A stretch of 64,000 nucleotides of DNA from Nitrospira sp. MA-1 (lineage in GTDB: Bacteria; Nitrospirota; Nitrospiria; Nitrospirales; UBA8639), in contig JAQJDB010000005.1 in the NCBI GenBank assembly GCA_032139905.1, positions 231,001 through 295,000 on the forward strand, in the 5' to 3' direction. Below are positions 1 to 64,000 of this stretch, piece by piece. The notes under the pieces are model-generated. The model saw nothing but the letters and a program-made list of their open reading frames with translations. It searched no databases and was not told where the DNA came from. Position 1 is the stretch's first letter. Every line of letters starts with the position of its first letter. The position numbers and the translations under genes were made by a program.

Positions 1-106
1 CCGGTCACGCATCGACTTACATTGAGCCCTTTGCCGGGGCACACGTAACGGACGGAGCAACTTACGCGACGTCAGAGACTTTACCCTAACCATATAAGGA
101 GGATTC

Positions 107-343
107 ATGGGAAACGACGAACAGGAAGATACGACAGTCTACAAAGTAGTGATGAACCATGAGGAGCAATATTCCATCTGGCCGTCCTATCGAGATAATC
201 CTCTCGGATGGTCGGATGTGGGGAAAACCGGCCTCAAAGAAGAATGTTTGGACTATATCAAGGAGGTATGGACGGATATGCGTCCGTTGAGTTTGCGAAA
301 GTGGATGGCCGAACAAGCTGAAAAAACGGGTTCTTCATGCTAA
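107..343 (+). CDS. MbtH-like NRPS chaperone
   Basis: MbtH proteins bind NRPS adenylation domains and help them fold and adenylate. This 78-residue protein has the usual family length and carries the signature [10 protein letters not shown] near residues 24-33, followed by the conserved Gly-Trp and a C-terminal [10 protein letters not shown] segment. A strong ribosome binding site (aaggagg) precedes the ATG at a suitable distance. It is the first gene of the NRPS operon seen here, and its stop overlaps the start of the thioesterase gene by 7 bases, so the two are translationally coupled. It probably serves the seven A domains encoded downstream. The operon may begin further upstream, outside the window, because nothing in the first 106 bases is an obvious promoter. 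Confidence 0.95.
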
Positions 344-1089
344 CCGCTGCACGATCACAACCATGGATTGTCACCTGCCGTCCGACGTCGGGAGTCCGGT
401 TGTTGTGTTTTCCGTATGCCGGTGGAGGGCCTTCGGTGTTTCGCGGTTGGGCGCAATATCTTTCGCCGGAGATTGAACTCTGTGCTGTCCAGCTGCCTGG
501 GCGAGAGGCGCGGATGAAGGAGTTACCCATCGGAAATCTCAGGCGTTTGGTTGCCGAACTCACGGACGCTCTCGAACCGAGTCTGGACAGACCCGTTGCC
601 CTATTCGGGCACAGCATTGGCGGACTGATTGCATTTGAACTCGCACGGGAGATACGGCGGCGCTATGCCATCGAACCGGTGCATCTCTTTGTCTCGGGAT
701 GTCCAGCGCCGCAGATCCGCGACAACGATCCACTGTTCGATCTACCGGAGGACGAATTTCTCGATCATATGCGGCGGTTCAATGGAACCCCACGGGAAGT
801 GTTGGAACATCCGGAGATGATGCAACTTGTTCTTCCCGCGCTCCGTGCGGATTTTTCGCTCCGCGACACCTATGTGCATGTCGAGGAACCTCCTTTGCAC
901 TGTGCGATTTCGGTGTTCGGCGGCCTGGAGGACACTCGTGTAGGCACAGAGGAACTGGAGAAATGGAGAGCCCATACGTCCGAATCGTTTCAGATGTGCC
1001 TGTTCCAGGGCGGGCATTTCTTCTTACGGACCGCGCAAGCCGCCGTAGTGGAATCCGTTACCCGGACATTGCATCGGTATGGACGGTGA
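337..1089 (+). CDS. type II (editing) thioesterase
   Basis: Stand-alone alpha/beta-hydrolase thioesterase that clears misloaded groups from carrier proteins of the NRPS line. The 250-residue length is typical. The sequence has the early CFPYAGG oxyanion segment (residues 24-30), the QLPGRE motif (52-57), the nucleophile elbow GHSIGG with Ser93, and a late GGHFF motif holding the catalytic His. It starts inside the last codons of the mbtH-like gene. There is no signal peptide, so it acts in the cytoplasm with the synthetases. A separate type I thioesterase closes the last NRPS, so release of the product is not this enzyme's job. Confidence 0.93.
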
Positions 1090-1195
1090 CGGGGAATATG
1101 CGGGACCGACAGATTTTTATTTACATTGCTGCCGATCCAATTCGGATGGGTTTAGTGGAGTGAGAAGGAATCTACAATGATCCGGAGGTGCAGTT

Positions 1196-2233
1196 ATGAA
1201 CAATGATGGTCAAACGACTTGTACCATCCCGTCGCAGACCTGTGGGGATGGCGATCCGGCATCGATATTTTCAACTGGGCCGCTCGTCCCCGGAGTTCGT
1301 CTCCCGTTGTTGATGACGGCGCAGGAGGGACGGGATCTGGGCGAACTTTCAGCAGCTGCGCGTTGCGGTGCCGACGAGTTTTTGTCGATTCATGGGGGCG
1401 TGTTGTTTCGAGGATTACCGGTGGAATCGCCGTCGGACTTCGAATCCTTTGTGAAGGTCTTCACCCAATCGATGATCGCCTATGAATTCGGTTCTACGCC
1501 GCGCTCGCAGGTTCATCATCAGGTCTACACGTCGACGGAATATCCTTCGGATCAACATATTCCTTTGCACAACGAGCAGGCCTATACCACGGAATGGCCG
1601 ATGAAGATCTGGTTTTACTGCGGCCAGCCGTCCGAGGAAGGCGGATATACGCCCATTGCCGACAGCCGGGAAGTGTTGACACGGATTCCGTCGCATATCC
1701 GGAAACGGTTTATCCGGAAAGGGGTCATGTATGTGCGTAACTATGGCAACGGGCTCGATGTGCCATGGCAAAAAGTGTTCAACACCGAGGATCGTGCCAT
1801 CGTTGAGCAGTTCTGCCGGAAGAACGGGATCCTGTTCGAGTGGAAGCCGGATGGTGAACTGCGGACACGACAGATCGCGCAGGCGGTAGCGGTGCATCCC
1901 GTGACTCAGGAGGAGGTCTGGTTTAATCAGGCGCATTTGTTCCACGTCTCGAATTTGGAGCCGGACGTGCGCGAGGCACTTTTGTGCGCCGTGAGCGAGG
2001 ACGAGCTTCCGCGGCATGTCTATTACGGAGACGGCACTTCCATCGAGACTGATGTATTGAATGAAATTCGCGATGTCTATCGTTGTCTCGCGGTTCAGTT
2101 CTCCTGGCAGAAAGGGGATGTGCTGATGCTGGACAATATGCTGGCGGCCCATGGGCGTACGCCCTACAAGGGAAATCGACAAATCCTGGTCGCGATGGCT
2201 GAGCCGTCAGGAGCGTTGCCCGAATGCCGCTGA
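1196..2233 (+). CDS. stand-alone Fe(II)/2-oxoglutarate aspartyl beta-hydroxylase (TbetaH-Asp type)
   Basis: TauD/SyrP-like non-heme iron oxygenase of 345 residues. The iron ligands are visible as His125-x-Glu127 (LHNEQ) and His319 (LAAHGR); Arg328 in GNRQILVAM should bind 2-oxoglutarate. Seeing Glu rather than Asp as the acidic ligand is normal for clavaminate-synthase-like members. In siderophore clusters, stand-alone enzymes of this family hydroxylate Asp bound to a thiolation domain, and the reported product is L-erythro beta-hydroxyaspartate. The best target here is the Asp of module 5, which has no interface domain. A good RBS (ggagg) precedes the ATG. The end overlaps the next NRPS start by 10 bases. 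It is clearly related to the oxygenase domain at the C-terminus of the third synthetase. The exact substrate is inferred. Confidence 0.88.
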   Translation: MNNDGQTTCTIPSQTCGDGDPASIFSTGPLVPGVRLPLLMTAQEGRDLGELSAAARCGADEFLSIHGGVLFRGLPVESPSDFESFVKVFTQSMIAYEFGSTPRSQVHHQVYTSTEYPSDQHIPLHNEQAYTTEWPMKIWFYCGQPSEEGGYTPIADSREVLTRIPSHIRKRFIRKGVMYVRNYGNGLDVPWQKVFNTEDRAIVEQFCRKNGILFEWKPDGELRTRQIAQAVAVHPVTQEEVWFNQAHLFHVSNLEPDVREALLCAVSEDELPRHVYYGDGTSIETDVLNEIRDVYRCLAVQFSWQKGDVLMLDNMLAAHGRTPYKGNRQILVAMAEPSGALPECR

Positions 2234-5200
2234 ACGAGGAAGCTACCCGAAGCGAGACGCTGCCAGATGAGAGCGTGGAGCCGGAGCACTATGTGTTCCC
2301 GATGAGCTTTGCGCAGCGTCGATTGTGGTTTCTGTCCCAACTGGAGCCGGAGAGTGCGTCCTACAACACCGCGATTGCCGTGCGGATGAAGGGCGTGCTT
2401 GATCGCCAGGCGGTGGAAGACTCATTCAACGACATCGTGACGCGACATGAGATACTGCGCTCGACGTTCGAGTCAGCGGACGGGGATCCCGTGCAGATCA
2501 TCGCGGCACAGCGTGAAGTGCATCTCAAAGTGGTCACCATTCCCAGGAGCGATGACAGGATCGAACCTGCGATCGCCGCGGAGGCACAACATCCGTTTGA
2601 TCTCATGCGCGGTCCATTGATTCGCTTGTGTTTGATGGAGAGACATGCTGAGGAGCACGTCCTGGTCGTCACCCTGCACCATATTGTGTGTGACGGGTGG
2701 TCTGCTCAAATCCTGGCGAGGGAATTCGCTGCGTTCTATGCGGCCAGAATAGCGGGCATGACCCCTTCCTTGCCCCCCTTGCCGATTCAGTATGCCGATT
2801 TCGGGGAATGGCAACGGCAGTGGATGCAAGGGGCGGTGTTGGAACGTCAGGTGGTCTATTGGAAGCAACAATTGAATGGTGATTTACCTGTCCTGGAAAT
2901 CCCGACCGACCGGCCGCGAACGGCAATCCAGGCCTCGTCCGGAAGCCGGCATGTTTTTATGGTGCCTGAGGGGGTTGCGAAGGAATTAGTTGCCCTCAGC
3001 CGCCGGGAAGGCGTGACATTATTCATGACGTTGCTGGGGGCCTTTCAAGTGTTGTTGCTCCGGTATACGGGTATTGAGGATGTCTGCGTCGGGACGCCCG
3101 TCGCGTGCCGGACCAGACCAGAGACCGAGGATTTGATCGGTTTTTTCGCAAATACTCTTGTTCTACGCACCGATCTTTCTGGAAATCCGCCGTTTTCCCG
3201 GTTGCTGGCACGGGTGCGTGACGTGGTCATCGGTGCCCAAGCCCACCAAGACCTTCCCTTCGAAGAACTGGTGGATGTCCTGAAGCCTGCGCGAGCCTTG
3301 AGTCACCCGCCGCTGTTTCAAGTCATGTTCGTTCTCCAGACAACGCTGTCTCAAGCTATCCGGCTTCCCGGCCTTGCCGTCGAGGTGCAAGAAGTGGATG
3401 TGGCTTCTGCCAAGTTCGACCTGTCGCTCGACATGGCTGAAACGGAAAAGGGTTTGGAGGGGGCCTTCGAGTACAACACGGACCTCTTTGAGCCATCCAC
3501 GATCCTCAGAATGACGGACCATTTGGTGCGGTTGCTTCAAGAGATTGTCGAGGGTCCCGAGAGGCGTGTACACGAATTGCGGTTCATGGCGCCATCGGAA
3601 TGGCGTCACGTAGTGGCGGAGAGTCGCGATTTCGAATGCTGTCCATCTGTGGTGGATGGATATGCGGATATGTTCGAGGCGCAAGTCAAGAATTCTCCCG
3701 AGGCCATTGCCGTTATTTGCGATGGGCAATCGCTGACCTATCGGGAATTGAATTGCGCCGCTAATCGAGTGGCGCATGCTCTCACGCGGGCAGGCGTGGG
3801 CGTCGAATCGATTGTCGCGGTACTTGACCGTCGTGGAATTCCCTTCTTGACGATGATACTCGGGGTTCTCAAAGCGGGTGGTGTCTATCTACCTCTCGAC
3901 CCAACCCATCCGGCTCACCGCTGGAGTCGCCTCATCGAGTTGAGCCGGTCGGCGGTCGTCCTGGTGGCAGAGGCGTTCCGGCCAAGTTTACTTGACGCAT
4001 CGTTAAAGCTGGCACAATCAGGCGAGATTCCTGTGCTGACGATAGAAGCCATACATGCAGAGAAGGTGTCCGAACATAACCCACTTCGCGAGTCCTCGCC
4101 GGACCAACTCGCATACATCATCTATACGTCCGGGTCCACAGGGGTGCCGAAAGGCGCGATGGTGACGCAACGGGGATTGGTCAATCACCTCATGAGCAAA
4201 GTCGCGGTCTTGGGCTTAGATGCCGAGGCGGTCGTTGCGCAAACGGCGTCGGCGTGTTTCGATATTTCGGTCTGGCAATTTCTTGCGGCACTGGTGGTCG
4301 GTGGCCGTACGCTGATTGTCCTTGATGAAATCGCGCATGACCCGGCAGCACTGTTGGCCTGTCTAAATGAATCGGGTGTGACGGTCGCTGAAACTGTGCC
4401 AAGACTCTTGCAAGGCATGATTGATGCTGCAGCCGGTTCCACGGGGTTTTCTTTGCCCAGGCTTCGCTGGATACTTCCGACCGGTGAAGCGCTCCCACCG
4501 CAACTTTGTCGCGATTGGTTTGAGCGATACCCGCAGATCCCCCTGATGAACGCCTATGGGCCGGCCGAATGTGCCGATGATGTGGCCATGGCTCCGATCA
4601 CCGGGCCTCCCGCACGTGAGCAAGTTTGTATGCCCATCGGTTGGCCTATTCAGAATGTCCGGCTCTATGTTGTGGATCGGTGGCTCGGACCGACTCCGAT
4701 CGGTGTTCCTGGTGAACTCTGTATCGGGGGCAGTGCCGTTGGGCGAGGGTATGTGCAGGATCCGGCGCGAAGCGCTGAAGTGTTTGTCCCTGATCCATTC
4801 GAAAGAGAGCGGGGTGCGCGTCTCTATCGAACGGGTGACCGTGTATGCCGACTGGCCGATGGGAGTCTGGAATTTCTCGGTCGGTTCGATCATCAGGTGA
4901 AATTGCGGGGTGTGCGTATTGAGTTGGGTGAGATCGAGGCCCGTCTTCTCGAACTCACCGATATTCGGGATGTCGTTGTGGTTTTGCGTGAGGATTGTCC
5001 CGGCCAAAAACGGTTGACGGCCTATGTGGTGACGTCCGGGGCAGGCGACAATCAGAGAAAATCCTGGCGCACGGCGTTACGGACACAGTTGCCAGACGCG
5101 ATGATTCCGGCATGTTTCGTCGTTCTAGAGGCGATTCCTCGCACGTCCAACGGAAAAGTGGATCGACAGTCGTTGCCTGTACCGGAACAGGAATTCATGC

Positions 5201-8200
5201 GGGAATATGTGGCGCCGGGTACAACAGGAGAGGAAACGCTGGCTGGAATCTGGGCCGATCTTTTGGGAGTCGAGCGAGTCGGAGTAGAGGATAATTTTTT
5301 CGAGCTCGGCGGAGATTCCATTCTCAGTTTACAGGTCGTGGCCCGCGCAAGAGAGAAAGGTCTATTACTGACTCCGCGGCAGCTCTTCCAGTATCAAACC
5401 ATCGCGGAACTGGCAGCTCATGCGTCCTCATCGTTTTCCACAAGGGAAGTGTCTCTCCTGAATTGGAATGCGTCCACCTTTGTCGATGACGATACTGCGG
5501 GAGCAGCGCGGCGGGCCTGTCCGGATCTGGAAGATTTCTATCCACTCAGTCCTTTACAGCAGGGACTGTTGTTTCATAGCGCGTATGCACCACGATCCGG
5601 TGTCTACATCGAACAGATGCACTGCCGGTTGCGGGGAGAGTTGGATGCACAGGCATTCAGGAAGGCCTGGCAGCGGCTCGTGGCCCGGCACGTGGTGCTT
5701 CGGACCAGATTCATGTGGCGGGATGTGTCGTCACCGGTACAGATCGTCATGCCTTCGGCGGATCTTCCCTGGCTGGAACTCGATTGGCAGAGATATTCGG
5801 TCAGGGAGCAGGGGGAGCGCCTGCGATTATTTATCCAGGAAGACCGTCTGCAGGATTTCGACTTCGAACAGCCTCCCTTAATGCGCCTGGCTTTGATACG
5901 CGTCGCGCCTGAGATATATGAGGTGGTCTGGACCCACCATCATATCCTCATGGACGGTTGGTGTTTGCCGATTCTGCTGAGAGAAGTCTTGACCTCGTAT
6001 CACGCGTCCCGATCCGGGCAAGAACCGGAGCAGGACCTTCCCGTTCCCTATCGGCATTACGTGGCCTGGCTTCAGCAACAGGATTCAGCCGGCTCGGAAG
6101 AATTTTGGCGCGCCACTCTTCAAGGATTTACCGTACCGACACTGTTGGGAGACGAAGGGAAGCCGGAGGAGTCCGATGGAGCGGGAGGGGATGGGGTATT
6201 CACCCTGGCGATCTCATCGTCAACAATTGAAGCGATTCGCGCATGCGCCCGACGATGCCAGGTCACAGAACATACCCTGGTGCAGGGAGCCTGGGCGCTG
6301 TTGTTGAGTCGATACCGCGGTGAGACGGACATCGTTTTTGGCACGACGGTTTCCGGTCGGGCCGCCGAGATCCCGGGAATCGAATCGATCGTCGGTCTCT
6401 TCATCAATACGCTGCCGCTTCGCCTGTCGGTGTCGCCGGATGCCGTCGTCCATCAATGGCTGCGGGAGATTCTCGCGCGAAACAGCGCTCTGCGGGATTA
6501 TGAACAGAGCCCGTTGGCGCAGGTACAGGGATGGAGCGATGTTCCTCGCGGTCAATCGTTGTTCGAGAGTCTGCTGGTCTTCGACAACCATCCGATGGAT
6601 GGAACGCTGGAGGAAGGCACGATTGGACTTGCCGTCGAACGGCCGCGATTGCAGGGACAAACGAACTATCCTTTGACGCTGAACGTTGTGCCCGGAAAGA
6701 TCATGATCGTTGCATTCTGGTATCAGCGGCGGTGGTTCCGTGATGAGGTTATCACCCGTATCGCGGGCCATTTTGACACCCTTTTGGCTGCCATCGCTGA
6801 AGCGCCCCAGGCACGTCTCTCGGCGTTGCCGATGATGGAGGCAGCGGAGCGGGCGGTGGTGGTGGGGGAGTGGAACGCGACGGCTCGGGCCTATCCGATG
6901 GCCCAGACGGTGCCGGAGTTGATTGCCGGGCAGGCGGTGCGGACCCCGACGGCGATCGCCGTGCGCGACGGCGCCCGGACGCTGACGTATGCCACGCTGC
7001 TGGCGCGCGCCAATCAAGTGGCCCAGACCCTTCGGGCGGAAGGCATCGGCCCGGAGTGCCTCGTGGGGATTGCCATGCAGCGTTCGCTCGACCTGGTCGT
7101 CGGCTTGCTGGGTATTCTCCAAGCGGGCGCGGCCTATGTGCCGCTCGATCCGACCTATCCCGCCGAGCGGCTCGCCTTCATGCTGGCCGACAGTCAGGTG
7201 GCGGGCTTGCTGACGCACGAGGCGCTCGTGGCTTCGTTGGGGTTTGCCGGGTCTACTCTCTGTCTGGATCGGGATTGGCCGAGCATTGAGAGACAGCCGA
7301 GCATCGCGCCGGCCGGCCGCTTCCTCGACACCCAACTGGCCTACACCATCTATACCTCCGGCTCCACCGGCCACCCCAAAGGCGCGGGCAACACCCACGG
7401 GGGGTTGCGTAACCGTCTGCAGTGGATGCAGGAGGCCTATCCCTTGAGTGCGGCCGACCGGGTGCTGCAGAAAACGCCGATCAGTTTTGACGTCTCCGTG
7501 TGGGAATTCTTCTGGCCCCTTCTGGCGGGCGCCGAACTGGTCTTGGCTGCGCCGGAGGAACACAAGGACCCGGCGGCGTTGATCGCTCGGATTGTGGAGA
7601 CGGGGGTGACCACACTGCATTTCGTGCCGCCGATGCTGCAGGCGTTTCTGGAGAGTCCCGGGGTGGGGCGTTGTACCACGCTCCGGCAGATCATCTGCAG
7701 CGGCGAAGCCCTGCCGGCGGCGGTGCCCTCGCAGGTGACGGCGGCCTTGCCGGCCGTGCGGCTGCACAATCTCTACGGCCCGACGGAAGCGGCCATCGAC
7801 GTGACGGCCTGGAGCTGTCCGCCGAGTCCCGAGGTCACGGCGGTGCCCATTGGGCGCCCGATCGCCAACACGCAAATCTATGTGCTCGATCCGCAGGGCG
7901 AGCCGGTCCCGGTCGGCGTCCCGGGTGAACTCTATATTGGCGGGGTGGCGGTGGCGCGGGGCTATCATCGTCGGCCGGCGCTGACGGCCGAACGGTTTGT
8001 GCCCGATCCCTTCTGCGGCGTCGCGGGGCAGCGGCTCTATCGCACGGGCGATCTGGTCCGGTTCCGGGCGGATGGTGTCCTCGACTATCTGGGGCGGCTG
8101 GATCATCAGGTCAAGATCCGGGGGTTCCGGATCGAATTGGGCGAGATCGAAGAAGTCTTGCGGCAACAGCCGGGGGTGCGGGAGGCCGTCGTGGTAGCGC

Positions 8201-8760
8201 GGACCGAGGCGTCGGGGTCGAAACGGCTGGTGGCCTATGTAACGACCGACCCGGCGGCGGGCGTCGAAGTGGCGACCCTGCGGCAGGGGCTGGCCGACCG
8301 GCTGCCGGAGTATATGGTGCCGGCGGTGATTCTCGCGCTCGCGCAACTGCCGTTGAGCCCCAATGGCAAGGTGGACCGGACGGCGTTGCCGGCACCGGAG
8401 GCGGAGAGCCAGCGGACGGGGGCGTACGAGGCGCCGCAGACGGAGACGGAGCAGACCTTAGCGGCTATCTGGGCCCAGGTGCTCGGGCTCGCACGCGTCG
8501 GCCGCCACGAGAACTTCTTTGAACTCGGCGGTGATTCGATTAACAGCCTGCAGATCCTATCGCGGGCTCACCGAACAGGAATCCAATTGACCCCGAAGCA
8601 GCTCTTCGACAATCCGACGATTGCCTCTGCTGGGGCGGTGGCGGTGGTCGGCAGCGTGGCTTCGGCAGAATCATTGCCGAACGCCGCCGATCCCTCTCGA
8701 ATTTCGGATGTGGAGCTGACGGAGGACGACATGCAGAACTTATTGGAAGAAATCGAATAG
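2224..8760 (+). CDS. NRPS 1: C-A(Dab-like)-T-C-A(Ser)-T
   Basis: Two-module synthetase of 2,178 residues. C1 (about 22-450) has SFAQRRLWFLSQ and HHIVCDGWS. A1 (about 485-960) carries YIIYTSGSTGVPKGA; the specificity residues read by eye are D-I-W-E-L-T-A-D-D-K, which I recall for diaminobutyrate in pyoverdine synthetase PvdL. T1 is FFELGGDSI with pantetheine Ser1032. C2 (about 1085-1520) starts YPLSPLQQG and has HHHILMDGWC. A2 reads D-V-W-H-I-S-L-I-D-K, close to the standard Ser code. T2 uses Ser2105. The acidic tail LTEDDMQNLLEEIE may be a docking end for the next synthetase, which starts 15 bases on. A C domain in the first module implies an N-acyl starter or an upstream module outside the window. 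The A2-T2 region is unusually GC-rich and is duplicated exactly in NRPS 2. Confidence 0.95.
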   Translation: MPLNEEATRSETLPDESVEPEHYVFPMSFAQRRLWFLSQLEPESASYNTAIAVRMKGVLDRQAVEDSFNDIVTRHEILRSTFESADGDPVQIIAAQREVHLKVVTIPRSDDRIEPAIAAEAQHPFDLMRGPLIRLCLMERHAEEHVLVVTLHHIVCDGWSAQILAREFAAFYAARIAGMTPSLPPLPIQYADFGEWQRQWMQGAVLERQVVYWKQQLNGDLPVLEIPTDRPRTAIQASSGSRHVFMVPEGVAKELVALSRREGVTLFMTLLGAFQVLLLRYTGIEDVCVGTPVACRTRPETEDLIGFFANTLVLRTDLSGNPPFSRLLARVRDVVIGAQAHQDLPFEELVDVLKPARALSHPPLFQVMFVLQTTLSQAIRLPGLAVEVQEVDVASAKFDLSLDMAETEKGLEGAFEYNTDLFEPSTILRMTDHLVRLLQEIVEGPERRVHELRFMAPSEWRHVVAESRDFECCPSVVDGYADMFEAQVKNSPEAIAVICDGQSLTYRELNCAANRVAHALTRAGVGVESIVAVLDRRGIPFLTMILGVLKAGGVYLPLDPTHPAHRWSRLIELSRSAVVLVAEAFRPSLLDASLKLAQSGEIPVLTIEAIHAEKVSEHNPLRESSPDQLAYIIYTSGSTGVPKGAMVTQRGLVNHLMSKVAVLGLDAEAVVAQTASACFDISVWQFLAALVVGGRTLIVLDEIAHDPAALLACLNESGVTVAETVPRLLQGMIDAAAGSTGFSLPRLRWILPTGEALPPQLCRDWFERYPQIPLMNAYGPAECADDVAMAPITGPPAREQVCMPIGWPIQNVRLYVVDRWLGPTPIGVPGELCIGGSAVGRGYVQDPARSAEVFVPDPFERERGARLYRTGDRVCRLADGSLEFLGRFDHQVKLRGVRIELGEIEARLLELTDIRDVVVVLREDCPGQKRLTAYVVTSGAGDNQRKSWRTALRTQLPDAMIPACFVVLEAIPRTSNGKVDRQSLPVPEQEFMREYVAPGTTGEETLAGIWADLLGVERVGVEDNFFELGGDSILSLQVVARAREKGLLLTPRQLFQYQTIAELAAHASSSFSTREVSLLNWNASTFVDDDTAGAARRACPDLEDFYPLSPLQQGLLFHSAYAPRSGVYIEQMHCRLRGELDAQAFRKAWQRLVARHVVLRTRFMWRDVSSPVQIVMPSADLPWLELDWQRYSVREQGERLRLFIQEDRLQDFDFEQPPLMRLALIRVAPEIYEVVWTHHHILMDGWCLPILLREVLTSYHASRSGQEPEQDLPVPYRHYVAWLQQQDSAGSEEFWRATLQGFTVPTLLGDEGKPEESDGAGGDGVFTLAISSSTIEAIRACARRCQVTEHTLVQGAWALLLSRYRGETDIVFGTTVSGRAAEIPGIESIVGLFINTLPLRLSVSPDAVVHQWLREILARNSALRDYEQSPLAQVQGWSDVPRGQSLFESLLVFDNHPMDGTLEEGTIGLAVERPRLQGQTNYPLTLNVVPGKIMIVAFWYQRRWFRDEVITRIAGHFDTLLAAIAEAPQARLSALPMMEAAERAVVVGEWNATARAYPMAQTVPELIAGQAVRTPTAIAVRDGARTLTYATLLARANQVAQTLRAEGIGPECLVGIAMQRSLDLVVGLLGILQAGAAYVPLDPTYPAERLAFMLADSQVAGLLTHEALVASLGFAGSTLCLDRDWPSIERQPSIAPAGRFLDTQLAYTIYTSGSTGHPKGAGNTHGGLRNRLQWMQEAYPLSAADRVLQKTPISFDVSVWEFFWPLLAGAELVLAAPEEHKDPAALIARIVETGVTTLHFVPPMLQAFLESPGVGRCTTLRQIICSGEALPAAVPSQVTAALPAVRLHNLYGPTEAAIDVTAWSCPPSPEVTAVPIGRPIANTQIYVLDPQGEPVPVGVPGELYIGGVAVARGYHRRPALTAERFVPDPFCGVAGQRLYRTGDLVRFRADGVLDYLGRLDHQVKIRGFRIELGEIEEVLRQQPGVREAVVVARTEASGSKRLVAYVTTDPAAGVEVATLRQGLADRLPEYMVPAVILALAQLPLSPNGKVDRTALPAPEAESQRTGAYEAPQTETEQTLAAIWAQVLGLARVGRHENFFELGGDSINSLQILSRAHRTGIQLTPKQLFDNPTIASAGAVAVVGSVASAESLPNAADPSRISDVELTEDDMQNLLEEIE
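6813..8541 (+). repeat. 1,729-bp A-T segment, copy 1 (Ser module 2)
   Basis: This segment matches 13341-15069 at a constant offset of 6,528 bases, with no difference found in the stretches compared and the same translations in other frames. It starts in the C-A linker (...LSALPMMEAAER) and stops two bases after the GGDS serine codon of the carrier domain. Immediately outside both ends the two genes differ completely. Hand-counted GC is 70% for 7921-7980 inside the block and 55% for 4501-4560 outside it, so the block looks imported. Confidence 0.95.
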
Positions 8761-8775
8761 GGGATTTACCTGAAT

Positions 8776-11700
8776 ATGATTGATGCAATGAAGATGGATT
8801 CGACCAAGCGCAGCACCGCAAAACATATCGAAGCCATTTATCCGCTTTCGCCGATGCAGGAAGGCATGCTGTTTCACACGCTGATGAATCCGGGGACGGG
8901 TATTTATCTGATGCAGAACCGGTATTACGTGGAAGGTGACGTGGATGCGGCGGTCTTTCGCCGGGCGTGGGAACAGGTGATCGCACGGCATTCGATCTTA
9001 CGCACGTCCTTTGCGTGGAAGACCCAGAAACGTCCGTTGCAGGCCGTACACAAGCAGGTGGAAGTCCCTCTTGATGTTATGGATTGGCGTGGGACGGATC
9101 GGGTGGAGCAAATTAGCCGCCTGGATGTCCTGTTGCAACGCGAACTGGAAACAGGATTCGACTTTGCCAAAGCACCATTGATGCGATTGCGCCTGATTCG
9201 CCTGACCGACCATACCTATCAGTTTGTGCACAGTTTTCATCATATCCTTTTGGATGAATGGTGCATCTCGCCGCTGCTTATGGATTTTCTGGCTCATTAT
9301 GAAGCCTGTGCACAGGGGCGGGACTGCCAGGCAGATACACCGCGTCCTTACCGGGACTACATTGCGTGGTTACAAACGCGGGATTTGGATGTCGCGCAGA
9401 CCTTTTGGCGCGACTATCTCCGTGATTTCTCGACGCCAACGCCACTGGCGTACGACCGACCCCCGGAAGGTCTTGCCGATCAAAACGAAGATGCGGCGGA
9501 TCATTGCGTGCATCTGAGCGCCGATACGACGGTGGCGTTGGTCTCATTGGCTCAACGGCATCGCCTGACGCCGAACACATTCGTGCAAGGCGCATGGGCG
9601 ATCCTTTTGAGTTACTACAGTGGCGACCCGGACATTCTGTTCGGTGTGACCGTCGCCGGCCGGCCGACAGATCTGCTGGGTGTGGAGTCTGTGCTCGGAC
9701 TATTCATCAATACGCTTCCGCTACGCGTGCGGGTTTCGCCGGACCGTCATGTTCTTCCATGGCTCAAAGATGTGTTGGCAGAAAATATACGATTGCGGGA
9801 GTTTGAATACACGCCGCTCGTCAACATTCAACGCTGTAGTGAGGTCCAACGGGGGGAAGCGCTGTTTCACAGCCTGTTCGTCTTCGAGAATGCGCCGGTC
9901 GATCCGGCGCTTTGTGATGGACGTATTATGTTTCGTGCCGAAGAAGAACAGTATCGGGTTCATACCAATTACCCCATGACGGTGATGGGCTGGCCGGGGA
10001 AAGAACTGGGACTGAAGCTGTCCTATGATCGTCGAATATTCGACTCGGAAACGGTGCTCAGAATGATCGGCCATTTGAAAAGAGTGCTGGAAGGGATGGT
10101 TCACCAGCCTGAGGCACGAATTGGCGAATTGCCGTTGCTCGGACAGGAAGAACGCACACAACTCTTGTCAACCTGGGTTGAGACGACGGCGCAGAATCCA
10201 GATGACAGGAGTTTCAGTGTCCGGTTCGAGGAGCAGGTCCGGCGGACGCCCCAGGCCCCCGCGGTTTCCTGCCAGGGGCGGGTCCTGAGTTATCACGAAC
10301 TGAACCGGCAGGCCAACCGGCTTGCCCATGCGTTGGTATCGGCCGGGGTCGGCCCGGAAACCATCGTCGCTCTGTTGGACGAACGAAGTCCCGCTCTCCT
10401 CACGATGATCGTGGGTGTGTTTAAAGCCGGCGGAGCCTATCTTCCCCTGGATCCTCATCATCCTACATCGCGTCTGGTGCATGTTCTTGAACTTAGCCGG
10501 GTACCCGTGGTCGTGACGTCAGCGGGTTTGTTGAATCAGTTGACGCAAGCAGTGGCTTCCATGCAGCAGGAGTCTCGTCCCATTCTGATATCCCTGGACA
10601 TGGTGTTGTCTGAGACAGGCCTCGAGGAGAATCTTTCGGTGCGGGCGCGTCCGGAGCATCTCGCCTATGTCATCTATACGTCAGGCTCGACCGGCGTTCC
10701 TAAGGGGGCGATGGTTACGCAATGCGGGATGCTCAACAACATGTCGAGTAAACTCTCTTCATTGTCCATTGTCTCTACCGACGTGATAGCGCAGACGGCT
10801 TCGCAATGTTTCGATATTTCAGTCTGGCAGTTCTTGACGGCACTCGTATGTGGAGCGCGTACGCATATCGTGCCGGACGAAATCATCCGCGATCCTGAGA
10901 AGCTGTTGCCGCATCTGGAAGAGGCGGAAATCAATATTTTCGAGACGGTTCCCGCATTGCTGCAGGCATTACTGGACACCAGTCGCGCGTCCGGTTCGAC
11001 AAGGTCTCTGTCCCGACTGCGCTGGGTCTTACCGACGGGAGAAGTTCTTCCGGCGGCACTCTGTCGTCAATGGTTCGTGCAATACCCGCAGATTCCTCTG
11101 ATGAACGCGTATGGACCGGCCGAATGTGCCGATGATGTGGCGGTGCATCCGATCCTGACTCCTCCCCCTGAAGATCTGCTCCATGTTCCCATCGGTCGGG
11201 CGATTTCCAATATCCGGCTCTATATCGTGAATCGTTTCCTTTCTCCGGTTCCCGCGGGTGTGTCGGGAGAGCTGTGTGTCGGAGGCATTGGAGTGGGACG
11301 GGGATATTTGCAGGATCCATGGCGAACAGCCGAATCCTTCGTGCCGGATCCCTTCGGTACGGAACAGGGTGGGCGTCTTTATCGCACGGGCGATCTCGCG
11401 CGATATCGGAAAGATGGCACGATAGAATATTTGGGACGCCTGGACCATCAAGTCAAAATTCGAGGATTCCGGATTGAGCTCGGTGAAATCGAAACGCATC
11501 TGAACCGTCACGGATCTATTCGAGATGCCGTGGTCGTGGTGCGCGAAGATAGACCGGGAGACAGGCGGCTGGTCGCCTATGTCGTTAATCGTGGAACGGA
11601 ACAGCTCGATCACGCTGCGTTGCGACAGTTTTTGGAGGACCAGCTTCCTGAATACATGGTCCCTGCGTTGTTTGTGCCGCTCGATACGTTGCCGAGGACG

Positions 11701-14700
11701 GTCAATGGAAAAGTCGATCGCAGGGCCTTGCCGGCCTCTGGTGCGGATGATCATCTCGCACAAGGTTATGTCGCGCCTCGTACGACGACGGAAGAGTTGT
11801 TAGCCGACATGTGGGTCGATATTCTTGCCGTAGATCGTGTTGGGGTACACGACCATTTCTTTGAGTTAGGTGGGCATTCTCTGCTTGCGACTCAAATTGT
11901 GTCGCGAATCCGTAGCGCCTTTCATATCGAGCTCCCGCTCAGGACTCTGTTCGATTCCCCCACAGTGTCGGAACTGGCTGTGGCTGTGGAGGCGATGCGG
12001 GGAAAAGAAGCCGGACCTCAACCACCCTCCATTGTTCCTGTGCCCAGAACTGGCCCTCTTCCGCTTTCATTCGCACAACAGCGGCTCTGGTTTTTGGCGC
12101 AGCTGGAATCGGACAGCTGGTTTTACAATCTCTCGTTCGGTATTCGAGTGACCGGTCCGTTGGATGCAGGGGCATTGCAGGCAAGTTTTGACGCCGTGGC
12201 TCGTCGTCATGACATGCTGCGCACCATTTTCACGGTGAGCAATGGCCGACCGTCGCAAGTGATTGAAGAGTCTCTGCCGACACCCTTTGCCTGTATTGTC
12301 ATCGCTCCCCCTTCAGGCATTGAAACGGAGCAAAAGGTGCAGCGGGTAGTCGCCGAAGAGGCCCGGCACGTATTTAAAATGGAAGGCAGCCTACTCTGGC
12401 GTGCGCGGTTGTTTCAGTTGAACGAGCAGGATCATGTCTTGATGGTGACGCTGCACCATGCCATCGCGGATGGCTGGTCGCTGAATCTACTGCTGGCCGA
12501 CATGATTTCCTCGTACGTCGCATTGCGAACCGGCCAGCCGTCTCCACTCCATGCGCCCCGGCTACAGTATGCGGACTATGCGCAGTGGCAGCGCGAATGG
12601 CTTGCCGGCGAGGTTCTGGAGCGGCAGCTCGAATATTGGAAACAGACACTGAGCGGGGCTCCTGCGGTCCTCGCCTTGCAAACCGACCATGTTCGTCCGT
12701 CCGTTCAAACGTTCCGCGGTGCACGGCATGTCATCACGATCCCAAGCCCCCTGACGGCTGCCCTGCATGCCATCGGCAGGCGTCAAGGGGCGACATTGTT
12801 CATGACCTTGTTAGCCGCATTCCAGGTGCTGTTGTACCGATACAGCGGAGAAACGGATCTCTCGATTGGTACGCCGATTGCGAATCGGACCAGCCTTGAG
12901 ACGGAAGAGCTCATCGGGTTTTTCGTCAATACCCTGGTGCTTCGGACCGATCTCGGTGGTAATCCGCGTTACATCGATCTGTTGAGCCGTGTCCGTGAGG
13001 TTGTTCTGGGGGCGCAAAGCCATCAGGACCTGCCATTTGAGCACGTCGTTGATGCGTTGCGTCCGACCCGCGATTTAAGCCATCCACCTCTCTTTCAGGT
13101 GATGTTTGCTCTTCAGACACTGAGTGCTCAGACGCCTGATCCCCCCGATCTGAAGCTTGAGATGATTGAAATGGACCCGGGCAGCGCCAAGTTTGACCTG
13201 TCGTTGGAAATGACACTTGAGTCGAATGGGCTCACGGGATTTTTCGAATACAACACGGATCTGTTCGAGTCATCCACCATTCGGCGAATGGCCGGTCATT
13301 TTCAGTCAATTTTGGAAGCAATCGTCATCCAACCGGAGCAACGTCTCTCGGCGTTGCCGATGATGGAGGCAGCGGAGCGGGCGGTGGTGGTGGGGGAGTG
13401 GAACGCGACGGCTCGGGCCTATCCGATGGCCCAGACGGTGCCGGAGTTGATTGCCGGGCAGGCGGTGCGGACCCCGACGGCGATCGCCGTGCGCGACGGC
13501 GCCCGGACGCTGACGTATGCCACGCTGCTGGCGCGCGCCAATCAAGTGGCCCAGACCCTTCGGGCGGAAGGCATCGGCCCGGAGTGCCTCGTGGGGATTG
13601 CCATGCAGCGTTCGCTCGACCTGGTCGTCGGCTTGCTGGGTATTCTCCAAGCGGGCGCGGCCTATGTGCCGCTCGATCCGACCTATCCCGCCGAGCGGCT
13701 CGCCTTCATGCTGGCCGACAGTCAGGTGGCGGGCTTGCTGACGCACGAGGCGCTCGTGGCTTCGTTGGGGTTTGCCGGGTCTACTCTCTGTCTGGATCGG
13801 GATTGGCCGAGCATTGAGAGACAGCCGAGCATCGCGCCGGCCGGCCGCTTCCTCGACACCCAACTGGCCTACACCATCTATACCTCCGGCTCCACCGGCC
13901 ACCCCAAAGGCGCGGGCAACACCCACGGGGGGTTGCGTAACCGTCTGCAGTGGATGCAGGAGGCCTATCCCTTGAGTGCGGCCGACCGGGTGCTGCAGAA
14001 AACGCCGATCAGTTTTGACGTCTCCGTGTGGGAATTCTTCTGGCCCCTTCTGGCGGGCGCCGAACTGGTCTTGGCTGCGCCGGAGGAACACAAGGACCCG
14101 GCGGCGTTGATCGCTCGGATTGTGGAGACGGGGGTGACCACACTGCATTTCGTGCCGCCGATGCTGCAGGCGTTTCTGGAGAGTCCCGGGGTGGGGCGTT
14201 GTACCACGCTCCGGCAGATCATCTGCAGCGGCGAAGCCCTGCCGGCGGCGGTGCCCTCGCAGGTGACGGCGGCCTTGCCGGCCGTGCGGCTGCACAATCT
14301 CTACGGCCCGACGGAAGCGGCCATCGACGTGACGGCCTGGAGCTGTCCGCCGAGTCCCGAGGTCACGGCGGTGCCCATTGGGCGCCCGATCGCCAACACG
14401 CAAATCTATGTGCTCGATCCGCAGGGCGAGCCGGTCCCGGTCGGCGTCCCGGGTGAACTCTATATTGGCGGGGTGGCGGTGGCGCGGGGCTATCATCGTC
14501 GGCCGGCGCTGACGGCCGAACGGTTTGTGCCCGATCCCTTCTGCGGCGTCGCGGGGCAGCGGCTCTATCGCACGGGCGATCTGGTCCGGTTCCGGGCGGA
14601 TGGTGTCCTCGACTATCTGGGGCGGCTGGATCATCAGGTCAAGATCCGGGGGTTCCGGATCGAATTGGGCGAGATCGAAGAAGTCTTGCGGCAACAGCCG

Positions 14701-16641
14701 GGGGTGCGGGAGGCCGTCGTGGTAGCGCGGACCGAGGCGTCGGGGTCGAAACGGCTGGTGGCCTATGTAACGACCGACCCGGCGGCGGGCGTCGAAGTGG
14801 CGACCCTGCGGCAGGGGCTGGCCGACCGGCTGCCGGAGTATATGGTGCCGGCGGTGATTCTCGCGCTCGCGCAACTGCCGTTGAGCCCCAATGGCAAGGT
14901 GGACCGGACGGCGTTGCCGGCACCGGAGGCGGAGAGCCAGCGGACGGGGGCGTACGAGGCGCCGCAGACGGAGACGGAGCAGACCTTAGCGGCTATCTGG
15001 GCCCAGGTGCTCGGGCTCGCACGCGTCGGCCGCCACGAGAACTTCTTTGAACTCGGCGGTGATTCGATTCTCGCATTGCAAGTCATCGCTCAAGGGAAAG
15101 AGGAGGGTCTCGTTTTCACTCCACGGCAATTGTTCCAGCATCAGACGATTGCGGCACTCAGCATTGCCGAAGGGGAAGAGAAGAACCTTGTCCGCGAAAT
15201 CCATGCGGAGCAGGGAATTGTCACGGGAGAAGTACCCGTCACCCCTGTGCAACAGTGGTTTTTCGAACAAAACCTGCCGAATCCGCACCATTGGAATCAA
15301 TCCATTCTGGTCGCCGTGCAGGGCACTCTCGATCAAGCGGCATTGGAATTTGCCGTGGACCATGTTCTTGCACATCACGATATTCTGCGTGCGAGATTTT
15401 CCAGAGGGACCGCGTGGAGCCAGAAGATCGGAATGCCACAGGACGGAATGGCGATTCCTCGGGTTGATCTTTCAGAGTTGCCCGAAGACCGGCAAACGGA
15501 GGCCCTGTCATTCAAGGCGAGTGAATATCAGCGGAGCCTTCATCTGGACCAGGGTCCGGTTTTTCAGGTCGTGAGATTCGACCTCGGAGATACTTGTCCG
15601 ACCAGGCTTTTGCTCATCGCTCATCATCTGGTCATCGATGGCGTGTCATGGCGAATACTCCTTGAGGACCTTCAGACGGCCTATATGCAACAACTGGAAG
15701 GAGGTTTCATTCGTCTTCCGGAGAAGACCTCCTCCTTCAAACAATGGGCGGAACGCTTGCTGGAGTTTGCTGAGTCGGATGCGCTTCGACTCGAACTCGA
15801 ATACTGGGATCATCCTGAAAGACGGGATGTACCATCGGTTCCTGTTGATTATTCTGATGGCGATCGGACCGAACAGACGGTTGAGGCGATTGCATGTTCG
15901 CTAACTGCAGAAGAGACCGAATCCTTGTTGCGGAATGCGCCTGCTGCCTACCAGACTCAGATCAACGACCTTCTCTTGACCGCATTGGCGCAGACCTTTG
16001 CCGAGTGGACAGGTCGCGACCGGCTGCTTATCGACCTGGAATGGCACGGGCGCGAAGATCTTTTTCCCGATCTCGATATTTCCAGGACCGTCGGATGGTT
16101 CACGAGTATCTTTCCGGTTGCGCTCGCGCTTCCGCAAGGTTCTGCCGGCAATGACTTGAAGAGCATTAAAGAACAGCTGCGAAGGGTTCCTTCCGGCGGA
16201 GTCGGGTATGGAGCACTCAGATATCTGTCGTCCTTCATGGGGGCGGATCTGTTACGGACTCAATTGCCGGCACAGGTCTGCTTCAACTATCTGGGCCAGC
16301 TTGATCAGGGTGTGGTCAACCGTCGGCTTTTCGCGCTTGCGCACGAATCGACCGGAGTCGAACATGATCCAACCAATCCCATGCGTTACGAATTAACGAT
16401 CAGCGTGGAAATTGTGGCAGGACGCCTGGGCATGACGTGGAGCTACAGCCGGGCCCGCTATCGGCGGACGACCATTGAGGCACTTGGCGCGTCCTATCGG
16501 CAACATCTTTGTGAATTAATTACCCATTGTCTGTCACTCGACGCCGGAGGCTATACGCCGTCTGATTTTCCGGATGTCGATATCGAACAAGGCGCCCTCG
16601 ACGCCATTTTAGAGAAGGTGGAACGAAGCCATGCGAGATAA
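8776..16641 (+). CDS. NRPS 2: C-A(Dab-like)-T-C-A(Ser)-T-E
   Basis: Two-module synthetase of 2,621 residues. C3 begins YPLSPMQEGMLFHT and has HHILLDEWC at about 155-163, where the usual final Gly of HHxxxDG is Glu. A3 gives the same D-I-W-E-L-T-A-D-D-K code as A1 (Dab-like). T3 is GGHSLLATQ with Ser1035. C4 begins SFAQQRLWFLAQ and has HHAIADGWS near 1227. A4 is the duplicated Ser-type domain and T4 uses Ser2097. A C-terminal epimerisation domain (about 2140-2600) has TPVQQWFFEQ and HHLVIDGVSWR, so residue 4 should be presented as D-Ser. The gene follows NRPS 1 after 15 bases and overlaps NRPS 3 by 11 bases, so all are made together. The A-T block 13341-15069 is GC-rich and foreign-looking. 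Confidence 0.95.
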   Translation: MIDAMKMDSTKRSTAKHIEAIYPLSPMQEGMLFHTLMNPGTGIYLMQNRYYVEGDVDAAVFRRAWEQVIARHSILRTSFAWKTQKRPLQAVHKQVEVPLDVMDWRGTDRVEQISRLDVLLQRELETGFDFAKAPLMRLRLIRLTDHTYQFVHSFHHILLDEWCISPLLMDFLAHYEACAQGRDCQADTPRPYRDYIAWLQTRDLDVAQTFWRDYLRDFSTPTPLAYDRPPEGLADQNEDAADHCVHLSADTTVALVSLAQRHRLTPNTFVQGAWAILLSYYSGDPDILFGVTVAGRPTDLLGVESVLGLFINTLPLRVRVSPDRHVLPWLKDVLAENIRLREFEYTPLVNIQRCSEVQRGEALFHSLFVFENAPVDPALCDGRIMFRAEEEQYRVHTNYPMTVMGWPGKELGLKLSYDRRIFDSETVLRMIGHLKRVLEGMVHQPEARIGELPLLGQEERTQLLSTWVETTAQNPDDRSFSVRFEEQVRRTPQAPAVSCQGRVLSYHELNRQANRLAHALVSAGVGPETIVALLDERSPALLTMIVGVFKAGGAYLPLDPHHPTSRLVHVLELSRVPVVVTSAGLLNQLTQAVASMQQESRPILISLDMVLSETGLEENLSVRARPEHLAYVIYTSGSTGVPKGAMVTQCGMLNNMSSKLSSLSIVSTDVIAQTASQCFDISVWQFLTALVCGARTHIVPDEIIRDPEKLLPHLEEAEINIFETVPALLQALLDTSRASGSTRSLSRLRWVLPTGEVLPAALCRQWFVQYPQIPLMNAYGPAECADDVAVHPILTPPPEDLLHVPIGRAISNIRLYIVNRFLSPVPAGVSGELCVGGIGVGRGYLQDPWRTAESFVPDPFGTEQGGRLYRTGDLARYRKDGTIEYLGRLDHQVKIRGFRIELGEIETHLNRHGSIRDAVVVVREDRPGDRRLVAYVVNRGTEQLDHAALRQFLEDQLPEYMVPALFVPLDTLPRTVNGKVDRRALPASGADDHLAQGYVAPRTTTEELLADMWVDILAVDRVGVHDHFFELGGHSLLATQIVSRIRSAFHIELPLRTLFDSPTVSELAVAVEAMRGKEAGPQPPSIVPVPRTGPLPLSFAQQRLWFLAQLESDSWFYNLSFGIRVTGPLDAGALQASFDAVARRHDMLRTIFTVSNGRPSQVIEESLPTPFACIVIAPPSGIETEQKVQRVVAEEARHVFKMEGSLLWRARLFQLNEQDHVLMVTLHHAIADGWSLNLLLADMISSYVALRTGQPSPLHAPRLQYADYAQWQREWLAGEVLERQLEYWKQTLSGAPAVLALQTDHVRPSVQTFRGARHVITIPSPLTAALHAIGRRQGATLFMTLLAAFQVLLYRYSGETDLSIGTPIANRTSLETEELIGFFVNTLVLRTDLGGNPRYIDLLSRVREVVLGAQSHQDLPFEHVVDALRPTRDLSHPPLFQVMFALQTLSAQTPDPPDLKLEMIEMDPGSAKFDLSLEMTLESNGLTGFFEYNTDLFESSTIRRMAGHFQSILEAIVIQPEQRLSALPMMEAAERAVVVGEWNATARAYPMAQTVPELIAGQAVRTPTAIAVRDGARTLTYATLLARANQVAQTLRAEGIGPECLVGIAMQRSLDLVVGLLGILQAGAAYVPLDPTYPAERLAFMLADSQVAGLLTHEALVASLGFAGSTLCLDRDWPSIERQPSIAPAGRFLDTQLAYTIYTSGSTGHPKGAGNTHGGLRNRLQWMQEAYPLSAADRVLQKTPISFDVSVWEFFWPLLAGAELVLAAPEEHKDPAALIARIVETGVTTLHFVPPMLQAFLESPGVGRCTTLRQIICSGEALPAAVPSQVTAALPAVRLHNLYGPTEAAIDVTAWSCPPSPEVTAVPIGRPIANTQIYVLDPQGEPVPVGVPGELYIGGVAVARGYHRRPALTAERFVPDPFCGVAGQRLYRTGDLVRFRADGVLDYLGRLDHQVKIRGFRIELGEIEEVLRQQPGVREAVVVARTEASGSKRLVAYVTTDPAAGVEVATLRQGLADRLPEYMVPAVILALAQLPLSPNGKVDRTALPAPEAESQRTGAYEAPQTETEQTLAAIWAQVLGLARVGRHENFFELGGDSILALQVIAQGKEEGLVFTPRQLFQHQTIAALSIAEGEEKNLVREIHAEQGIVTGEVPVTPVQQWFFEQNLPNPHHWNQSILVAVQGTLDQAALEFAVDHVLAHHDILRARFSRGTAWSQKIGMPQDGMAIPRVDLSELPEDRQTEALSFKASEYQRSLHLDQGPVFQVVRFDLGDTCPTRLLLIAHHLVIDGVSWRILLEDLQTAYMQQLEGGFIRLPEKTSSFKQWAERLLEFAESDALRLELEYWDHPERRDVPSVPVDYSDGDRTEQTVEAIACSLTAEETESLLRNAPAAYQTQINDLLLTALAQTFAEWTGRDRLLIDLEWHGREDLFPDLDISRTVGWFTSIFPVALALPQGSAGNDLKSIKEQLRRVPSGGVGYGALRYLSSFMGADLLRTQLPAQVCFNYLGQLDQGVVNRRLFALAHESTGVEHDPTNPMRYELTISVEIVAGRLGMTWSYSRARYRRTTIEALGASYRQHLCELITHCLSLDAGGYTPSDFPDVDIEQGALDAILEKVERSHAR
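13341..15069 (+). repeat. 1,729-bp A-T segment, copy 2 (Ser module 4)
   Basis: Second copy of the segment at 6813-8541. It ends at the GGDS serine codon of T4 and runs straight into unrelated T-domain sequence (LALQVIAQ instead of NSLQILSR). The junctions sit in the C-A linker and in the most conserved motif of the carrier domain, places where recombination keeps the synthetase working. Confidence 0.95.
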
Positions 16642-19600
16642 ACCCGATATCGAGTCAATGTATTATCTGTCTCCGCTTCAGCAGGGACTCTTGTTCCATC
16701 GGATAGCTGATGCCGGAGCAGACCCGTATTTCTATCAGTATGTCTACTCGCTGAAAGGTGCCTTGCGTCCCGACGCCTTCGATCGGGCTTGGCAGGTGGT
16801 CGTGAAGCGCCATTCCATTCTTCGTACTGCGTTTGTCTGGGAAGGGGTGGACAAGCCTGTGCAGGTGGTGCGTCGGGAAGCGTCCCTGTCGATCGAACGA
16901 CACGATTGGCGTGAGGTTCCGGAAGTGGAGCATCATCGAATGCTTCAGTCGTTGTTGGATCTGGACCGTTCGTCCGGCTGGGATTTTCTCATGCCACCCC
17001 TCATGCGGTTGCATCTGGTTCGGACGAAAGCAGAGAAATGGCTGCTTATCAACAGTCATCATCATATTTTGCTGGACGGATGGAGCATGGCGCTGCTGCT
17101 TAAAGATGTGTTGGCTGCCTATGAGGCGGCGGTGGAGGGGCGAACTTTTGCTTTCACGGCTTCCCGCCCCTATCGGGATTACATTTCCTGGCTAAACCGG
17201 CAGGATATGCAGCAAGCAGAGTCCTATTGGCGTGAAGCCTTAAAGGGATTCTCAACACCGACGACGCTGTCCATTGAACCGCCTCAGGATCATGAGGAGG
17301 AGAATTCGCTTCCTTTCGCCGAACAGTCCTTGCGGATCTCATCTCCGCGAACGACTACTCTCCAGTCTTTCTGCCGGCAATTGCGGGTCACATTGAATAC
17401 GATGATCCAGGGAGCCTGGGCGTTGTTGCTCCATCGATACAGCGGAGAATCCGATGTCCTGTTCGGGGCCACGGTTTCGGGTCGACCGGCAGATCTGCCT
17501 GGAGTGGCCGAGATGGTCGGACTGTTCATCAACACGGTGCCGATTCGGGTGGCCATCCATCCCGACATGGCTCTTTCTACATGGCTTCGAGGTGTGCAGG
17601 AACAGAATAGCCTTCTCCGCCAGTACGAATGGACGCCGCTCGCGAGCATTCAACGATGGAGTGAAACCGCAGGGGGTCTCGCGTTGTTCGATAGTCTGGT
17701 GGTTTTCGAAAGTTACCCAGAAATGGATGCCGGCGATTTTCCGCAGGTCCTGACTGTTGAACCCGTTTCTGTCCACGAGAGTGGGGCCTATACCCTGACG
17801 ACCGGCCGTAACAACTATCCCCTTTCACTGATGGTCGAACCTGGCAGGGAAACTAAGTTGATCGTCTCTTACGCCTATCGGCGCTTCGGGCACGCCGCAG
17901 TGTCCAGGCTCTTGCGTCATCTCGATACACTCCTGGATAACATGATGACCGCGTCTGAGAGACCGCTGCGGGAACTCTCCCTCCTCCCTGAGGAAGAGCG
18001 CCAGCAATTGACGGCATGGAATCGAGTCGCTTCGCCGTCGCCTGCATTCGATGTCTGCGTGCACACGTTGTTCGAGGCGCAGGTTCAGGAACGGCCCGAT
18101 GCTCTAGCGGTGGAGACGCCATTCGAGCGCCTGAGTTATCGGGAATTGGACCGTCGGGCCAATCGTCTCGCTCATTATCTTCAGGAGCGCGGTGTGAAGC
18201 CGGAAATACGAGTAGCCATATGCCTCGAACGATCTGTGGATCTGGTGATTGCTTTGCTGGCGGTGCTCAAGGCGGGCGGGGCCTATGTCCCGATGGATCC
18301 AGGTTTTCCCGAAGCGCGATTAGCACAGATGGTGACCGATAGTGCTGCAGTGGTCGTTCTTAGCAACAGCAGTCAGGCAGAGAAGTTTTCCGGGTTTAAA
18401 GATAACCTCGTGCTTCTCGATCAAATGGTCGGAGATATTGCACAGCGGGATGATCATCGGCCATCAACAGCAGTCATGTCCCAGAACTTGGCCTATGTTA
18501 TTTACACTTCCGGCTCGACCGGTCAGCCCAAAGGCGTTGCGGTAGAGCATCGCCAGATTGTGCAGTATGTTCGCACGGTGATGGATCGCCTGGCGTTTCC
18601 CGTCGAGGCTGGAATGGCTGCCGTCTCGACGGTGGCGGCAGATCTTGGGAATACCGCACTGTTCGGTGCACTCTGCTCAGGGCGGTCGCTTCATCTGCTT
18701 TCGGCGGACCATGGGTTTGATCCCAATGCGATGGCAGCCTATATGCACGACCATGCGGTCGATGTCCTGAAGATCGTGCCCAGTCATTTACACGGACTGC
18801 TCAGTGCCGAATATCCCGAGCGGGTTCTGCCGAGGCGCTGTCTGATTTTGGGTGGAGAAGCCGTCCGTCCGGACTTAATCGAACGGGTCAGGACGCTGGT
18901 GCCGGAATGTGCCATCGTCAACCACTATGGTCCGACTGAAACGACAGTCGGGGTGTTAACACACCGGGTGGAAGGTGTGAGTCCTGACGAAAGGGGAGTG
19001 CCCATTGGGCGGCCGCTGCCTTCCACACCAGTCTATGTGCTGGATCCTCAGGGACAGCAGGTTCCGATCGGCATACCTGGCGAGTTGTATGTCGGTGGGG
19101 GACAAATCACTCGAGGTTATCTCGGACGTCCCGATATCACAGCGGAACGGTTTCTTCCCGATGCGTTCGGAGGAGGGGCGGGGCACCGCCTCTATCGCAC
19201 AGGCGACCGGGTACGTGTTCGCACCGACGGCGTGATCGAATTTCTTGGACGAGTCGATAATCAGGTCAAGGTCCGTGGTTTCCGCATCGAGCTCGGCGAA
19301 ATCGATGCTCATCTTCGCCTCGAGCCTTCCATTGCAGAAGCGGTGACGGTGGTCCCCGAAGCACCGGACGGCGCACGGCAATTGGTGGCCTATGTCGTGG
19401 AAAATTCGACTATCGATACCTCCGCCATACGAGATCGGCTGGCACTCCGGCTTCCCGAATATATGGTTCCGCAGACGATCGTTGCGCTTGACGCTTTGCC
19501 GTTGACCCCCAACGGCAAAGTGGATCGGACGGCGCTTCAAAATTTGAAGCAGCATTTATCCTTTGACGATGCGACGTTTGTGGCTCCCCGCAATCCCATT

Positions 19601-22600
19601 GAAGAGATTCTGGCTGCCGTTTGGACGGATGTCCTTCGTGTCGAACGAGTCGGTGTGCATGACAACTTTTTTGCGTTGGGAGGGGACTCGATTCGGACGT
19701 TGCAAGTGATTGCGCGTGCCAATCAGCAGGGTGTGAAGCTGACCCCCAAACAATTGTTCGAACATCAGACCGTTGCGACGGCCGCCGCCGTCGCGCACTG
19801 GAAGGACATGGCGCTTTCACACACTCACGCGGGGCCGGATAATTTATCGCTCGACAGGCCTCCGGCCCATAGCCAGGGCGCGAGTGAGAGTATTCAACAG
19901 ATTCCAACACAAACGTCCACTGAACAGTTGCGTCCGGTATATCCTCTGTCGGGAGTCGAACCGGACCGATTGCTTGAATTACGAGATGACTGGGCCGGCA
20001 TCGAAGATTGTTATCCCTTGTCGCCGATGCAGGAAGGCATGCTGTTTCACTCATTGATGAATCCCGGATCTGGGATGTATTTGATGCAGCAGCACTATGT
20101 CTGGGAAGGCCGGATGGATCGTGACGCTTTCGGTCGGGCCTGGCAGCGCGTCATCGACCGACACCCTATTTTACGTACATCCTTCATGTGGAAGGACCTC
20201 AATCGGCCGTTGCAACTCGTGCACCGTCGTGTGAATGCGGGGGAGGTCATTGAGGACCTGGATTGGTCACACCTGAGCGAGGAGGAACAGCGGGTGCAGA
20301 TGACAAGTGCCCTGGAACAGGAGCTCACCGTGGGTTTGGAGTTTACCCGTGCCCCTCTTATGCGGATCCGGCTCGTACGACAGGGCGACGATCGATGGAC
20401 CATTGTGCGCAGCTTCCATCATATCCTCACCGATGACTGGTGTTTTTCTCTCCTGATGATGGATTTCATGGAGCATTATGAAGCGTTCGTGGAAGGCCGG
20501 GATCTCAATGTGGCCTCACCCCCTCCCTATCGAGAGTATATTGCGTGGCTTCAGCGACAGGATCTTGGTGCCGCCCGGCGGTTCTGGGAATCGGAATTGG
20601 CCGGATTCACGATCCCGACTCCCCTCGGCATCGAGTGCCTGGAACGCGACGTTCCTCTCACGGAGTCGTCTGTGGGCGATGTGTATATGGAATTGTCGCC
20701 CGAGGTCTCCCGACGGCTGCAGGATCTGGCGCAGAGGTATCAATTGACTCCGAACACCTTTCTCCAAGGGGCATGGTCCATCCTGCTCGCCAGATATAGC
20801 GGGGAAGAAGATGTGCTGTTCGGAGTGACGGTCGCCGGCCGCCCTACCGATCTCCCTGGTGTTGAAGCGATCATGGGTTTGTTCATCAATACTCTGCCCC
20901 TTCGCGTGACGGTCCGTCCCCAGATTCCATTGATGACCTGGCTCAAAGACTTACTGGCCGCAAATTACCGGATCCGCCAGTACGAGTATGCGCCGTTGGT
21001 TCAGATTCAACAGTGGAGCGAAGTGCCTCCGGGACAAGCGCTGTTCCGAAGTTTGCTGGTTTTTGAAAATGCCCCGAAGGATTCACGGTTGGGCGAGGAT
21101 CGCCAGGACCGTGTCATTTCGTACGAGCACGACCGCGTGCATACGAACTATCCAGTGACGGTGGTCGGTTATCCGGGAGACCAGATGGGTGTCCGGCTGT
21201 CCTATGACCGGCGAATTCTGGAACATGTTGCGGTCGAGCGGATGCTGGGCCACCTCAAAGTATTGTTAGAAGCGATGGCGGCTTCTCCCGATGCCAACAT
21301 CCATGAACTTCCGATGGTTGGAGACGCGGAACGACAACGCATCCTGATGGACTGGAACGATACCGATGGGGTGGAAAAGATTGATGAGCAGTTCCCGGCA
21401 TTGTTCGAAGCCCAAGTGGTGCAGACACCCGAGGCGATTGCTGTACAAAGCGGAAGCCACAGTCTCAGCTATAAGGACCTTAATCGTGCCGGGAACCGAA
21501 TTGCCCATGCCTTGCGCGCTTTGGAGACGGGACCTGACACGCTCGTAGCCGTACTCGATGAACGCGGGCTCACGCTCATGTCGATGATCATTGGCATCCT
21601 GAAGGCGGGTGGTGCCTATGTTCCCTTGGATTTGCACCACCCTGTCGAGCGCATCGCCCATGTGCTTTCCGCCAGCCGGACACGAGTCGTCGTGAGCCGG
21701 GAGGAACATTCCGGATTGCTGGCTAAGGTGGTTGCACTTCTCCCCAAGGAGCGGAAGCCGAAAATTCTTATACTGGAACGGATGGCCTTGGAGAACTGGC
21801 CCGAAGAGAATCCCAGTCCGATCGACGTACGAAACCATCTTGCCTATGTCATCTATACATCGGGGTCGACCGGTTTCCCCAAGGGCGCCATGGTCGATTG
21901 CAAGGGGATGCTGAATCATCTCACGAGCAAGGTTCCGACGTTACGCCTCGGTCCTGCGGATATCGTGGCTCAGACCGCATCACAATGTTTCGATATTTCC
22001 GTATGGCAGTTTCTCTCTCCGATTTTGTGCGGTGCCTGTGTTCACATCGTTGGGGACGATGTGGTTCGGGATCCTGAGCGGCTTCTGCAAGAAGTGGCAG
22101 GCCGGAAGATCACGGTGCTGGAGGTCGTACCGTCTCTCTTATCCAGCATGTTGGAATGTTCTCCTTTGCCGTTGACGCACCTGCGATGGCTTCTTCCGAC
22201 GGGAGAGGCCCTATCTCCCGAGTTGTGTCGCCGATGGTTATCCCGGTATCCGCATGTCCCGCTTGTGAATGCTTATGGACCTGCGGAATGTTCTGACGAT
22301 GTGGCCATCGCGTGTATTGAGCATATGCCGAGCGAACAAATGACTCGAATGCCTATCGGGAGGCCGATCAGTCGGGTGCGTCTGTACATCGTCGATCGCC
22401 ATCTCGAACCTGTGCCGGCAGGTGTCGCCGGTGAGCTCTGTGTGGGCGGCGCGGCCGTGGGGCGCGGATATGTGTACGATCCCGCCCGAACTGCCGAAGT
22501 GTTCGTGCCGGACCCATTTAGTTGCGAGAGTGGCGGACGTCTGTACCGGACAGGAGATCTTGCACGCCATCGATCCGACGGGATGATTGAATTTATCGGC

Positions 22601-25600
22601 CGCCGCGACTATCAGGTCAAGATCCGCGGTTTCCGTATTGAATTGGGTGAGATCGAAGCTCGGTTGTCCCAACATCAGGACATTGCGCGTAGCGTCGTGG
22701 TTGTCAGGGAAGACCAGCCGGGACGGAAACAGTTGGTTGCCTATGTCGTGACGACTCAGCCATTGACTGGCGAAGCGCTCCGCATGTTTGTCAGACAGGC
22801 ATTGCCGGACTATATGGTGCCGGTGGCCGTTGTATTTCTCGCTTCGCTGCCTTTGACCCCTAACGGGAAAATCAACCGGAAAGCGTTGCCTGCGCCGGAA
22901 AGCGATCGAACAGAGGAGACATGGGAGGCACCGACCACCCCGACCCAGGATCTTGTCGCGGGAATTTGGTCGGAGGTTCTCGGAACGGATCGCGTCGGAC
23001 GAGGGGATCAGTTTTTCGAGCTTGGCGGCCATTCCCTCTTGGCTACCCAAGTGATGTCCCGCGTGCGGGCGGCGTTTCAACTCGAACTTCCACTCCGGAG
23101 TCTCTTTGATTTTCCGACGGTGGAGGAATTTGCCGCTGCCATCGATCGGGCCGGGGCTCAGGAAGCAGGGGCATTGGCCCCGCCGATTGTGCCTGTGGTG
23201 CGGACGGAACGCCTCCCGCTTTCATTTGCGCAACAGAGACTCTGGTTCCTGGCTCAAATGGATCCTGAAAGCGGAGCCTATAACCTTCCCTTTGCGTTGC
23301 GGTTGGAAGGGTCTTTGAACCGTGCCGCGCTAGAAGAGAGTTTTGTGGAACTGGTCCGCCGGCATGAAACATTACGAACCACGTTCCCATCGCTCGATGG
23401 TGAAGCGCGACAGGTCATCGTTCCATCGGAACGCTTTGCGCTTGAGACCGAAGATCTGACGGGGTGTCCTGAAGAAGAGCGGGCGGCTACGATCATGCAA
23501 TATGCGCAGGGAGAAGCGCATCGGCCGTTCGCGTTAGAGCGTGATTTGCCGATACGCGCCAGATTGTTACGATTGAAGCCTGATGAGCACATTTTGCTGG
23601 TGACCGTTCATCACATAGCCGCGGATGCCTGGTCGCTGGCTCTCGTCACGAATGAGGTGGCCACCGTGTATACGGCACGGGTCGATGCGCTGGCCAGGCC
23701 ATCTGAAGACTCCACCATGTCGATGAAGGGCCGTCTTCCGGACCTGCCGGTTCAGTATAGTGATTTTTCATCATGGCAGCGTGAGTGGCTGCAGGGCACG
23801 CGTTTGGAAAAGGAAGTCGGTTATTGGAAGCAACGTTTGGGATCCAATCCGCCGCAATTGGCGTTGCGGACCGATCATCCTCGCCCGGATGTTCAGACAT
23901 ATCGCGGCGGTCGTCTCACGTTTCTCATTCCAAAGGAAGTGAGCGAACCATTGAGAGCGCTAAGCCGTCGGCAGGGGGCGACGGTTTTTATGACGCTGTT
24001 GGCGGCATTTCAGGTGTTGCTGGCCCGTTCTACCGGACAAACCGATATTCTCGTCGGCACAGATGTGGCCAATCGAAATCGCCACGAGACCGAACATCTG
24101 GTCGGATTCTTCGTGAATCTTCTTCCGTTACGGACGGATGTGAGCGGCAATCCGTCGTTCATCGACTTGTTGGGACGTGTGCGTGAAGTCGCATTGGGAG
24201 CTTACGCGCATCAGGATGTCCCTTTTGAAAAGATCGTTGAGGCTCTCAAATTGTCGCGGGATCTCAGCCGGAACCCTTTGGTGCAAGTCTTGTTTGTCCT
24301 GCAGAACGTTCCCCCTCCCTCGTTGCAACTTCCCGATTTACATGTGGAGTCGTTGGAATTTGAACATGATGTCTCACGGTTCGATCTTGGGTTATTTATG
24401 GAGGAGACGGAAGAGGGCTTCGCTGGTGTCTGGAAATTCAGTCGCGATCTCTTTGAGCCCGAGACCATCGCTCTGTTCGCGCAGCGTTTTATCACTCTGC
24501 TCCGGCAAATCGTGATGTCGCCTGATCGTAGAATAGACCACCTGGATTTACTGAGTGCGGAAGATAAGGAGGCGCGCATCATGGAAGCTAAGCAACGGGA
24601 AGAGGGAAAATTTCAACGATTTAAAAACATCAAGCCGAAGACCGTCGCATTGTCACAGCGCACTCTGGTAACGAGTCAGCCGCTTTTGCCCGATCGTGCG
24701 CTTCCGCTGCTGTTCTCTCCTGCGGTGGATGATGTCGATCTAGCCGGTTGGGCTCAGTCGAATCAGACCATGCTTCAGCGCGACTTATTGAAGCATGGTG
24801 CACTGCTCTTCAGGGGATTTTCGACGCGAACGGTTGCAGACTTCGAGGCGGCCGCGCAGGCTGTCTGCCCTGACCTATTCGGAGAGTATGGTGATTTGCC
24901 TCGTGAGAAAAGCGGGCGTCACGTCTATGGGTCCACTCCGTACCCTTCGGATAAGGCGATTCTCTTTCACAATGAAAGCTCGCACATGCATCGCTGGCCC
25001 CAAAAGCAATTCTTTTTTTGTATGCAGGCCGCCCCTGAAGGAGGTGAGACTCCGATTGTCGATTGTCGAACCATGTATCAGCGTCTTCATCCTGAACTCC
25101 GCGACCGGCTCCAGTCGAAACAGCTCATGTATGTCCGAAATTTTACTCCCGGTGTCGATGTCAGTTGGCAGGATTTCTTTCGAACTTCCGACCAATCTGT
25201 CGTCGAAGAAATGTGTGCCCGGAACGGTATGGAATGTCTGTGGATGGAGAACGACTCGTTGCGCACCAGACAGGTCTGCCCGGCGGTGATCGAGCATCCC
25301 AAAACAGGCGAGTGGGTGTTCTTCAATCAGATCCAACTTCATCATGTGTCTTGTCTGGAACCGGCAGTGCGAGAGTCGCTGTTATCAATGCTCGGAAGGG
25401 AGTCGATTCCGCGCAATGTCTACTATGGTGACGGCTCTCCCATCGATGATGCGATTGTCGCGGATATTGGTGAGCTGTATGAACGGACGGCGGTGCGGTT
25501 TCGTTGGCAGGAAGGCGATCTTCTCATGCTGGACAATATGCTTGTGGCACATGCCCGCGATCCCTTTGCCGGCCCCCGCAAGATCCTCGTCGCGATGGGA

Positions 25601-25642
25601 GACATGATCAGCCAGGCCACTTTTCAATCCGTTACCGTATAG
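16631..25642 (+). CDS. NRPS 3: C-A(Asp)-T-C-A(Dab-like)-T-C-beta-hydroxylase
   Basis: Synthetase of 3,003 residues. C5 (YLSPLQQGLLFHR, HHHILLDGWS) follows the E domain of NRPS 2 and should be the D-accepting type. A5 reads D-L-T-K-I-G-H-V-G-K, an Asp-type code. T5 has Ser1020. C6 has HHILTDDWC (Gly replaced by Asp). A6 reads D-I-W-E-L-T-A-D-D-K (Dab-like). T6 has Ser2135. C7 (SFAQQRLWFLAQ, HHIAADAWS near 2327) is not followed by an A domain. After a linker comes a fused TauD/SyrP-like oxygenase (about 2690-3003) with His2780-x-Glu2782, His2974 and 2-oxoglutarate Arg2983. Hydroxylases fused this way (IbetaH-Asp subtype) are reported to give L-threo beta-hydroxyaspartate with a partner interface domain, which is present at the start of NRPS 4. 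Confidence 0.93.
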   Translation: MRDKPDIESMYYLSPLQQGLLFHRIADAGADPYFYQYVYSLKGALRPDAFDRAWQVVVKRHSILRTAFVWEGVDKPVQVVRREASLSIERHDWREVPEVEHHRMLQSLLDLDRSSGWDFLMPPLMRLHLVRTKAEKWLLINSHHHILLDGWSMALLLKDVLAAYEAAVEGRTFAFTASRPYRDYISWLNRQDMQQAESYWREALKGFSTPTTLSIEPPQDHEEENSLPFAEQSLRISSPRTTTLQSFCRQLRVTLNTMIQGAWALLLHRYSGESDVLFGATVSGRPADLPGVAEMVGLFINTVPIRVAIHPDMALSTWLRGVQEQNSLLRQYEWTPLASIQRWSETAGGLALFDSLVVFESYPEMDAGDFPQVLTVEPVSVHESGAYTLTTGRNNYPLSLMVEPGRETKLIVSYAYRRFGHAAVSRLLRHLDTLLDNMMTASERPLRELSLLPEEERQQLTAWNRVASPSPAFDVCVHTLFEAQVQERPDALAVETPFERLSYRELDRRANRLAHYLQERGVKPEIRVAICLERSVDLVIALLAVLKAGGAYVPMDPGFPEARLAQMVTDSAAVVVLSNSSQAEKFSGFKDNLVLLDQMVGDIAQRDDHRPSTAVMSQNLAYVIYTSGSTGQPKGVAVEHRQIVQYVRTVMDRLAFPVEAGMAAVSTVAADLGNTALFGALCSGRSLHLLSADHGFDPNAMAAYMHDHAVDVLKIVPSHLHGLLSAEYPERVLPRRCLILGGEAVRPDLIERVRTLVPECAIVNHYGPTETTVGVLTHRVEGVSPDERGVPIGRPLPSTPVYVLDPQGQQVPIGIPGELYVGGGQITRGYLGRPDITAERFLPDAFGGGAGHRLYRTGDRVRVRTDGVIEFLGRVDNQVKVRGFRIELGEIDAHLRLEPSIAEAVTVVPEAPDGARQLVAYVVENSTIDTSAIRDRLALRLPEYMVPQTIVALDALPLTPNGKVDRTALQNLKQHLSFDDATFVAPRNPIEEILAAVWTDVLRVERVGVHDNFFALGGDSIRTLQVIARANQQGVKLTPKQLFEHQTVATAAAVAHWKDMALSHTHAGPDNLSLDRPPAHSQGASESIQQIPTQTSTEQLRPVYPLSGVEPDRLLELRDDWAGIEDCYPLSPMQEGMLFHSLMNPGSGMYLMQQHYVWEGRMDRDAFGRAWQRVIDRHPILRTSFMWKDLNRPLQLVHRRVNAGEVIEDLDWSHLSEEEQRVQMTSALEQELTVGLEFTRAPLMRIRLVRQGDDRWTIVRSFHHILTDDWCFSLLMMDFMEHYEAFVEGRDLNVASPPPYREYIAWLQRQDLGAARRFWESELAGFTIPTPLGIECLERDVPLTESSVGDVYMELSPEVSRRLQDLAQRYQLTPNTFLQGAWSILLARYSGEEDVLFGVTVAGRPTDLPGVEAIMGLFINTLPLRVTVRPQIPLMTWLKDLLAANYRIRQYEYAPLVQIQQWSEVPPGQALFRSLLVFENAPKDSRLGEDRQDRVISYEHDRVHTNYPVTVVGYPGDQMGVRLSYDRRILEHVAVERMLGHLKVLLEAMAASPDANIHELPMVGDAERQRILMDWNDTDGVEKIDEQFPALFEAQVVQTPEAIAVQSGSHSLSYKDLNRAGNRIAHALRALETGPDTLVAVLDERGLTLMSMIIGILKAGGAYVPLDLHHPVERIAHVLSASRTRVVVSREEHSGLLAKVVALLPKERKPKILILERMALENWPEENPSPIDVRNHLAYVIYTSGSTGFPKGAMVDCKGMLNHLTSKVPTLRLGPADIVAQTASQCFDISVWQFLSPILCGACVHIVGDDVVRDPERLLQEVAGRKITVLEVVPSLLSSMLECSPLPLTHLRWLLPTGEALSPELCRRWLSRYPHVPLVNAYGPAECSDDVAIACIEHMPSEQMTRMPIGRPISRVRLYIVDRHLEPVPAGVAGELCVGGAAVGRGYVYDPARTAEVFVPDPFSCESGGRLYRTGDLARHRSDGMIEFIGRRDYQVKIRGFRIELGEIEARLSQHQDIARSVVVVREDQPGRKQLVAYVVTTQPLTGEALRMFVRQALPDYMVPVAVVFLASLPLTPNGKINRKALPAPESDRTEETWEAPTTPTQDLVAGIWSEVLGTDRVGRGDQFFELGGHSLLATQVMSRVRAAFQLELPLRSLFDFPTVEEFAAAIDRAGAQEAGALAPPIVPVVRTERLPLSFAQQRLWFLAQMDPESGAYNLPFALRLEGSLNRAALEESFVELVRRHETLRTTFPSLDGEARQVIVPSERFALETEDLTGCPEEERAATIMQYAQGEAHRPFALERDLPIRARLLRLKPDEHILLVTVHHIAADAWSLALVTNEVATVYTARVDALARPSEDSTMSMKGRLPDLPVQYSDFSSWQREWLQGTRLEKEVGYWKQRLGSNPPQLALRTDHPRPDVQTYRGGRLTFLIPKEVSEPLRALSRRQGATVFMTLLAAFQVLLARSTGQTDILVGTDVANRNRHETEHLVGFFVNLLPLRTDVSGNPSFIDLLGRVREVALGAYAHQDVPFEKIVEALKLSRDLSRNPLVQVLFVLQNVPPPSLQLPDLHVESLEFEHDVSRFDLGLFMEETEEGFAGVWKFSRDLFEPETIALFAQRFITLLRQIVMSPDRRIDHLDLLSAEDKEARIMEAKQREEGKFQRFKNIKPKTVALSQRTLVTSQPLLPDRALPLLFSPAVDDVDLAGWAQSNQTMLQRDLLKHGALLFRGFSTRTVADFEAAAQAVCPDLFGEYGDLPREKSGRHVYGSTPYPSDKAILFHNESSHMHRWPQKQFFFCMQAAPEGGETPIVDCRTMYQRLHPELRDRLQSKQLMYVRNFTPGVDVSWQDFFRTSDQSVVEEMCARNGMECLWMENDSLRTRQVCPAVIEHPKTGEWVFFNQIQLHHVSCLEPAVRESLLSMLGRESIPRNVYYGDGSPIDDAIVADIGELYERTAVRFRWQEGDLLMLDNMLVAHARDPFAGPRKILVAMGDMISQATFQSVTV

Positions 25643-25650
25643 GAAGACGT

Positions 25651-25737
25651 ATGGCACAGGAGATCTACGTGCAAAGGATTCGGCTGTCTCTCAACCAAAA
25701 GCGGCTATGCGGATCTCAACAACATCGTGAGGGGTAG
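25651..25737 (+). pseudogene. remnant of an NRPS start (interface-domain N-terminus)
   Basis: A 28-codon open frame begins 8 bases after the NRPS 3 stop. Its translation aligns with the start of NRPS 4: QRIRLSLNQKRL against QGIRLSPQQKHL, then QQHREG against DHRPREA. It ends at a premature stop and the homology is then lost. It looks like the first codons of a former interface-domain NRPS gene that once followed NRPS 3. Confidence 0.7.
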
Positions 25738-25779
25738 CATACCCAGGCCAAGCGATGCTTGATGGCACATTTGTAATAA

Positions 25780-26045
25780 CCTGCCGGCATCTTGTTCCAT
25801 GGGTTTCCAATTACGTCCCTTTGTTGGGGGATGGGACGACTTTCTCGGAATGCCTATTTCGGGGATGGTTCGCCAATCGACGATGCGGTTGGCAAGAAAA
25901 TCGGTGAAATCTACGAGCGAATGGCGCTCCACTTAGCATGGCAAACAGGCGAACTCCTATTATTGGACAACATGTTGGTCGCCCACACCCGAGATTCCTA
26001 TGATTGGCCAGGCAAGATCGTCGTGCAATGGGGACATGGTGTATC
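25780..26045 (+). pseudogene. remnant of a fused aspartyl beta-hydroxylase C-terminus
   Basis: One frame in this stretch reads SRNAYFGDGSPIDDAVGKK, then LLLLDNMLVAHTRDSYDW and KIVVQWGHG. This matches the last 85 or so residues of the oxygenase domain of NRPS 3 (PRNVYYGDGSPIDDAI, LMLDNMLVAHARDPF, KILVAMGDM). The distal iron His and surrounding motif survive, but there is no upstream hydroxylase body and the part before about 25816 is out of frame. It is therefore a fossil. It sits directly before NRPS 4, the place a fused hydroxylase would hold if another synthetase had ended here. Confidence 0.8.
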
Positions 26046-26081
26046 AAGAGGCAAGGCAGATGATCGACGTATAAAAGGGGC

Positions 26082-29000
26082 ATGGTGATGCAACAGAATC
26101 TTCAAGGAATCCGGCTTTCTCCCCAGCAAAAACATCTTTGGATGCTCCAAGGAGATCATCGACCTCGAGAGGCCCACTGTTCGGTGGTGTTGGAGGGTCC
26201 ACTCAATGTCGCAACATTGGAAGCAGCGATGCAATCCGTGGTGGGCCAGTATGAGATTTTCAGGACGACCTTTCATCGTGAATCTGGAGTAAAAGTGCCG
26301 TTTCAAGTCATTCATGATTCGTGTGAGCTGTCATGGCACCATCTGGATTTAAGCCACCTGGCCGTCGAGCAACACGAACAGGAACTCCGGCGCCTGATCG
26401 ATGAACAGCAGATCTGGCCGTTCGACTTCGAGACTCTCCCTCATTTATGTCTCCGTTTGGCGAAGTTCTCGCTCCGGAAGCATGCGTTGCTCATTCGTCT
26501 GCCTGCGTTATGCGCGGATGCTTGGACCATTAGAAATCTCATCCGGCAGCTTTCATCGACCTATCAGGCTAGTTGTGAAGGCAGGGAATGTTCCAGCGAC
26601 CCGGTCCAGTACGTGCAATTCTCTGAATGGCAAAATGAGTTGCTGACAGACAAAGATGTAAAAGCAGGCCAGACCTATTGGCATGGTCAAGACTTTCGTT
26701 CCTCTCCTCCACTCGTCCTTCCGTTTGAACGCCCTGAAACGAACCACACACAACCGCGCCGGCAGGAACATTGCAGAGATCTGGATCCTTCAGTTGTAGA
26801 AATCCTGACAAGCATGGCCCTGCAGTCTCAGAGTCCGATTGCATCCATGTTGCTGGGGGCCTGGTATGCGCTCTTGTGGAAGTTGACTGGCAAACAGGAG
26901 TTGGTGGTCGCGACGCTCTGTGAGGGAAGGCCCTATGAAGAGCTGGAGGAGAGCATGGGGTTGTTCGCCAAGTGGCTGCCGGTCCGTTATCGAGTCAGTC
27001 CCGATAGCCGATGGCATGAGGTGGTGTCTCAGGTGGATGACTTGGTCAACGAAGGCAGGTCCTGGCAAGAGCATTTTGTTTGGGATGATGATGACGAAAT
27101 CATGGAAACCGTGGAAGAAAATCTGTTCGGATTCAGTTATGAACCATGCCCGGATGCATCCATCGCCGGGGGTGTCACATTTCTGCTGCATTGGCACGGG
27201 GCATGTTTTGATCGATTCAAAATGAAACTGTCCTGTACCCATGGGTCAGGATCCCTGCGCATGACGTTCACCTATGATCCTGACCGTTTTTCTCGTCTGG
27301 CTGTCCAATGCCTGTCCGAGCAGTTTGAAGCTTTGCTGGCCTCGGTCTTCGGTCAGCCGGATGCCCGACTGGACACGTTATCCATCCTGAGTGAGTCTGC
27401 ACGTCGACGAGTGCTCGTTGATTTCAATGAGACTTCATGGTCGGGCCCTTCTCAGGTCTGTTTGCACGAGTTGTTTGAAGCCCAGTGCGCGAAGGATCCG
27501 ACCCGGGTCGCTGTGGTCTGTCAGAATGAGTCCTTAACCTATGCCGAACTGAATGGACGGGCCAACAGGGTCGCCCGGTATCTGCGTCGTCATGGCGTCG
27601 GACCTCTCACGCTTGTGGGGTTATGGGTGGAACGTTCCGTTGAGATGGTCGTCGGGCTATTGGGCATTCTGAAAGCGGGAGCGTCCTATGTCCCCCTCGA
27701 TCCCGGCGCGCCCGTGGCGCGGCTTCATTCTCTTTTGAAACAGATTGATGTTTCCTGGTTGGTGACCCAAGAGGCTCTTCTGTCGCAAGAACTGGGTTTC
27801 AATGGAACGATTTTGTGTTTGGACCGTGATCGGTCTCTCCTTGATAACGAATTGCACGAGAATTTGGGCTGCTTAGTTTCCCCTCACGCTTTGGCATATG
27901 TGATTTATACCTCCGGATCGACAGGGGCGCCCAAAGGGGTGGCCGTCACGCACCATAACATCGTGAACTACACATCGAGTGTCAGTCAAATCCTTTCGAT
28001 GGAGGCGGGCTGGGGGTTTGCCACCGTGTCGACGCTCAGTGCCGATTTAGGAAATACCGTCGTCTTTCCTTCCTTAACGTCGGGAGGGACTCTTCACATT
28101 ATTCCGTATGAAACCGCCATGAACGGGAACATGCTGGCCGACTATTTCACCTCTCATCAGATCGATGTCCTGAAGGTGGTACCCTCGCATTTTCAGGCGC
28201 TTCTTCGTTCAACAGACGGTGCCACGTTTATGCCGAAGAAATATCTAATTTTCGGTGGAGAAGTTTTGTCGGTTGAACTGGCCAATTGGGTCATCGCCCG
28301 TTCAAACGGGTGTTCGGTGGTCAATCACTATGGCCCGACTGAAACCACGATCGGGTCTCTCCTTTTTCCTCTCAGCTCTGGTTCGACTGAAGGGTTTCGC
28401 TTGAGTTCCACTGTCCCCATTGGGCGCCCGCTGGGGAACATCCAAGCCTTCATCATGGATGAGCGACTCGAACCTGTCGCAGTGGGTGTTGCCGGAGAGT
28501 TGTACATTGCCGGGATGGGGGTGGCCTGGGGATATCTTCATCAACCGGCTCAGACCGCCGAACGATTTCTTCCTCATCCTTATTCGGCCGAACCGGGGGC
28601 CCGATGGTATCGGACCGGAGACCTGGCTCGATTGACACCTGATGGCACCATTGAATTTTTAGGGCGTCGAGACCAACAGATCAAGCTTCGCGGCTTCCGG
28701 ATTGAATTGGGAGAGATTGAAGCCCACCTCGGCCAAGCTCCTGGAGTGCGCGAGGGGGTAGTAGTGGTGCGGGAAGACGCATCTAATGAAAAATCCCTGA
28801 TGGCCTATGTAGTTTCCTCAGGAGAGTCTGCTCTCACGTTCAGCATCATTCGGGACTATCTGAAGGACCGGCTGCCGGATTATATGGTACCCAGAACGGT
28901 GGTGTTTCTGGATTCCTTCCCCTTAACGTCGAACGGAAAGGTGGATCGAAAAGCGTTACTCGCTTTTGATGGAGAACGGCTCACGGCGGAGTATTTGGCT

Positions 29001-30059
29001 CCCAGAAATCCGATTGAAACGTTGCTGGCTGAGATTTGGTCTGAACTCTTGAAACGAGAGCGGATCGGCATCTATGAGAATTTCTTCGACATGGGCGGGC
29101 ATTCGTTGCTCGCAGTGCAGTTGCTTCATCGTATCCAAAAGGCGATCGGAAGTGAACTCTCATTAATGACGGTGTTTCAGTCGCCGACGGTCGCGAGCTT
29201 GGCCGATGTCGTCATAAACGCATTACGGGTTCCCTCCTCACCATTGATTGCGCTCAAAGCGGAGGGATCGCGTCGTCCCCTGTATTGCATCGATTCGACG
29301 GGAAATCATGTTTTTGCCTATCAGCCCCTTGCCCGGTCACTCAGTGTCGAGCAACCGGTCTATGGTGTCGAGTTGCACAATGTTTTTACGCTTTCTCCGA
29401 AAGCCATCTCGATTGCAGCGCTGGCCAAGGACTATGCACATGCGATCCATCACCATCAGCCGGAAGGCCCTTATCAGGTCCTCGGATGGTCTTTAGGGGG
29501 CGTGATCGGGCTCGCGATTGCCCATGAATTGGAAGCGTTGGGGCAGTCTGTGGCCTTCTTGGGTTTTTTAGACACGCAAACACGCTCAGTCTTGTATGAA
29601 ACCTCGATGTCTAGCCTGCTTGAAGAACTCGCAGGATTTCTTGAGCCCGAATCGCGGGAAGAGTTAAGGGCTTTGCCTGACAATGAACGACAAGCCCTTC
29701 AAGACCGCCTTTTGACCTTGCAACCGGAAGAACAGATCAACGCCATGATTCTTTGGGCTCAAGCACAAAGGTATTTTGACGCGGATGTCCCGCTTGAGGT
29801 GATCAAAAGTCGATATGCTTTATTGAAAGATGAGGCGCGATTGATGAAAACCTATCGGTATCAGCCGATTCATGCACCGATACATGTATGGTGGGCAACG
29901 AAAACCTTGGAGTGTGTAGCCGGAATTCCGCCGATCGATTGGACTTCGTATACAACAGGTTTGGTTCATACTGAGATCATTGAAAGCGATCATGATGGAC
30001 TGTTGGGGAATCCTCGCGTTCACCGGCAGATCGATGAAATTTTAACTAAGTTGGCATGA
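26082..30059 (+). CDS. NRPS 4: interface domain-A(Asp)-T-thioesterase
   Basis: Terminating synthetase of 1,325 residues. The N-terminal 430 residues are C-domain-like (IRLSPQQKHLWML), but the HHxxxDG catalytic site reads RLPALCADAW, so both catalytic His residues are absent. This fits the non-catalytic 'interface' domain proposed to position fused beta-hydroxylases. The A domain (about 465-950) reads D-L-T-K-I-G-H-I-G-K, an Asp-type code. T has FFDMGGHSLL with Ser1008. The type I thioesterase has GWSLGG with Ser1137 and releases or cyclises the peptide. C7 and the hydroxylase that complete this module are on NRPS 3. The start could be ATG 26082 or ATG 26088; aaaagggg just upstream serves as RBS. 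Confidence 0.93.
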   Translation: MVMQQNLQGIRLSPQQKHLWMLQGDHRPREAHCSVVLEGPLNVATLEAAMQSVVGQYEIFRTTFHRESGVKVPFQVIHDSCELSWHHLDLSHLAVEQHEQELRRLIDEQQIWPFDFETLPHLCLRLAKFSLRKHALLIRLPALCADAWTIRNLIRQLSSTYQASCEGRECSSDPVQYVQFSEWQNELLTDKDVKAGQTYWHGQDFRSSPPLVLPFERPETNHTQPRRQEHCRDLDPSVVEILTSMALQSQSPIASMLLGAWYALLWKLTGKQELVVATLCEGRPYEELEESMGLFAKWLPVRYRVSPDSRWHEVVSQVDDLVNEGRSWQEHFVWDDDDEIMETVEENLFGFSYEPCPDASIAGGVTFLLHWHGACFDRFKMKLSCTHGSGSLRMTFTYDPDRFSRLAVQCLSEQFEALLASVFGQPDARLDTLSILSESARRRVLVDFNETSWSGPSQVCLHELFEAQCAKDPTRVAVVCQNESLTYAELNGRANRVARYLRRHGVGPLTLVGLWVERSVEMVVGLLGILKAGASYVPLDPGAPVARLHSLLKQIDVSWLVTQEALLSQELGFNGTILCLDRDRSLLDNELHENLGCLVSPHALAYVIYTSGSTGAPKGVAVTHHNIVNYTSSVSQILSMEAGWGFATVSTLSADLGNTVVFPSLTSGGTLHIIPYETAMNGNMLADYFTSHQIDVLKVVPSHFQALLRSTDGATFMPKKYLIFGGEVLSVELANWVIARSNGCSVVNHYGPTETTIGSLLFPLSSGSTEGFRLSSTVPIGRPLGNIQAFIMDERLEPVAVGVAGELYIAGMGVAWGYLHQPAQTAERFLPHPYSAEPGARWYRTGDLARLTPDGTIEFLGRRDQQIKLRGFRIELGEIEAHLGQAPGVREGVVVVREDASNEKSLMAYVVSSGESALTFSIIRDYLKDRLPDYMVPRTVVFLDSFPLTSNGKVDRKALLAFDGERLTAEYLAPRNPIETLLAEIWSELLKRERIGIYENFFDMGGHSLLAVQLLHRIQKAIGSELSLMTVFQSPTVASLADVVINALRVPSSPLIALKAEGSRRPLYCIDSTGNHVFAYQPLARSLSVEQPVYGVELHNVFTLSPKAISIAALAKDYAHAIHHHQPEGPYQVLGWSLGGVIGLAIAHELEALGQSVAFLGFLDTQTRSVLYETSMSSLLEELAGFLEPESREELRALPDNERQALQDRLLTLQPEEQINAMILWAQAQRYFDADVPLEVIKSRYALLKDEARLMKTYRYQPIHAPIHVWWATKTLECVAGIPPIDWTSYTTGLVHTEIIESDHDGLLGNPRVHRQIDEILTKLA

Positions 30060-30579
30060 ACATCATGGAACTCGAGGCCGACCGTCTATATGCCAAACAT
30101 GGAAGGCGTCTTTGAACGAAAGGGAGATCAGAAGGTCTCCTCCCATTCAGTTGGAGGAGAATCCGCAACAAGTGACTCACTTCCTATGTCTTGCTTTGTC
30201 TCATAAAAAAAGGACACATCGACTTCGCTACTTGAGCGAAAAGGATTCCTGGTTTATCTTCCTATAGAAATCGTCTGTTCACCCTCCATGGTTGGTTTGG
30301 GGCTGAATGCTGGCCTCTGGTCATGCGTGGTCTGTGTTTCAGGTCCTATTGCTTCACGCATCTTCGAAATTGAATGGTTAGCGGATTCTGCGCTATGGAT
30401 TCACTCCCAGGGTCCAATTCAATGACGACAGACCTATGAGACATTGTTCCGTGCCGATACGGGCGATGAAAACCTGTTCTACATACGTTCCTCACGCCGA
30501 TAAACCTTCGATGGTCTTTTCAGCAGGTCGCAGCTTGATTCCACTGCCTTGTCTTAGGCCGTTTAGGTTTTATGAGTGC
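30060..30579. other. intergenic, no gene seen
   Basis: The 520 bases after the NRPS operon hold no convincing gene. A short GC-rich inverted repeat near 30122-30140 (ggagatc/ggtctcc) could be part of an operon terminator, but it has no T-run, so I do not claim it as one. Confidence 0.5.
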
Positions 30580-30792
30580 TCATCTGGCTCCATCCGGTAT
30601 GGCGTCAGGTCTCCGGCCTTTAATGTCCTGGAAGGGAATCGACACCAATCGCTGACATCGCGCACATTTGATTGAAATCCCGCAGTGTTCCCAGCGTGCA
30701 ACCAGCTTCCCGCATTTACAGCGGATATCCTTTGCCATTTGTTCCGGTGGCCGATGTGGACCGGGATTTTGGGGATTGTGGCTAGTCATCAT
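30580..30792 (-). CDS. Com-like small zinc-ribbon protein
   Basis: A 70-residue protein with a four-cysteine zinc-ribbon pattern: IRCKCGKL followed about 17 residues later by IKCARCQRL. This layout resembles the Com family, named after the Mu phage translational activator but also found as small chromosomal proteins in many bacteria. The role here is unknown. An alternative start at residue 19 (MAKDIRCKCGK) would give a 52-residue protein; the upstream start has a purine-rich ggaagg ahead of it. It stands alone on the strand opposite to the NRPS genes. The small size leaves some doubt that it is expressed. Confidence 0.55.
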   Translation of the reverse strand: MMTSHNPQNPGPHRPPEQMAKDIRCKCGKLVARWEHCGISIKCARCQRLVSIPFQDIKGRRPDAIPDGAR

Positions 30793-31119
30793 AGGTATTG
30801 CCTTCCGCGTCCGATCACTACCCTCATCTGTTGGAGATGTCCAATCATGTGGCGTTCACCATCCATGTGAATACCCTTTCGTGACACCCGACTTCCCCTC
30901 ACAATTCATCCAGGAGATTCTGAGGTGTATTTCCATTTCGATGATATTGAACAGGCCTGCTACTTTTAATTCATTCCAAAAATGGAAAGGAGGATATGTT
31001 TGAATCTCGAAGAGATCCTTTCCCATTTTTCTCTTTCGTTAGAACCTTCATGGTTTATTGGAGAAAGGAAAACTGAATTTTCCATTGTCTCCCGTTCAGA
31101 TTGAAAATAGTGGTCTTGG
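30793..31119. other. intergenic, no gene seen
   Basis: This holds the spacer downstream of the secreted-protein gene that ends at 31120. I see no gene or clear signal in it. Confidence 0.5.
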
Positions 31120-31578
31120 TTATTTGAACACGACTCGTGAAAGCTGGGTTGCAGGCAACTCGACTTCTCCAAACGCAGACTGACCCTTAAAGCTTCCGGC
31201 AATTGCCAGCTGGAATTCCCCTGTCTTCCCATCCTTCAGGGTGACGTTCGCAACCGGCGGCGCTTCCTTATTAGAGGCTTTAAGATCGATTTCCTTTATG
31301 GAGAAAAACTTGATTTTTACCGTCGACGTGCCTCGCTTGACCGGTAATTCCCGAAGTTCGTGGGGAATAAAGGACGTTTCACTGACCTTTTCTTCATAAT
31401 AAAAGATAATGTTGTCCATCTCCGTCTGAAGACCTTCTGTATCAGTTGCCACGGCCCTGAAGGATTCTCCGGACTCGGAGGCGGACCATGCTGCCGGTGC
31501 CGCAACACATAAAAAGGCTCCGAACAATAGGACAACGTATGGGTTGGTCAACCTTCGATTCATTTTTTTGTTACACAT
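31120..31578 (-). CDS. small secreted protein of unknown function
   Basis: A 152-residue protein with a clear signal peptide: a basic N-terminus (MCNKKMNRRL), a hydrophobic stretch PYVVLLFGAFLCVAAPAAWS and an Ala-x-Ser cleavage region near residue 32. The mature part is hydrophilic and ends in a beta-rich segment (FQLAIAGSFKGQ ... LSRVVFK). I recognise no family. It is the last gene of the exbB-exbD-tonB run, 92 bases after tonB on the same strand, and has a good RBS (aaaggag). Its position suggests a periplasmic role linked to the TonB system, but nothing in the sequence proves that. Confidence 0.75.
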   Translation of the reverse strand: MCNKKMNRRLTNPYVVLLFGAFLCVAAPAAWSASESGESFRAVATDTEGLQTEMDNIIFYYEEKVSETSFIPHELRELPVKRGTSTVKIKFFSIKEIDLKASNKEAPPVANVTLKDGKTGEFQLAIAGSFKGQSAFGEVELPATQLSRVVFK

Positions 31579-31670
31579 CGCATACTCCTTTAGGTTAAAT
31601 TCTTTGGTTGTTGGATGAATGGTTGTCTTGGTATGTCGGATATCAGGGATGCATTGGATTCCTCTTGTTG

Positions 31671-32810
31671 CTATCCATCGAGTTTATAGGTCAGAGGCAC
31701 TAAAATGGTTAATTGCGGGTGCCCTAATGCATGATCAAGTGTCAACGGAGAAAGTTTCCACAGCAGGCTCAAGGCATCCTTATCAAGAATTTCATGCCCT
31801 GACGTTTCTGCCACCCGGAGATGTAAGATTGTGCCGTCCTGGCGAATGACGGCTTCCAGCACGACTTTTCCTTCCCATTCCTTCTGACGCGCTTTCTTCG
31901 GATAGCTTTTGTATTTCTCAATTTGATGCCAAATAGTTTGTGCTAACCACCCATAATCTGTCTGGGCCTCCGGATACGACTGGATGGGGCGTTCCACCGC
32001 AGCGGTTCGCTGATGAATCTGTGGTGCTGGGCGTTCACGAGCAATTTTCTTTTCTTGGGCGATCGGCACGGTCGGTTCGACTACTTCCGCTTTCGTCTGA
32101 ATTGCCTGGGATTGCACTGAAGCCTCAGGGCGGGTCGTGGGTACGGATTCGGTCACCCGTTCGGCGACCAAGGTGGTCTGCATGGGAGAATCAACCCTTT
32201 CCCTGACCTCGGCTACGGGGGTAGGGAGTGCTTGAGGAGAGGGCTCCGCCTGCTGAGTGAGACTGGTCTCTCGTTGCATGACCGGTTTCACCTGTTCAAC
32301 AGATTTTGAATGGGTGGATGGCGAAAGAATGTGTTTGGCAGGCTCCGAGACGACCTCCTGTTCAATCGGCGTCGATTCCAGGATCGGCTTGGCTTGCACC
32401 GGTTCTGGAGTTTGTTCCTGTCTGGGCATTGGAACGGTGTCGGTATGGAGGACCTCCTGGGTTTTCTTGGTAGGCAGGGGTTTGTGTTCTTCGATGACGG
32501 GCTCTCTTTTCATCATCGGTTGCTGGACGGGTGTTGGGAGAGGCACTTTCTCCGGTACGACTTGTTGGTGAACGGGCGTCGGTTTGGGCAGTTCCTGGGG
32601 TTCCGGTTGGTTGTGGATTTTGGGAGGAGCCGGTTTGATGAAGGCCATGTCCAATTTCAACGGTTCTGATTGCGACGTCGGTTGCAGGTCTGTAATGAGG
32701 AGAATGGCGAGACTGACAAATAATATGTGAACAAAGGTGGACCCTGCCCAGGCTTGAACCCGGCAATGGTCCGGAGCCACACTTAAGGCTTCTAACGTAG
32801 CGAGGGTCAT
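31671..32810 (-). CDS. TonB family protein
   Basis: TonB transmits proton-motive-force energy from ExbB/ExbD to outer-membrane receptors. The 379 residues have the expected order: a short cytoplasmic N-terminus, one membrane anchor (about 22-42, STFVHILFVSLAILLI), a long Pro/Glu/Gln/Lys-rich spacer that crosses the periplasm, and a C-terminal TonB domain (about 280-379) with YGWLAQTIWHQIEKYKSYP, WEGKVVLEAVI and a final LVPLTYKL. The start overlaps the exbD stop by 4 bases (ATGA). No TonB-dependent receptor gene is in the window. Confidence 0.92.
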   Translation of the reverse strand: MTLATLEALSVAPDHCRVQAWAGSTFVHILFVSLAILLITDLQPTSQSEPLKLDMAFIKPAPPKIHNQPEPQELPKPTPVHQQVVPEKVPLPTPVQQPMMKREPVIEEHKPLPTKKTQEVLHTDTVPMPRQEQTPEPVQAKPILESTPIEQEVVSEPAKHILSPSTHSKSVEQVKPVMQRETSLTQQAEPSPQALPTPVAEVRERVDSPMQTTLVAERVTESVPTTRPEASVQSQAIQTKAEVVEPTVPIAQEKKIARERPAPQIHQRTAAVERPIQSYPEAQTDYGWLAQTIWHQIEKYKSYPKKARQKEWEGKVVLEAVIRQDGTILHLRVAETSGHEILDKDALSLLWKLSPLTLDHALGHPQLTILVPLTYKLDG

Positions 32811-33181
32811 GAACGAATGACCTCAAGGCTAATATGCTCAAATCCTAATCCTTTCACCTCGTCCACGACCTCGACGAACCGCTCCAAGATAATGACTCGA
32901 TCGGCACGCACGAGTATGAGAGAGTCCTTGGAGTGAGATTGGAGCGCAAGGAGCAGGTCCGGGCGGGTCATCGGCCGGTCATTCAGAAAAATCTCTCCCT
33001 CTGCTGTCAGAGTCACAACCAAAGGCGTATCTTTTTTGGTTCCGGCTTCTTTGGCTTTGGCAAGGTCTACAGGGATTTGACCAGTTGTTATAAACGTCGC
33101 AGTGGTCATCACGATGACCAATAGCACTAACATCACATCCACCAGGGGGATGACGTTGATTTGATTGAGTTCACGCTCCAT
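32807..33181 (-). CDS. exbD: ExbD-type biopolymer transport protein
   Basis: ExbD forms the inner-membrane motor with ExbB. It has one N-terminal membrane segment (VMLVLLVIVMTTATFITT) after the conserved INVIPLVDVMLVLLVI, including the proton-path Asp, then a periplasmic domain with LTAEGEIFLND and SLILVRADR. I chose the ATG at 33181 (MERELNQINVIP), giving about 124 residues, because ExbD proteins start just before this motif. Longer frames would overlap exbB by over 60 bases, while this one overlaps by 11. Order and overlaps show an exbB-exbD-tonB operon. Confidence 0.92.
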   Translation of the reverse strand: MERELNQINVIPLVDVMLVLLVIVMTTATFITTGQIPVDLAKAKEAGTKKDTPLVVTLTAEGEIFLNDRPMTRPDLLLALQSHSKDSLILVRADRVIILERFVEVVDEVKGLGFEHISLEVIRS

Positions 33182-33596
33182 GTTGCACTTTGTACAAAGA
33201 GAGTAATTCGGCCACTCGGCGGCGTAGCACATTGTTCAGAACTACGCAGGGAATGGCGACCAGCAACCCGATGGCCGTCGCTTTCAATGCCAGACTCAAT
33301 CCGACCATGATGGTACTGACGGCCATCGTGCCGGAGGTTCCCATGTTATGAAAGGTCAGCATGATACCCAACACAGTTCCCAATAAGCCGATATACGGAG
33401 CATTGGCTGCGACGGTTCCGATGATCACCAACCGTTTAGTCAGAGCTACCTCAAACGTTTGTTGGTCAGGATATTTTCGGGGATCGACCTGCCGGTAAAA
33501 CAACCAGCGTTCAATGGCAACAGCGACAGCCCAAAAACTCAAGGCGATCAAAAGCCCAATAATTCCGTAATCAATCAGTTGATGCAAAATGTCCAT
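33171..33596 (-). CDS. exbB: ExbB-type (MotA/TolQ/ExbB) proton channel protein, short form
   Basis: This 141-residue protein is shorter than E. coli ExbB (about 244 residues) and fits the short ExbB type found with small ExbD partners. It has an N-terminal membrane segment (GIIGLLIALSFWAVAVAIE) and the conserved MotA/ExbB core: TVAANAPYIGLLGTVLGIM, then LSLALKATAIGLLVAIPCVVL. It is the first gene of the exbB-exbD-tonB operon. The energy-coupling role is secure; the transported substrate is inferred to be a ferric siderophore from the neighbouring NRPS operon. Confidence 0.92.
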   Translation of the reverse strand: MDILHQLIDYGIIGLLIALSFWAVAVAIERWLFYRQVDPRKYPDQQTFEVALTKRLVIIGTVAANAPYIGLLGTVLGIMLTFHNMGTSGTMAVSTIMVGLSLALKATAIGLLVAIPCVVLNNVLRRRVAELLSLYKVQHGA

Positions 33597-34075
33597 GAGT
33601 GTTTTTCCTGACTTCCTAAGGTTCGTGACCTTCGCGGTGGTACCTCGTTGGGTTTATGGGAAATGGGTTTGTGTTACGCTAGGTAGGGCCTTTTGCGGGA
33701 ATCCCGTGATGGGACTGCATGAACTCTTTGGCAGAGAAGACGAGATGACATATAGGACTTGGATCGGTCGAATCTGACCATGTCGTGTTCGACTCGTCCA
33801 TGAAAGGAAAACGCGTCAATCATGCCCAACACCGCAACTGAGGATATTTATTTAATAATGAAGATATCGTCATACTAGGATTAGACGTATGAACGTGGAA
33901 AAACCGGACATGTCCGACCAATGTTTTTTAATGAATTGTATTGACACTGATGTCCAATCCTCGAGGTTGAAGGTATCCCTTTGTTTTGTTGCCTTCGCTT
34001 GCTCACCAGTCGGTGCCATTTGATGATGAAAGGCCTCGATGGATACATTCACCCCGGATCGCTAAAAAAGACTCG
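33597..34075. other. intergenic between tonB 2 and exbB
   Basis: The 479 bases hold no convincing gene. They should carry the promoter for the exbB operon, but I found no good Fur box or sigma-70 pair by eye. Confidence 0.5.
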
Positions 34076-35062
34076 TCAATCCAATTGAAAAGTCAGAGGT
34101 ACGGATAAACTGACACTGTTTGACGTAAGAGGGTGACCCAAATCCAGCGGGGATGCCTGACGTACGATCGTCAACGCGGTTTGGTCGAGCACCTCAAACC
34201 CCGAACTTTCCTGGATTTCCATGTCGATCAGATGACCACCTTCAAGGACTTTCATCTGGACCAGGACTTTTCCCTCCCATTTATTTAACCGTGCAATTTC
34301 GGGGTAGAACTTTAATCGTTCTAACGTTTTCCTCAGATCTGTGATTAACCACCCATAATCGGGGCGTGTCTCCCGTCTCTGAATCGGTGGGTGAAATACC
34401 CGTGTCCGATGAATTATCTTCGGTTCTCTCTGGGCACTCGGTTGCATTACTCGCTCAGCCCGGTCTACGACTCTTTTAACCGGTGGCGGTAATTTTGCGG
34501 TTTGGCCATGGGTAAAAGGCACCGTGTTGATCTGCTCTTGAGTCGATGGTTGAGAGTGTGCGGTGGTTGTTTTTGATGGTGGTCGGGCCTGTTTTTCGGT
34601 ATTCAGAGATTGTTTGACAGGGAATTCGGTTAAGGGGAAGGCGATCGTTTTGGATTGGACGGATAGTTCTGTCGAAAGCTTCTTCCGACCGTCTTCTAAT
34701 GTTGAGCGTGAGTGTTTGCTTGACGCGTTAGGCGTCAAGTGGTGCGAGGATTCAGAATGGGCTACCACGGTTTCTTGAGGTGGCGCTGAAAGAAAGGGAG
34801 ACGGGGTATCGGATGTCACAGGCTCCGGGATGGGAGCGGTGGTCAGTGAAACATTCCAACGAAAGGTGGAAAGTTCCATTTCTTTTTTTGGTTCGCTGGC
34901 TTGAAAGGCCACAGAATAACAAATAGATAAGAACAGGGCGTGCAAAATAAAAGAACCTGCAAGCGCCTGAGAGAATCTGAAGCGCTTATAGGAATGGTGC
35001 TTGGCAGGTTGCCGAATTTGATTGGAAAACGGCTTCTCAGCAACCCAAGTGGCTTTAAGCAT
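34076..35062 (-). CDS. second TonB family protein
   Basis: A 328-residue TonB-like protein with a membrane anchor at about 32-52 (LAGSFILHALFLSICYSVAF), a Pro/Thr/Ser-rich spacer, and a C-terminal TonB domain with YGWLITDLRKTLERLKFYP, WEGKVLVQMKV and a closing VPLTFQL. It resembles the TonB at 31671-32810 in layout and in the YGWL...YP...WEGKV motifs, so the pair look like paralogues. It lies on the same strand, 479 bases upstream of exbB, and presumably shares the one ExbB/ExbD motor. A second TonB may serve a different set of receptors. Confidence 0.88.
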   Translation of the reverse strand: MLKATWVAEKPFSNQIRQPAKHHSYKRFRFSQALAGSFILHALFLSICYSVAFQASEPKKEMELSTFRWNVSLTTAPIPEPVTSDTPSPFLSAPPQETVVAHSESSHHLTPNASSKHSRSTLEDGRKKLSTELSVQSKTIAFPLTEFPVKQSLNTEKQARPPSKTTTAHSQPSTQEQINTVPFTHGQTAKLPPPVKRVVDRAERVMQPSAQREPKIIHRTRVFHPPIQRRETRPDYGWLITDLRKTLERLKFYPEIARLNKWEGKVLVQMKVLEGGHLIDMEIQESSGFEVLDQTALTIVRQASPLDLGHPLTSNSVSLSVPLTFQLD

Positions 35063-35209
35063 GCTCTGACTTTCATGCTTTAACCATTAGGAAGAGGGCT
35101 ATAGGGATTTTGCCCAATGCTTCTTCCCTAGGATGAACGGAGGAAAAGCATCGCGGCTGACTGTCGTTCTCCCCACTTATCACTCAAGGCCCAATGCCTT
35201 AAAACAAGC

Positions 35210-35241
35210 AGAGCCCAAAGGTATATGGACCTTTGGGCTCT
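35210..35241. terminator. perfect 13-bp inverted repeat (terminator-like hairpin)
   Basis: The arms at 35210-35222 and 35229-35241 are exact reverse complements (agagcccaaaggt / acctttgggctct) around a 6-base loop. There is no T-run on either side. It lies upstream of both flanking operons, so its role is unclear: it could insulate the two transcripts, attenuate one of them, or end an unannotated small RNA. Confidence 0.5.
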
Positions 35242-35387
35242 AGCCTCATGGGCTTCTAGCCTCTAATTCCTTCAATGAATGAGGGATTGTCTGCCTTGGT
35301 GATATCTAAATAACAGAATCCTCTTATTTAAGATCTAATGGTAAAAGGTAGTTTTTATTAATTTAGGATGAATGTATGAAATTTTTT

Positions 35388-35406
35388 GATATTGAAAATA
35401 AATATC
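35388..35406. promoter_or_regulatory. candidate Fur box
   Basis: The 19 bases gatattgaaaataaatatc match the classic Fur consensus (gataatgataatcattatc) at 15 of 19 positions. The site lies 326 bases upstream of tonB 2 and 424 bases upstream of the first Cys-rich peptide gene, between the divergent operons. The surrounding DNA is AT-rich, which raises the chance of a random match. Confidence 0.3.
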
Positions 35407-35829
35407 ATTATGTATCAGATGCTGTCAATATGATTCCGAGAACTCGGACTTTTTCGGAACATACTTATGAATCCTGCGTTTTACGTTCAATACTGTTTCA
35501 AATAAATCAATGAAAATTTTCTCGCTACCAAAGGAGAATGCGGTGTCTTGGTTGTTCGGTCGAGAAGCTTCAACAACTGATTTGATGATACGAAGACCCT
35601 GCAAAGAAAAATCTTACTAATCACGAAAATAGTGTCCCCAATACGGGTACCTTTCTGTTGATTCTCTATCTAGAAGTACTTGGGAAATCTGAGAAAGGAG
35701 GGGCACTATTTAAATTGACAAATTATGACCGTTCTTTACAATGGCGCATTGAAAAATTACCACATGAATAATGAGCAATAGCCATTAACCTGAAATAGGG
35801 GTTCCATCTATTTTCAATAGGGGGTAAGT

Positions 35830-36198
35830 ATGCCTGATAAACCGGTTCGTGCCATTGATCCCCTCGGTATTATTGCCCTCGCCGACGTCCTTGTAAATCA
35901 TGGGCCCCTCTACTGTTCATGTGAAGGCAAGCCGGGACCCGGCTGTTCCTGTCAGGACAAACCTCCTGGGTGTTCCTGCGAAGATAAGCCGGGACCTGGC
36001 TGTTCCTGTCAATTGAAGCCCGTCAAAACAGATATTCTTGAGGTGGTATCCAATCCAGTTTTTCGTGAAGTTGTGGCAGGAATGGATATCAGGAAACTCC
36101 AGAGCATAGAAGATTTCCTGTCTATTGTGGACGAAATCCGTACAAAAATGAATTCGTCCAGGCTTCCGACTCGCTCCACGGAGAAGAAAAAATCCTAA
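35830..36198 (+). CDS. Cys-rich RiPP-like precursor peptide 1
   Basis: A 122-residue peptide, homologous to the next gene and upstream of a radical SAM/SPASM enzyme. The N-terminus (MPDKPVRAIDPLGIIALADVL) is shared with peptide 2. The middle (29-64) has four CSC units, each followed by an acidic or amide pair and KP: CSCEGKPGPG, CSCQDKPPG, CSCEDKPGPG, CSCQLKP. Cysteines are at 29, 31, 39, 41, 48, 50, 58 and 60. The C-terminal half (DILEVVSNPVFREVV ... IEDFLSIVDEIRTKMN) is again shared and predicted helical, with a basic tail. The likely modified core is thus central, flanked by two conserved regions. RBS aggggg precedes the ATG. There is no signal peptide. It could instead be a metal-binding protein, but the linked maturase argues for modification. 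Confidence 0.75.
   Translation: MPDKPVRAIDPLGIIALADVLVNHGPLYCSCEGKPGPGCSCQDKPPGCSCEDKPGPGCSCQLKPVKTDILEVVSNPVFREVVAGMDIRKLQSIEDFLSIVDEIRTKMNSSRLPTRSTEKKKS
35914..36021 (+). repeat. four tandem CSC-xx-KP(G) repeats within peptide 1
   Basis: Coding repeats with a 9-10-residue period. The DNA of units 1 and 3 and of units 2 and 4 is similar (tgttcctg...aagccgggac), consistent with expansion by duplication. Peptide 2 keeps only the first two units intact, then CPYD and CTCESKP. Confidence 0.85.
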
Positions 36199-36310
36199 TA
36201 TTTGATTGAAATTGATTCCTCTTACCTTAAAAAGGCGCATGGAAAAAATCATCAGGGGATTATGCGAGACATCGCTGGATCTGAAATTTCCCAAATAGAA
36301 AGGGGTAACC

Positions 36311-36661
36311 ATGCCTGATAACCCGGTTCGCGCCGTTGACCCCCTCGGTATTGTGGCTCTAGCCAAGGTCCTCGCCCAATATGGACATAATGAATGTGGG
36401 TGTGAACTCAAGCCGGGAGGCGGGTGTTCATGCCAAGACAAGCCAGTATGTCCGTATGATGTTCAGTGTACATGTGAAAGCAAACCCGAACCCGCAGACA
36501 TCCTTGAAGTGATGTCCAATCCAGTTTTTCGAGAAGTGGTAAAAGGATTGGACCTGAACAGGCTGAAGAGCATAGAGGATTTTGTATCTATTGCAGACGA
36601 AATCCGTGCGAAAATGAATGCCAAACGTACGACTCGCGCCCCTAGCAAAAGGAAATCCTAA
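36311..36661 (+). CDS. Cys-rich RiPP-like precursor peptide 2
   Basis: A 116-residue paralogue of peptide 1. Both ends are conserved (MPDNPVRAVDPLGIVALAKV; DILEVMSNPVFREVVKGLD, then IEDFVSIADEIRAKMN). The middle differs: cysteines are at 29, 31, 39, 41, 47, 53 and 55, with CGCELKPGGG and CSCQDKP followed by CPYD and CTCESKP. The first four Cys align with peptide 1, so the variable part is the second half of the Cys region. The RBS (aaagggg) matches that of peptide 1. The gene ends 17 bases before the radical SAM gene, a tight operon link. Conserved flanks with a variable Cys core is the pattern expected of RiPP precursors. Confidence 0.75.
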   Translation: MPDNPVRAVDPLGIVALAKVLAQYGHNECGCELKPGGGCSCQDKPVCPYDVQCTCESKPEPADILEVMSNPVFREVVKGLDLNRLKSIEDFVSIADEIRAKMNAKRTTRAPSKRKS

Positions 36662-36678
36662 TTTAAAGGAAAGCTCAT

Positions 36679-38130
36679 ATGCCAACCACCTTACTCATGC
36701 CTGAAAAACGCGGGAAAGATGGCCTTTCTACTTTAGAGAATTTCATTGAAGAGCGAATAGAAGGAGCAGGAGATATCTTTCTTGTTTCATTTCTCAACGG
36801 ATACTTGTTTTACAGTCCCCTTTCGAATTTCAGCATGATTCTTGACGAATTTGGTGTGTCGACCGTTAGGAAATATTTCCGTCAAGAGGAGTTGTTACCC
36901 AATGAGCAAACGCTGATTGACCATCTCAATGAACGCAACGTGTTCAAGATTCCCGAGACCCCACAGCGGACCTTGGTCAAGCCCAGCACACGATGGGCCC
37001 CCACCAGCGCGACCTTCTCCAACACTCAGAAGTGCACCTTGCGGTGCACGTATTGTTATGCGGAAGGTGGGAGGTTGGAAGATCTGGATATCCCCTTGCC
37101 CGTAGCAAAAGGGGCCATTGATTTAATTGTTCAGAACGCACACGTGCAAAATGTGGATCCGTCCATCAGGTTTTTAGGAGAAGGGGAAGCCACGGCCAGT
37201 TGGGGTATATTTCGGGAAATTATTGAATACTACAAAGAACAGTGCAGGGCCAATCATTTCGTACCCTCCATATCGTTGAGCACGAATGGTGTGTTTGCCC
37301 AATCACGGCTGGATTACATTGCGGAAAACTGCACCCACCTGACCTTCTCTTTGGATGGTGTCCGGGAAGTGCATAATGAGCATCGGGTCCTGCCGAAAGG
37401 CGGGGGTTCCTTCGATCGCATTATTGCCACCATGAAGGGGCTTGAGATGCGTGGGAGGACCTACGATATCCGATCGACGGTGACTGCAGCAGGTAGCGCG
37501 ACGTTGGCGGAATTTGTTGCGTTTGTCGGGGAGAACCTACAATGCAAAAGTCTTCACTTCGAACCGGTGTTCGATGCCACAACAGTGACAAACCTGAAGG
37601 ACCAGATTGCACATCTTGATGCGCAGATGTTCGTTGAGAACTTCCGCACCGCAAGACAGGTGGCTGCCGGATTTGGAATCCAACTGCACTATTCAGCCGC
37701 TTCTCTGAAGCACCGGGAGACGTTTTGTGGAGCCAGTGATGCGAGCAATTTCCTGGTCACCTCACGTGGAATTGTGACTTCATGTAACGAAGTTCTTCAA
37801 CCTACCGATCCTCGATCCACGTTGTTCCAATATGGAGCGTGGAATCAGGATGATGGTGAATTCGTTCTGGATCATGAAGCGATTGATCGTTTAGGGAAAC
37901 TCAATGTTCATGATATGCCGAAGTGCCAGGGGTGCATCGCAAAATATAATTGTGCAGGAGACTGCTATGCCAAGAGTGCCTCCTCGACCGGCGACCCGGC
38001 TTCGGCGGGATACACGGAGCGGTGTCATATCACACGGGAATTGCTCAAAGATAATCTGCTCCTTGCGCTCATTTTTACAATGGCTGGTGTTAACACGGGT
38101 GGGTCAGTCCAACATGCTTGTCCCATGTAA
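36679..38130 (+). CDS. radical SAM/SPASM peptide maturase
   Basis: A 483-residue radical SAM enzyme. The first 100 residues (FLVSFLNGYLFYSPLSNF ... LIDHLNERNVF) could be a small recognition or winged-helix region. The radical SAM cluster motif is Cys119-x3-Cys123-x2-Cys126 (CTLRCTYC). The barrel has FLGEGEATASW, SLSTNG and FSLDG. The C-terminal third has the cysteines of a SPASM domain: FCGASDASNFLVTSRG, SCNEVL, then CQGCIAKYNCAGDCY and ERCHI, which should bind two auxiliary [4Fe-4S] clusters. SPASM enzymes next to small Cys-rich peptides usually install thioether or C-C crosslinks. The RBS aaaggaaag is well placed. No protease or exporter gene is adjacent. The reaction is inferred and no described family is claimed. 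Confidence 0.88.
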   Translation: MPTTLLMPEKRGKDGLSTLENFIEERIEGAGDIFLVSFLNGYLFYSPLSNFSMILDEFGVSTVRKYFRQEELLPNEQTLIDHLNERNVFKIPETPQRTLVKPSTRWAPTSATFSNTQKCTLRCTYCYAEGGRLEDLDIPLPVAKGAIDLIVQNAHVQNVDPSIRFLGEGEATASWGIFREIIEYYKEQCRANHFVPSISLSTNGVFAQSRLDYIAENCTHLTFSLDGVREVHNEHRVLPKGGGSFDRIIATMKGLEMRGRTYDIRSTVTAAGSATLAEFVAFVGENLQCKSLHFEPVFDATTVTNLKDQIAHLDAQMFVENFRTARQVAAGFGIQLHYSAASLKHRETFCGASDASNFLVTSRGIVTSCNEVLQPTDPRSTLFQYGAWNQDDGEFVLDHEAIDRLGKLNVHDMPKCQGCIAKYNCAGDCYAKSASSTGDPASAGYTERCHITRELLKDNLLLALIFTMAGVNTGGSVQHACPM

Positions 38131-38283
38131 TCCTGTAAACGAGGACAACGCTATCGACCTGGGGTAGAAGGCAACTATCCTCCATGGTGTCATGGAATGG
38201 CCAATCAATCCATCGGAGCAAACTCTGAAGAAGAAGTAGTGAAGCCTATTATTCCATGTTGGAAGAATTTTAGGGAATTTCTC

Positions 38284-39426
38284 CTAAAGTTTTTCGGCTA
38301 AACGCGCATAAAGACCGGCATGTCGCCTGGCGCTTTCCTCTTTCGTGTATCGCTTGAGCACCTGTGCCCGAGCCTCTTTCAATTTAACCAATGCTGGGGC
38401 CGGGTTAGCGATGATCGCGAGTGCAGCGTCTGCCAACGCGCCAGGATTAGATGGATCGACCAACATACCGTATTCCCCATTTTCAAGAATTTCTGGAAAC
38501 GCCCCGCTACGACTACCCAATAATGGTACCCCGGCGGCAATCGACTCTAACACGACTAAGCCAAACGCTTCGTTGTAAGAGGGGATCAACAAGAGGTCCA
38601 GGTGGGACATCATCTCGCAAATTTGAGTACGGTGCCCCATGAACTCGACGTGGTCCGAGAGTCGGAGGGCTTGAACTTGATTCCTGAGTTCTTTTTCCAA
38701 GCTGCCGGCTCCGACGATTTTGAGTCGAGCGCCGGGTACGGCATCGACAATTTTCCTCATGGCTGCGATTGCCACCTGATGGCCTTTTTCATGTTCGAGC
38801 CTTCCGACAATGCCGAGGACTGGACGGCCGGGATCCGAGAAAGCCCGAACTTCCGGCAAATCAGGCCGGCCCCCAAGAAAGCGGTTTAGATCGAAAAATT
38901 GGTAGATGATTTCGGCACGGCTCCATTCGTAGGGTCGTAACTGTTCCTTCATCAAATGTTTGGCAATGCAAACGTAGGCTGCTGTGCTCGTCGACAGCCA
39001 GCGATGCATGGCATGCATAAACGGTCGCAGAAACCATCGGGGTGGGGGTTCATCAAAATTGACCGTCGTGATGACAATAGGAATGCCGGCCAGTTTGGCA
39101 GCCAGGCGGCCCCATATATTGCAAAACCCTGATTGGGTCTGAACGATATCCGGTTTGAGCCGTCGGAACGTCTTATAATAGGCATGGATAACTTTGATCA
39201 TGCCGACAGGGTCTGTGAGATGGGGTTTGCCCAGCCCGAGTTCATGGATTTTGCAACCGGTCGCCTGTACTGCAGCACCAATGACAGAGGTGGTCGGCAT
39301 CAAGGTGACGATCTCAAAGCTGAAGCGTTCTCGATCGAGTTCTTCGGCCAGCCCCAGCGGAGAATGTTCTCCTCCGGCATCACGGTAAAAACCGAGATAG
39401 ACATACAAAACCGTTAATTTTTTCAT
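38284..39426 (-). CDS. GT4-family glycosyltransferase
   Basis: A 380-residue GT-B glycosyltransferase. The N-terminal half is the acceptor lobe (LYVYLGFYRDAGGEHSPLG). The donor lobe has VLGIVGRLEHEKG, SYNEAFGLVVLESIAAGVP with the Glu-x7-Glu motif, and GMLVDPSNP. These retaining enzymes transfer sugars from nucleotide donors in polysaccharide or glycolipid synthesis. It converges on the radical SAM gene, with 153 bases between them, so it is not in that operon. With two more glycosyltransferases at 41-43 kb it suggests a surface polysaccharide region. Donor and acceptor are unknown. Confidence 0.9.
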   Translation of the reverse strand: MKKLTVLYVYLGFYRDAGGEHSPLGLAEELDRERFSFEIVTLMPTTSVIGAAVQATGCKIHELGLGKPHLTDPVGMIKVIHAYYKTFRRLKPDIVQTQSGFCNIWGRLAAKLAGIPIVITTVNFDEPPPRWFLRPFMHAMHRWLSTSTAAYVCIAKHLMKEQLRPYEWSRAEIIYQFFDLNRFLGGRPDLPEVRAFSDPGRPVLGIVGRLEHEKGHQVAIAAMRKIVDAVPGARLKIVGAGSLEKELRNQVQALRLSDHVEFMGHRTQICEMMSHLDLLLIPSYNEAFGLVVLESIAAGVPLLGSRSGAFPEILENGEYGMLVDPSNPGALADAALAIIANPAPALVKLKEARAQVLKRYTKEESARRHAGLYARLAEKL

Positions 39427-39820
39427 GTTAGTCGAAAAGTCTGGATGGTTCGTTTACATTGCCCAAGTAGGATAAAATAAATGAAGGGTTGTAGTCACAC
39501 TGTCGCCTGGTGTTTTCATGCAATGGGGGATTGGAATGGATTTGTAGGAATGGAAATGAGGGTGTTTGGTATTTGTATTGAACTCGGTAATATTTATACC
39601 GGAATTGACTGTGAGGTCATATGTGCAAAAAAAGTACACGTTCCATGCGAGGCCTCTTCAAGTCGCCTTTGTCCGAGGTGAAGGACTGCTATCTGACGCT
39701 CTATCTACAAGTTTGAAAAGTGTGGATCAGCAATAAGAAACCTAAGTAACTGGATTTTGATCAATTCGTTGGCGAAACCAGGATTATGGAAACTTATTAC
39801 TCTGATCGGAAGCTTCAGCA
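39427..39820. other. intergenic, no gene seen
   Basis: The stretch between a glycosyltransferase start and the stop of a lipoprotein gene, both on the minus strand, holds only short frames with no recognisable product. Confidence 0.5.
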
Positions 39821-40447
39821 TCAACTGCAGAATGGCCAGAACTGATACCAGTGTCGACACCTGAACCGATGTTCGCATTGGCGTAACTGAGCGCCATACT
39901 CCTTGGCTTGCCAATCCACACGATTAGCAATGTGCACGACCTTCGGTTTTCTCTTGTAGCTTCCCCGCGCATAGCCTCCACGACCTTCATGGTAAGCCAG
40001 GTACAGGTGCTTGGGATCCCATTTGGAAATACCAAGCTCTCTGCTGCTTTTGTGGTTGTACCAGCCGATGAAGTCCAGGGCGTCCTCCATGGTTGACCGG
40101 CTTTGGAAGAACCCATCGGTCTCATCCTCATATTCTTCCCATGTCTCATCTTTAGCCTGGGCATAGCCCTCCGCTGACGATTGGCGTCCGAGAGGAATGA
40201 AAAGAAACCAATCCCATGGGGGCATCGCGTCGTGGCGAAACGACGACTCCTGTTTCACGAAAGCCATGAGAATGTGGGGCGGCGTGCCCCACCTGTCCTG
40301 AGATTCTTTGGCCGCATCGTACCATTCGGGGTATTGATCGAAAATTGTGCAAAGATTCTCCTGATGTTTAGGGGGCATTGCCGCGCATCCCGCCAACAGT
40401 GCGATGGCCATCGCCAGCAGACCAGGGATTCCCTTCGCCTTCATCAT
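39821..40447 (-). CDS. lytic transglycosylase-like lipoprotein (SLT fold)
   Basis: A 208-residue lipoprotein. The signal peptide ends in a lipobox (LLAGC, Cys21). The mature part has HILMAFVKQESSFRHDA with the likely catalytic Glu67, then EGYAQAKDETWEEYE and YLAYHEGRGGY, in the order expected of soluble lytic transglycosylases, which cleave murein between MurNAc and GlcNAc. Such lipoproteins sit in the outer or inner membrane facing the periplasm. In polysaccharide regions they can open the wall for export machinery, which would fit the glycosyltransferase neighbours, though this gene appears to be monocistronic. Confidence 0.85.
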   Translation of the reverse strand: MMKAKGIPGLLAMAIALLAGCAAMPPKHQENLCTIFDQYPEWYDAAKESQDRWGTPPHILMAFVKQESSFRHDAMPPWDWFLFIPLGRQSSAEGYAQAKDETWEEYEDETDGFFQSRSTMEDALDFIGWYNHKSSRELGISKWDPKHLYLAYHEGRGGYARGSYKRKPKVVHIANRVDWQAKEYGAQLRQCEHRFRCRHWYQFWPFCS

Positions 40448-41058
40448 GTGGTTGCCCGGAATTCCAATGGATATTGTTACCTTAGAAGGTGCATGTCGAA
40501 TGCCACAGGGCTTTTCGACGAGTCAGCGGGTGATTCTTCGGTGTTGTTGCAACATTCACAAACGCTGATATCTGTGAGAGATCGTTTGCAAGTGGCATGA
40601 AAACTTTCCAGAAATTACACTGCCCGCCTAAATCATCGGTTCAGCGCCCTTCATCTGATTCTTGCGTGAGCAATAAACGCATGGGGCTCCCAGCCCCGAG
40701 TATATCAATGGTAACAACATTTTTCCGTAGCTGGATTGAGTGTTTTTTATACCTTCTTTCCGCGCATGTACCCTTATCAATTAATTTTACCCTGGTGATG
40801 CTATTTCTTTTGGTGCGAAGTTTTAGAAATCGAGGAGGGAAGGGGAGACAATTGAAAAGGATAAGGAGGATTGGTGGACCGGTTGGCCGAACCAGACGAA
40901 TTGACAGGAGGGGCTTCGTGTGGCGTTAGGATTAATTTATGGTTGAAAGCCTTGGTTGTGAACCACATTCCCCAAAAATTTAATGGAATGGGTAGAAAAT
41001 CTTCCTGTAACTGTGCTGTTCAAAATCATCAGCCAGCCATCCATCCATCCATGTTTCT
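40448..41058. other. intergenic, no gene seen
   Basis: A 611-base gap. Plus-strand frames of up to 110 codons exist but have no recognisable motifs and a poor start context. A short ccat tandem repeat lies at about 41038-41052, just before the GT2 stop. Confidence 0.5.
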
Positions 41059-41958
41059 TTATTCAACTGGATCTTTCTCCTCCCTGACAAGGCTGATTGC
41101 ACCCAGGTTCCAGTAAGCAAGGCCGATTCCGAGATACAGAATGAACATCATGGATTCCATCCAAGAGTACTGCCGGGTACGGACGACATTGCGAAACACC
41201 TGCAGCCGTTCCTTATAACTTAACGGTTCTTGCTCCACAATAAGTCGATGGCTTCTTCTGCTACGTCCATAAATGAAAAACTTTTGGTACAGATTCTTTG
41301 GGGTTTCAATTTCCAAATGCCGAACTCGAATCTGTGGGCAATACCGAACGACCTCACAAGAATACTTATTGACAGATTGTCGAACAAAGACCGTGTCGCT
41401 TCCCCTGGCTCGCTCTACGAAGGGACCCAGCTCGTCAAACAGGTGTTTTTTTACGGCCATATTGTTCGTATGCCCGTAATAGAGTTCTTTTTTCCTGCTA
41501 TGGAACACGTAATGATGTTTTTCATCCTCGTACGCTGCAAACATCGACAGCACCAGAGAGTCCCCGCCATATTCTCTCTGACCGAGAACAATGCTGAGGT
41601 TTGGTTGTTCCATTGCCATCATGATGTTTTGCAACCAATCGTGAGCGGGGACACAATCCGCATCGATAAAGGCCAGGATTTCGCCCTTCGCTTCCTGTAG
41701 CCCTCGATTCCTCGCCGCATACGCGCCTTGTTTCGGTTCTGTCAGCAATCGAATGCCGGGATATTGTCTCACCGTTTCAGCAGAGGAATCCGTAGAGTTA
41801 TTATCGATCAGGATCAGTTCGTAGGCCTCCCGTAGGAAGCTTTGCTGAAGTAATCCTTCGACACATCTCTGGATATACCGTTCGGAATTATAAAAGGGTA
41901 CGATGACGGAGACCTGGATCATGATTGGACCATGCGCGACAGTCTTTGCAAGGGACAT
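41059..41958 (-). CDS. GT2-family glycosyltransferase
   Basis: An inverting GT-A glycosyltransferase of up to 299 residues. It has the family opening QVSVIVPFYNSERYIQRCV, ELILIDNNSTDSS, AARNRGLQEAKGEILAFIDADC with the metal-binding DAD, and a C-terminal hydrophobic segment (SMMFILYLGIGLAYWNLGAI) that may anchor it to the membrane. The ATG at 41958 lies 10 bases after the upstream GT4 gene, which suggests coupling. A start at 41922 (MIQVSVIVPF) would fit the family better; neither has a strong RBS. It probably acts in exopolysaccharide or O-antigen assembly. Confidence 0.88.
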   Translation of the reverse strand: MSLAKTVAHGPIMIQVSVIVPFYNSERYIQRCVEGLLQQSFLREAYELILIDNNSTDSSAETVRQYPGIRLLTEPKQGAYAARNRGLQEAKGEILAFIDADCVPAHDWLQNIMMAMEQPNLSIVLGQREYGGDSLVLSMFAAYEDEKHHYVFHSRKKELYYGHTNNMAVKKHLFDELGPFVERARGSDTVFVRQSVNKYSCEVVRYCPQIRVRHLEIETPKNLYQKFFIYGRSRRSHRLIVEQEPLSYKERLQVFRNVVRTRQYSWMESMMFILYLGIGLAYWNLGAISLVREEKDPVE

Positions 41959-41968
41959 GCCCTTGTCG

Positions 41969-43222
41969 TTACTCGCATTGTCCCTTCTGTTGACCGCATT
42001 TTTGAGACTGGTTCATATGACGAAGCATCAAGGTTACCGTCGTCCGTATGTCATGGTGTTTTTCGACCAAGGCGCGAGCCTGTTGGACCAGGCGATTTCG
42101 AAGAGTCTGGTCTTCCCCAAGCTGCATAATTACTGCAGCCAAGGCATGTGGATCATTGGAAGGCACCAATTTACCTGTTTCTCCATCCCGCACGAGCTCT
42201 GATATGCCTCCAATGGGGCAACTGATCACGGGGCGTCCGACGGCCATGGCCTCCATAAAAACAGTCGGGATCCCATCCATATTCCCTGTGCCATCTTTAC
42301 GGCATGGCATGACAATAAGATGACTCTTTGTCATTTGCTCCAACACTTCGTTCTGTGTGATGGGACCGCCAAGTGAAACCTTGTCAAGTAAGCCCAAATC
42401 GGAAATTTGCTGCTCCAACATTGGTTTTAACGGGCCATTACCAAATAAGCGCAAATAAAATTTGAGGTTTTTCTCACACAGCACCTTGCAGGCATCAAGG
42501 AGCGTATCCAAGCCTTTCTTTTCAACAAAGCTGGCCACGCATAAAAGCTGAAGAACTCCATGGTGAGGAGGAGCAGGTCTCTGAGTAAATAATGTCAATG
42601 GGATTCCCACATGAACAAGGTGTATGTGGGGACAATCAGGTGCCATCCGGCGGAGGAGGCGAATCCCATCTTCGCTTATGCCAAACACCTGGGTTGCATG
42701 GCGAATCTTCCATCTGAGCGTGTCGTTACGCAGTTGAAGCGAGGTGCAGTAAATATCGTAAGCATGGGCGGTGAATGAGAAAGGAATCTCACTGACACGT
42801 CCCGCTATACCGGCGCAGGTGGCTGACCGGGTGGCAAACGGTGCATGGATCCGGTCTACGTTCATCTTTTCCAGGCGCCATGCCGTGGCCAGAGCTTTGG
42901 GGGTCCATATGGCATTACTGATATGCGCATAAGGGTTTAGCCCTGCAGCCCAATGAAGGGCAGCAAGAGTTTTCAAGACGCGCCAGGGACGCTTCAGGAG
43001 CATCAAAAGGGCTAAGCCTACGACATGGAGGTCAAACGGAGAGTCAGGCAGGACGGCTTCAGGTTTCACATGCTCAGCTTTTCCATAATGAGTAGGAGAG
43101 GGCCCGCCTGAATAAAGAGGCGCCAGAATTATTTGATGGCCTGCACGCTGAATCTCTACCATTTCATTGATCGTAAAGGTCGTCACCCATGAGCAGGAAT
43201 CAATAACGTATGCCAAACGCAT
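41969..43222 (-). CDS. GT4-family glycosyltransferase (WcaL-like)
   Basis: A 417-residue GT-B enzyme. The N-terminus reads MRLAYVIDSCSWVTTFTINE and is followed by an acceptor lobe with RIHAPFATRSATCAG and FSFTAHAYDIY, which resembles colanic-acid-type transferases. The donor lobe has LLCVASFVEKKGLDTLL, NMDGIPTVFMEAMAVGRPV and GKLVPSNDP. The GT2 gene follows 10 bases downstream, so they form an operon. Sugar specificity cannot be read. Confidence 0.88.
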   Translation of the reverse strand: MRLAYVIDSCSWVTTFTINEMVEIQRAGHQIILAPLYSGGPSPTHYGKAEHVKPEAVLPDSPFDLHVVGLALLMLLKRPWRVLKTLAALHWAAGLNPYAHISNAIWTPKALATAWRLEKMNVDRIHAPFATRSATCAGIAGRVSEIPFSFTAHAYDIYCTSLQLRNDTLRWKIRHATQVFGISEDGIRLLRRMAPDCPHIHLVHVGIPLTLFTQRPAPPHHGVLQLLCVASFVEKKGLDTLLDACKVLCEKNLKFYLRLFGNGPLKPMLEQQISDLGLLDKVSLGGPITQNEVLEQMTKSHLIVMPCRKDGTGNMDGIPTVFMEAMAVGRPVISCPIGGISELVRDGETGKLVPSNDPHALAAVIMQLGEDQTLRNRLVQQARALVEKHHDIRTTVTLMLRHMNQSQKCGQQKGQCE

Positions 43223-43517
43223 CGCAACCCTACCTACCTTCCATTGGCTAATAGAGAAATCCGTTTAAGCTGCCCTGGCGAGAAACTACCAGCGTCTTCC
43301 CGGTACCCCAATACTTTACGGTCCATTCCAAACGCAGGCTTCTACTATTATCCAGGAATGGTTTGATATTTCGCATTTTTTCAATTAATGTCTTTAGGCC
43401 GTCTCGGTCAGACGAGCGGGAACTGAACCATCGTATTGAAAATTTTGTGACAACTTCAAACCTCTTCTCATTGCATGGTGTAGAAATTCTGCGGTTGAAT
43501 TTCTGAGGAGTAATCCG

Positions 43518-45116
43518 TTGGAAAAAGACCAAAAAGTTGTGTTGCTGGGTATTGATGCGGGATCGAGAGATTTATTAAAACGATGGGCGAAAGATGGAAC
43601 CCTGCCGACCCTGCAAGCCCTCTTCGCAAAAAGTTTGGTGGGAGCCACCACGAGCACCCCAGGGCTTTTTGTCGGTTCGACGTGGCCCACATGGTATACC
43701 GGCGTCAACCCGGGTAAGCACGGAATTCATTCCCTACACCAGCTTCAGCCGGGAACGTATGAGCTGCATCCCACGTATGCAGGAGAAAGCGTTAAACGTG
43801 AACCTTTTTGGAACCATCTAAGCCGGGCAGGGCGAAGGGTAGCCATCCTTGATATTCCTCTGACTGCCCTGTCGCACAATCTCAACGGGATTCAATTGGT
43901 TGAATATGGCGCCCACGATGCACATTCCGGATTTATGACGTGGCCACCCTCGCTGGCTGCTGAGGTGGAACAACGCTTTGGTCCACCGTGCTCTCATCCT
44001 ATCCAGGGAGACTGTGATGCAAAACGGGATGCGGCTGGAGTTGCGGCCTTTCGGGATACTCTTATCAATGGGGTCGCCAGAAAGACTGCGGTCACGAAAC
44101 ATTTTTTGCAACAAGATAATTGGGATTTGTTTGCCCAGGTTTTCACCGAAAGTCACTGTATTGGTCATCAGTACTGGCATGTACACGATCCTACCCATCA
44201 ATGGCATGATGCGGATCTTGCCAGGATCGTTGGGGATCCGATCAAGGATGTTTATAAAGCCATCGACACGGCCATTGGAGAAATTCTCAAGGATATTGAC
44301 GAAGAAACCACGGTGATCGTTTTTGTCAGCCATGGTATGGGGCAGACGAATATTCCATATGGATTCATGGAGAAATTCCTGCTTCAGTTAAAGGTGGCTG
44401 TGCCGCCAAGAATACCGGCGAAAAATGTCACAGGCTCTCTTCTTCAACGAAGATCACTCGCCTTCCTGTACCGAATGTGGCAGAAGATCCCATCGAGCGT
44501 GCAGAAATTTCTTGCGCCCATAATATATCCTCTTTCTCATAAACTGTCCGCAGACTCTGGCCCACTGGTGGATCGAGCGGCGAGCAAGTGCTTTTCCATT
44601 CATGACACGCCTTCCCATGCCGGGATCAGAGTGAATCTGGTTGGCCGGGAACCCGAAGGCAAGGTCCAGCCGGGGCCGGACTATCAACAATTTTGTATGG
44701 AGCTCGAAAAGGATTTGTTAGGGATCATCAACGTCAAGACAGGAAAGCCGGTGATCCAGCGAATTATTCGCACAGCCGATCATTATTCCGGTGAGAACCT
44801 TGCTCATCTGCCCGACCTCCTGGTGGAATGGTATGAAGAAGATCCAATTCCTGCGGTTTTTTCAGAAAAATTCGGGAAAATCTCGACAAATTTCTGGCAT
44901 CCCCGTACAGGGCATCACCGAGCGGGGGGCATGTTCCTGGCCTTCGGACCATCTATTCAACCGGGAACTGTCGATCGAACGGTGTCCCTTATGGATTATG
45001 CCCCCACGATTGCACAGTTGCTCAATGTCTCCCTTCCTGATGTTGATGGCCAGCCGATTGAGGAACTTCTAATGCCCATTCCCACTCCCCAAGCATCTTT
45101 CCGTCGAGACGCCTGA
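43518..45116 (+). CDS. alkaline-phosphatase-superfamily phosphodiesterase/nucleotide pyrophosphatase
   Basis: A 532-residue protein starting at TTG, with gaggag 7 bases upstream. The opening VVLLGIDAGSRDLL gives the first metal-binding Asp (Asp13), and GSTWPTWYTGVNPGKHGI (53-70) holds the Ser/Thr nucleophile region. Later metal-site motifs are FTESHCIGHQYWHVHDP, VFVSHGMGQ and the HRAGGMFLAFG region. Family members cleave phosphodiester or pyrophosphate bonds or act as phosphotransferases. There is no signal peptide. It is divergent from the glycosyltransferase pair, with 295 bases between, so it may edit nucleotide sugars or glycans, but the substrate is unknown. Confidence 0.85.
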   Translation: MEKDQKVVLLGIDAGSRDLLKRWAKDGTLPTLQALFAKSLVGATTSTPGLFVGSTWPTWYTGVNPGKHGIHSLHQLQPGTYELHPTYAGESVKREPFWNHLSRAGRRVAILDIPLTALSHNLNGIQLVEYGAHDAHSGFMTWPPSLAAEVEQRFGPPCSHPIQGDCDAKRDAAGVAAFRDTLINGVARKTAVTKHFLQQDNWDLFAQVFTESHCIGHQYWHVHDPTHQWHDADLARIVGDPIKDVYKAIDTAIGEILKDIDEETTVIVFVSHGMGQTNIPYGFMEKFLLQLKVAVPPRIPAKNVTGSLLQRRSLAFLYRMWQKIPSSVQKFLAPIIYPLSHKLSADSGPLVDRAASKCFSIHDTPSHAGIRVNLVGREPEGKVQPGPDYQQFCMELEKDLLGIINVKTGKPVIQRIIRTADHYSGENLAHLPDLLVEWYEEDPIPAVFSEKFGKISTNFWHPRTGHHRAGGMFLAFGPSIQPGTVDRTVSLMDYAPTIAQLLNVSLPDVDGQPIEELLMPIPTPQASFRRDA

Positions 45117-45318
45117 ATACAACGCCATAGCGCAAAGAAATGTTCTTCCATCTCGCAGTCTCGATCTCCTGTTTCGGACTTCTTGGGTAGCCAAGGGTAC
45201 GTTTGTCTGAGTGGCTCGGTCCCAGGTGGTTAACAGGTAGGTTTTTCCCCTTCTGTGCTTGCAGTGACTGTGTAGAATAGTCAAGAATTTCAGCACACGA
45301 ATTGATAGAAGGGACTTC

Positions 45319-45864
45319 ATGCTTCCCCATTCTGTTCTGATTGATGAGAAAACTATTGAGACGCGGGTTGGCGAATTAGCCAAACTGATCGCAACCGATC
45401 TGCCAACTCGACAGCCCATCCTACTTGGATTGCTGACAGGGAGCTTTGTCTTCCTGGCCGATCTCGTGCGGCATCTTTCACACCACGGTATCGAGCCACA
45501 AGTCGAATTTTTAAAGGTTTCACACTATGGTGAGACCAATGAGGCCAGCGGGGCAGTCAGCTTTCTGAGGGAGGAACTCCCTCAAATCACCAATGAAGTG
45601 GTAGTGGTCGTCGATGATATTTTCGATTCGGGGTTCTCATTGCACGCGGTGCATGAACATCTGAAACAACAGCACCCGGCCTGGGTGCGTTTCTGTACCC
45701 TCTTGGATAAGCCAAGCCGCCATCAGGTGGCTCTCAGGGTCGATTACGTTGGATTTGAGATTCCGGATGTCTGGGTAATCGGGTATGGCTTGGACCTAGG
45801 AGGTGCAGGTCGGGCTTTACCCTATTTAGCGGCAGTTGAGCGGGAAGGCCGGGAATCCCAATGA
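45319..45864 (+). CDS. hpt: hypoxanthine phosphoribosyltransferase
   Basis: A 181-residue type I phosphoribosyltransferase that converts hypoxanthine (or guanine) and PRPP to IMP (GMP). The PRPP-binding motif VVVVVDDIFDSGFS is at 94-107. Other HPRT features are LLTGSFVFLADLVRHL, EFLKVSHYGETNEASG and the base-contacting region VDYVGFEIPDVWVIGYGLD. A gaaggga RBS precedes the ATG. The neighbouring adenine-deaminase-type gene would supply hypoxanthine, so the two form a purine salvage pair even though they converge. Confidence 0.93.
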   Translation: MLPHSVLIDEKTIETRVGELAKLIATDLPTRQPILLGLLTGSFVFLADLVRHLSHHGIEPQVEFLKVSHYGETNEASGAVSFLREELPQITNEVVVVVDDIFDSGFSLHAVHEHLKQQHPAWVRFCTLLDKPSRHQVALRVDYVGFEIPDVWVIGYGLDLGGAGRALPYLAAVEREGRESQ

Positions 45865-46002
45865 AATTGATCTCACCGAGAAAGAAAAGCTCTGAAAAAT
45901 GAGTCCCGCCCAGTAGGAAAAGATCCAAACGATCAGAACTGAGTTCCTACGACCCAATCCTTTGGAGAAAACCTCCAATAGGGGATATTAAAAATGGGAA
46001 TG

Positions 46003-47022
46003 CTACAGCCTTGTGGCATGGTCCTGAATTTCACCAATGAGTTTTTCCTTTTCTGTGTCTGACAGGAAGCTGGCCTTCACGGCATTCTTGGCCAATTGAA
46101 GGATATCGGTTGGCTGGAGATTGAGCGCGCGCTGAGCGGCAAGATAATTATCGGTAATGTACCCACCAAAGTAGGCGGGATCATCGGAATGGATCGACAC
46201 GCATAAACCTCGTTGGAGAAGCAGCTTTAAATTATGCCGATCCAGTGAGGGGAACACTTGGAGTTTCACATTTGAGAGAGGGCAAACCGTGAGAGGAATT
46301 TGGGTGTGAACCAGATGCTGAACGAGGGATTCATCCTCAACACAACGAATGCCGTGGTCGATGCGGACGACTTTGAGTAGCTCGAGGGCCTGCCAAATAT
46401 ATTCCGGAGGGCCTTCCTCTCCGGCATGAGCCACGGTTAGCAATCCTTCGGTCCGTGCGCGATCGAAGACGTCCTGAAAAAGCTCGGGGGGACGCTCCTT
46501 CTCGGAAGAGTCCAGCCCCACGGCCGATACCCAGTCTCGATAATCCAGCATCATTTCCAGAGTCTGCCTGGCAGAATCGGGAGGGAGATCACGAAGGAAA
46601 CAGGGGATCAGTTTGGAGGAGATCTGCAACTCGGTGCGAGCCTGTTCGAGTGCGGCGTGAATACCTGAAATGACGGTGTGAAGGGCTATCCCACGGTTCA
46701 TATGCGCCTGGGGATCAAAAAAGATTTCCACGTGGCGGACATGTTCCTTCACCACGCGTGTAAGGTAGGCCCAGGTCAGATCAAAGAAATCACGTTCCTG
46801 TCGTAAAACCTGCGAACCTTCATAGTAAATATTTAAGAAGGACTGCAGATCTTGAAAGTTGTAAGCCCGCTTCAACTCCACACTTGTCGCAAAGGGAAGA
46901 GAGAGGCCGTTACGCTTCGCGAGATCGAACATCAACTCGGGTTCGAGGGTCCCTTCAATATGGAGGTGAAGTTCGACTTTGGGAAGATCGACAATCCATT
47001 GTTCGAGGTCGTTCTGATTCAT
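46003..47022 (-). CDS. adenine deaminase (adenosine-deaminase-like family)
   Basis: A 339-residue amidohydrolase of the adenosine deaminase superfamily. Zinc and catalytic motifs are HLHIEG (His19, His21), VAHAGEEGPPEYIWQAL (His199, Glu203), IDHGIRC (His223) and SIHSDDPAYFGGYI (Asp280, Asp281). The closest protein I can recall is the adenine deaminase branch typified by Pseudomonas PA0148 (same HAGEEGPPEYIW and SDDPAYFGGYVT), so free adenine rather than adenosine is the more likely substrate. It would give hypoxanthine for the adjacent phosphoribosyltransferase. If the subgroup call is wrong, it is an adenosine deaminase. Confidence 0.85.
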   Translation of the reverse strand: MNQNDLEQWIVDLPKVELHLHIEGTLEPELMFDLAKRNGLSLPFATSVELKRAYNFQDLQSFLNIYYEGSQVLRQERDFFDLTWAYLTRVVKEHVRHVEIFFDPQAHMNRGIALHTVISGIHAALEQARTELQISSKLIPCFLRDLPPDSARQTLEMMLDYRDWVSAVGLDSSEKERPPELFQDVFDRARTEGLLTVAHAGEEGPPEYIWQALELLKVVRIDHGIRCVEDESLVQHLVHTQIPLTVCPLSNVKLQVFPSLDRHNLKLLLQRGLCVSIHSDDPAYFGGYITDNYLAAQRALNLQPTDILQLAKNAVKASFLSDTEKEKLIGEIQDHATRL

Positions 47023-47270
47023 GGATCAACCTGTAATTGGGGCGTGGTCCATTCGGGAAAATGATTTTCCCAAATTACCACACATCATTGGAACTCAGAA
47101 GGTCTTTTCAGTTAAGGGTTTTGGGAAATTTTCGGATCGGAATGACAGATCCTTGAGCTATTCCATCCTGGCCATGAGATCAGGAATTATTAAAAGAAGG
47201 GGTTGTAGATGTGGCAAGACTGGATAGGTTTTTTGACTCTCATTCTAAGTGTTCGACAAAACCTGCTCGG

Positions 47271-47705
47271 TCATTGTCCTCTGACTTGATTGGAAGTAGC
47301 CATTTGACCGTTGTCCCCGGACCCGGGTTGATAGTGGATTTCTCCGCGGTCTAATGCTCCTTGGTAGCCACCGGAATACTGCCATTCCTCTAGAAGGGGA
47401 CCCCCATATTCCGTCACGTAGGGAGCTTGAGCTTTCCGTTGAATGTAGGTCGGCCCTCCGTAATCATAGTCAAAGGTACTATAGCCATTATACTGGGGGT
47501 TGGGAACGTATTCGTACCCTGGCTGCGGCGGATTATAGCCGGGAGGGGCATAGCCCTGCAGGGGAACTATGGGAGATTGTTGCGTTTCGGGGGAGGCCGT
47601 GTCTGCCGCTTGTCCAACGTCCCAATCGAGCAACAAGACACAGGTCATTAAGAGAGGAGCTGTACCCGGCAAGGAGAAAGACTGCAAAAATCTTTTCACC
47701 ACCAT
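47271..47705 (-). CDS. Tyr/Gly/Pro-rich secreted protein, unknown
   Basis: A 144-residue protein with a signal-peptide-like N-terminus (LPGTAPLLMTCVLLLDWDVGQAA) and a mature part rich in Pro, Tyr, Gly and Gln (GYAPPGYNPPQPGYEYVPNP). The composition suggests a disordered exported protein. I recognise no family. It is a single gene on the minus strand. An in-frame ATG at 47648 (MTCVLLL) is a less likely start. Confidence 0.6.
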   Translation of the reverse strand: MVVKRFLQSFSLPGTAPLLMTCVLLLDWDVGQAADTASPETQQSPIVPLQGYAPPGYNPPQPGYEYVPNPQYNGYSTFDYDYGGPTYIQRKAQAPYVTEYGGPLLEEWQYSGGYQGALDRGEIHYQPGSGDNGQMATSNQVRGQ

Positions 47706-48048
47706 GATGTTCCTTAATCAATAAGATTAAAAATTGGTTCCTCCGAAACAAATTGAACATGCGGACTGCTAAAAAAAAATCGCATACTGAGTGAGGTGAA
47801 GTCAACGACATAAAAAGACGGGATGCCGGTTGTTGTACCAGTCATTTCCACCCCAAGTCTTGTAGTTCTGTCGGACTCCCAATGTGTGGCCCATCAAACA
47901 ATAGTTGGTGCCAGGTCTATTGTTGACGAATAACTCATCATTGTGGGTACTTGATATAGCCTACGCTGATGAGAATGTGTTTGGGGCGGTCAAAATTTGC
48001 TTTTTATTTCGGGATGTCGGATATATATTAGTGGCAGGGGGTAAATCG
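47706..48048. other. intergenic with possible gene fragment
   Basis: No intact gene. The minus strand is open from about 47975 to the stop at 47802, reading ...TNYCLMGHTLGVRQNYKTW and then GGNDWYNNRHPVF, with no convincing start. It may be the tail of a lost gene. The first of two 35-bp direct repeats lies at 47957-47991. Confidence 0.4.
47957..47991. repeat. 35-bp direct repeat, left copy
   Basis: It matches 49465-49499 at 30 of 35 positions (tagcctacgctgatgagaat... against tagcctaggctaatgagaat...). The right copy is the 3' end of the GH94 gene. Read on the minus strand, the left copy likewise resembles that C-terminus (HILISVG against RILISLG). The repeats bracket the broken toxin-antitoxin genes. 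Confidence 0.75.
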
Positions 48049-48255
48049 ATGAAATTTATCATAACGATTACACGAGATGAAGAAGGTGTGTATATTGCCG
48101 ACTGCCCCGCCATTCCAGGCTGCATGAGTCAGGGCAAAACTGAAGAAGAAGCCCAGGAAAATATTCATGAGGCCATCAATTAGTGCATGGAGGTGCGATC
48201 CGAGAAAGGGATGCCGTTGACTGTGACAACGCGCGAGATTGAAGTCACAGTGTAA
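48049..48255 (+). pseudogene. hicB: HicB-type antitoxin with an in-frame stop
   Basis: The reading frame starts MKFIITITRDEEGVYIADCPAIPG and continues TEEEAQENIHEAIN, the N-terminal HicB fold. It then meets TAG at 48181. In the same frame it resumes as CMEVRSEKGMPLTVTTREIEV and ends at TAA 48253-48255, where the next ORF begins. So the stop interrupts an otherwise complete HicB of about 68 codons. HicB neutralises HicA and represses the operon. The truncated form, 44 residues, may still fold in part, but it is probably broken. Confidence 0.8.
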
Positions 48256-48521
48256 TGCCACCGGTCCCTGTTCTCTGTCCTACTGCAATTGTCAAAACCT
48301 TTCAAAGACTGGGCTGGGAAGTCGCCCCTCAACGCGGGAGCCTCATTTTTATGACCAAACCCGGCCATCTCGCAACTCTTTCCATCCCTGACCATTCTGA
48401 AGGCGCGCGAGGACCTCAGCATGCGTGGCTCGAACCAAGTGGCCTGCGGCCCTCGGCTCAAGCGTGGATTCCAGTAGATGCCAGGGTAGCTTGTGGGCGC
48501 CATTACCTGGCACATTTTTGA
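48255..48521 (+). pseudogene. hicA: HicA-type toxin with altered C-terminus
   Basis: It starts within the hicB stop codon (TAATG) and reads VPVLCPTAIVKTFQRLGWEV, then QRGSLIFMTKPGHLATLSIPDH, matching the HicA mRNA interferase with its Gly-Ser in place of the usual GSH (the catalytic His is replaced by Leu). After the PDH motif the family's KGTLRxIL-type ending is missing and an unrelated stretch of 40 residues follows. Loss of the active-site His and of the normal C-terminus suggests it is inactive. Confidence 0.7.
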
Positions 48522-48542
48522 GTATTGTGCTATTTTCAAGTC

Positions 48543-48758
48543 ATGAAAATCACTGCTACTGATGCCCTTGAATTGTCAGTTCCGGAACGTATTCAACTGG
48601 TTACAGAAATCTGGGACAGCATCGCCGAATGTCCAGAGCAGATCGAACTGACTGATGCCACACGGCAGCTCCTCCGAAAACGGCTGGCTGCCTAGCGGGC
48701 GAATCCAGGCGCTGGATCGCCGTGGGAAGGCGTTAAACGCCGCATTTTGAACGGATGA
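48543..48758 (+). pseudogene. addiction-module antitoxin with an in-frame stop
   Basis: The frame MKITATDALELSVPERIQLV, then TEIWDSIAECPEQIELTD and RKRLAA, matches the short 'addiction module component' antitoxins paired with ParE-type toxins. TAG at 48693 cuts it after 50 residues. The same frame continues with RANPGAGSPWEGVKRRI, the family's normal C-terminal motif, and ends at TGA 48756, overlapping the toxin ATG by 4 bases. One base change thus truncated an intact gene and removed the likely toxin-binding end. Confidence 0.8.
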
Positions 48759-49056
48759 GCGGCAAGCTCATCGTTACCAAGGAGGCGGAGGTAGACATTC
48801 TTCACGGCTACCTCTCCTATGAGGAAAAGCAGGACGGTCTTGGCAGGCGATTTTTGGACGAAATTTAACTTGCCTGCGACCGAATTCTACCGAATCCATT
48901 TCTGTATCAGGAAGTAGAGCCGCACATCCGAAGGGCGGTCATACACAAGTTTCCCTACCTTTGTTCTACACTTTTGACGAGCAAACCGTACAGGTACTCG
49001 CGGTCATCCATGGCTATCAGGACCCGACCTACATCAACCAGCGACTTGGTGCCTAA
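48755..49056 (+). pseudogene. parE: ParE-family toxin, broken by a stop and a frameshift
   Basis: The frame opens MSGKLIVTKEAEVDILHGYL, a typical ParE/RelE-fold start. It meets TAA at 48866, resumes with LACDRILPNPFLYQEVEPHI and RRAVIHKFPY, then shifts frame near 48960 and closes with LFYTFDEQTVQVLAVIHGYQ and DPTYINQRLGA. All parts of a roughly 100-residue ParE toxin are present, but two lesions break it. Partner of the preceding antitoxin remnant. Confidence 0.8.
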
Positions 49057-49172
49057 CCACCGCGACGAAGCGACGGCGCATCGGCGGGCCGTGAGACGGC
49101 GACAATCTTAGAGTGCTCAAAGTGCGAACCGCTTTACAGCAAGATTCTATGTGGTTGCTAACTCGCGGAAGG

Positions 49173-49472
49173 ATGCTCTTGATTCCCGACCAGAACGAAA
49201 ATAGGCGCTGGGAGCTCGCTGACCAGGCGACGCTCTATGACGTAACGCATCTGGCGTGCCGTTCGGCGCGCTATATTCCAGCGACAGGGTACAAGACGTG
49301 TTCTTCGGCAAACGTGGAGAAGACGACGTTCCCGTTTGCACCAGGCGGGGGAATGCATGTCGTTGAAGTCTGCAAGAAGCAAGACTATGCGGGTCTCTTC
49401 GTGAATGCGGTGGCCGTTTCAGCAGACGGCCGGCGACGCCGGCAGTCTTCGCGGGAAAACACTTTAGCCTAG
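49173..49472 (+). pseudogene. internally deleted copy of the secreted protein gene at 55.4 kb
   Basis: The 5' flank (gtgcgaaccgctttacag) and first codons match the region before 55449. The sequence then jumps to the C-terminal part: NRRWELADQATLYDVTHLAC, RSARYIPATGYKTCSSANV and CKKQDYAGLFV match the last 85 residues of the 55449-56102 protein. About 400 bases, including the signal peptide and the WWLEEHGL region, are missing. The remnant reads open for about 99 codons, but it lacks an export signal and is probably not functional. Confidence 0.75.
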
Positions 49473-52400
49473 GCTAATGAGAATGCGATTGGGGCCGTCG
49501 GTCAGGAGGGGGTAAACCACTGCGCGTGGGATTCGAACCCCACCGGGGCGGTAGGGATTATGGTCGCGTCTAAATTCCATTTCGATTCCATTGATGGTGA
49601 CGGAATGCACAGAAGCCGGTGCATCGCTGGCAATTGAGAAGATCATGGTGATGGGTTTTTCATCGATGGCAAAGGTGAATTGTAATCCATCCAGTTGCTT
49701 AGGCAGGACGGGATCGATGACGACATCGTCATACGACAGTCTCAAGCCCAAAAAATGGCTGACGATTTGATTGATCAAGATACCGGGTCCGCTGGAGTAG
49801 ATGCGCCAACCTCCTTTCACAGGAACCTGGCCCGCCCGCAATGCATCCCATAGCTGTTCAGCCTCATACCGATCACGCACATCCGCATCCGAGCTACTGA
49901 AATAGGTATTGCTCTGCCGTGTGACCGCATTGGATACCTGGTCCTCAATAGTGATCGGTAGAATGTGCAGGATCGCGTCATAGGCTTTTTGTGGTTGTCC
50001 GATTTTGCACATCGCTTCGATATAGCGAATGTGGGCATGGACATATTGCAACCCGATCTCACGCCCGAAATGAGCCGACTCTTCAGCCCGGCGGAAAAGC
50101 ACTCGCACCCCGCCTTGGTAGGACACCGGTTTATTCATGAGGCGAACACCGTCCGGAAAGGTTAGGTGGGAATCAATGAGCCGAAGGTGATCCTGCATTT
50201 GCTCAGGAGTAAATAACTCGCCAATCATGGTGCGGGTCATCGGCAGGAGCCGGTAGTGAATCTTCGTGCGCGTATCGCTCGGGTGGATGATGGGTTCTAT
50301 CCAGCCATCGGGGTGGCGATAGCCGAATCCGCTCACGACCTCATCCGAGAGGAGATGCTGATTGAAATCTGCTTTGATGCGCCAGGCTAACTGGAGTAGC
50401 TTTTGTTCATCGGGATGGAGCGCGGCCTGCCTGAAGGCGGTGCCCAATTGTTGAAACACTTGATAGGTTAAGGCGACCGTCCAGGTGCTGACCATATGCT
50501 CGCGCATGGCGGATTGAGCAGGTTGAAGGGTATCGTCCCAATCCCCCGCGCCGTAGGCTGATAGCGCCGTACCGGGGATAAAGCGGGATTCGATGGCGTC
50601 AATCGTGCGCTGAACATGGCGTAGCAGAGTCGATCTGGTGGAACTGCGAACAAACGTGGGTATCTCGGTATAGGGCAGCTCAATATCCAGGATGCTGAAA
50701 TCATTGCTGGCTTCGAGATACATCGCCAGCGCTTTTAAGGGCCAAAGGATGATGTCACCATGGCTCTCCGGATGCTGGATGTTGGCGAACCGGTCAAACA
50801 TAAACCACTGTGGCCAATCAGCCGTCTTCTCATATTGCTGGGCAAAGACCGTTAACAGGATGTGCTTCGCTTCAGGATGGTGTTGGGTGGCCAACAGGAG
50901 TTCGAGCGGGCCTTGGCAGACATCGCGGACACCCCATGCGGCACCGGAAAATTGTTCGAGACCATGGGGAATCGTGAGGTGCACCATGGCATTGTGGAGG
51001 TACCAGTAAAAAATGTCATTGAGTTTGTCGCACAGCGGATTCGTCTTAGGGAGTGAGAGGTGAAATTGTCTGCCTAGTGATTGCCAAAATGACCAGCCGG
51101 CCTGTTGGTCCTGCTGCAGATGAGCCGGCTGTGCTTGATATATCTTACATAATGTCTTTGCCTGCTCGGCGTTAATGATGGAACCTGTGAACGCCAACGA
51201 AAACGTCTGCACCGGTTTGGTACGAAATGTGAGATAGGGGAGTCCACGGGACTGGTGATCGGGAAATAATTCTTCATCTGTTCCCATGTGTTCGATCTTG
51301 GCTGGTTCCGGCGTGGTGATGTAGAAAACGGTATCCGGATATCGTTGAGCCATATCTGTACTGGCATGTGGCCGCAAGCTGGCGGTGGCGGTTTGGGCGT
51401 CGATATCGATATGGCCTTGATGATCCAGTTCATGGTTGCCTAAAACCAGATTGCCGAGGATGACAAAAGTCTCGGCCTGATCGGACCCGATACTCACAAA
51501 CGCGGCGGCGTCTTCTGGGCTGACCCAGGCATCGACCACAATCCATCCCTGATCGGTTTTGTAACGCCATCGGCAGGAGTGTAAGCCGATTTCATAACAC
51601 GAGGGCATCCCGAGAAGATGAAAAGTGGCGCCTCGCTTGATCAAAATGCGCAGACCGCTCGTTTTGAAGATGTTGAAGGGAGTTCTCGTAATAGACAACA
51701 GTTTGTTAAACGACGTGTTGCCAATGGTGAGATGGGAGTGAAAGATACCGGCCATGTGCGTGGTGGAACTCAGCCCATCGTCCTGCGGAAGCATGGCGCT
51801 CCCGCTGCGTAAGATATGGCCGTGTTGGCGTTCGACGAGCTGCTCCTTGGCTTGTAACACCACATGAGTGGCATCCGCATAGAAAAACGACAACAACCTT
51901 CCGTCTTGGACTTCCTCATGGCGTCGTCGATCCGGGTATAGGGCTTGGACCTCGTCGTCGGTTACATCCTGTCCGGTCACCATTGTCAGATTGTGCAAGA
52001 TCGTGTCGGCGGCTGGTTGTGGCGTGAACGCGCGATGGGGTGATTGAGCTTGTAATCGTTCGATGCGGGTTATCGCGAGAGGAATACGGCCGGCATCACT
52101 GGCCTGGGTGGGATCCGGATGGTGGGGGACATATTCTGCGTAAAATGTGACCGATCGGGATTCGCCGGGAGCAATCCGGAGGATATCGGATTGCAGACCG
52201 CAGAAGGCCATTTCGTATTGCTCTTTGACGCTCACAAGGCAATCCTGGGTGAGTCCAACCGGGATATTGGTGTGTTTATACGCCAATCCATAAAAGGCCA
52301 GACCATCGGTCACGAAGCCTCTGGTATGAGTGGTACTCCCCTGCATCAACCAGGGATGGTGATCTCCGCAGGCCTGATTCTGGCGTGAACACACGACGGG

Positions 52401-52895
52401 TCCGTATTGGTGGTGGGTCAGAACATGATGATCAATGTAGTGGCTGCAATAGGCTTCATTGTTCCGGACCGCCCCTTCGTGGGCCAGGCCGATATCCTGG
52501 GTATAGATCACATCGCAAAGACGATCCGTCGAGGCGGTATTGTGAATATCAATGGTCCAAAACCAGAGAGTGGCCTCCGGGTGGAGCGTCAGTGAACACG
52601 TATAAGTCAGATCCTGCCAGTGCCCTTGCCATTTGGCCTGGTGTTGGGAGTACGCGAAGGTACCGGGTGATGAGGGTCCGGTCAGCGGGACAAACGTGAT
52701 CGAATCAGCTGTGCGGAGGCGTACATAGATATTGTTCAATGATCCTTCAAGCGGGTTGCCCAGTATCTGATTAATCATCACATCATCACACATCGCGCGG
52801 AATAACCCGCTGTTCCGAAAAAATTCAAAGACCAGGCCGCTTGAGTTGGCTAACTCAAGCGTTTCAAGCTCATACCGTGATCGAAATGTCGACAT
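49464..52895 (-). CDS. GH94-type glycoside phosphorylase
   Basis: A large enzyme of 1,143 residues. The C-terminal two thirds carry GH94 motifs in order: WGVRDVCQGPLELL, WPQWFMFDRF, HGDIILWPLKALAMYLE, then GDWDDTLQPA (about residue 783) with the probable catalytic Asp, and GGVRVLFRRAEES. The N-terminal 450 residues form the beta-rich sugar-binding part. GH94 enzymes phosphorolyse beta-linked oligosaccharides. Length and the GDWDDTLQ variant fit long members such as 1,2-beta-oligoglucan phosphorylase better than cellobiose phosphorylase (about 800 residues), but this is recall only. There is no signal peptide. Its last 35 bases are one copy of a direct repeat. Confidence 0.82.
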   Translation of the reverse strand: MSTFRSRYELETLELANSSGLVFEFFRNSGLFRAMCDDVMINQILGNPLEGSLNNIYVRLRTADSITFVPLTGPSSPGTFAYSQHQAKWQGHWQDLTYTCSLTLHPEATLWFWTIDIHNTASTDRLCDVIYTQDIGLAHEGAVRNNEAYCSHYIDHHVLTHHQYGPVVCSRQNQACGDHHPWLMQGSTTHTRGFVTDGLAFYGLAYKHTNIPVGLTQDCLVSVKEQYEMAFCGLQSDILRIAPGESRSVTFYAEYVPHHPDPTQASDAGRIPLAITRIERLQAQSPHRAFTPQPAADTILHNLTMVTGQDVTDDEVQALYPDRRRHEEVQDGRLLSFFYADATHVVLQAKEQLVERQHGHILRSGSAMLPQDDGLSSTTHMAGIFHSHLTIGNTSFNKLLSITRTPFNIFKTSGLRILIKRGATFHLLGMPSCYEIGLHSCRWRYKTDQGWIVVDAWVSPEDAAAFVSIGSDQAETFVILGNLVLGNHELDHQGHIDIDAQTATASLRPHASTDMAQRYPDTVFYITTPEPAKIEHMGTDEELFPDHQSRGLPYLTFRTKPVQTFSLAFTGSIINAEQAKTLCKIYQAQPAHLQQDQQAGWSFWQSLGRQFHLSLPKTNPLCDKLNDIFYWYLHNAMVHLTIPHGLEQFSGAAWGVRDVCQGPLELLLATQHHPEAKHILLTVFAQQYEKTADWPQWFMFDRFANIQHPESHGDIILWPLKALAMYLEASNDFSILDIELPYTEIPTFVRSSTRSTLLRHVQRTIDAIESRFIPGTALSAYGAGDWDDTLQPAQSAMREHMVSTWTVALTYQVFQQLGTAFRQAALHPDEQKLLQLAWRIKADFNQHLLSDEVVSGFGYRHPDGWIEPIIHPSDTRTKIHYRLLPMTRTMIGELFTPEQMQDHLRLIDSHLTFPDGVRLMNKPVSYQGGVRVLFRRAEESAHFGREIGLQYVHAHIRYIEAMCKIGQPQKAYDAILHILPITIEDQVSNAVTRQSNTYFSSSDADVRDRYEAEQLWDALRAGQVPVKGGWRIYSSGPGILINQIVSHFLGLRLSYDDVVIDPVLPKQLDGLQFTFAIDEKPITMIFSIASDAPASVHSVTINGIEMEFRRDHNPYRPGGVRIPRAVVYPLLTDGPNRILISLG
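49465..49499. repeat. 35-bp direct repeat, right copy (end of GH94 gene)
   Basis: Partner of 47957-47991. It includes the stop codon and last codons of the GH94 gene (minus strand). The 1.5 kb between the copies holds only broken toxin-antitoxin genes and the deleted secreted-protein copy. Confidence 0.75.
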
Positions 52896-53216
52896 AGTGT
52901 CTCCCGATGGTTCTGACGCAAACAGGCGTTCGAGACGAAAAGGATCGCACTGACTCTGATGACTGCGTAGAATAATTCAGAAGTGGCTAACTTGTCTCCC
53001 GCAATATCTTCATTTGTCCTTCCTTATATCATCGCCAGCACTTTCAAGCCCGTTACCGTCCGATGTCGCCAAGGTCCCAAGTTCTATGTTCGAGAACTTC
53101 TGAATACACAGAAAGCCCAAGAGAAGGAAGGGCGCAACTTCATCTCCACATTACATCCCTTATGCTGCTCTGGGGGAAGGATCTGCACAGCTCTACTAAA
53201 GGGCATGGACTGAAAG
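52896..53216. other. intergenic, no gene seen
   Basis: Upstream region of the GH94 gene on one side and the antitoxin gene on the other. A 76-codon plus-strand frame at 52983-53213 has no recognisable features and I do not call it. Confidence 0.5.
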
Positions 53217-53250
53217 CATTGTTGTGGCTATTATTATAGCCACAACAATG
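53217..53250. promoter_or_regulatory. 15-bp perfect palindromic operator candidate
   Basis: Arms 53217-53231 and 53236-53250 are exact reverse complements around TATT. The right arm ends 11 bases before the GTG of the Phd/YefM-like antitoxin gene and just ahead of its purine-rich RBS (gagaggga). Antitoxins of this family repress their own promoters by binding such palindromes, so this is probably the autoregulatory operator. It could also block the RBS as an mRNA hairpin. Confidence 0.65.
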
Positions 53251-53261
53251 GAGAGGGAAGT

Positions 53262-53519
53262 GTGAAGATAGCCAGTGTGAAGGAAGTGAAAGATAACTTT
53301 TCACAGTTTTTGAAGGAAGCTGTGCACGAGGATGTCGTGATCACCAAAAATGGGCGACCTACTGCCATTCTCCACCATCTTGGAGATGATAAACTGGAGG
53401 ATTATCTTCTGGAACATGATCCCAAATTCAAGCAAAAAATCGAAAAACGCTGGAAAGACTATCTCAAGAACAACGGTAGTGTCTCTATGGCGACATTGCG
53501 TAAGGAATTGGCCGGCTGA
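53262..53519 (+). CDS. Phd/YefM-family antitoxin-like protein
   Basis: An 85-residue protein starting at GTG. The N-terminus MKIASVKEVKDNFSQFLKEA, then EDVVITKNGRPTAILHHL, is the conserved Phd/YefM DNA-binding fold. The rest (LLEHDPKFKQKIEKRWKDYL) is helical and charged, suited to toxin binding. No RelE, Doc or other toxin follows: the next gene converges and encodes an unrelated protein. It may be an orphan antitoxin left after toxin loss, or act as a free regulator. Confidence 0.8.
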   Translation: MKIASVKEVKDNFSQFLKEAVHEDVVITKNGRPTAILHHLGDDKLEDYLLEHDPKFKQKIEKRWKDYLKNNGSVSMATLRKELAG

Positions 53520-53580
53520 CCATTGAGGCTTAATGGTGGTTATGTTCACATCTTTCATAGATTACAAATCAATGTAATCC

Positions 53581-54174
53581 TCAACCTAATGAACGCTTTT
53601 TTTTAGGCTTATGAGGATCACCACCAGTAACAAGAAAAGATCTCCATGTAATCAATCCAGCTCGTGTCATCTCAGACCTGATCCGATCCTCGGTTTCAAA
53701 ATGTTTTGTCTGATAGATAATTGAATAAAAGCGAGTCCAATCAAATGAACCTGAATAACCACTTGCATCCTCAAAAATACCACTAAGACTTTTTTTAACC
53801 TCCTCCTCAGTGCCCGCATATTTAAATTCAATTGCGGCCTTTAGATTTCTAATTCCACCATCTGGTTTAAAGTCTTTAATAATTCCAGGTATTGTGATTG
53901 GGTGTTTGTATTCCGTAAAAAAAGCCTGTAAATAGTCATGCATTACCCTCTGTATATCCATTTCCCCAGTTGGGTTAACTCCCCTCCTAAAGACAAGCAC
54001 TGGCGTATTACGAAGTATCGCTTCTAACTTGGAAAGCTCATATGAATCCGAGTTATTAATGGCTTCACCCGATAAAACTCGAAGATTTCTAATCATTCCA
54101 GATATACAGTCAAAGGCTTCACACTCTAAGGAATCATACATAAAGGGGATTATGATTTGTAGCACCGATCCCAC
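53581..54174 (-). CDS. PD-(D/E)XK nuclease-domain protein
   Basis: A 197-residue protein. The central motif DFKPDGGIRNLKAAIEFKYA has the PD...ExK arrangement of the PD-(D/E)XK superfamily (Asp of PDGG; Glu and Lys of EFK). It is followed by SGIFEDASGYSGSFDWTRFY. The same layout occurs in small bacterial PD-(D/E)XK proteins I recall as unnamed. The N-terminal 90 residues are helical. It follows a 103-residue gene with a 41-base overlap (start GTG 54174; ATG 54141 is possible), so the two are probably co-translated. A defence or DNA-damage role is possible but unproven. Confidence 0.65.
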   Translation of the reverse strand: MGSVLQIIIPFMYDSLECEAFDCISGMIRNLRVLSGEAINNSDSYELSKLEAILRNTPVLVFRRGVNPTGEMDIQRVMHDYLQAFFTEYKHPITIPGIIKDFKPDGGIRNLKAAIEFKYAGTEEEVKKSLSGIFEDASGYSGSFDWTRFYSIIYQTKHFETEDRIRSEMTRAGLITWRSFLVTGGDPHKPKKKRSLG

Positions 54175-54445
54175 CTTTACTTTGTTTTAACTTCCGCCAC
54201 TTTTCAAGAAGGCAACTCCGAGTTTCAGTAAGATTTGCGGCTTCAAGTGTAACCAATATCAATTCATAGGCACTTTTCAGATATGCAGTCAAAGCATCTT
54301 CTGGATCGGCGAAACATCTCCCCGAAGGTCGGAGACCCGTATCTTCTCCTTCTATTTGACTTAGCGCTGCGCGCGCACTTTCTAAATCGCTTTCGAGGTC
54401 AGCAAGCGCAGTTTGAATGGCAGACTTCTTCATCAAAATATCCAA
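54134..54445 (-). CDS. small helical protein paired with the PD-(D/E)XK gene
   Basis: A 103-residue protein, largely helical and acidic in its first half (TALADLESDLESARAALSQI), with a C-terminal region ETRSCLLEKWRKLKQSKGG. No family recognised. Its end overlaps the start of the PD-(D/E)XK gene, so they form a two-gene unit on the minus strand. It may be a partner or regulator of the nuclease-like protein. The base composition is lower in GC than in the regions to the left. Confidence 0.5.
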   Translation of the reverse strand: MDILMKKSAIQTALADLESDLESARAALSQIEGEDTGLRPSGRCFADPEDALTAYLKSAYELILVTLEAANLTETRSCLLEKWRKLKQSKGGIGATNHNPLYV

Positions 54446-54932
54446 TTTTATTTATAGTTTGGGCTATCCTTCATGCTTCCTAATTCACTGCGCTATCCAG
54501 TTTTTCAGTAACTGTAAAATATTTACGAGACATCGTTTTGAATGTCCCGCCTGATATTGCAGAAATTCAATAATAATTTATCAGCAATTCTTATAGATTA
54601 TGATTTGAGGAAGAAATATCTCCGGCTTATGATTTCTGGCCTACTTTTTATCAACGACAATGGCTAATTCTTCCAATTTTTCCTAAAAATTTATGATTGT
54701 AAGAAAATAAATTCCACGGCTTATTCTGATAATTTTACGGAATTTGAAACAGGTTAAGGCTTTATAACTGGGAAAAAATAAGAATGAATTTTTAGGAAAA
54801 TTTTAAAATTAAAAAGTGTAGTGAATAAATAAAATCTAATTTTTGAGTCCCTTACTTTATAATCAATTGGGTCTTGCATTTTACCAGAAATTCTATCCAA
54901 GGTGGGAAGAAATGAAGCGTCAGTCCATTAAT
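54446..54932. other. very AT-rich intergenic region
   Basis: No gene seen. It is strikingly AT-rich, with A/T runs at 54540-54850, unlike the flanking DNA. It could hold a promoter for the minus-strand pair, or be the edge of acquired DNA. Confidence 0.5.
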
Positions 54933-55236
54933 TGGTCTATCCCCCTTCCGGTGGACACATCTGAAAAGCCCCATGCGAGGTGAGGAGGTGTGACATGGAG
55001 AACCGCAGAAAGCCTAGCCAGGAGCTTCGGTAAACTTGTGGCAGCAAACTCCCATTTCTCCGATTATCGGGAAAGTGAACCCAAACAGTCTCTACGCCAG
55101 ATGACATATTCCGTAAAAGCCAGGAGTGAAAGTAAGAACACGGTGCGAATGCGTCCGAATCCAAAGCATGCGAAGTTGGTCGTGGCATTGAGAATCCCAA
55201 AGCCGGCATAGGCCAGGAAGACTAATAACGCCCAAC
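54933..55236. repeat. duplicated IS3-type end plus membrane-gene tail, degraded copy
   Basis: It matches 61983-62286 along its length with many point differences. It begins tggtctatccccc...ggtggacac, like an IS3-family terminal repeat, followed by ATG 54995 reading MENRRKPSQELR and a stop, the start of a typical OrfA. The rest is the 3' end of a gene homologous to the membrane-protein gene at 62108-62788 (minus strand), here broken by stops. Confidence 0.7.
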
Positions 55237-55313
55237 GTGCAAAACAACGAAATCAACACGGATTGACAAACTCGCTGCACGAGTTTGTCAGGCGGTTATA
55301 GTTGGCGTTAGGG
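55226..55313. repeat. attC-like nested hairpin, upstream of the secreted protein gene
   Basis: Outer arms taacgcccaac (55226-55236) and gttggcgtta (55301-55310) are complementary with one extra base, and an inner perfect hairpin lies at 55265-55289 (10-bp arms, 5-base loop). The segment ends gttaggg. Nested arms with an unpaired base and a GTTRRR-type end are hallmarks of integron attC sites, but the left arm is also part of the duplicated membrane-gene tail, so the resemblance may be chance. Confidence 0.3.
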
Positions 55314-55448
55314 TGTATAGCCTACCCTATTCGTAAAGTTCCTTGCCTGCCAGAGGAGGAAAAGCAAAATATGATTTCAAATTTCAGGATATTCAGAGTG
55401 CGAACCGTTTTACAGGGAGGTACGTTGTTGTTTCCAATTCGTGGAACG

Positions 55449-56102
55449 ATGCTCCTGATGAGCCGCACATGCCTTGTAACGGCATTGCTCGTGTTGATGG
55501 CCGGCTTGGGGCAATCGGTTCACGCCGCAGACAGAGGTCCGACGAAGTTTCAGCGCATTTCGACGCAGTACATCGCCGCATTGGGTGCTCCAAGGGCAAC
55601 CTCCGGGAGCGGGGCGGAGTCGTGGGGTCTCTGGCCGCTGGATCCGGGTCCTCGGGGAGTGAAGTTGAGCAGATTGGAGCAGTTGGAGAAGGCGGGTGGC
55701 GTCGCCCCTGCACGCTGGAAATTCGACCACACCGACTGGTGGCTGGAAGAACACGGCCTCATCATGGAGCAGCCGACATTTCCGCTCTCTCCCGGCAAAT
55801 ACCTGGTCACGGGTGACCGCGAGGTCACGACCGTGCTGACCATTCATCCGCCTGACAATGATGGCAATAGGCGCTGGGAGCTCGATGACCAGGCGACGCT
55901 CTATGATGTGACGCACCTGAGGTGCCGATCCGCGCGCTATACGCCGACGACCGGTAATGATTCGTGTTCTCCGGCAAACGTGCAGCAGACTGCGTTTCCG
56001 GTCACTCCAGGTGGGACGATGCCTCCAGTCGAGGGCTGCAAGAAGCAAGACTATGCGGTTCTCATCGTGATCGCTGTGGCCGTGGAAGACGAAGGCCGAT
56101 GA
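55449..56102 (+). CDS. secreted protein of unknown function (WWLEEHGL family)
   Basis: A 217-residue protein using ATG 55449. That start gives a clean signal peptide, MLLMSRTCLVTALLVLMAGL then GQSVHAAD, cleaved after AHA. A longer frame from 55302 would place 49 residues before it. The mature part has WKFDHTDWWLEEHGLIMEQ, FPLSPGKYLVTGDREVTTVL, then NRRWELDDQATLYDVTHLRC and CKKQDYAVLIVIAVAV near the end, with four conserved-looking cysteines. I have a sense that this is a widespread unnamed family but know no function. An internally deleted copy lies at 49173-49472. Both flanks carry attC-like hairpins. Confidence 0.7.
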   Translation: MLLMSRTCLVTALLVLMAGLGQSVHAADRGPTKFQRISTQYIAALGAPRATSGSGAESWGLWPLDPGPRGVKLSRLEQLEKAGGVAPARWKFDHTDWWLEEHGLIMEQPTFPLSPGKYLVTGDREVTTVLTIHPPDNDGNRRWELDDQATLYDVTHLRCRSARYTPTTGNDSCSPANVQQTAFPVTPGGTMPPVEGCKKQDYAVLIVIAVAVEDEGR

Positions 56103-56647
56103 CGTCGGCAAGATTCGTCGCGTAGAGCGAGATTCCGCCCAACAAGTGCATGCAGTCGGGCAAATCACTCGGTACGCTTGCGGTCTGCCGCTGATGCGTT
56201 GCGTAATGGGGTGTTAACCTCTCCCAATCCAAAGCATCAGGAATGTGTAGGCCGTGAGAGCTATATTTGCCTTGCCGACCTATGCCCTACTTGGAAGGAT
56301 GTGAAACCACAGAAACTGTAGGTTTCGTTCCCTATCCCACCCCTGCTGCTCCCACACCCGCGTGTACCAAAGCCATCACGATTACAAAATCTGGGCACAA
56401 TGGCGAACTTAATTGCCTGTAATTATGCGGGTATAGGTTGATGTGTGTAGGTGTTTATAAACTGGGTGGTTTGGCCACAGCGTGGGCCTGTGAGTGTGGG
56501 GGAGGTGGCCAAATAAACATTTCTTTGAAATATTTTGTATTTATTCGTTTTTTTTGCTTCAATACAAATATTATTGCTTACTAAACTATAGGGAGAACTC
56601 AATTTGAAAATATTCCGGGAATAACTATCAATATTCTGGAGGTGAAC
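56103..56647. other. intergenic with an attC-like hairpin
   Basis: No gene seen in 545 bases. The first 100 bases hold an attC-like structure (listed). The last 200 bases are AT-rich and should carry the promoter of the gene pair that starts at 56648. Confidence 0.5.
56137..56204. repeat. attC-like imperfect hairpin, downstream of the secreted protein gene
   Basis: It starts with gcccaac, which fits the RYYYAAC core. The left arm caac..gcat.cag.cgg pairs with ccgctgatgcgttg on the right if single bases bulge out, as in attC L boxes. The right end reads gttgcgt rather than GTTRRRY, so an intact core site is lacking. If real, it marks the gene before it as an old integron cassette. Confidence 0.3.
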
Positions 56648-57130
56648 ATGGCAAGTAGAGAAGATGAAATAACAGGCAAAGTCCATCTTGTTCTTAAAAA
56701 ATTTTCCATGGATAGCGGAACAAAAATTTCTCCTCACCTTACAAAGATTATTTCAACTATTTTAATTGCAATTGAGGTAGACCCACATCCTTCCTGGGTA
56801 GTTCGCAAAACTGAATTAAATTATTTTGTGGAATCATATATATCGGCCATTCCACTATTTCTTTCTAAAGTAGTGGCTATACAAAGGTCATCAAAAAAGG
56901 AAGTTACTTCATTTGACTTTCTCCATTGGTTTTCGGAGTCATTTAATCAAGAAATGTGTGTTATTCCAAAAAAAATGGCTAAAGGTAACCTACCTCATGT
57001 CATCGGTACTGTTTTACCCAGGAGGGGGAGTGGACTGGAGCTTTTAATACCTGAAATACAGGTTATAAAAGCTAGTAGTAAGAAAACAAAAGGTAACGAA
57101 GGACTCTTAGGTCCTTATCAAAATAGGTGA
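56648..57130 (+). CDS. unrecognised protein, first gene of a two-gene unit
   Basis: A 160-residue protein starting at ATG 56648, five bases after ggagg; a GTG two codons earlier is less likely. It is rich in Lys, Ile and Ser and has no clear domain (KVHLVLKKFSMDSGTKISPH ... LRRGSGLELLIPEIQVIK-like end). No signal peptide or membrane segment. The stop overlaps the start of the membrane protein by 4 bases, so they are coupled. Low GC and lack of recognised homology suggest acquired DNA. Confidence 0.55.
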   Translation: MASREDEITGKVHLVLKKFSMDSGTKISPHLTKIISTILIAIEVDPHPSWVVRKTELNYFVESYISAIPLFLSKVVAIQRSSKKEVTSFDFLHWFSESFNQEMCVIPKKMAKGNLPHVIGTVLPRRGSGLELLIPEIQVIKASSKKTKGNEGLLGPYQNR

Positions 57131-57765
57131 AATTTAAAAATAAAATTATGGATGCCACAGATAAGGCGGAAATTCAAAAAGCTATTAAGGATATGGTGGG
57201 GCAGGCTGTGAGTATGAATCCTGACCCCAATCCATGGTCCATTATGGAAGAGTTTACCAAGACTGTTGTGACACTTTCGAGTGCACTTCTTGCGATAACG
57301 GTGACATTTTCCGGAAAATTAATTGGAGATTTAGATTCGTGGGCTTCAGGGATACTTGTGGGCTCCTGGGCTTGTGGGGCTGCCTCAATTATATGCGGAG
57401 TTGCAGCACATGGTTTAATTGTTCGTTTTTTGAAAACAAAAAAGGGGGCTTGGGCTACGCGCATGGCAAATACAGCATTTATTTTTCTGGTCATATCAAC
57501 GACGGGTATTGCTGGGTACGGGTTTTTAATGGCCAAAAATAGTCAAGTAAGTAGCGCTGTAGAGATTGCTCAGATTGTTTTAAAAGATATGCCAAATATT
57601 TCAGGTTTAGAAAATACAAAATGGGATCTGATTTCTCTAGAGTTTAATAATTTAAAGAATATTTATAGTTTAATAATAACCGAAAAGGAAAATGGCCAAA
57701 AATATAATGTTTCAATTACCTCAAAAGGTAAAATTTTACGGACCAATAAAATTAACGCGGCGTAA
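57127..57765 (+). CDS. unrecognised membrane protein, second gene of a two-gene unit
   Basis: A 212-residue protein starting at GTG 57127. Three membrane segments are visible: about 48-67 (VVTLSSALLAITVTFSGKL), 75-98 (ASGILVGSWACGAASIICGV) and 115-135 (AFIFLVISTTGIAGYGFLM). The C-terminal 75 residues are soluble and beta-rich (LENTKWDLISLEFNNLKN, KYNVSITSKGKIL). Family unknown. Small membrane proteins coupled to a soluble partner occur in several phage-defence and signalling modules, but nothing here proves that. Confidence 0.6.
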   Translation: MKFKNKIMDATDKAEIQKAIKDMVGQAVSMNPDPNPWSIMEEFTKTVVTLSSALLAITVTFSGKLIGDLDSWASGILVGSWACGAASIICGVAAHGLIVRFLKTKKGAWATRMANTAFIFLVISTTGIAGYGFLMAKNSQVSSAVEIAQIVLKDMPNISGLENTKWDLISLEFNNLKNIYSLIITEKENGQKYNVSITSKGKILRTNKINAA

Positions 57766-58032
57766 GGGAAAGACCCCCTAGAAAAAAGTAGTTGGTTGCG
57801 TACTCACCCATAATTGGCATACCTGGCTAATCACCGTCGTGAACTGATCTTCCTCCTGAGCTAGTTCCGAACGTTGATACTCCTGTTCCCATTGTTGCTG
57901 CTTTTCCTCCTCTCCTTTCTCCATTCTAGGAGATTACGCACCAAACGCACTTTCCTTTTAGCCATAACAATTGGGCAGGTGGTCAAGTCAAGGAGAGTTC
58001 TTAGTGATAAAAATTAAGCCGAGGTTTTAATT

Positions 58033-59541
58033 CTAGGAGTTTTTTATAAACCGTTTTATATCGAAAAGACTTTGTGGGGTTAGTAAAATGCCGATGGTGG
58101 AAAAATTTGGTTGACTGGCTTGCCTAATACATTCTTCAGGCACAATTTCCATGATTATTCTCTGAGCCGGGTTGAATCGACGTTTGGGCCATCCTAATTG
58201 TTTCAGAAGGATTGGAGCAGAACCCTCTTCTGTTTCAATCATTAATTTTGCTAATTCTAAGGCATCTTCCTTTGGATTCCACCGCATAATTTGATGATCA
58301 ACTTGTTCATAGGCTGCCTCTTTAAGTCGGACCTCCCATCCAGTTAATTGGGGTTGTATCTGAAGTAACCCGAGGTGGTCTAAATCATAGCAAGCATCTT
58401 GGATTGCTTCTTCGGAGTGCTCTGGGAAAATGGTCTTAAGTTCCGTGATTTTATAACGCTTTGAGGCGAGTCCGTCTGGACATTCTCTAATAAGTGTGGT
58501 CAAGATTTCGGCCGGCAGTTCTTTAAGAGGTTGCCTAAATGCTCGTAAAGTTTGATTGATTTGATCTGTTGTTTCATCGGAGGCCATTTCCCAGGAATTT
58601 TTTATTTGTTTTGCAATTTTTTCTGCCTGGTTCGCCTTCTTCAAAACTAAAGAGTAAGTTGAACCGTGTTTAGGCCAGAGGGCAATACCAATTGATACAG
58701 TTAGGTGGTTAACGTCTTCATTTACTTGAAAGCCCGTGCCTTCAAATTCTGAACGAATTTTTTCAGCAAAGGAAGTTGCTTCTTGCTTATTCAGGTTGGG
58801 AAGAATGATTAAAAATTCCTCACCTCCCTGTCTGTAGGCCTCTCCCCTTGCATACGCTAATCCCCGAAGGAGATTCATAGCCTGAGGCAATATGGTTTCA
58901 TCAACCACAGATTCGGTGTATTGCTTGTTTAGAAGTTTGAAATTATCAATATCCACAAAAAGGATAGCCAGGGAACGACGTAAACCCTTTAGCTCTGTTG
59001 TCCATTGGTCAAAATCCGTTTGGGCTTGCCGGGCACTGAACAAAATCCCAAACTTTTGTTCTAGTTCCTTGGATGCCGGCCTAGTAGCATTTGGGCTATT
59101 CCTGATTTCGTCAACCCAGAGGTCTATTTGAGCATTGGCCCTCCATAAGGCAGCCTTTCGTTCCTGGAAAAGATCATTGTCATAGCGACCTTGGTCCTCA
59201 ACATTACCTCGGCCATACCTGTCTACTTGTTGCTTGCACCAAATATCTGAAACAAAGGGTTCAAGTAAGGCCTTGAGTTCTGTAGTTAAATTGTCAGAAT
59301 AAGATAAGTGAAAAGCCCGAAAAACCTTTTCTAGATTTTCCACACCTTTATTAATTTGCTGACCAAGACGCCATTTTGTAGTGTCATGGTGTAATCCTAC
59401 GAGGTTTTCAGGAGATACTAGCCCTCTTTTTGCATAATCTGCACTTCGGTTGGAAAAAACCTTTTTAGCTTCGGACTCAATATCCTCAATGGATATTTTC
59501 ATCAGTTGCTCAAAGCGGCTTTTAAAATCAGGAGATAACAA
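58033..59541 (-). CDS. diguanylate cyclase (GGDEF) with C-terminal winged-helix-like region
   Basis: A 502-residue cytoplasmic protein. The central GGDEF domain (about 188-305) has LAILFVDIDNFKLLN with the metal Asp197, the active site RQGGEEF (GGEEF at 239-243) and SIGIALWPKHGSTY, so it should make cyclic di-GMP from GTP. No RxxD inhibitory site is evident just before GGEEF. The N-terminal 180 residues are helical with no known sensor. After the GGDEF domain, a segment with YKITELKTIFPEHSEEAIQD and ACYDLDHLGLLQIQ looks like a winged helix. The combination of a cyclase with a winged-helix tail is uncommon. It stands alone between AT-rich spacers. Confidence 0.85.
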   Translation of the reverse strand: MLSPDFKSRFEQLMKISIEDIESEAKKVFSNRSADYAKRGLVSPENLVGLHHDTTKWRLGQQINKGVENLEKVFRAFHLSYSDNLTTELKALLEPFVSDIWCKQQVDRYGRGNVEDQGRYDNDLFQERKAALWRANAQIDLWVDEIRNSPNATRPASKELEQKFGILFSARQAQTDFDQWTTELKGLRRSLAILFVDIDNFKLLNKQYTESVVDETILPQAMNLLRGLAYARGEAYRQGGEEFLIILPNLNKQEATSFAEKIRSEFEGTGFQVNEDVNHLTVSIGIALWPKHGSTYSLVLKKANQAEKIAKQIKNSWEMASDETTDQINQTLRAFRQPLKELPAEILTTLIRECPDGLASKRYKITELKTIFPEHSEEAIQDACYDLDHLGLLQIQPQLTGWEVRLKEAAYEQVDHQIMRWNPKEDALELAKLMIETEEGSAPILLKQLGWPKRRFNPAQRIIMEIVPEECIRQASQPNFSTIGILLTPQSLFDIKRFIKNS

Positions 59542-60114
59542 AATTTTTACCTTGTGCCTGTTTAGTTGTTTTCCTAATACTGGGTAACAAAGCGATCGCT
59601 GCTCCTCTTAATGCGGTCCAATGTATGGTTATAAATATTGATTTGTTTTAGGGACCGGTTCCTTAGCATACATCGGTTGGACATTATAAAAGCCTTCCCC
59701 TTTTAAAGCCATTGTATTGGGGGTATGTCGAAGCGAATTCTTGTTAACCATTGGTCTTTTCACCGACCGGTCCTTTGGTGGTGAGGTTACGCCCCATCAA
59801 TTGGGAATTCAAAATGTTAATCTTGGGGATTTTAAAAGTATCCTTGTAGTATCTATCGGCTTTGAAACATTTTCTAAATTGTTAACGTTTTAATCCAAAA
59901 AGACACCAGTTGAATCATTGCTAAAATTTTGCTACCCCAGAAGAGAAATTTCCAATCTTCCTACAATGAGTAAGCACATATAAGGGCATATACTGCCCTC
60001 ATTTACCTAAACCAATAGGATATTCAGTACGTGCTGCAAAGGGGTAATTACCATAATTTTTTGAGTGCCTGCGCTTCGGAAATACGCTGAAAACTACCTT
60101 TGCAAAAACAACCA
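59542..60114. other. intergenic, no gene seen
   Basis: A 573-base AT-rich stretch between two minus-strand genes. Apart from a small hairpin near 59984-60000 (agggca/tgccct) I see nothing, and no frame worth calling. Confidence 0.5.
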
Positions 60115-61299
60115 TTAATTTGAAAGTATGTTATATAAAGCGTTCCTCCTTTTCCCTATATCTTGGTCCGCCTGGGTGTATACCCCCAAGAGCTTCCCTT
60201 TCTGACTAACAAGATAGTCGTGATTGAAAGATAAAATTTCTAACCTATCGTCATAGATAATATGCAACTGATTCTCATAGTGTTTTGATCTTGGAAAGAT
60301 TCTCCAGTTAACAGGCTCACCAGACAAAGTACGTGTTTTTCCTTCACTTGGAAATACAACTAGAGCATTTTCAAGCTCCACAATTACACCAAAGCTAGCA
60401 ACACTTGCAGAAATAATTTCGCCCTTCCAAGATTCAAAGGGTACAGAGCCTAGAAGTTTTAAATTTTCATCCGCTTTCCAAGGGTTATATTTGACAACCT
60501 TAATTTTGTTTCCATTTGCTTGGCAAAGCTTATCTTTTACCCCCCAAGAGTAGCCGCTGGCTCCAAAAATATCTTTCGCTGAAATTAGCTCCTGGAATTT
60601 GCGTTCTCTGCCATACTGATTTTCTTCTTCTTTATATGAAGCTAGAAAGCCAGTTTTAATTGACGACCCATAAATGCTGTAGTAAGTCCAATTGCAGTCT
60701 GTACAGTAATTAGAAGCAACCTGCGCTGGTTTATGGATGAGTCCATCTTCTAATTTCATTTCGTACAACCCTTCCTTACCGGCAGCAAGAGCAATAGATA
60801 AATAATTAGCTGCTATACCAAGAACCGAGCCATCCCATACTTTCTCAGGTCTGGCACTAACTCCATATTTTGTAGTTTTATTACAGCTTCCCCGCATTAA
60901 GCCGCTTTTTGAGCCTACATAGAGTTCCTTTTTATAAATTTCAACATCGCTATGCGGAAAGAGGTATTTGTTATCCAACTGTCCGATAACGTCTTTGCTG
61001 AGTTTCTTGGGAGTTATCTCTAATTGCAATTGAGAAAGGTCTTTGAATTTTCTTTGCACAATTTCTTTGATTTCTTTGTCGCCACATAACAATTTAAGAT
61101 CCGCTCCATATAAATAGTCGCTACGGAGGAAGGCACAGGTGAGCGGTAGTCTATGCTCATCAAAAATTGAGAATTTGCTTATTACGGAATCCCAATTAAC
61201 TGTTGTGATCTCTCCATCCATTCCAAATAAATGTAGCCTCCCCGAGTACAGGAAAGAATCCCAAAATCTTCCATGAATTATTAATTTCAGAGGCTGCAT
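60115..61299 (-). CDS. unrecognised protein, possibly beta-propeller-like
   Basis: I chose ATG 61299 (MQPLKLIIHGRFWDSFLYSG), giving 394 residues, because aaaggac precedes it and the longer frame would overlap the upstream gene by 73 bases. It is soluble, with repeated short beta-rich units (YKKELYVGSKSGLMRGSC, LYEMKLEDGLIHKP, NQLHIIYDDRLEILSF) that suggest a repeat fold such as a propeller. No catalytic motif or signal peptide seen. It follows the 134-residue gene on the same strand with a 13-base overlap. Function unknown. Confidence 0.6.
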   Translation of the reverse strand: MQPLKLIIHGRFWDSFLYSGRLHLFGMDGEITTVNWDSVISKFSIFDEHRLPLTCAFLRSDYLYGADLKLLCGDKEIKEIVQRKFKDLSQLQLEITPKKLSKDVIGQLDNKYLFPHSDVEIYKKELYVGSKSGLMRGSCNKTTKYGVSARPEKVWDGSVLGIAANYLSIALAAGKEGLYEMKLEDGLIHKPAQVASNYCTDCNWTYYSIYGSSIKTGFLASYKEEENQYGRERKFQELISAKDIFGASGYSWGVKDKLCQANGNKIKVVKYNPWKADENLKLLGSVPFESWKGEIISASVASFGVIVELENALVVFPSEGKTRTLSGEPVNWRIFPRSKHYENQLHIIYDDRLEILSFNHDYLVSQKGKLLGVYTQADQDIGKRRNALYNILSN

Positions 61300-61691
61300 G
61301 GTTGTCCTTTTATAATTTTGCGAATTTTTGCTGCCTTTAAAAGATTTAGCATTAACCACTTTTTTAAAATTTCGGTTTCTGGAATATCCTGAGCATTATT
61401 TTGGTGGTCGGCGGGGTAGCCATGCCATAAAGCTTGCTGCCTTGTGCTTCTAGAATTTACAAACTTTGCAATGAATGTTTCTTTATGGCTGCGTGCTAAC
61501 CGTCCCAGAAAGACTGGTGCTCCATTTGGACAGTGCAATCCCCATCCCTCATGCTGATAAAGCCAGCCATTACTTTCAGCTTTTGAAAAGCAATCAATCT
61601 CTTGAGTTTGAGGAATAATCCATTGGGATTTTCTATTGTTTCCATTTCGATGACTTGGATTGGGTGCATACATATCTACTTGCCTCATCAC
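61287..61691 (-). CDS. unrecognised small protein paired with the propeller-like gene
   Basis: A 134-residue protein, first gene of the pair. It has several Trp residues and a motif GWGLHCPNGAPVFLGRLARS, then KETFIAKFVNSRSTRQQALW and HGYPADH, which read like a structured domain. No family recognised. A near-fixed pairing with the next gene is suggested by the overlap. It could be a toxin/immunity or defence pair, but nothing in the sequence settles it. Confidence 0.5.
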   Translation of the reverse strand: MMRQVDMYAPNPSHRNGNNRKSQWIIPQTQEIDCFSKAESNGWLYQHEGWGLHCPNGAPVFLGRLARSHKETFIAKFVNSRSTRQQALWHGYPADHQNNAQDIPETEILKKWLMLNLLKAAKIRKIIKGQPCSL

Positions 61692-61982
61692 AACTTCTGG
61701 AAGAACTTTTATTAATAAAAATATATTGTTAAACGACTTAAGTGACCCTTTTTTGTTCTGCCATTAAAGGGGACCTCAAAAACGTTAGTAATTGAATCCA
61801 CATAGGCTGCCCAAATTGAAAAATAAAAGCAATACGGGATGATTTAGCTAACTCCAGGATTGGAGGAATGATACATGCGACACGTTTAGGATCAGCAATT
61901 TATGAGGGCTTACCTATTTACTGTCTCAAAATGAATAAATACCGTTTTATAACAAAAAGTTAGGCGAAAATTATCTAGGTAC

Positions 61983-62107
61983 TGGTCTATCCCCCATTTG
62001 GTGGACACATCTGAAAAACGCCATATGAGGCGAGGAAGCGTGCCATGGAGAAACGCCGAAAGTTTAGCCAGGAGCTTGGTCGGACTTTTGTGATCCAACT
62101 CCCATTT
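61983..62107 (+). mobile_element. IS3-family end fragment
   Basis: It begins tggtctatcccccatttggtggacac-like sequence, which resembles an IS3-family terminal inverted repeat. ATG 62045 follows, reading MEKRRKFSQELGRTF, the characteristic start of an OrfA transposase. After about 20 codons the homology is lost and the sequence joins the 3' end of the membrane-protein gene. A relic; no transposase is present. Confidence 0.6.
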
Positions 62108-62788
62108 CTAGGATCGTTGGGAATGTGTATCCAAATAGTCTCTCCGCCAGATGACGTATGCCGTAAAAGCCACGAGTGAGATAAAGAACGCGATGCGAAT
62201 GCGTCCGAATCCAAAGCATGTAAAGTTGGTGGTGGCATTGAGAATGCCAAAGCCGGCATAGGCCAGGAAGACAAATAAGGCCCAACGACGCAGCTTGAGA
62301 AAGCCATACCCTATGGCGACATGAAGTGCGGGGGATTGCGCTTTGAATAACAGACCTAAGATTCCTGTCGGTTTGGTGCAAAAGACGGACAGGTGGTATT
62401 CAGGGTTCACCAAAATAATATACAGGTCCATGAGGGCTGTCCACAGAAACAACCCGCCAAGAAACCGCAGGTCGTGAGCGCGTTTCCAGGCAAGGCGTAA
62501 CGTGTCCAATTGGCCTGGTGGGGTTGGAAGATACGCTTGATAAGCTTGAAGACACCACCACGGCAAAATAACCAACATGCCAAAGAACAAGCCCGCTCCC
62601 AGTCCTCCGACGGCTCCGAGAGCCCAGGTGACGACACCGAGCAGGCCTCCCACCATCAGCACCCAGATCATATGAATGGGATACCCCCGGACCAGTTGTC
62701 CAAGTCCTGGAAGGAAAGTCGAGAGAATCCCCCCAAGCGGAGACGTGTGCGAATGATCGGATGTAGAACAATTCACTTCAGATTCCAT
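62108..62788 (-). CDS. polytopic membrane protein of unknown function
   Basis: A 226-residue protein from ATG 62788 (MESEVNCSTSDHSHTSPLGG). Longer frames start inside the repeat at 62846-62955 (MARTPLAAFFN comes from it), so I reject them; however, no good RBS is seen at 62788. It has LGGILSTFLPGLGQLVRGYP, a motif like those of small two-TM (TM2-type) proteins, then about five hydrophobic segments (HMIWVLMVGGLLGVVTWAL, GLFFGMLVILPWWCLQAYQ, LFVFLAYAGFGILNATTNF, IRIAFFISLVAFTAYVIW). Inner membrane. Its tail is duplicated at 54.9-55.2 kb. Confidence 0.7.
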   Translation of the reverse strand: MESEVNCSTSDHSHTSPLGGILSTFLPGLGQLVRGYPIHMIWVLMVGGLLGVVTWALGAVGGLGAGLFFGMLVILPWWCLQAYQAYLPTPPGQLDTLRLAWKRAHDLRFLGGLFLWTALMDLYIILVNPEYHLSVFCTKPTGILGLLFKAQSPALHVAIGYGFLKLRRWALFVFLAYAGFGILNATTNFTCFGFGRIRIAFFISLVAFTAYVIWRRDYLDTHSQRS

Positions 62789-62845
62789 GGGAAGGAAAAT
62801 GATAGAGATGTAAGTGCCTGAGGGCAAGCCGGGCAGAGGGGGTCT

Positions 62846-62955
62846 GTTGAAAAAAGCCGCCAGCGGCGTTCTCGCCATTTTTCCGTGCTCACGTACTAAG
62901 CGTACGCTCCGCGCGTAAAAACGGCTGCGGCCTTGCTGGACGGACTTTTTTGAAC
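62846..62955. repeat. dispersed palindromic repeat (Nitrospira-type REP-like element)
   Basis: The ends gttgaaaaaagccgccagc and gctggacggacttttttgaac are near reverse complements, so the 110 bases can fold into one long hairpin, with cgtactaagcgtacg inside. I recall close relatives scattered between genes in Nitrospira genomes, often with the same gccgccagcggcgttc and gcggccttgctggacgg blocks. It may also act as a transcription stop between flanking genes. Confidence 0.65.
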
Positions 62956-63019
62956 CGACCCGGAGCCTTTGATGAGTAATCTATTCCTGGGCAAATTTGT
63001 CCTTGAAAATCTTTATTAT

Positions 63020-63445
63020 TTAACACTCCCAGAAGAGATCGACAGGATGCCATCGAAAATACTCGGCCTGATGAAAATGAGATTTCAACGCCTTATTCGC
63101 CGGAACTTCTACTCGATCGGCAGGCTTGTGGAGGAAGGCAGGAGCGCCGATCTGTCCTAGTCTCTGATCAGGGTCGGTGAGGCCGGTGATGACCATGACC
63201 GGAAGATAAGAATCAATGTAGGCTAGGCTGCTGAGGACGTTGCTAAGGCCAAAACGCTCATCCAGCCTAGGGAAACCAAAAGCACATGTATTTCCATGCG
63301 GATGAATGAATAGAAGGGATAGGCCAAATTTGGCTTCAGTGGACCATACCGCTTGCGACCAAGGTGGCGCACTCGCGCGTTTCCGAAAACGTGGACCGTT
63401 TCTTTTTTCCTCTTCACCAGAATCGATTCCGGTTTCTATGAGCAC
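63020..63445 (-). pseudogene. response-regulator receiver domain fragment
   Basis: The frame of 141 residues has a stretch YLPVMVITGLTDPDQRLGQI then GAPAFLHKPADRVEV, which matches the second half of a receiver (REC) domain: the beta-4 strand with Thr, and the conserved Lys-Pro. The phosphoacceptor Asp and first half are missing, and the rest (RFRKRASAPPWSQAVW) is unrelated or out of frame. It overlaps the upstream nuclease-like gene by 10 bases. Probably a degraded response regulator; it could be a spurious frame over it. Confidence 0.5.
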
Positions 63446-64000
63446 CAGTCCCTTTTTCCTTCTTTAACGGGAATGGCAAGTCCTTGGCTGACCAAGAGCT
63501 CGGAAAGATCCTGGTCATCAGCAATCAACCGTCCCACGATTTCTCTACGGTCTATCGAGGAGGAAATGAGCTCAATGTGAACGGCGGAGGAAAGAAATCC
63601 ATGGATGAGTTGCTGAGCCTGTCGGCCCAACAACGTTTCCTGTTCGCAGGACGCCTTGATGTGCGGAGTTCGGATGCCTGCGAGTCGGATGACTAGGCGT
63701 TTTGCAGCAGGTACGTTCGTCTGTTGGAAAGAAAATTCGCACTGGTTACTATCGGAGCAGCCCTGGTACACCAGTGGAGAAAAGGAGGATGTCTCGGGCA
63801 GTTGGGAGGCTTCCGGGAATGGGAGCATGCGATTGGGATCCACATAAGCGGGAAGTCCCGGGAGCGAGTCCTGCGAAGGCGTAAGAATCGACCATTTATA
63901 GCGACCCGGGTTAAACTCTCCGTCGATACCGTACACACCGACAATCCCTTGTTTATAAAAGTATCGCCGCTCAAGGACTACACCCTCGGTCTGGGCAATC
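63436..64000 (-). CDS. thermonuclease (SNase)-like protein, 5' end outside the window
   Basis: The frame is open to the window edge (at least 188 residues), so the true start lies beyond 64000. The C-terminal 95 residues look like an SNase/OB-fold domain: KRLVIRLAGIRTPHIKASC, QETLLGRQAQQLIHGFL, DRREIVGRLIADDQDLSELL and a final LVSQGLAIPVKEGKRDWC. The layout follows thermonuclease (RLAGIDTPE, GR.LA..., GLA), but the usual catalytic Arg-Glu pair is not clear, so it may only bind. The part before it (YKQGIVGVYGIDGEFNPGRY) is not recognised. Confidence 0.55.
   Translation of the reverse strand, partial: IAQTEGVVLERRYFYKQGIVGVYGIDGEFNPGRYKWSILTPSQDSLPGLPAYVDPNRMLPFPEASQLPETSSFSPLVYQGCSDSNQCEFSFQQTNVPAAKRLVIRLAGIRTPHIKASCEQETLLGRQAQQLIHGFLSSAVHIELISSSIDRREIVGRLIADDQDLSELLVSQGLAIPVKEGKRDWCS

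Follow-up and report, generated by a model that had tools for sequence, protein, structure and literature searches.

A recurring pair of cysteine-repeat peptide and radical SAM/SPASM maturase in Nitrospira, and a candidate Cys-X2-[DENQ] thioether code

The locus and its conserved pair

The DNA analysed here – referred to as the window – is a 64 kb stretch of the genome of Nitrospira sp. MA-1, in which two small paralogous cysteine-rich peptide genes lie directly before a gene for a radical SAM/SPASM maturase. The features of this locus are as follows:

35715..35742, + strand: sigma-70-like promoter before peptide 1, TTGACA-16-TACAAT (11/12 in a consensus scan; a consensus match only)
35830-36198, + strand: peptide 1, 122 aa (ORF and sequence; homologues in 10 genomes of the order plus the anammox MAG L014)
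35914..36021, + strand: core of peptide 1, residues 29-64, with tetrads C29SCE32, C39SCQ42, C48SCE51 and C58SCQ61 (direct reading)
36311-36661, + strand: peptide 2, a 116-aa paralogue of peptide 1 (ORF)
36395..36487, + strand: core of peptide 2, residues 29-59, with tetrads CGCE, CSCQ, CPYD (one Cys) and CTCE (direct reading)
36679-38130, + strand: radical SAM/SPASM maturase, 483 aa (Pfam Radical_SAM, invariant Cys and model)

Peptide 1 consists of an N-terminal helix segment, a Cys core and a C-terminal helical domain. As an earlier note on this DNA had described, the two peptides have common ends and differ in the core (64% identical overall; at the DNA level 71% at the N end, 56% in the core and 72% at the C end), and the ORF coordinates agree with the 17 bases it gave between the peptide-2 stop and the maturase start. 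Its description of eight cysteines in four CxC pairs holds for peptide 1, whose core is made of four CSC-xx-KP units, but not for peptide 2, which has seven cysteines in the units CGCELKP, CSCQDKP, CPYDVQ and CTCESKP. The source genome encodes one such maturase and two such peptides, with no further copies, and a search of 35000-38600 against Rfam gave no match.

Neither peptide matched a family in Pfam, NCBIfam or the PDB sequences; the sole NCBIfam match is to the copper metallothionein MymT, far under its cut-off (E 0.37, 10.7 bits vs 80), no metallothionein model reaching its cut-off in NCBIfam and none matching at all in Pfam. The maturase matches Pfam Radical_SAM (38.4 bits) and falls under the curated NCBIfam cut-off for each of the best 25 models. 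The nearest is PapB (NF047865; 122.1 bits vs cut-off 340), followed by the SCIFF maturase (TIGR03974; 106.8 vs 425), a ScfB-related orphan model (94 vs 855) and QhpD of QHNDH maturation (TIGR03906; 87.4 vs 453), and these scores place it outside the PapB, SCIFF and QhpD families. Cys-every-fifth CefB (NF038107; 70 vs 600), the CXXX-repeat target family (TIGR04115; 64.5 vs 350) and the sactipeptide model RumMC (45.5 bits) score lower. The earlier note could assign the pair to no class its author knew, and that judgement stands: the family search it had proposed for flanks and maturase found nothing to contradict the pair. No published account of the motif, of Nitrospira RiPPs or of CXXX repeats was found in the literature searched, whose coverage leaves out most subscription journals.

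The arrangement recurs. When the genomes of 84,980 species were scanned, close maturases (70-93% identity) turned up seven times: six times in Nitrospira-type genomes and once in the anammox MAG L014, which encodes hydrazine synthase alpha. A homologous peptide lies directly before each of these maturases. Among 236 genomes of the order the peptide is present in 10 and the maturase (E below 1e-60) in 11; a close maturase (E below 1e-250) occurs in the 10 peptide genomes and in no other, the two genes are adjacent every time, and the eleventh maturase genome, G379, carries a distant relative (E 1e-65) without a peptide. Recurrence in other genomes, which the earlier note had proposed to check, is thus found in 10/236 genomes of the order plus L014, and with no library match its proposal of a RiPP-like peptide paired with a SPASM maturase is supported. 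The genes up- and downstream vary between genera and the peptide and maturase alone are kept, so the cassette consists of two genes; no protease or exporter is conserved beside the pair. For a RiPP in the strict sense, in which a core is cut from a leader, a protease encoded elsewhere in the genome is possible.

Peptide 2, a local duplicate, is complete in L010 as it is in the window, has decayed through a core deletion in L009 and is not present in L011 and L021. The L012 peptide is frameshifted, which may be an error since L012 is a MAG at 4x coverage. Base composition sets the pair apart from its surroundings in several genomes: in L014 its GC content is 46.7%, against 38% in the flanks and 40.8% at the hydrazine synthase locus, and in L013 and L015 it is 51-54% against 56-62% in the flanks. 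This contrast is consistent with the two genes having been transferred together. In the maturase tree, which is too poorly resolved to fix a direction of transfer, L014 groups with the Nitrospira sequences and apart from the outgroup. The maturase was found in 0/293 other genomes of the L014 phylum, and misbinning of the L014 pair is possible. Spread by viruses was considered and rejected, there being no peptide relative in IMG/VR and only distant viral maturase relatives (26-27% identical in IMG/VR, 21-26% in phage records).

The TonB genes next door and a Fur-like site had been taken as hints of metal status, and neither hint bears on the peptides, because TonB is not conserved beside the pair and the Fur-like site lies on another operon. 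TonB/ExbBD adjoin the pair in the window and L011 only; in L021/G385 (a one-contig genome with a maturase 92% identical), L010 and all other genera, different genes flank it. The highest-scoring Fur-like 19-mer in the 64 kb (35388, 15/19) overlaps a minus-strand promoter-like site facing the TonB operon, some 300 bases from the peptide promoter-like site, beside which the Fur-like sequence reaches 11/19 only. A metal-status context was therefore rejected. On the TonB side itself, the minus strand of 35205-35428 carries this Fur-like and promoter-like site, followed, ahead of the tonB start, by a terminator-like hairpin of 14 pairs (kept in L011; RNA folding z -3.3), and may encode a small RNA under iron control or form a leader of the TonB operon. 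The region 337-35062, with large nonribosomal peptide synthetase-type genes (2224-30059), a thioesterase and a TauD dioxygenase beside TonB/ExbB/ExbD, is possibly a siderophore locus.

Selection on the peptide core and its cysteine code

Among the five closest genomes, no pair differs by an amino acid in the 36 codons of the peptide-1 core while synonymous changes number 2-8 per pair, and the C-terminal region and tail do vary; the core is under purifying selection. With the recurrence in other genomes, this sets the observation apart from chance. Selection on the core, together with a maturase that is intact throughout and a promoter-like TTGACA...TAGAAT block kept in the upstream alignment of close relatives, makes it extremely unlikely that the pair is a decaying or selfish remnant devoid of function, an idea that the patchy distribution, the decay or absence of peptide 2 in relatives and the (perhaps erroneous) L012 frameshift could otherwise suggest. 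Between genera the core is rebuilt, and the flanks keep RAxDPLGI-like and SNPxFREVVxGxD motifs. Invariance of the core in close genomes and retention of flank motifs between genera thus suggest that the core is the product part and the flanks serve for recognition or as scaffold. The peptide model has helices at 11-23, 69-73, 76-84 and 93-109 and low confidence in the core (pLDDT under 50), and a Foldseek search returned no match for this model, which is too weak to conclude from. That a central core is unlike most RiPPs had been remarked on previously; it is indeed unusual but not unprecedented, since follower peptides have been described (PMC8172795) and the substrate of QhpD is an entire protein.

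Comparison of eight distinct cores reveals a rule deeper than CSC-xx-KP, namely C-x-(C or x)-[D/E/N/Q]. Of 38 units, 37 carry D, E, N or Q at position +3 from the leading Cys, where 12.2 are expected (0/5000 shuffles, with non-Cys residues permuted within each core and counting from the first Cys of the unit), although the units, coming from homologous cores, do not count as independent observations and the leading-Cys rule was derived from these same data. There is no D/E/N/Q excess at positions +1, +2, +4, +5, +6 or +7; at +4, the spacing of the Cys-X3-Asp motif of PapA/PapB ranthipeptides, such residues occur in 7/37 units against a shuffled mean of 10.1, so the cores do not follow that motif. 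Units with a single Cys (CPYD, CPGN, CGAE, CVSE, CPNQ and CAPE) also obey the +3 rule, so the second Cys does not fix the register. This four-letter code, Cys-X2-[DENQ], is unreported in the literature searched.

Asp, Asn, Glu and Gln have in common a side-chain CH2 that adjoins a carbonyl. They are the acceptor type of the ranthipeptide and QhpD thioethers, and by analogy the code is compatible with thioethers to a non-alpha carbon; we note that a Gln or Asn acceptor with its donor upstream has no documented case in the literature examined, and that the +3 residues could instead be metal ligands or solubility residues. With their many CxC pairs and lysines the cores do resemble metallothioneins, MymT was their only NCBIfam match, and one can imagine a thiolate metal site with the maturase acting elsewhere on the peptide or installing a modification other than a thioether. 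We regard this as quite unlikely, however, as strict pairing with a SPASM maturase is no metallothionein trait, and the +3 code is sharper than metal binding requires and covers single-Cys tetrads. Cyclophane chemistry was judged unlikely, several cores (e.g. that of window peptide 1) having no aromatic residue.

The maturase and the predicted crosslinks

The maturase has the radical SAM motif CxxxCxxC (C119/C123/C126) and the seven-Cys SPASM motif (C350-x13-G-x4-C369, C416-x2-C419-x5-C425-x3-C429 and C449), the combination that marks SPASM RiPP maturases. These ten cluster cysteines are invariant across 16 sequences, and GEGEA replaces the usual GGEP motif in this family. The predicted structure (pTM 0.80) includes an RRE-like beta-beta-beta-alpha-alpha domain at residues 34-85, for which leader binding is putative. 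The best structural match of the model is CteB (5why; Z 31.5, rmsd 3.4 over 395 residues, 22% identity), extending over maturase residues 31-465 and aligned from CteB residue 2, so including its RRE, and CteB is also the nearest solved structure by sequence.

PapB, SCIFF and QhpD enzymes all make non-alpha thioethers. Their model scores (122, 107 and 87 bits) far exceed the 45.5 bits of RumMC, and D/E/N/Q acceptors are expected for Cbeta/Cgamma and not Calpha chemistry; alpha-carbon thioethers of the sactipeptide type made by AlbA and RumMC are therefore very unlikely, even though a SPASM maturase with an RRE would suit them and the PDB title of CteB reflects a first description as a sactipeptide enzyme.

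Each of the known systems shares some features with the pair and lacks others. PapA/PapB (freyrasin) ranthipeptides likewise have several Cys-led thioether motifs with acidic acceptors and a SPASM maturase, but the pair described here has Cys-X2-[DENQ] and not Cys-X3-Asp, N or Q at the candidate acceptor position, a second Cys inside the predicted ring, a middle core, a conserved C-terminal helical domain, and no exporter or protease in the cassette. QhpD, of quinohemoprotein amine dehydrogenase, forms thioethers between Cys and the methylene carbons of Asp and Glu, within the body of a small protein and not in a C-terminal core (PMC8172795), although the QhpC loops are longer (Cys7-Glu16, Cys27-Asp33 and Cys41-Asp49) and our cassette is without dehydrogenase subunits. 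SCIFF (CteA/CteB) offers a Cys-rich peptide beside a SPASM maturase and the closest solved fold, and differs in having a C-terminal core of six Cys within 45 residues and a Thr acceptor, where the core here is central with 7-10 Cys. NxxcA of Streptococcus orisratti has Cys linked to an Asn Cbeta three residues away (PMC8326336), but with the acceptor before the donor (Asn20-Cys23) and one ring, whereas here the donor comes first and there are four to six tetrads. TIGR04115 and CefB (NF038107), by their names Cys-repeat targets with SPASM maturases, are set apart by maturase bit scores. The system thus resembles ranthipeptides or QhpD in its presumed working, and by sequence belongs to no named family tested.

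We propose, with a probability of about 0.5, that the pair is a two-gene protein-stapling cassette making non-alpha thioethers over the Cys-X2-[DENQ] spacing of a central core, without a dedicated protease or exporter. This builds on the strict pairing of the two genes, selection on the core, the code, the enzyme model and analogy with the systems above. The cassette would be self-contained, comprising a precursor protein (sometimes duplicated) and a maturase, whose RRE-like domain may hold the conserved N-terminal peptide segment and perhaps the C-terminal helices too. The radical SAM/SPASM centre would then join the leading Cys of each C-x-x-[D/E/N/Q] to the residue three on, at the beta carbon of Asp or Asn and the gamma carbon of Glu or Gln, giving one small thioether ring per tetrad and four rings in each window peptide, with a predicted mass change of -2.016 Da per ring and about -8.06 Da per peptide. 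The account of PapB (PMC9413430) describes processing of Cys-Xn-Asp to completion for n = 1-5, acceptance of Glu, nested and in-line rings, and MS/MS without fragments inside the rings as the signature of non-alpha thioethers; an X2 ring is therefore chemically reasonable. The thioether crosslinks suggested in the earlier note are accordingly still the best reading, now with a specific candidate acceptor code.

The nested rings of PapB also bring up an enzyme that crosslinks all or most cysteines to other acceptors, for example the conserved Lys at unit position 6, or in nested rings, the +3 residue being a part of recognition only. Both cysteines are kept in most units and Lys is nearly as regular (of all Cys, 24 have K at +3 and 22 at +5), yet single-Cys units hold the +3 residue without a second Cys, CPGN, CGAE, CVSE and CPNQ have no Lys before the next unit, and a Cys-Lys thioether was not found in the literature examined, so that we consider this unlikely. 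If the leading Cys alone is used, as in the stapling we favour, the second Cys in every CxC would remain a free thiol (four in peptide 1, three in peptide 2) and could bind metal or form disulfides; since the favoured code leaves about half of the cysteines free, the metal-binding product raised previously is possible. The product would most likely be a stapled small protein kept inside the cell, because the cassette has no protease or exporter and the peptides no evident signal peptide; in this it would resemble the QhpC subunit more than a secreted antibiotic.

Distant maturases and protein stapling

More distant maturases (26-30% identity) are encoded in the Nitrospirota genomes G379 and G176 and on plasmids of Chlorohelix, Methylocystis and Caballeronia, and their neighbours include CxC-repeat proteins unlike the window peptides. 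These are listed here, 'TAT-type' being a reading of twin-arginine N-termini:

L005:125-1504: TAT-type WD40 protein, ending ...CTCNCVPG...CTCDLICTCNTVCTCQSV...
L026:5-1423: TAT-type WD40 protein, ending ...CVCDCVPG...CTCDCICTCQAV
L040:405-1583: TAT-type WD40 protein, ending ...CTCNCVAG...
L040:1660-2928: TAT-type non-WD40 protein, ending CNPNCTCNLICTCDAQCTCQSYCSIN...
L042:4152-4538: unannotated 128-aa protein with 19 Cys and CxC-[DE] repeats, Methylocystis iwaonis plasmid, directly after the SPASM maturase

Counting over L005, L026, L040 (1660-2928), L041 and L042, the residue at +3 of CxC is D, E, N or Q in 19/28 cases against 6.65 expected (0/3000 shuffles), with no excess at +4 or +6. The fit is uneven, at 7/9 CxC with a weaker excess in the Methylocystis partner and 1/3 in that of Caballeronia (L041). 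These counts support a code shared by unrelated scaffolds, and point to a protein domain, not a small secreted product, as the likely object of modification. More tentatively, and on balance doubtfully, one broad SPASM clade may serve as a general module for protein stapling by small Cys-X2-[DENQ] thioether rings, acting on a dedicated helical carrier in nitrite oxidizers and, in other phyla, on the C-terminal tails of TAT-exported WD40 proteins and on other unrelated scaffolds.

Several other arrangements were seen in passing. The TAT-type proteins of L005, L026 and L040 have C-terminal CxC-[NDQ] tails that start PCGxxxPxGxxCxCxCV, lie beside SPASM maturases, and look like an undescribed exported, maturase-modified family. 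An IMG/VR contig (L016:3771-6107) encodes a 276-aa protein with 76 Cys in CxxC and CYTGQC repeats, followed by a SPASM protein – possibly its maturase – with similar Cys repeats at its own N-terminus. Salmonella and Edwardsiella plasmids (L043:3112-7140 and L057:2250-7278) carry RiPP-like sets of genes for a SPASM protein, a short peptide, an ABC transporter and an S8 peptidase, and at L007:157-1374 a protein with an Arg-rich N-terminus and many closely spaced Cys (CNPDLCTVSDTCSGKDYC) lies beside a distant SPASM protein.

The RiPP chemistry of nitrifiers and anammox bacteria is little explored, and the pair described here points to protein stapling outside secreted natural products; were the broader clade to work in the same way, its product would be a stapled protein domain and not a natural product. 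Compact side-chain staples set by a Cys-X2-[DENQ] code would add a new type of ring to those made by thioether maturases, and may be useful in peptide engineering.
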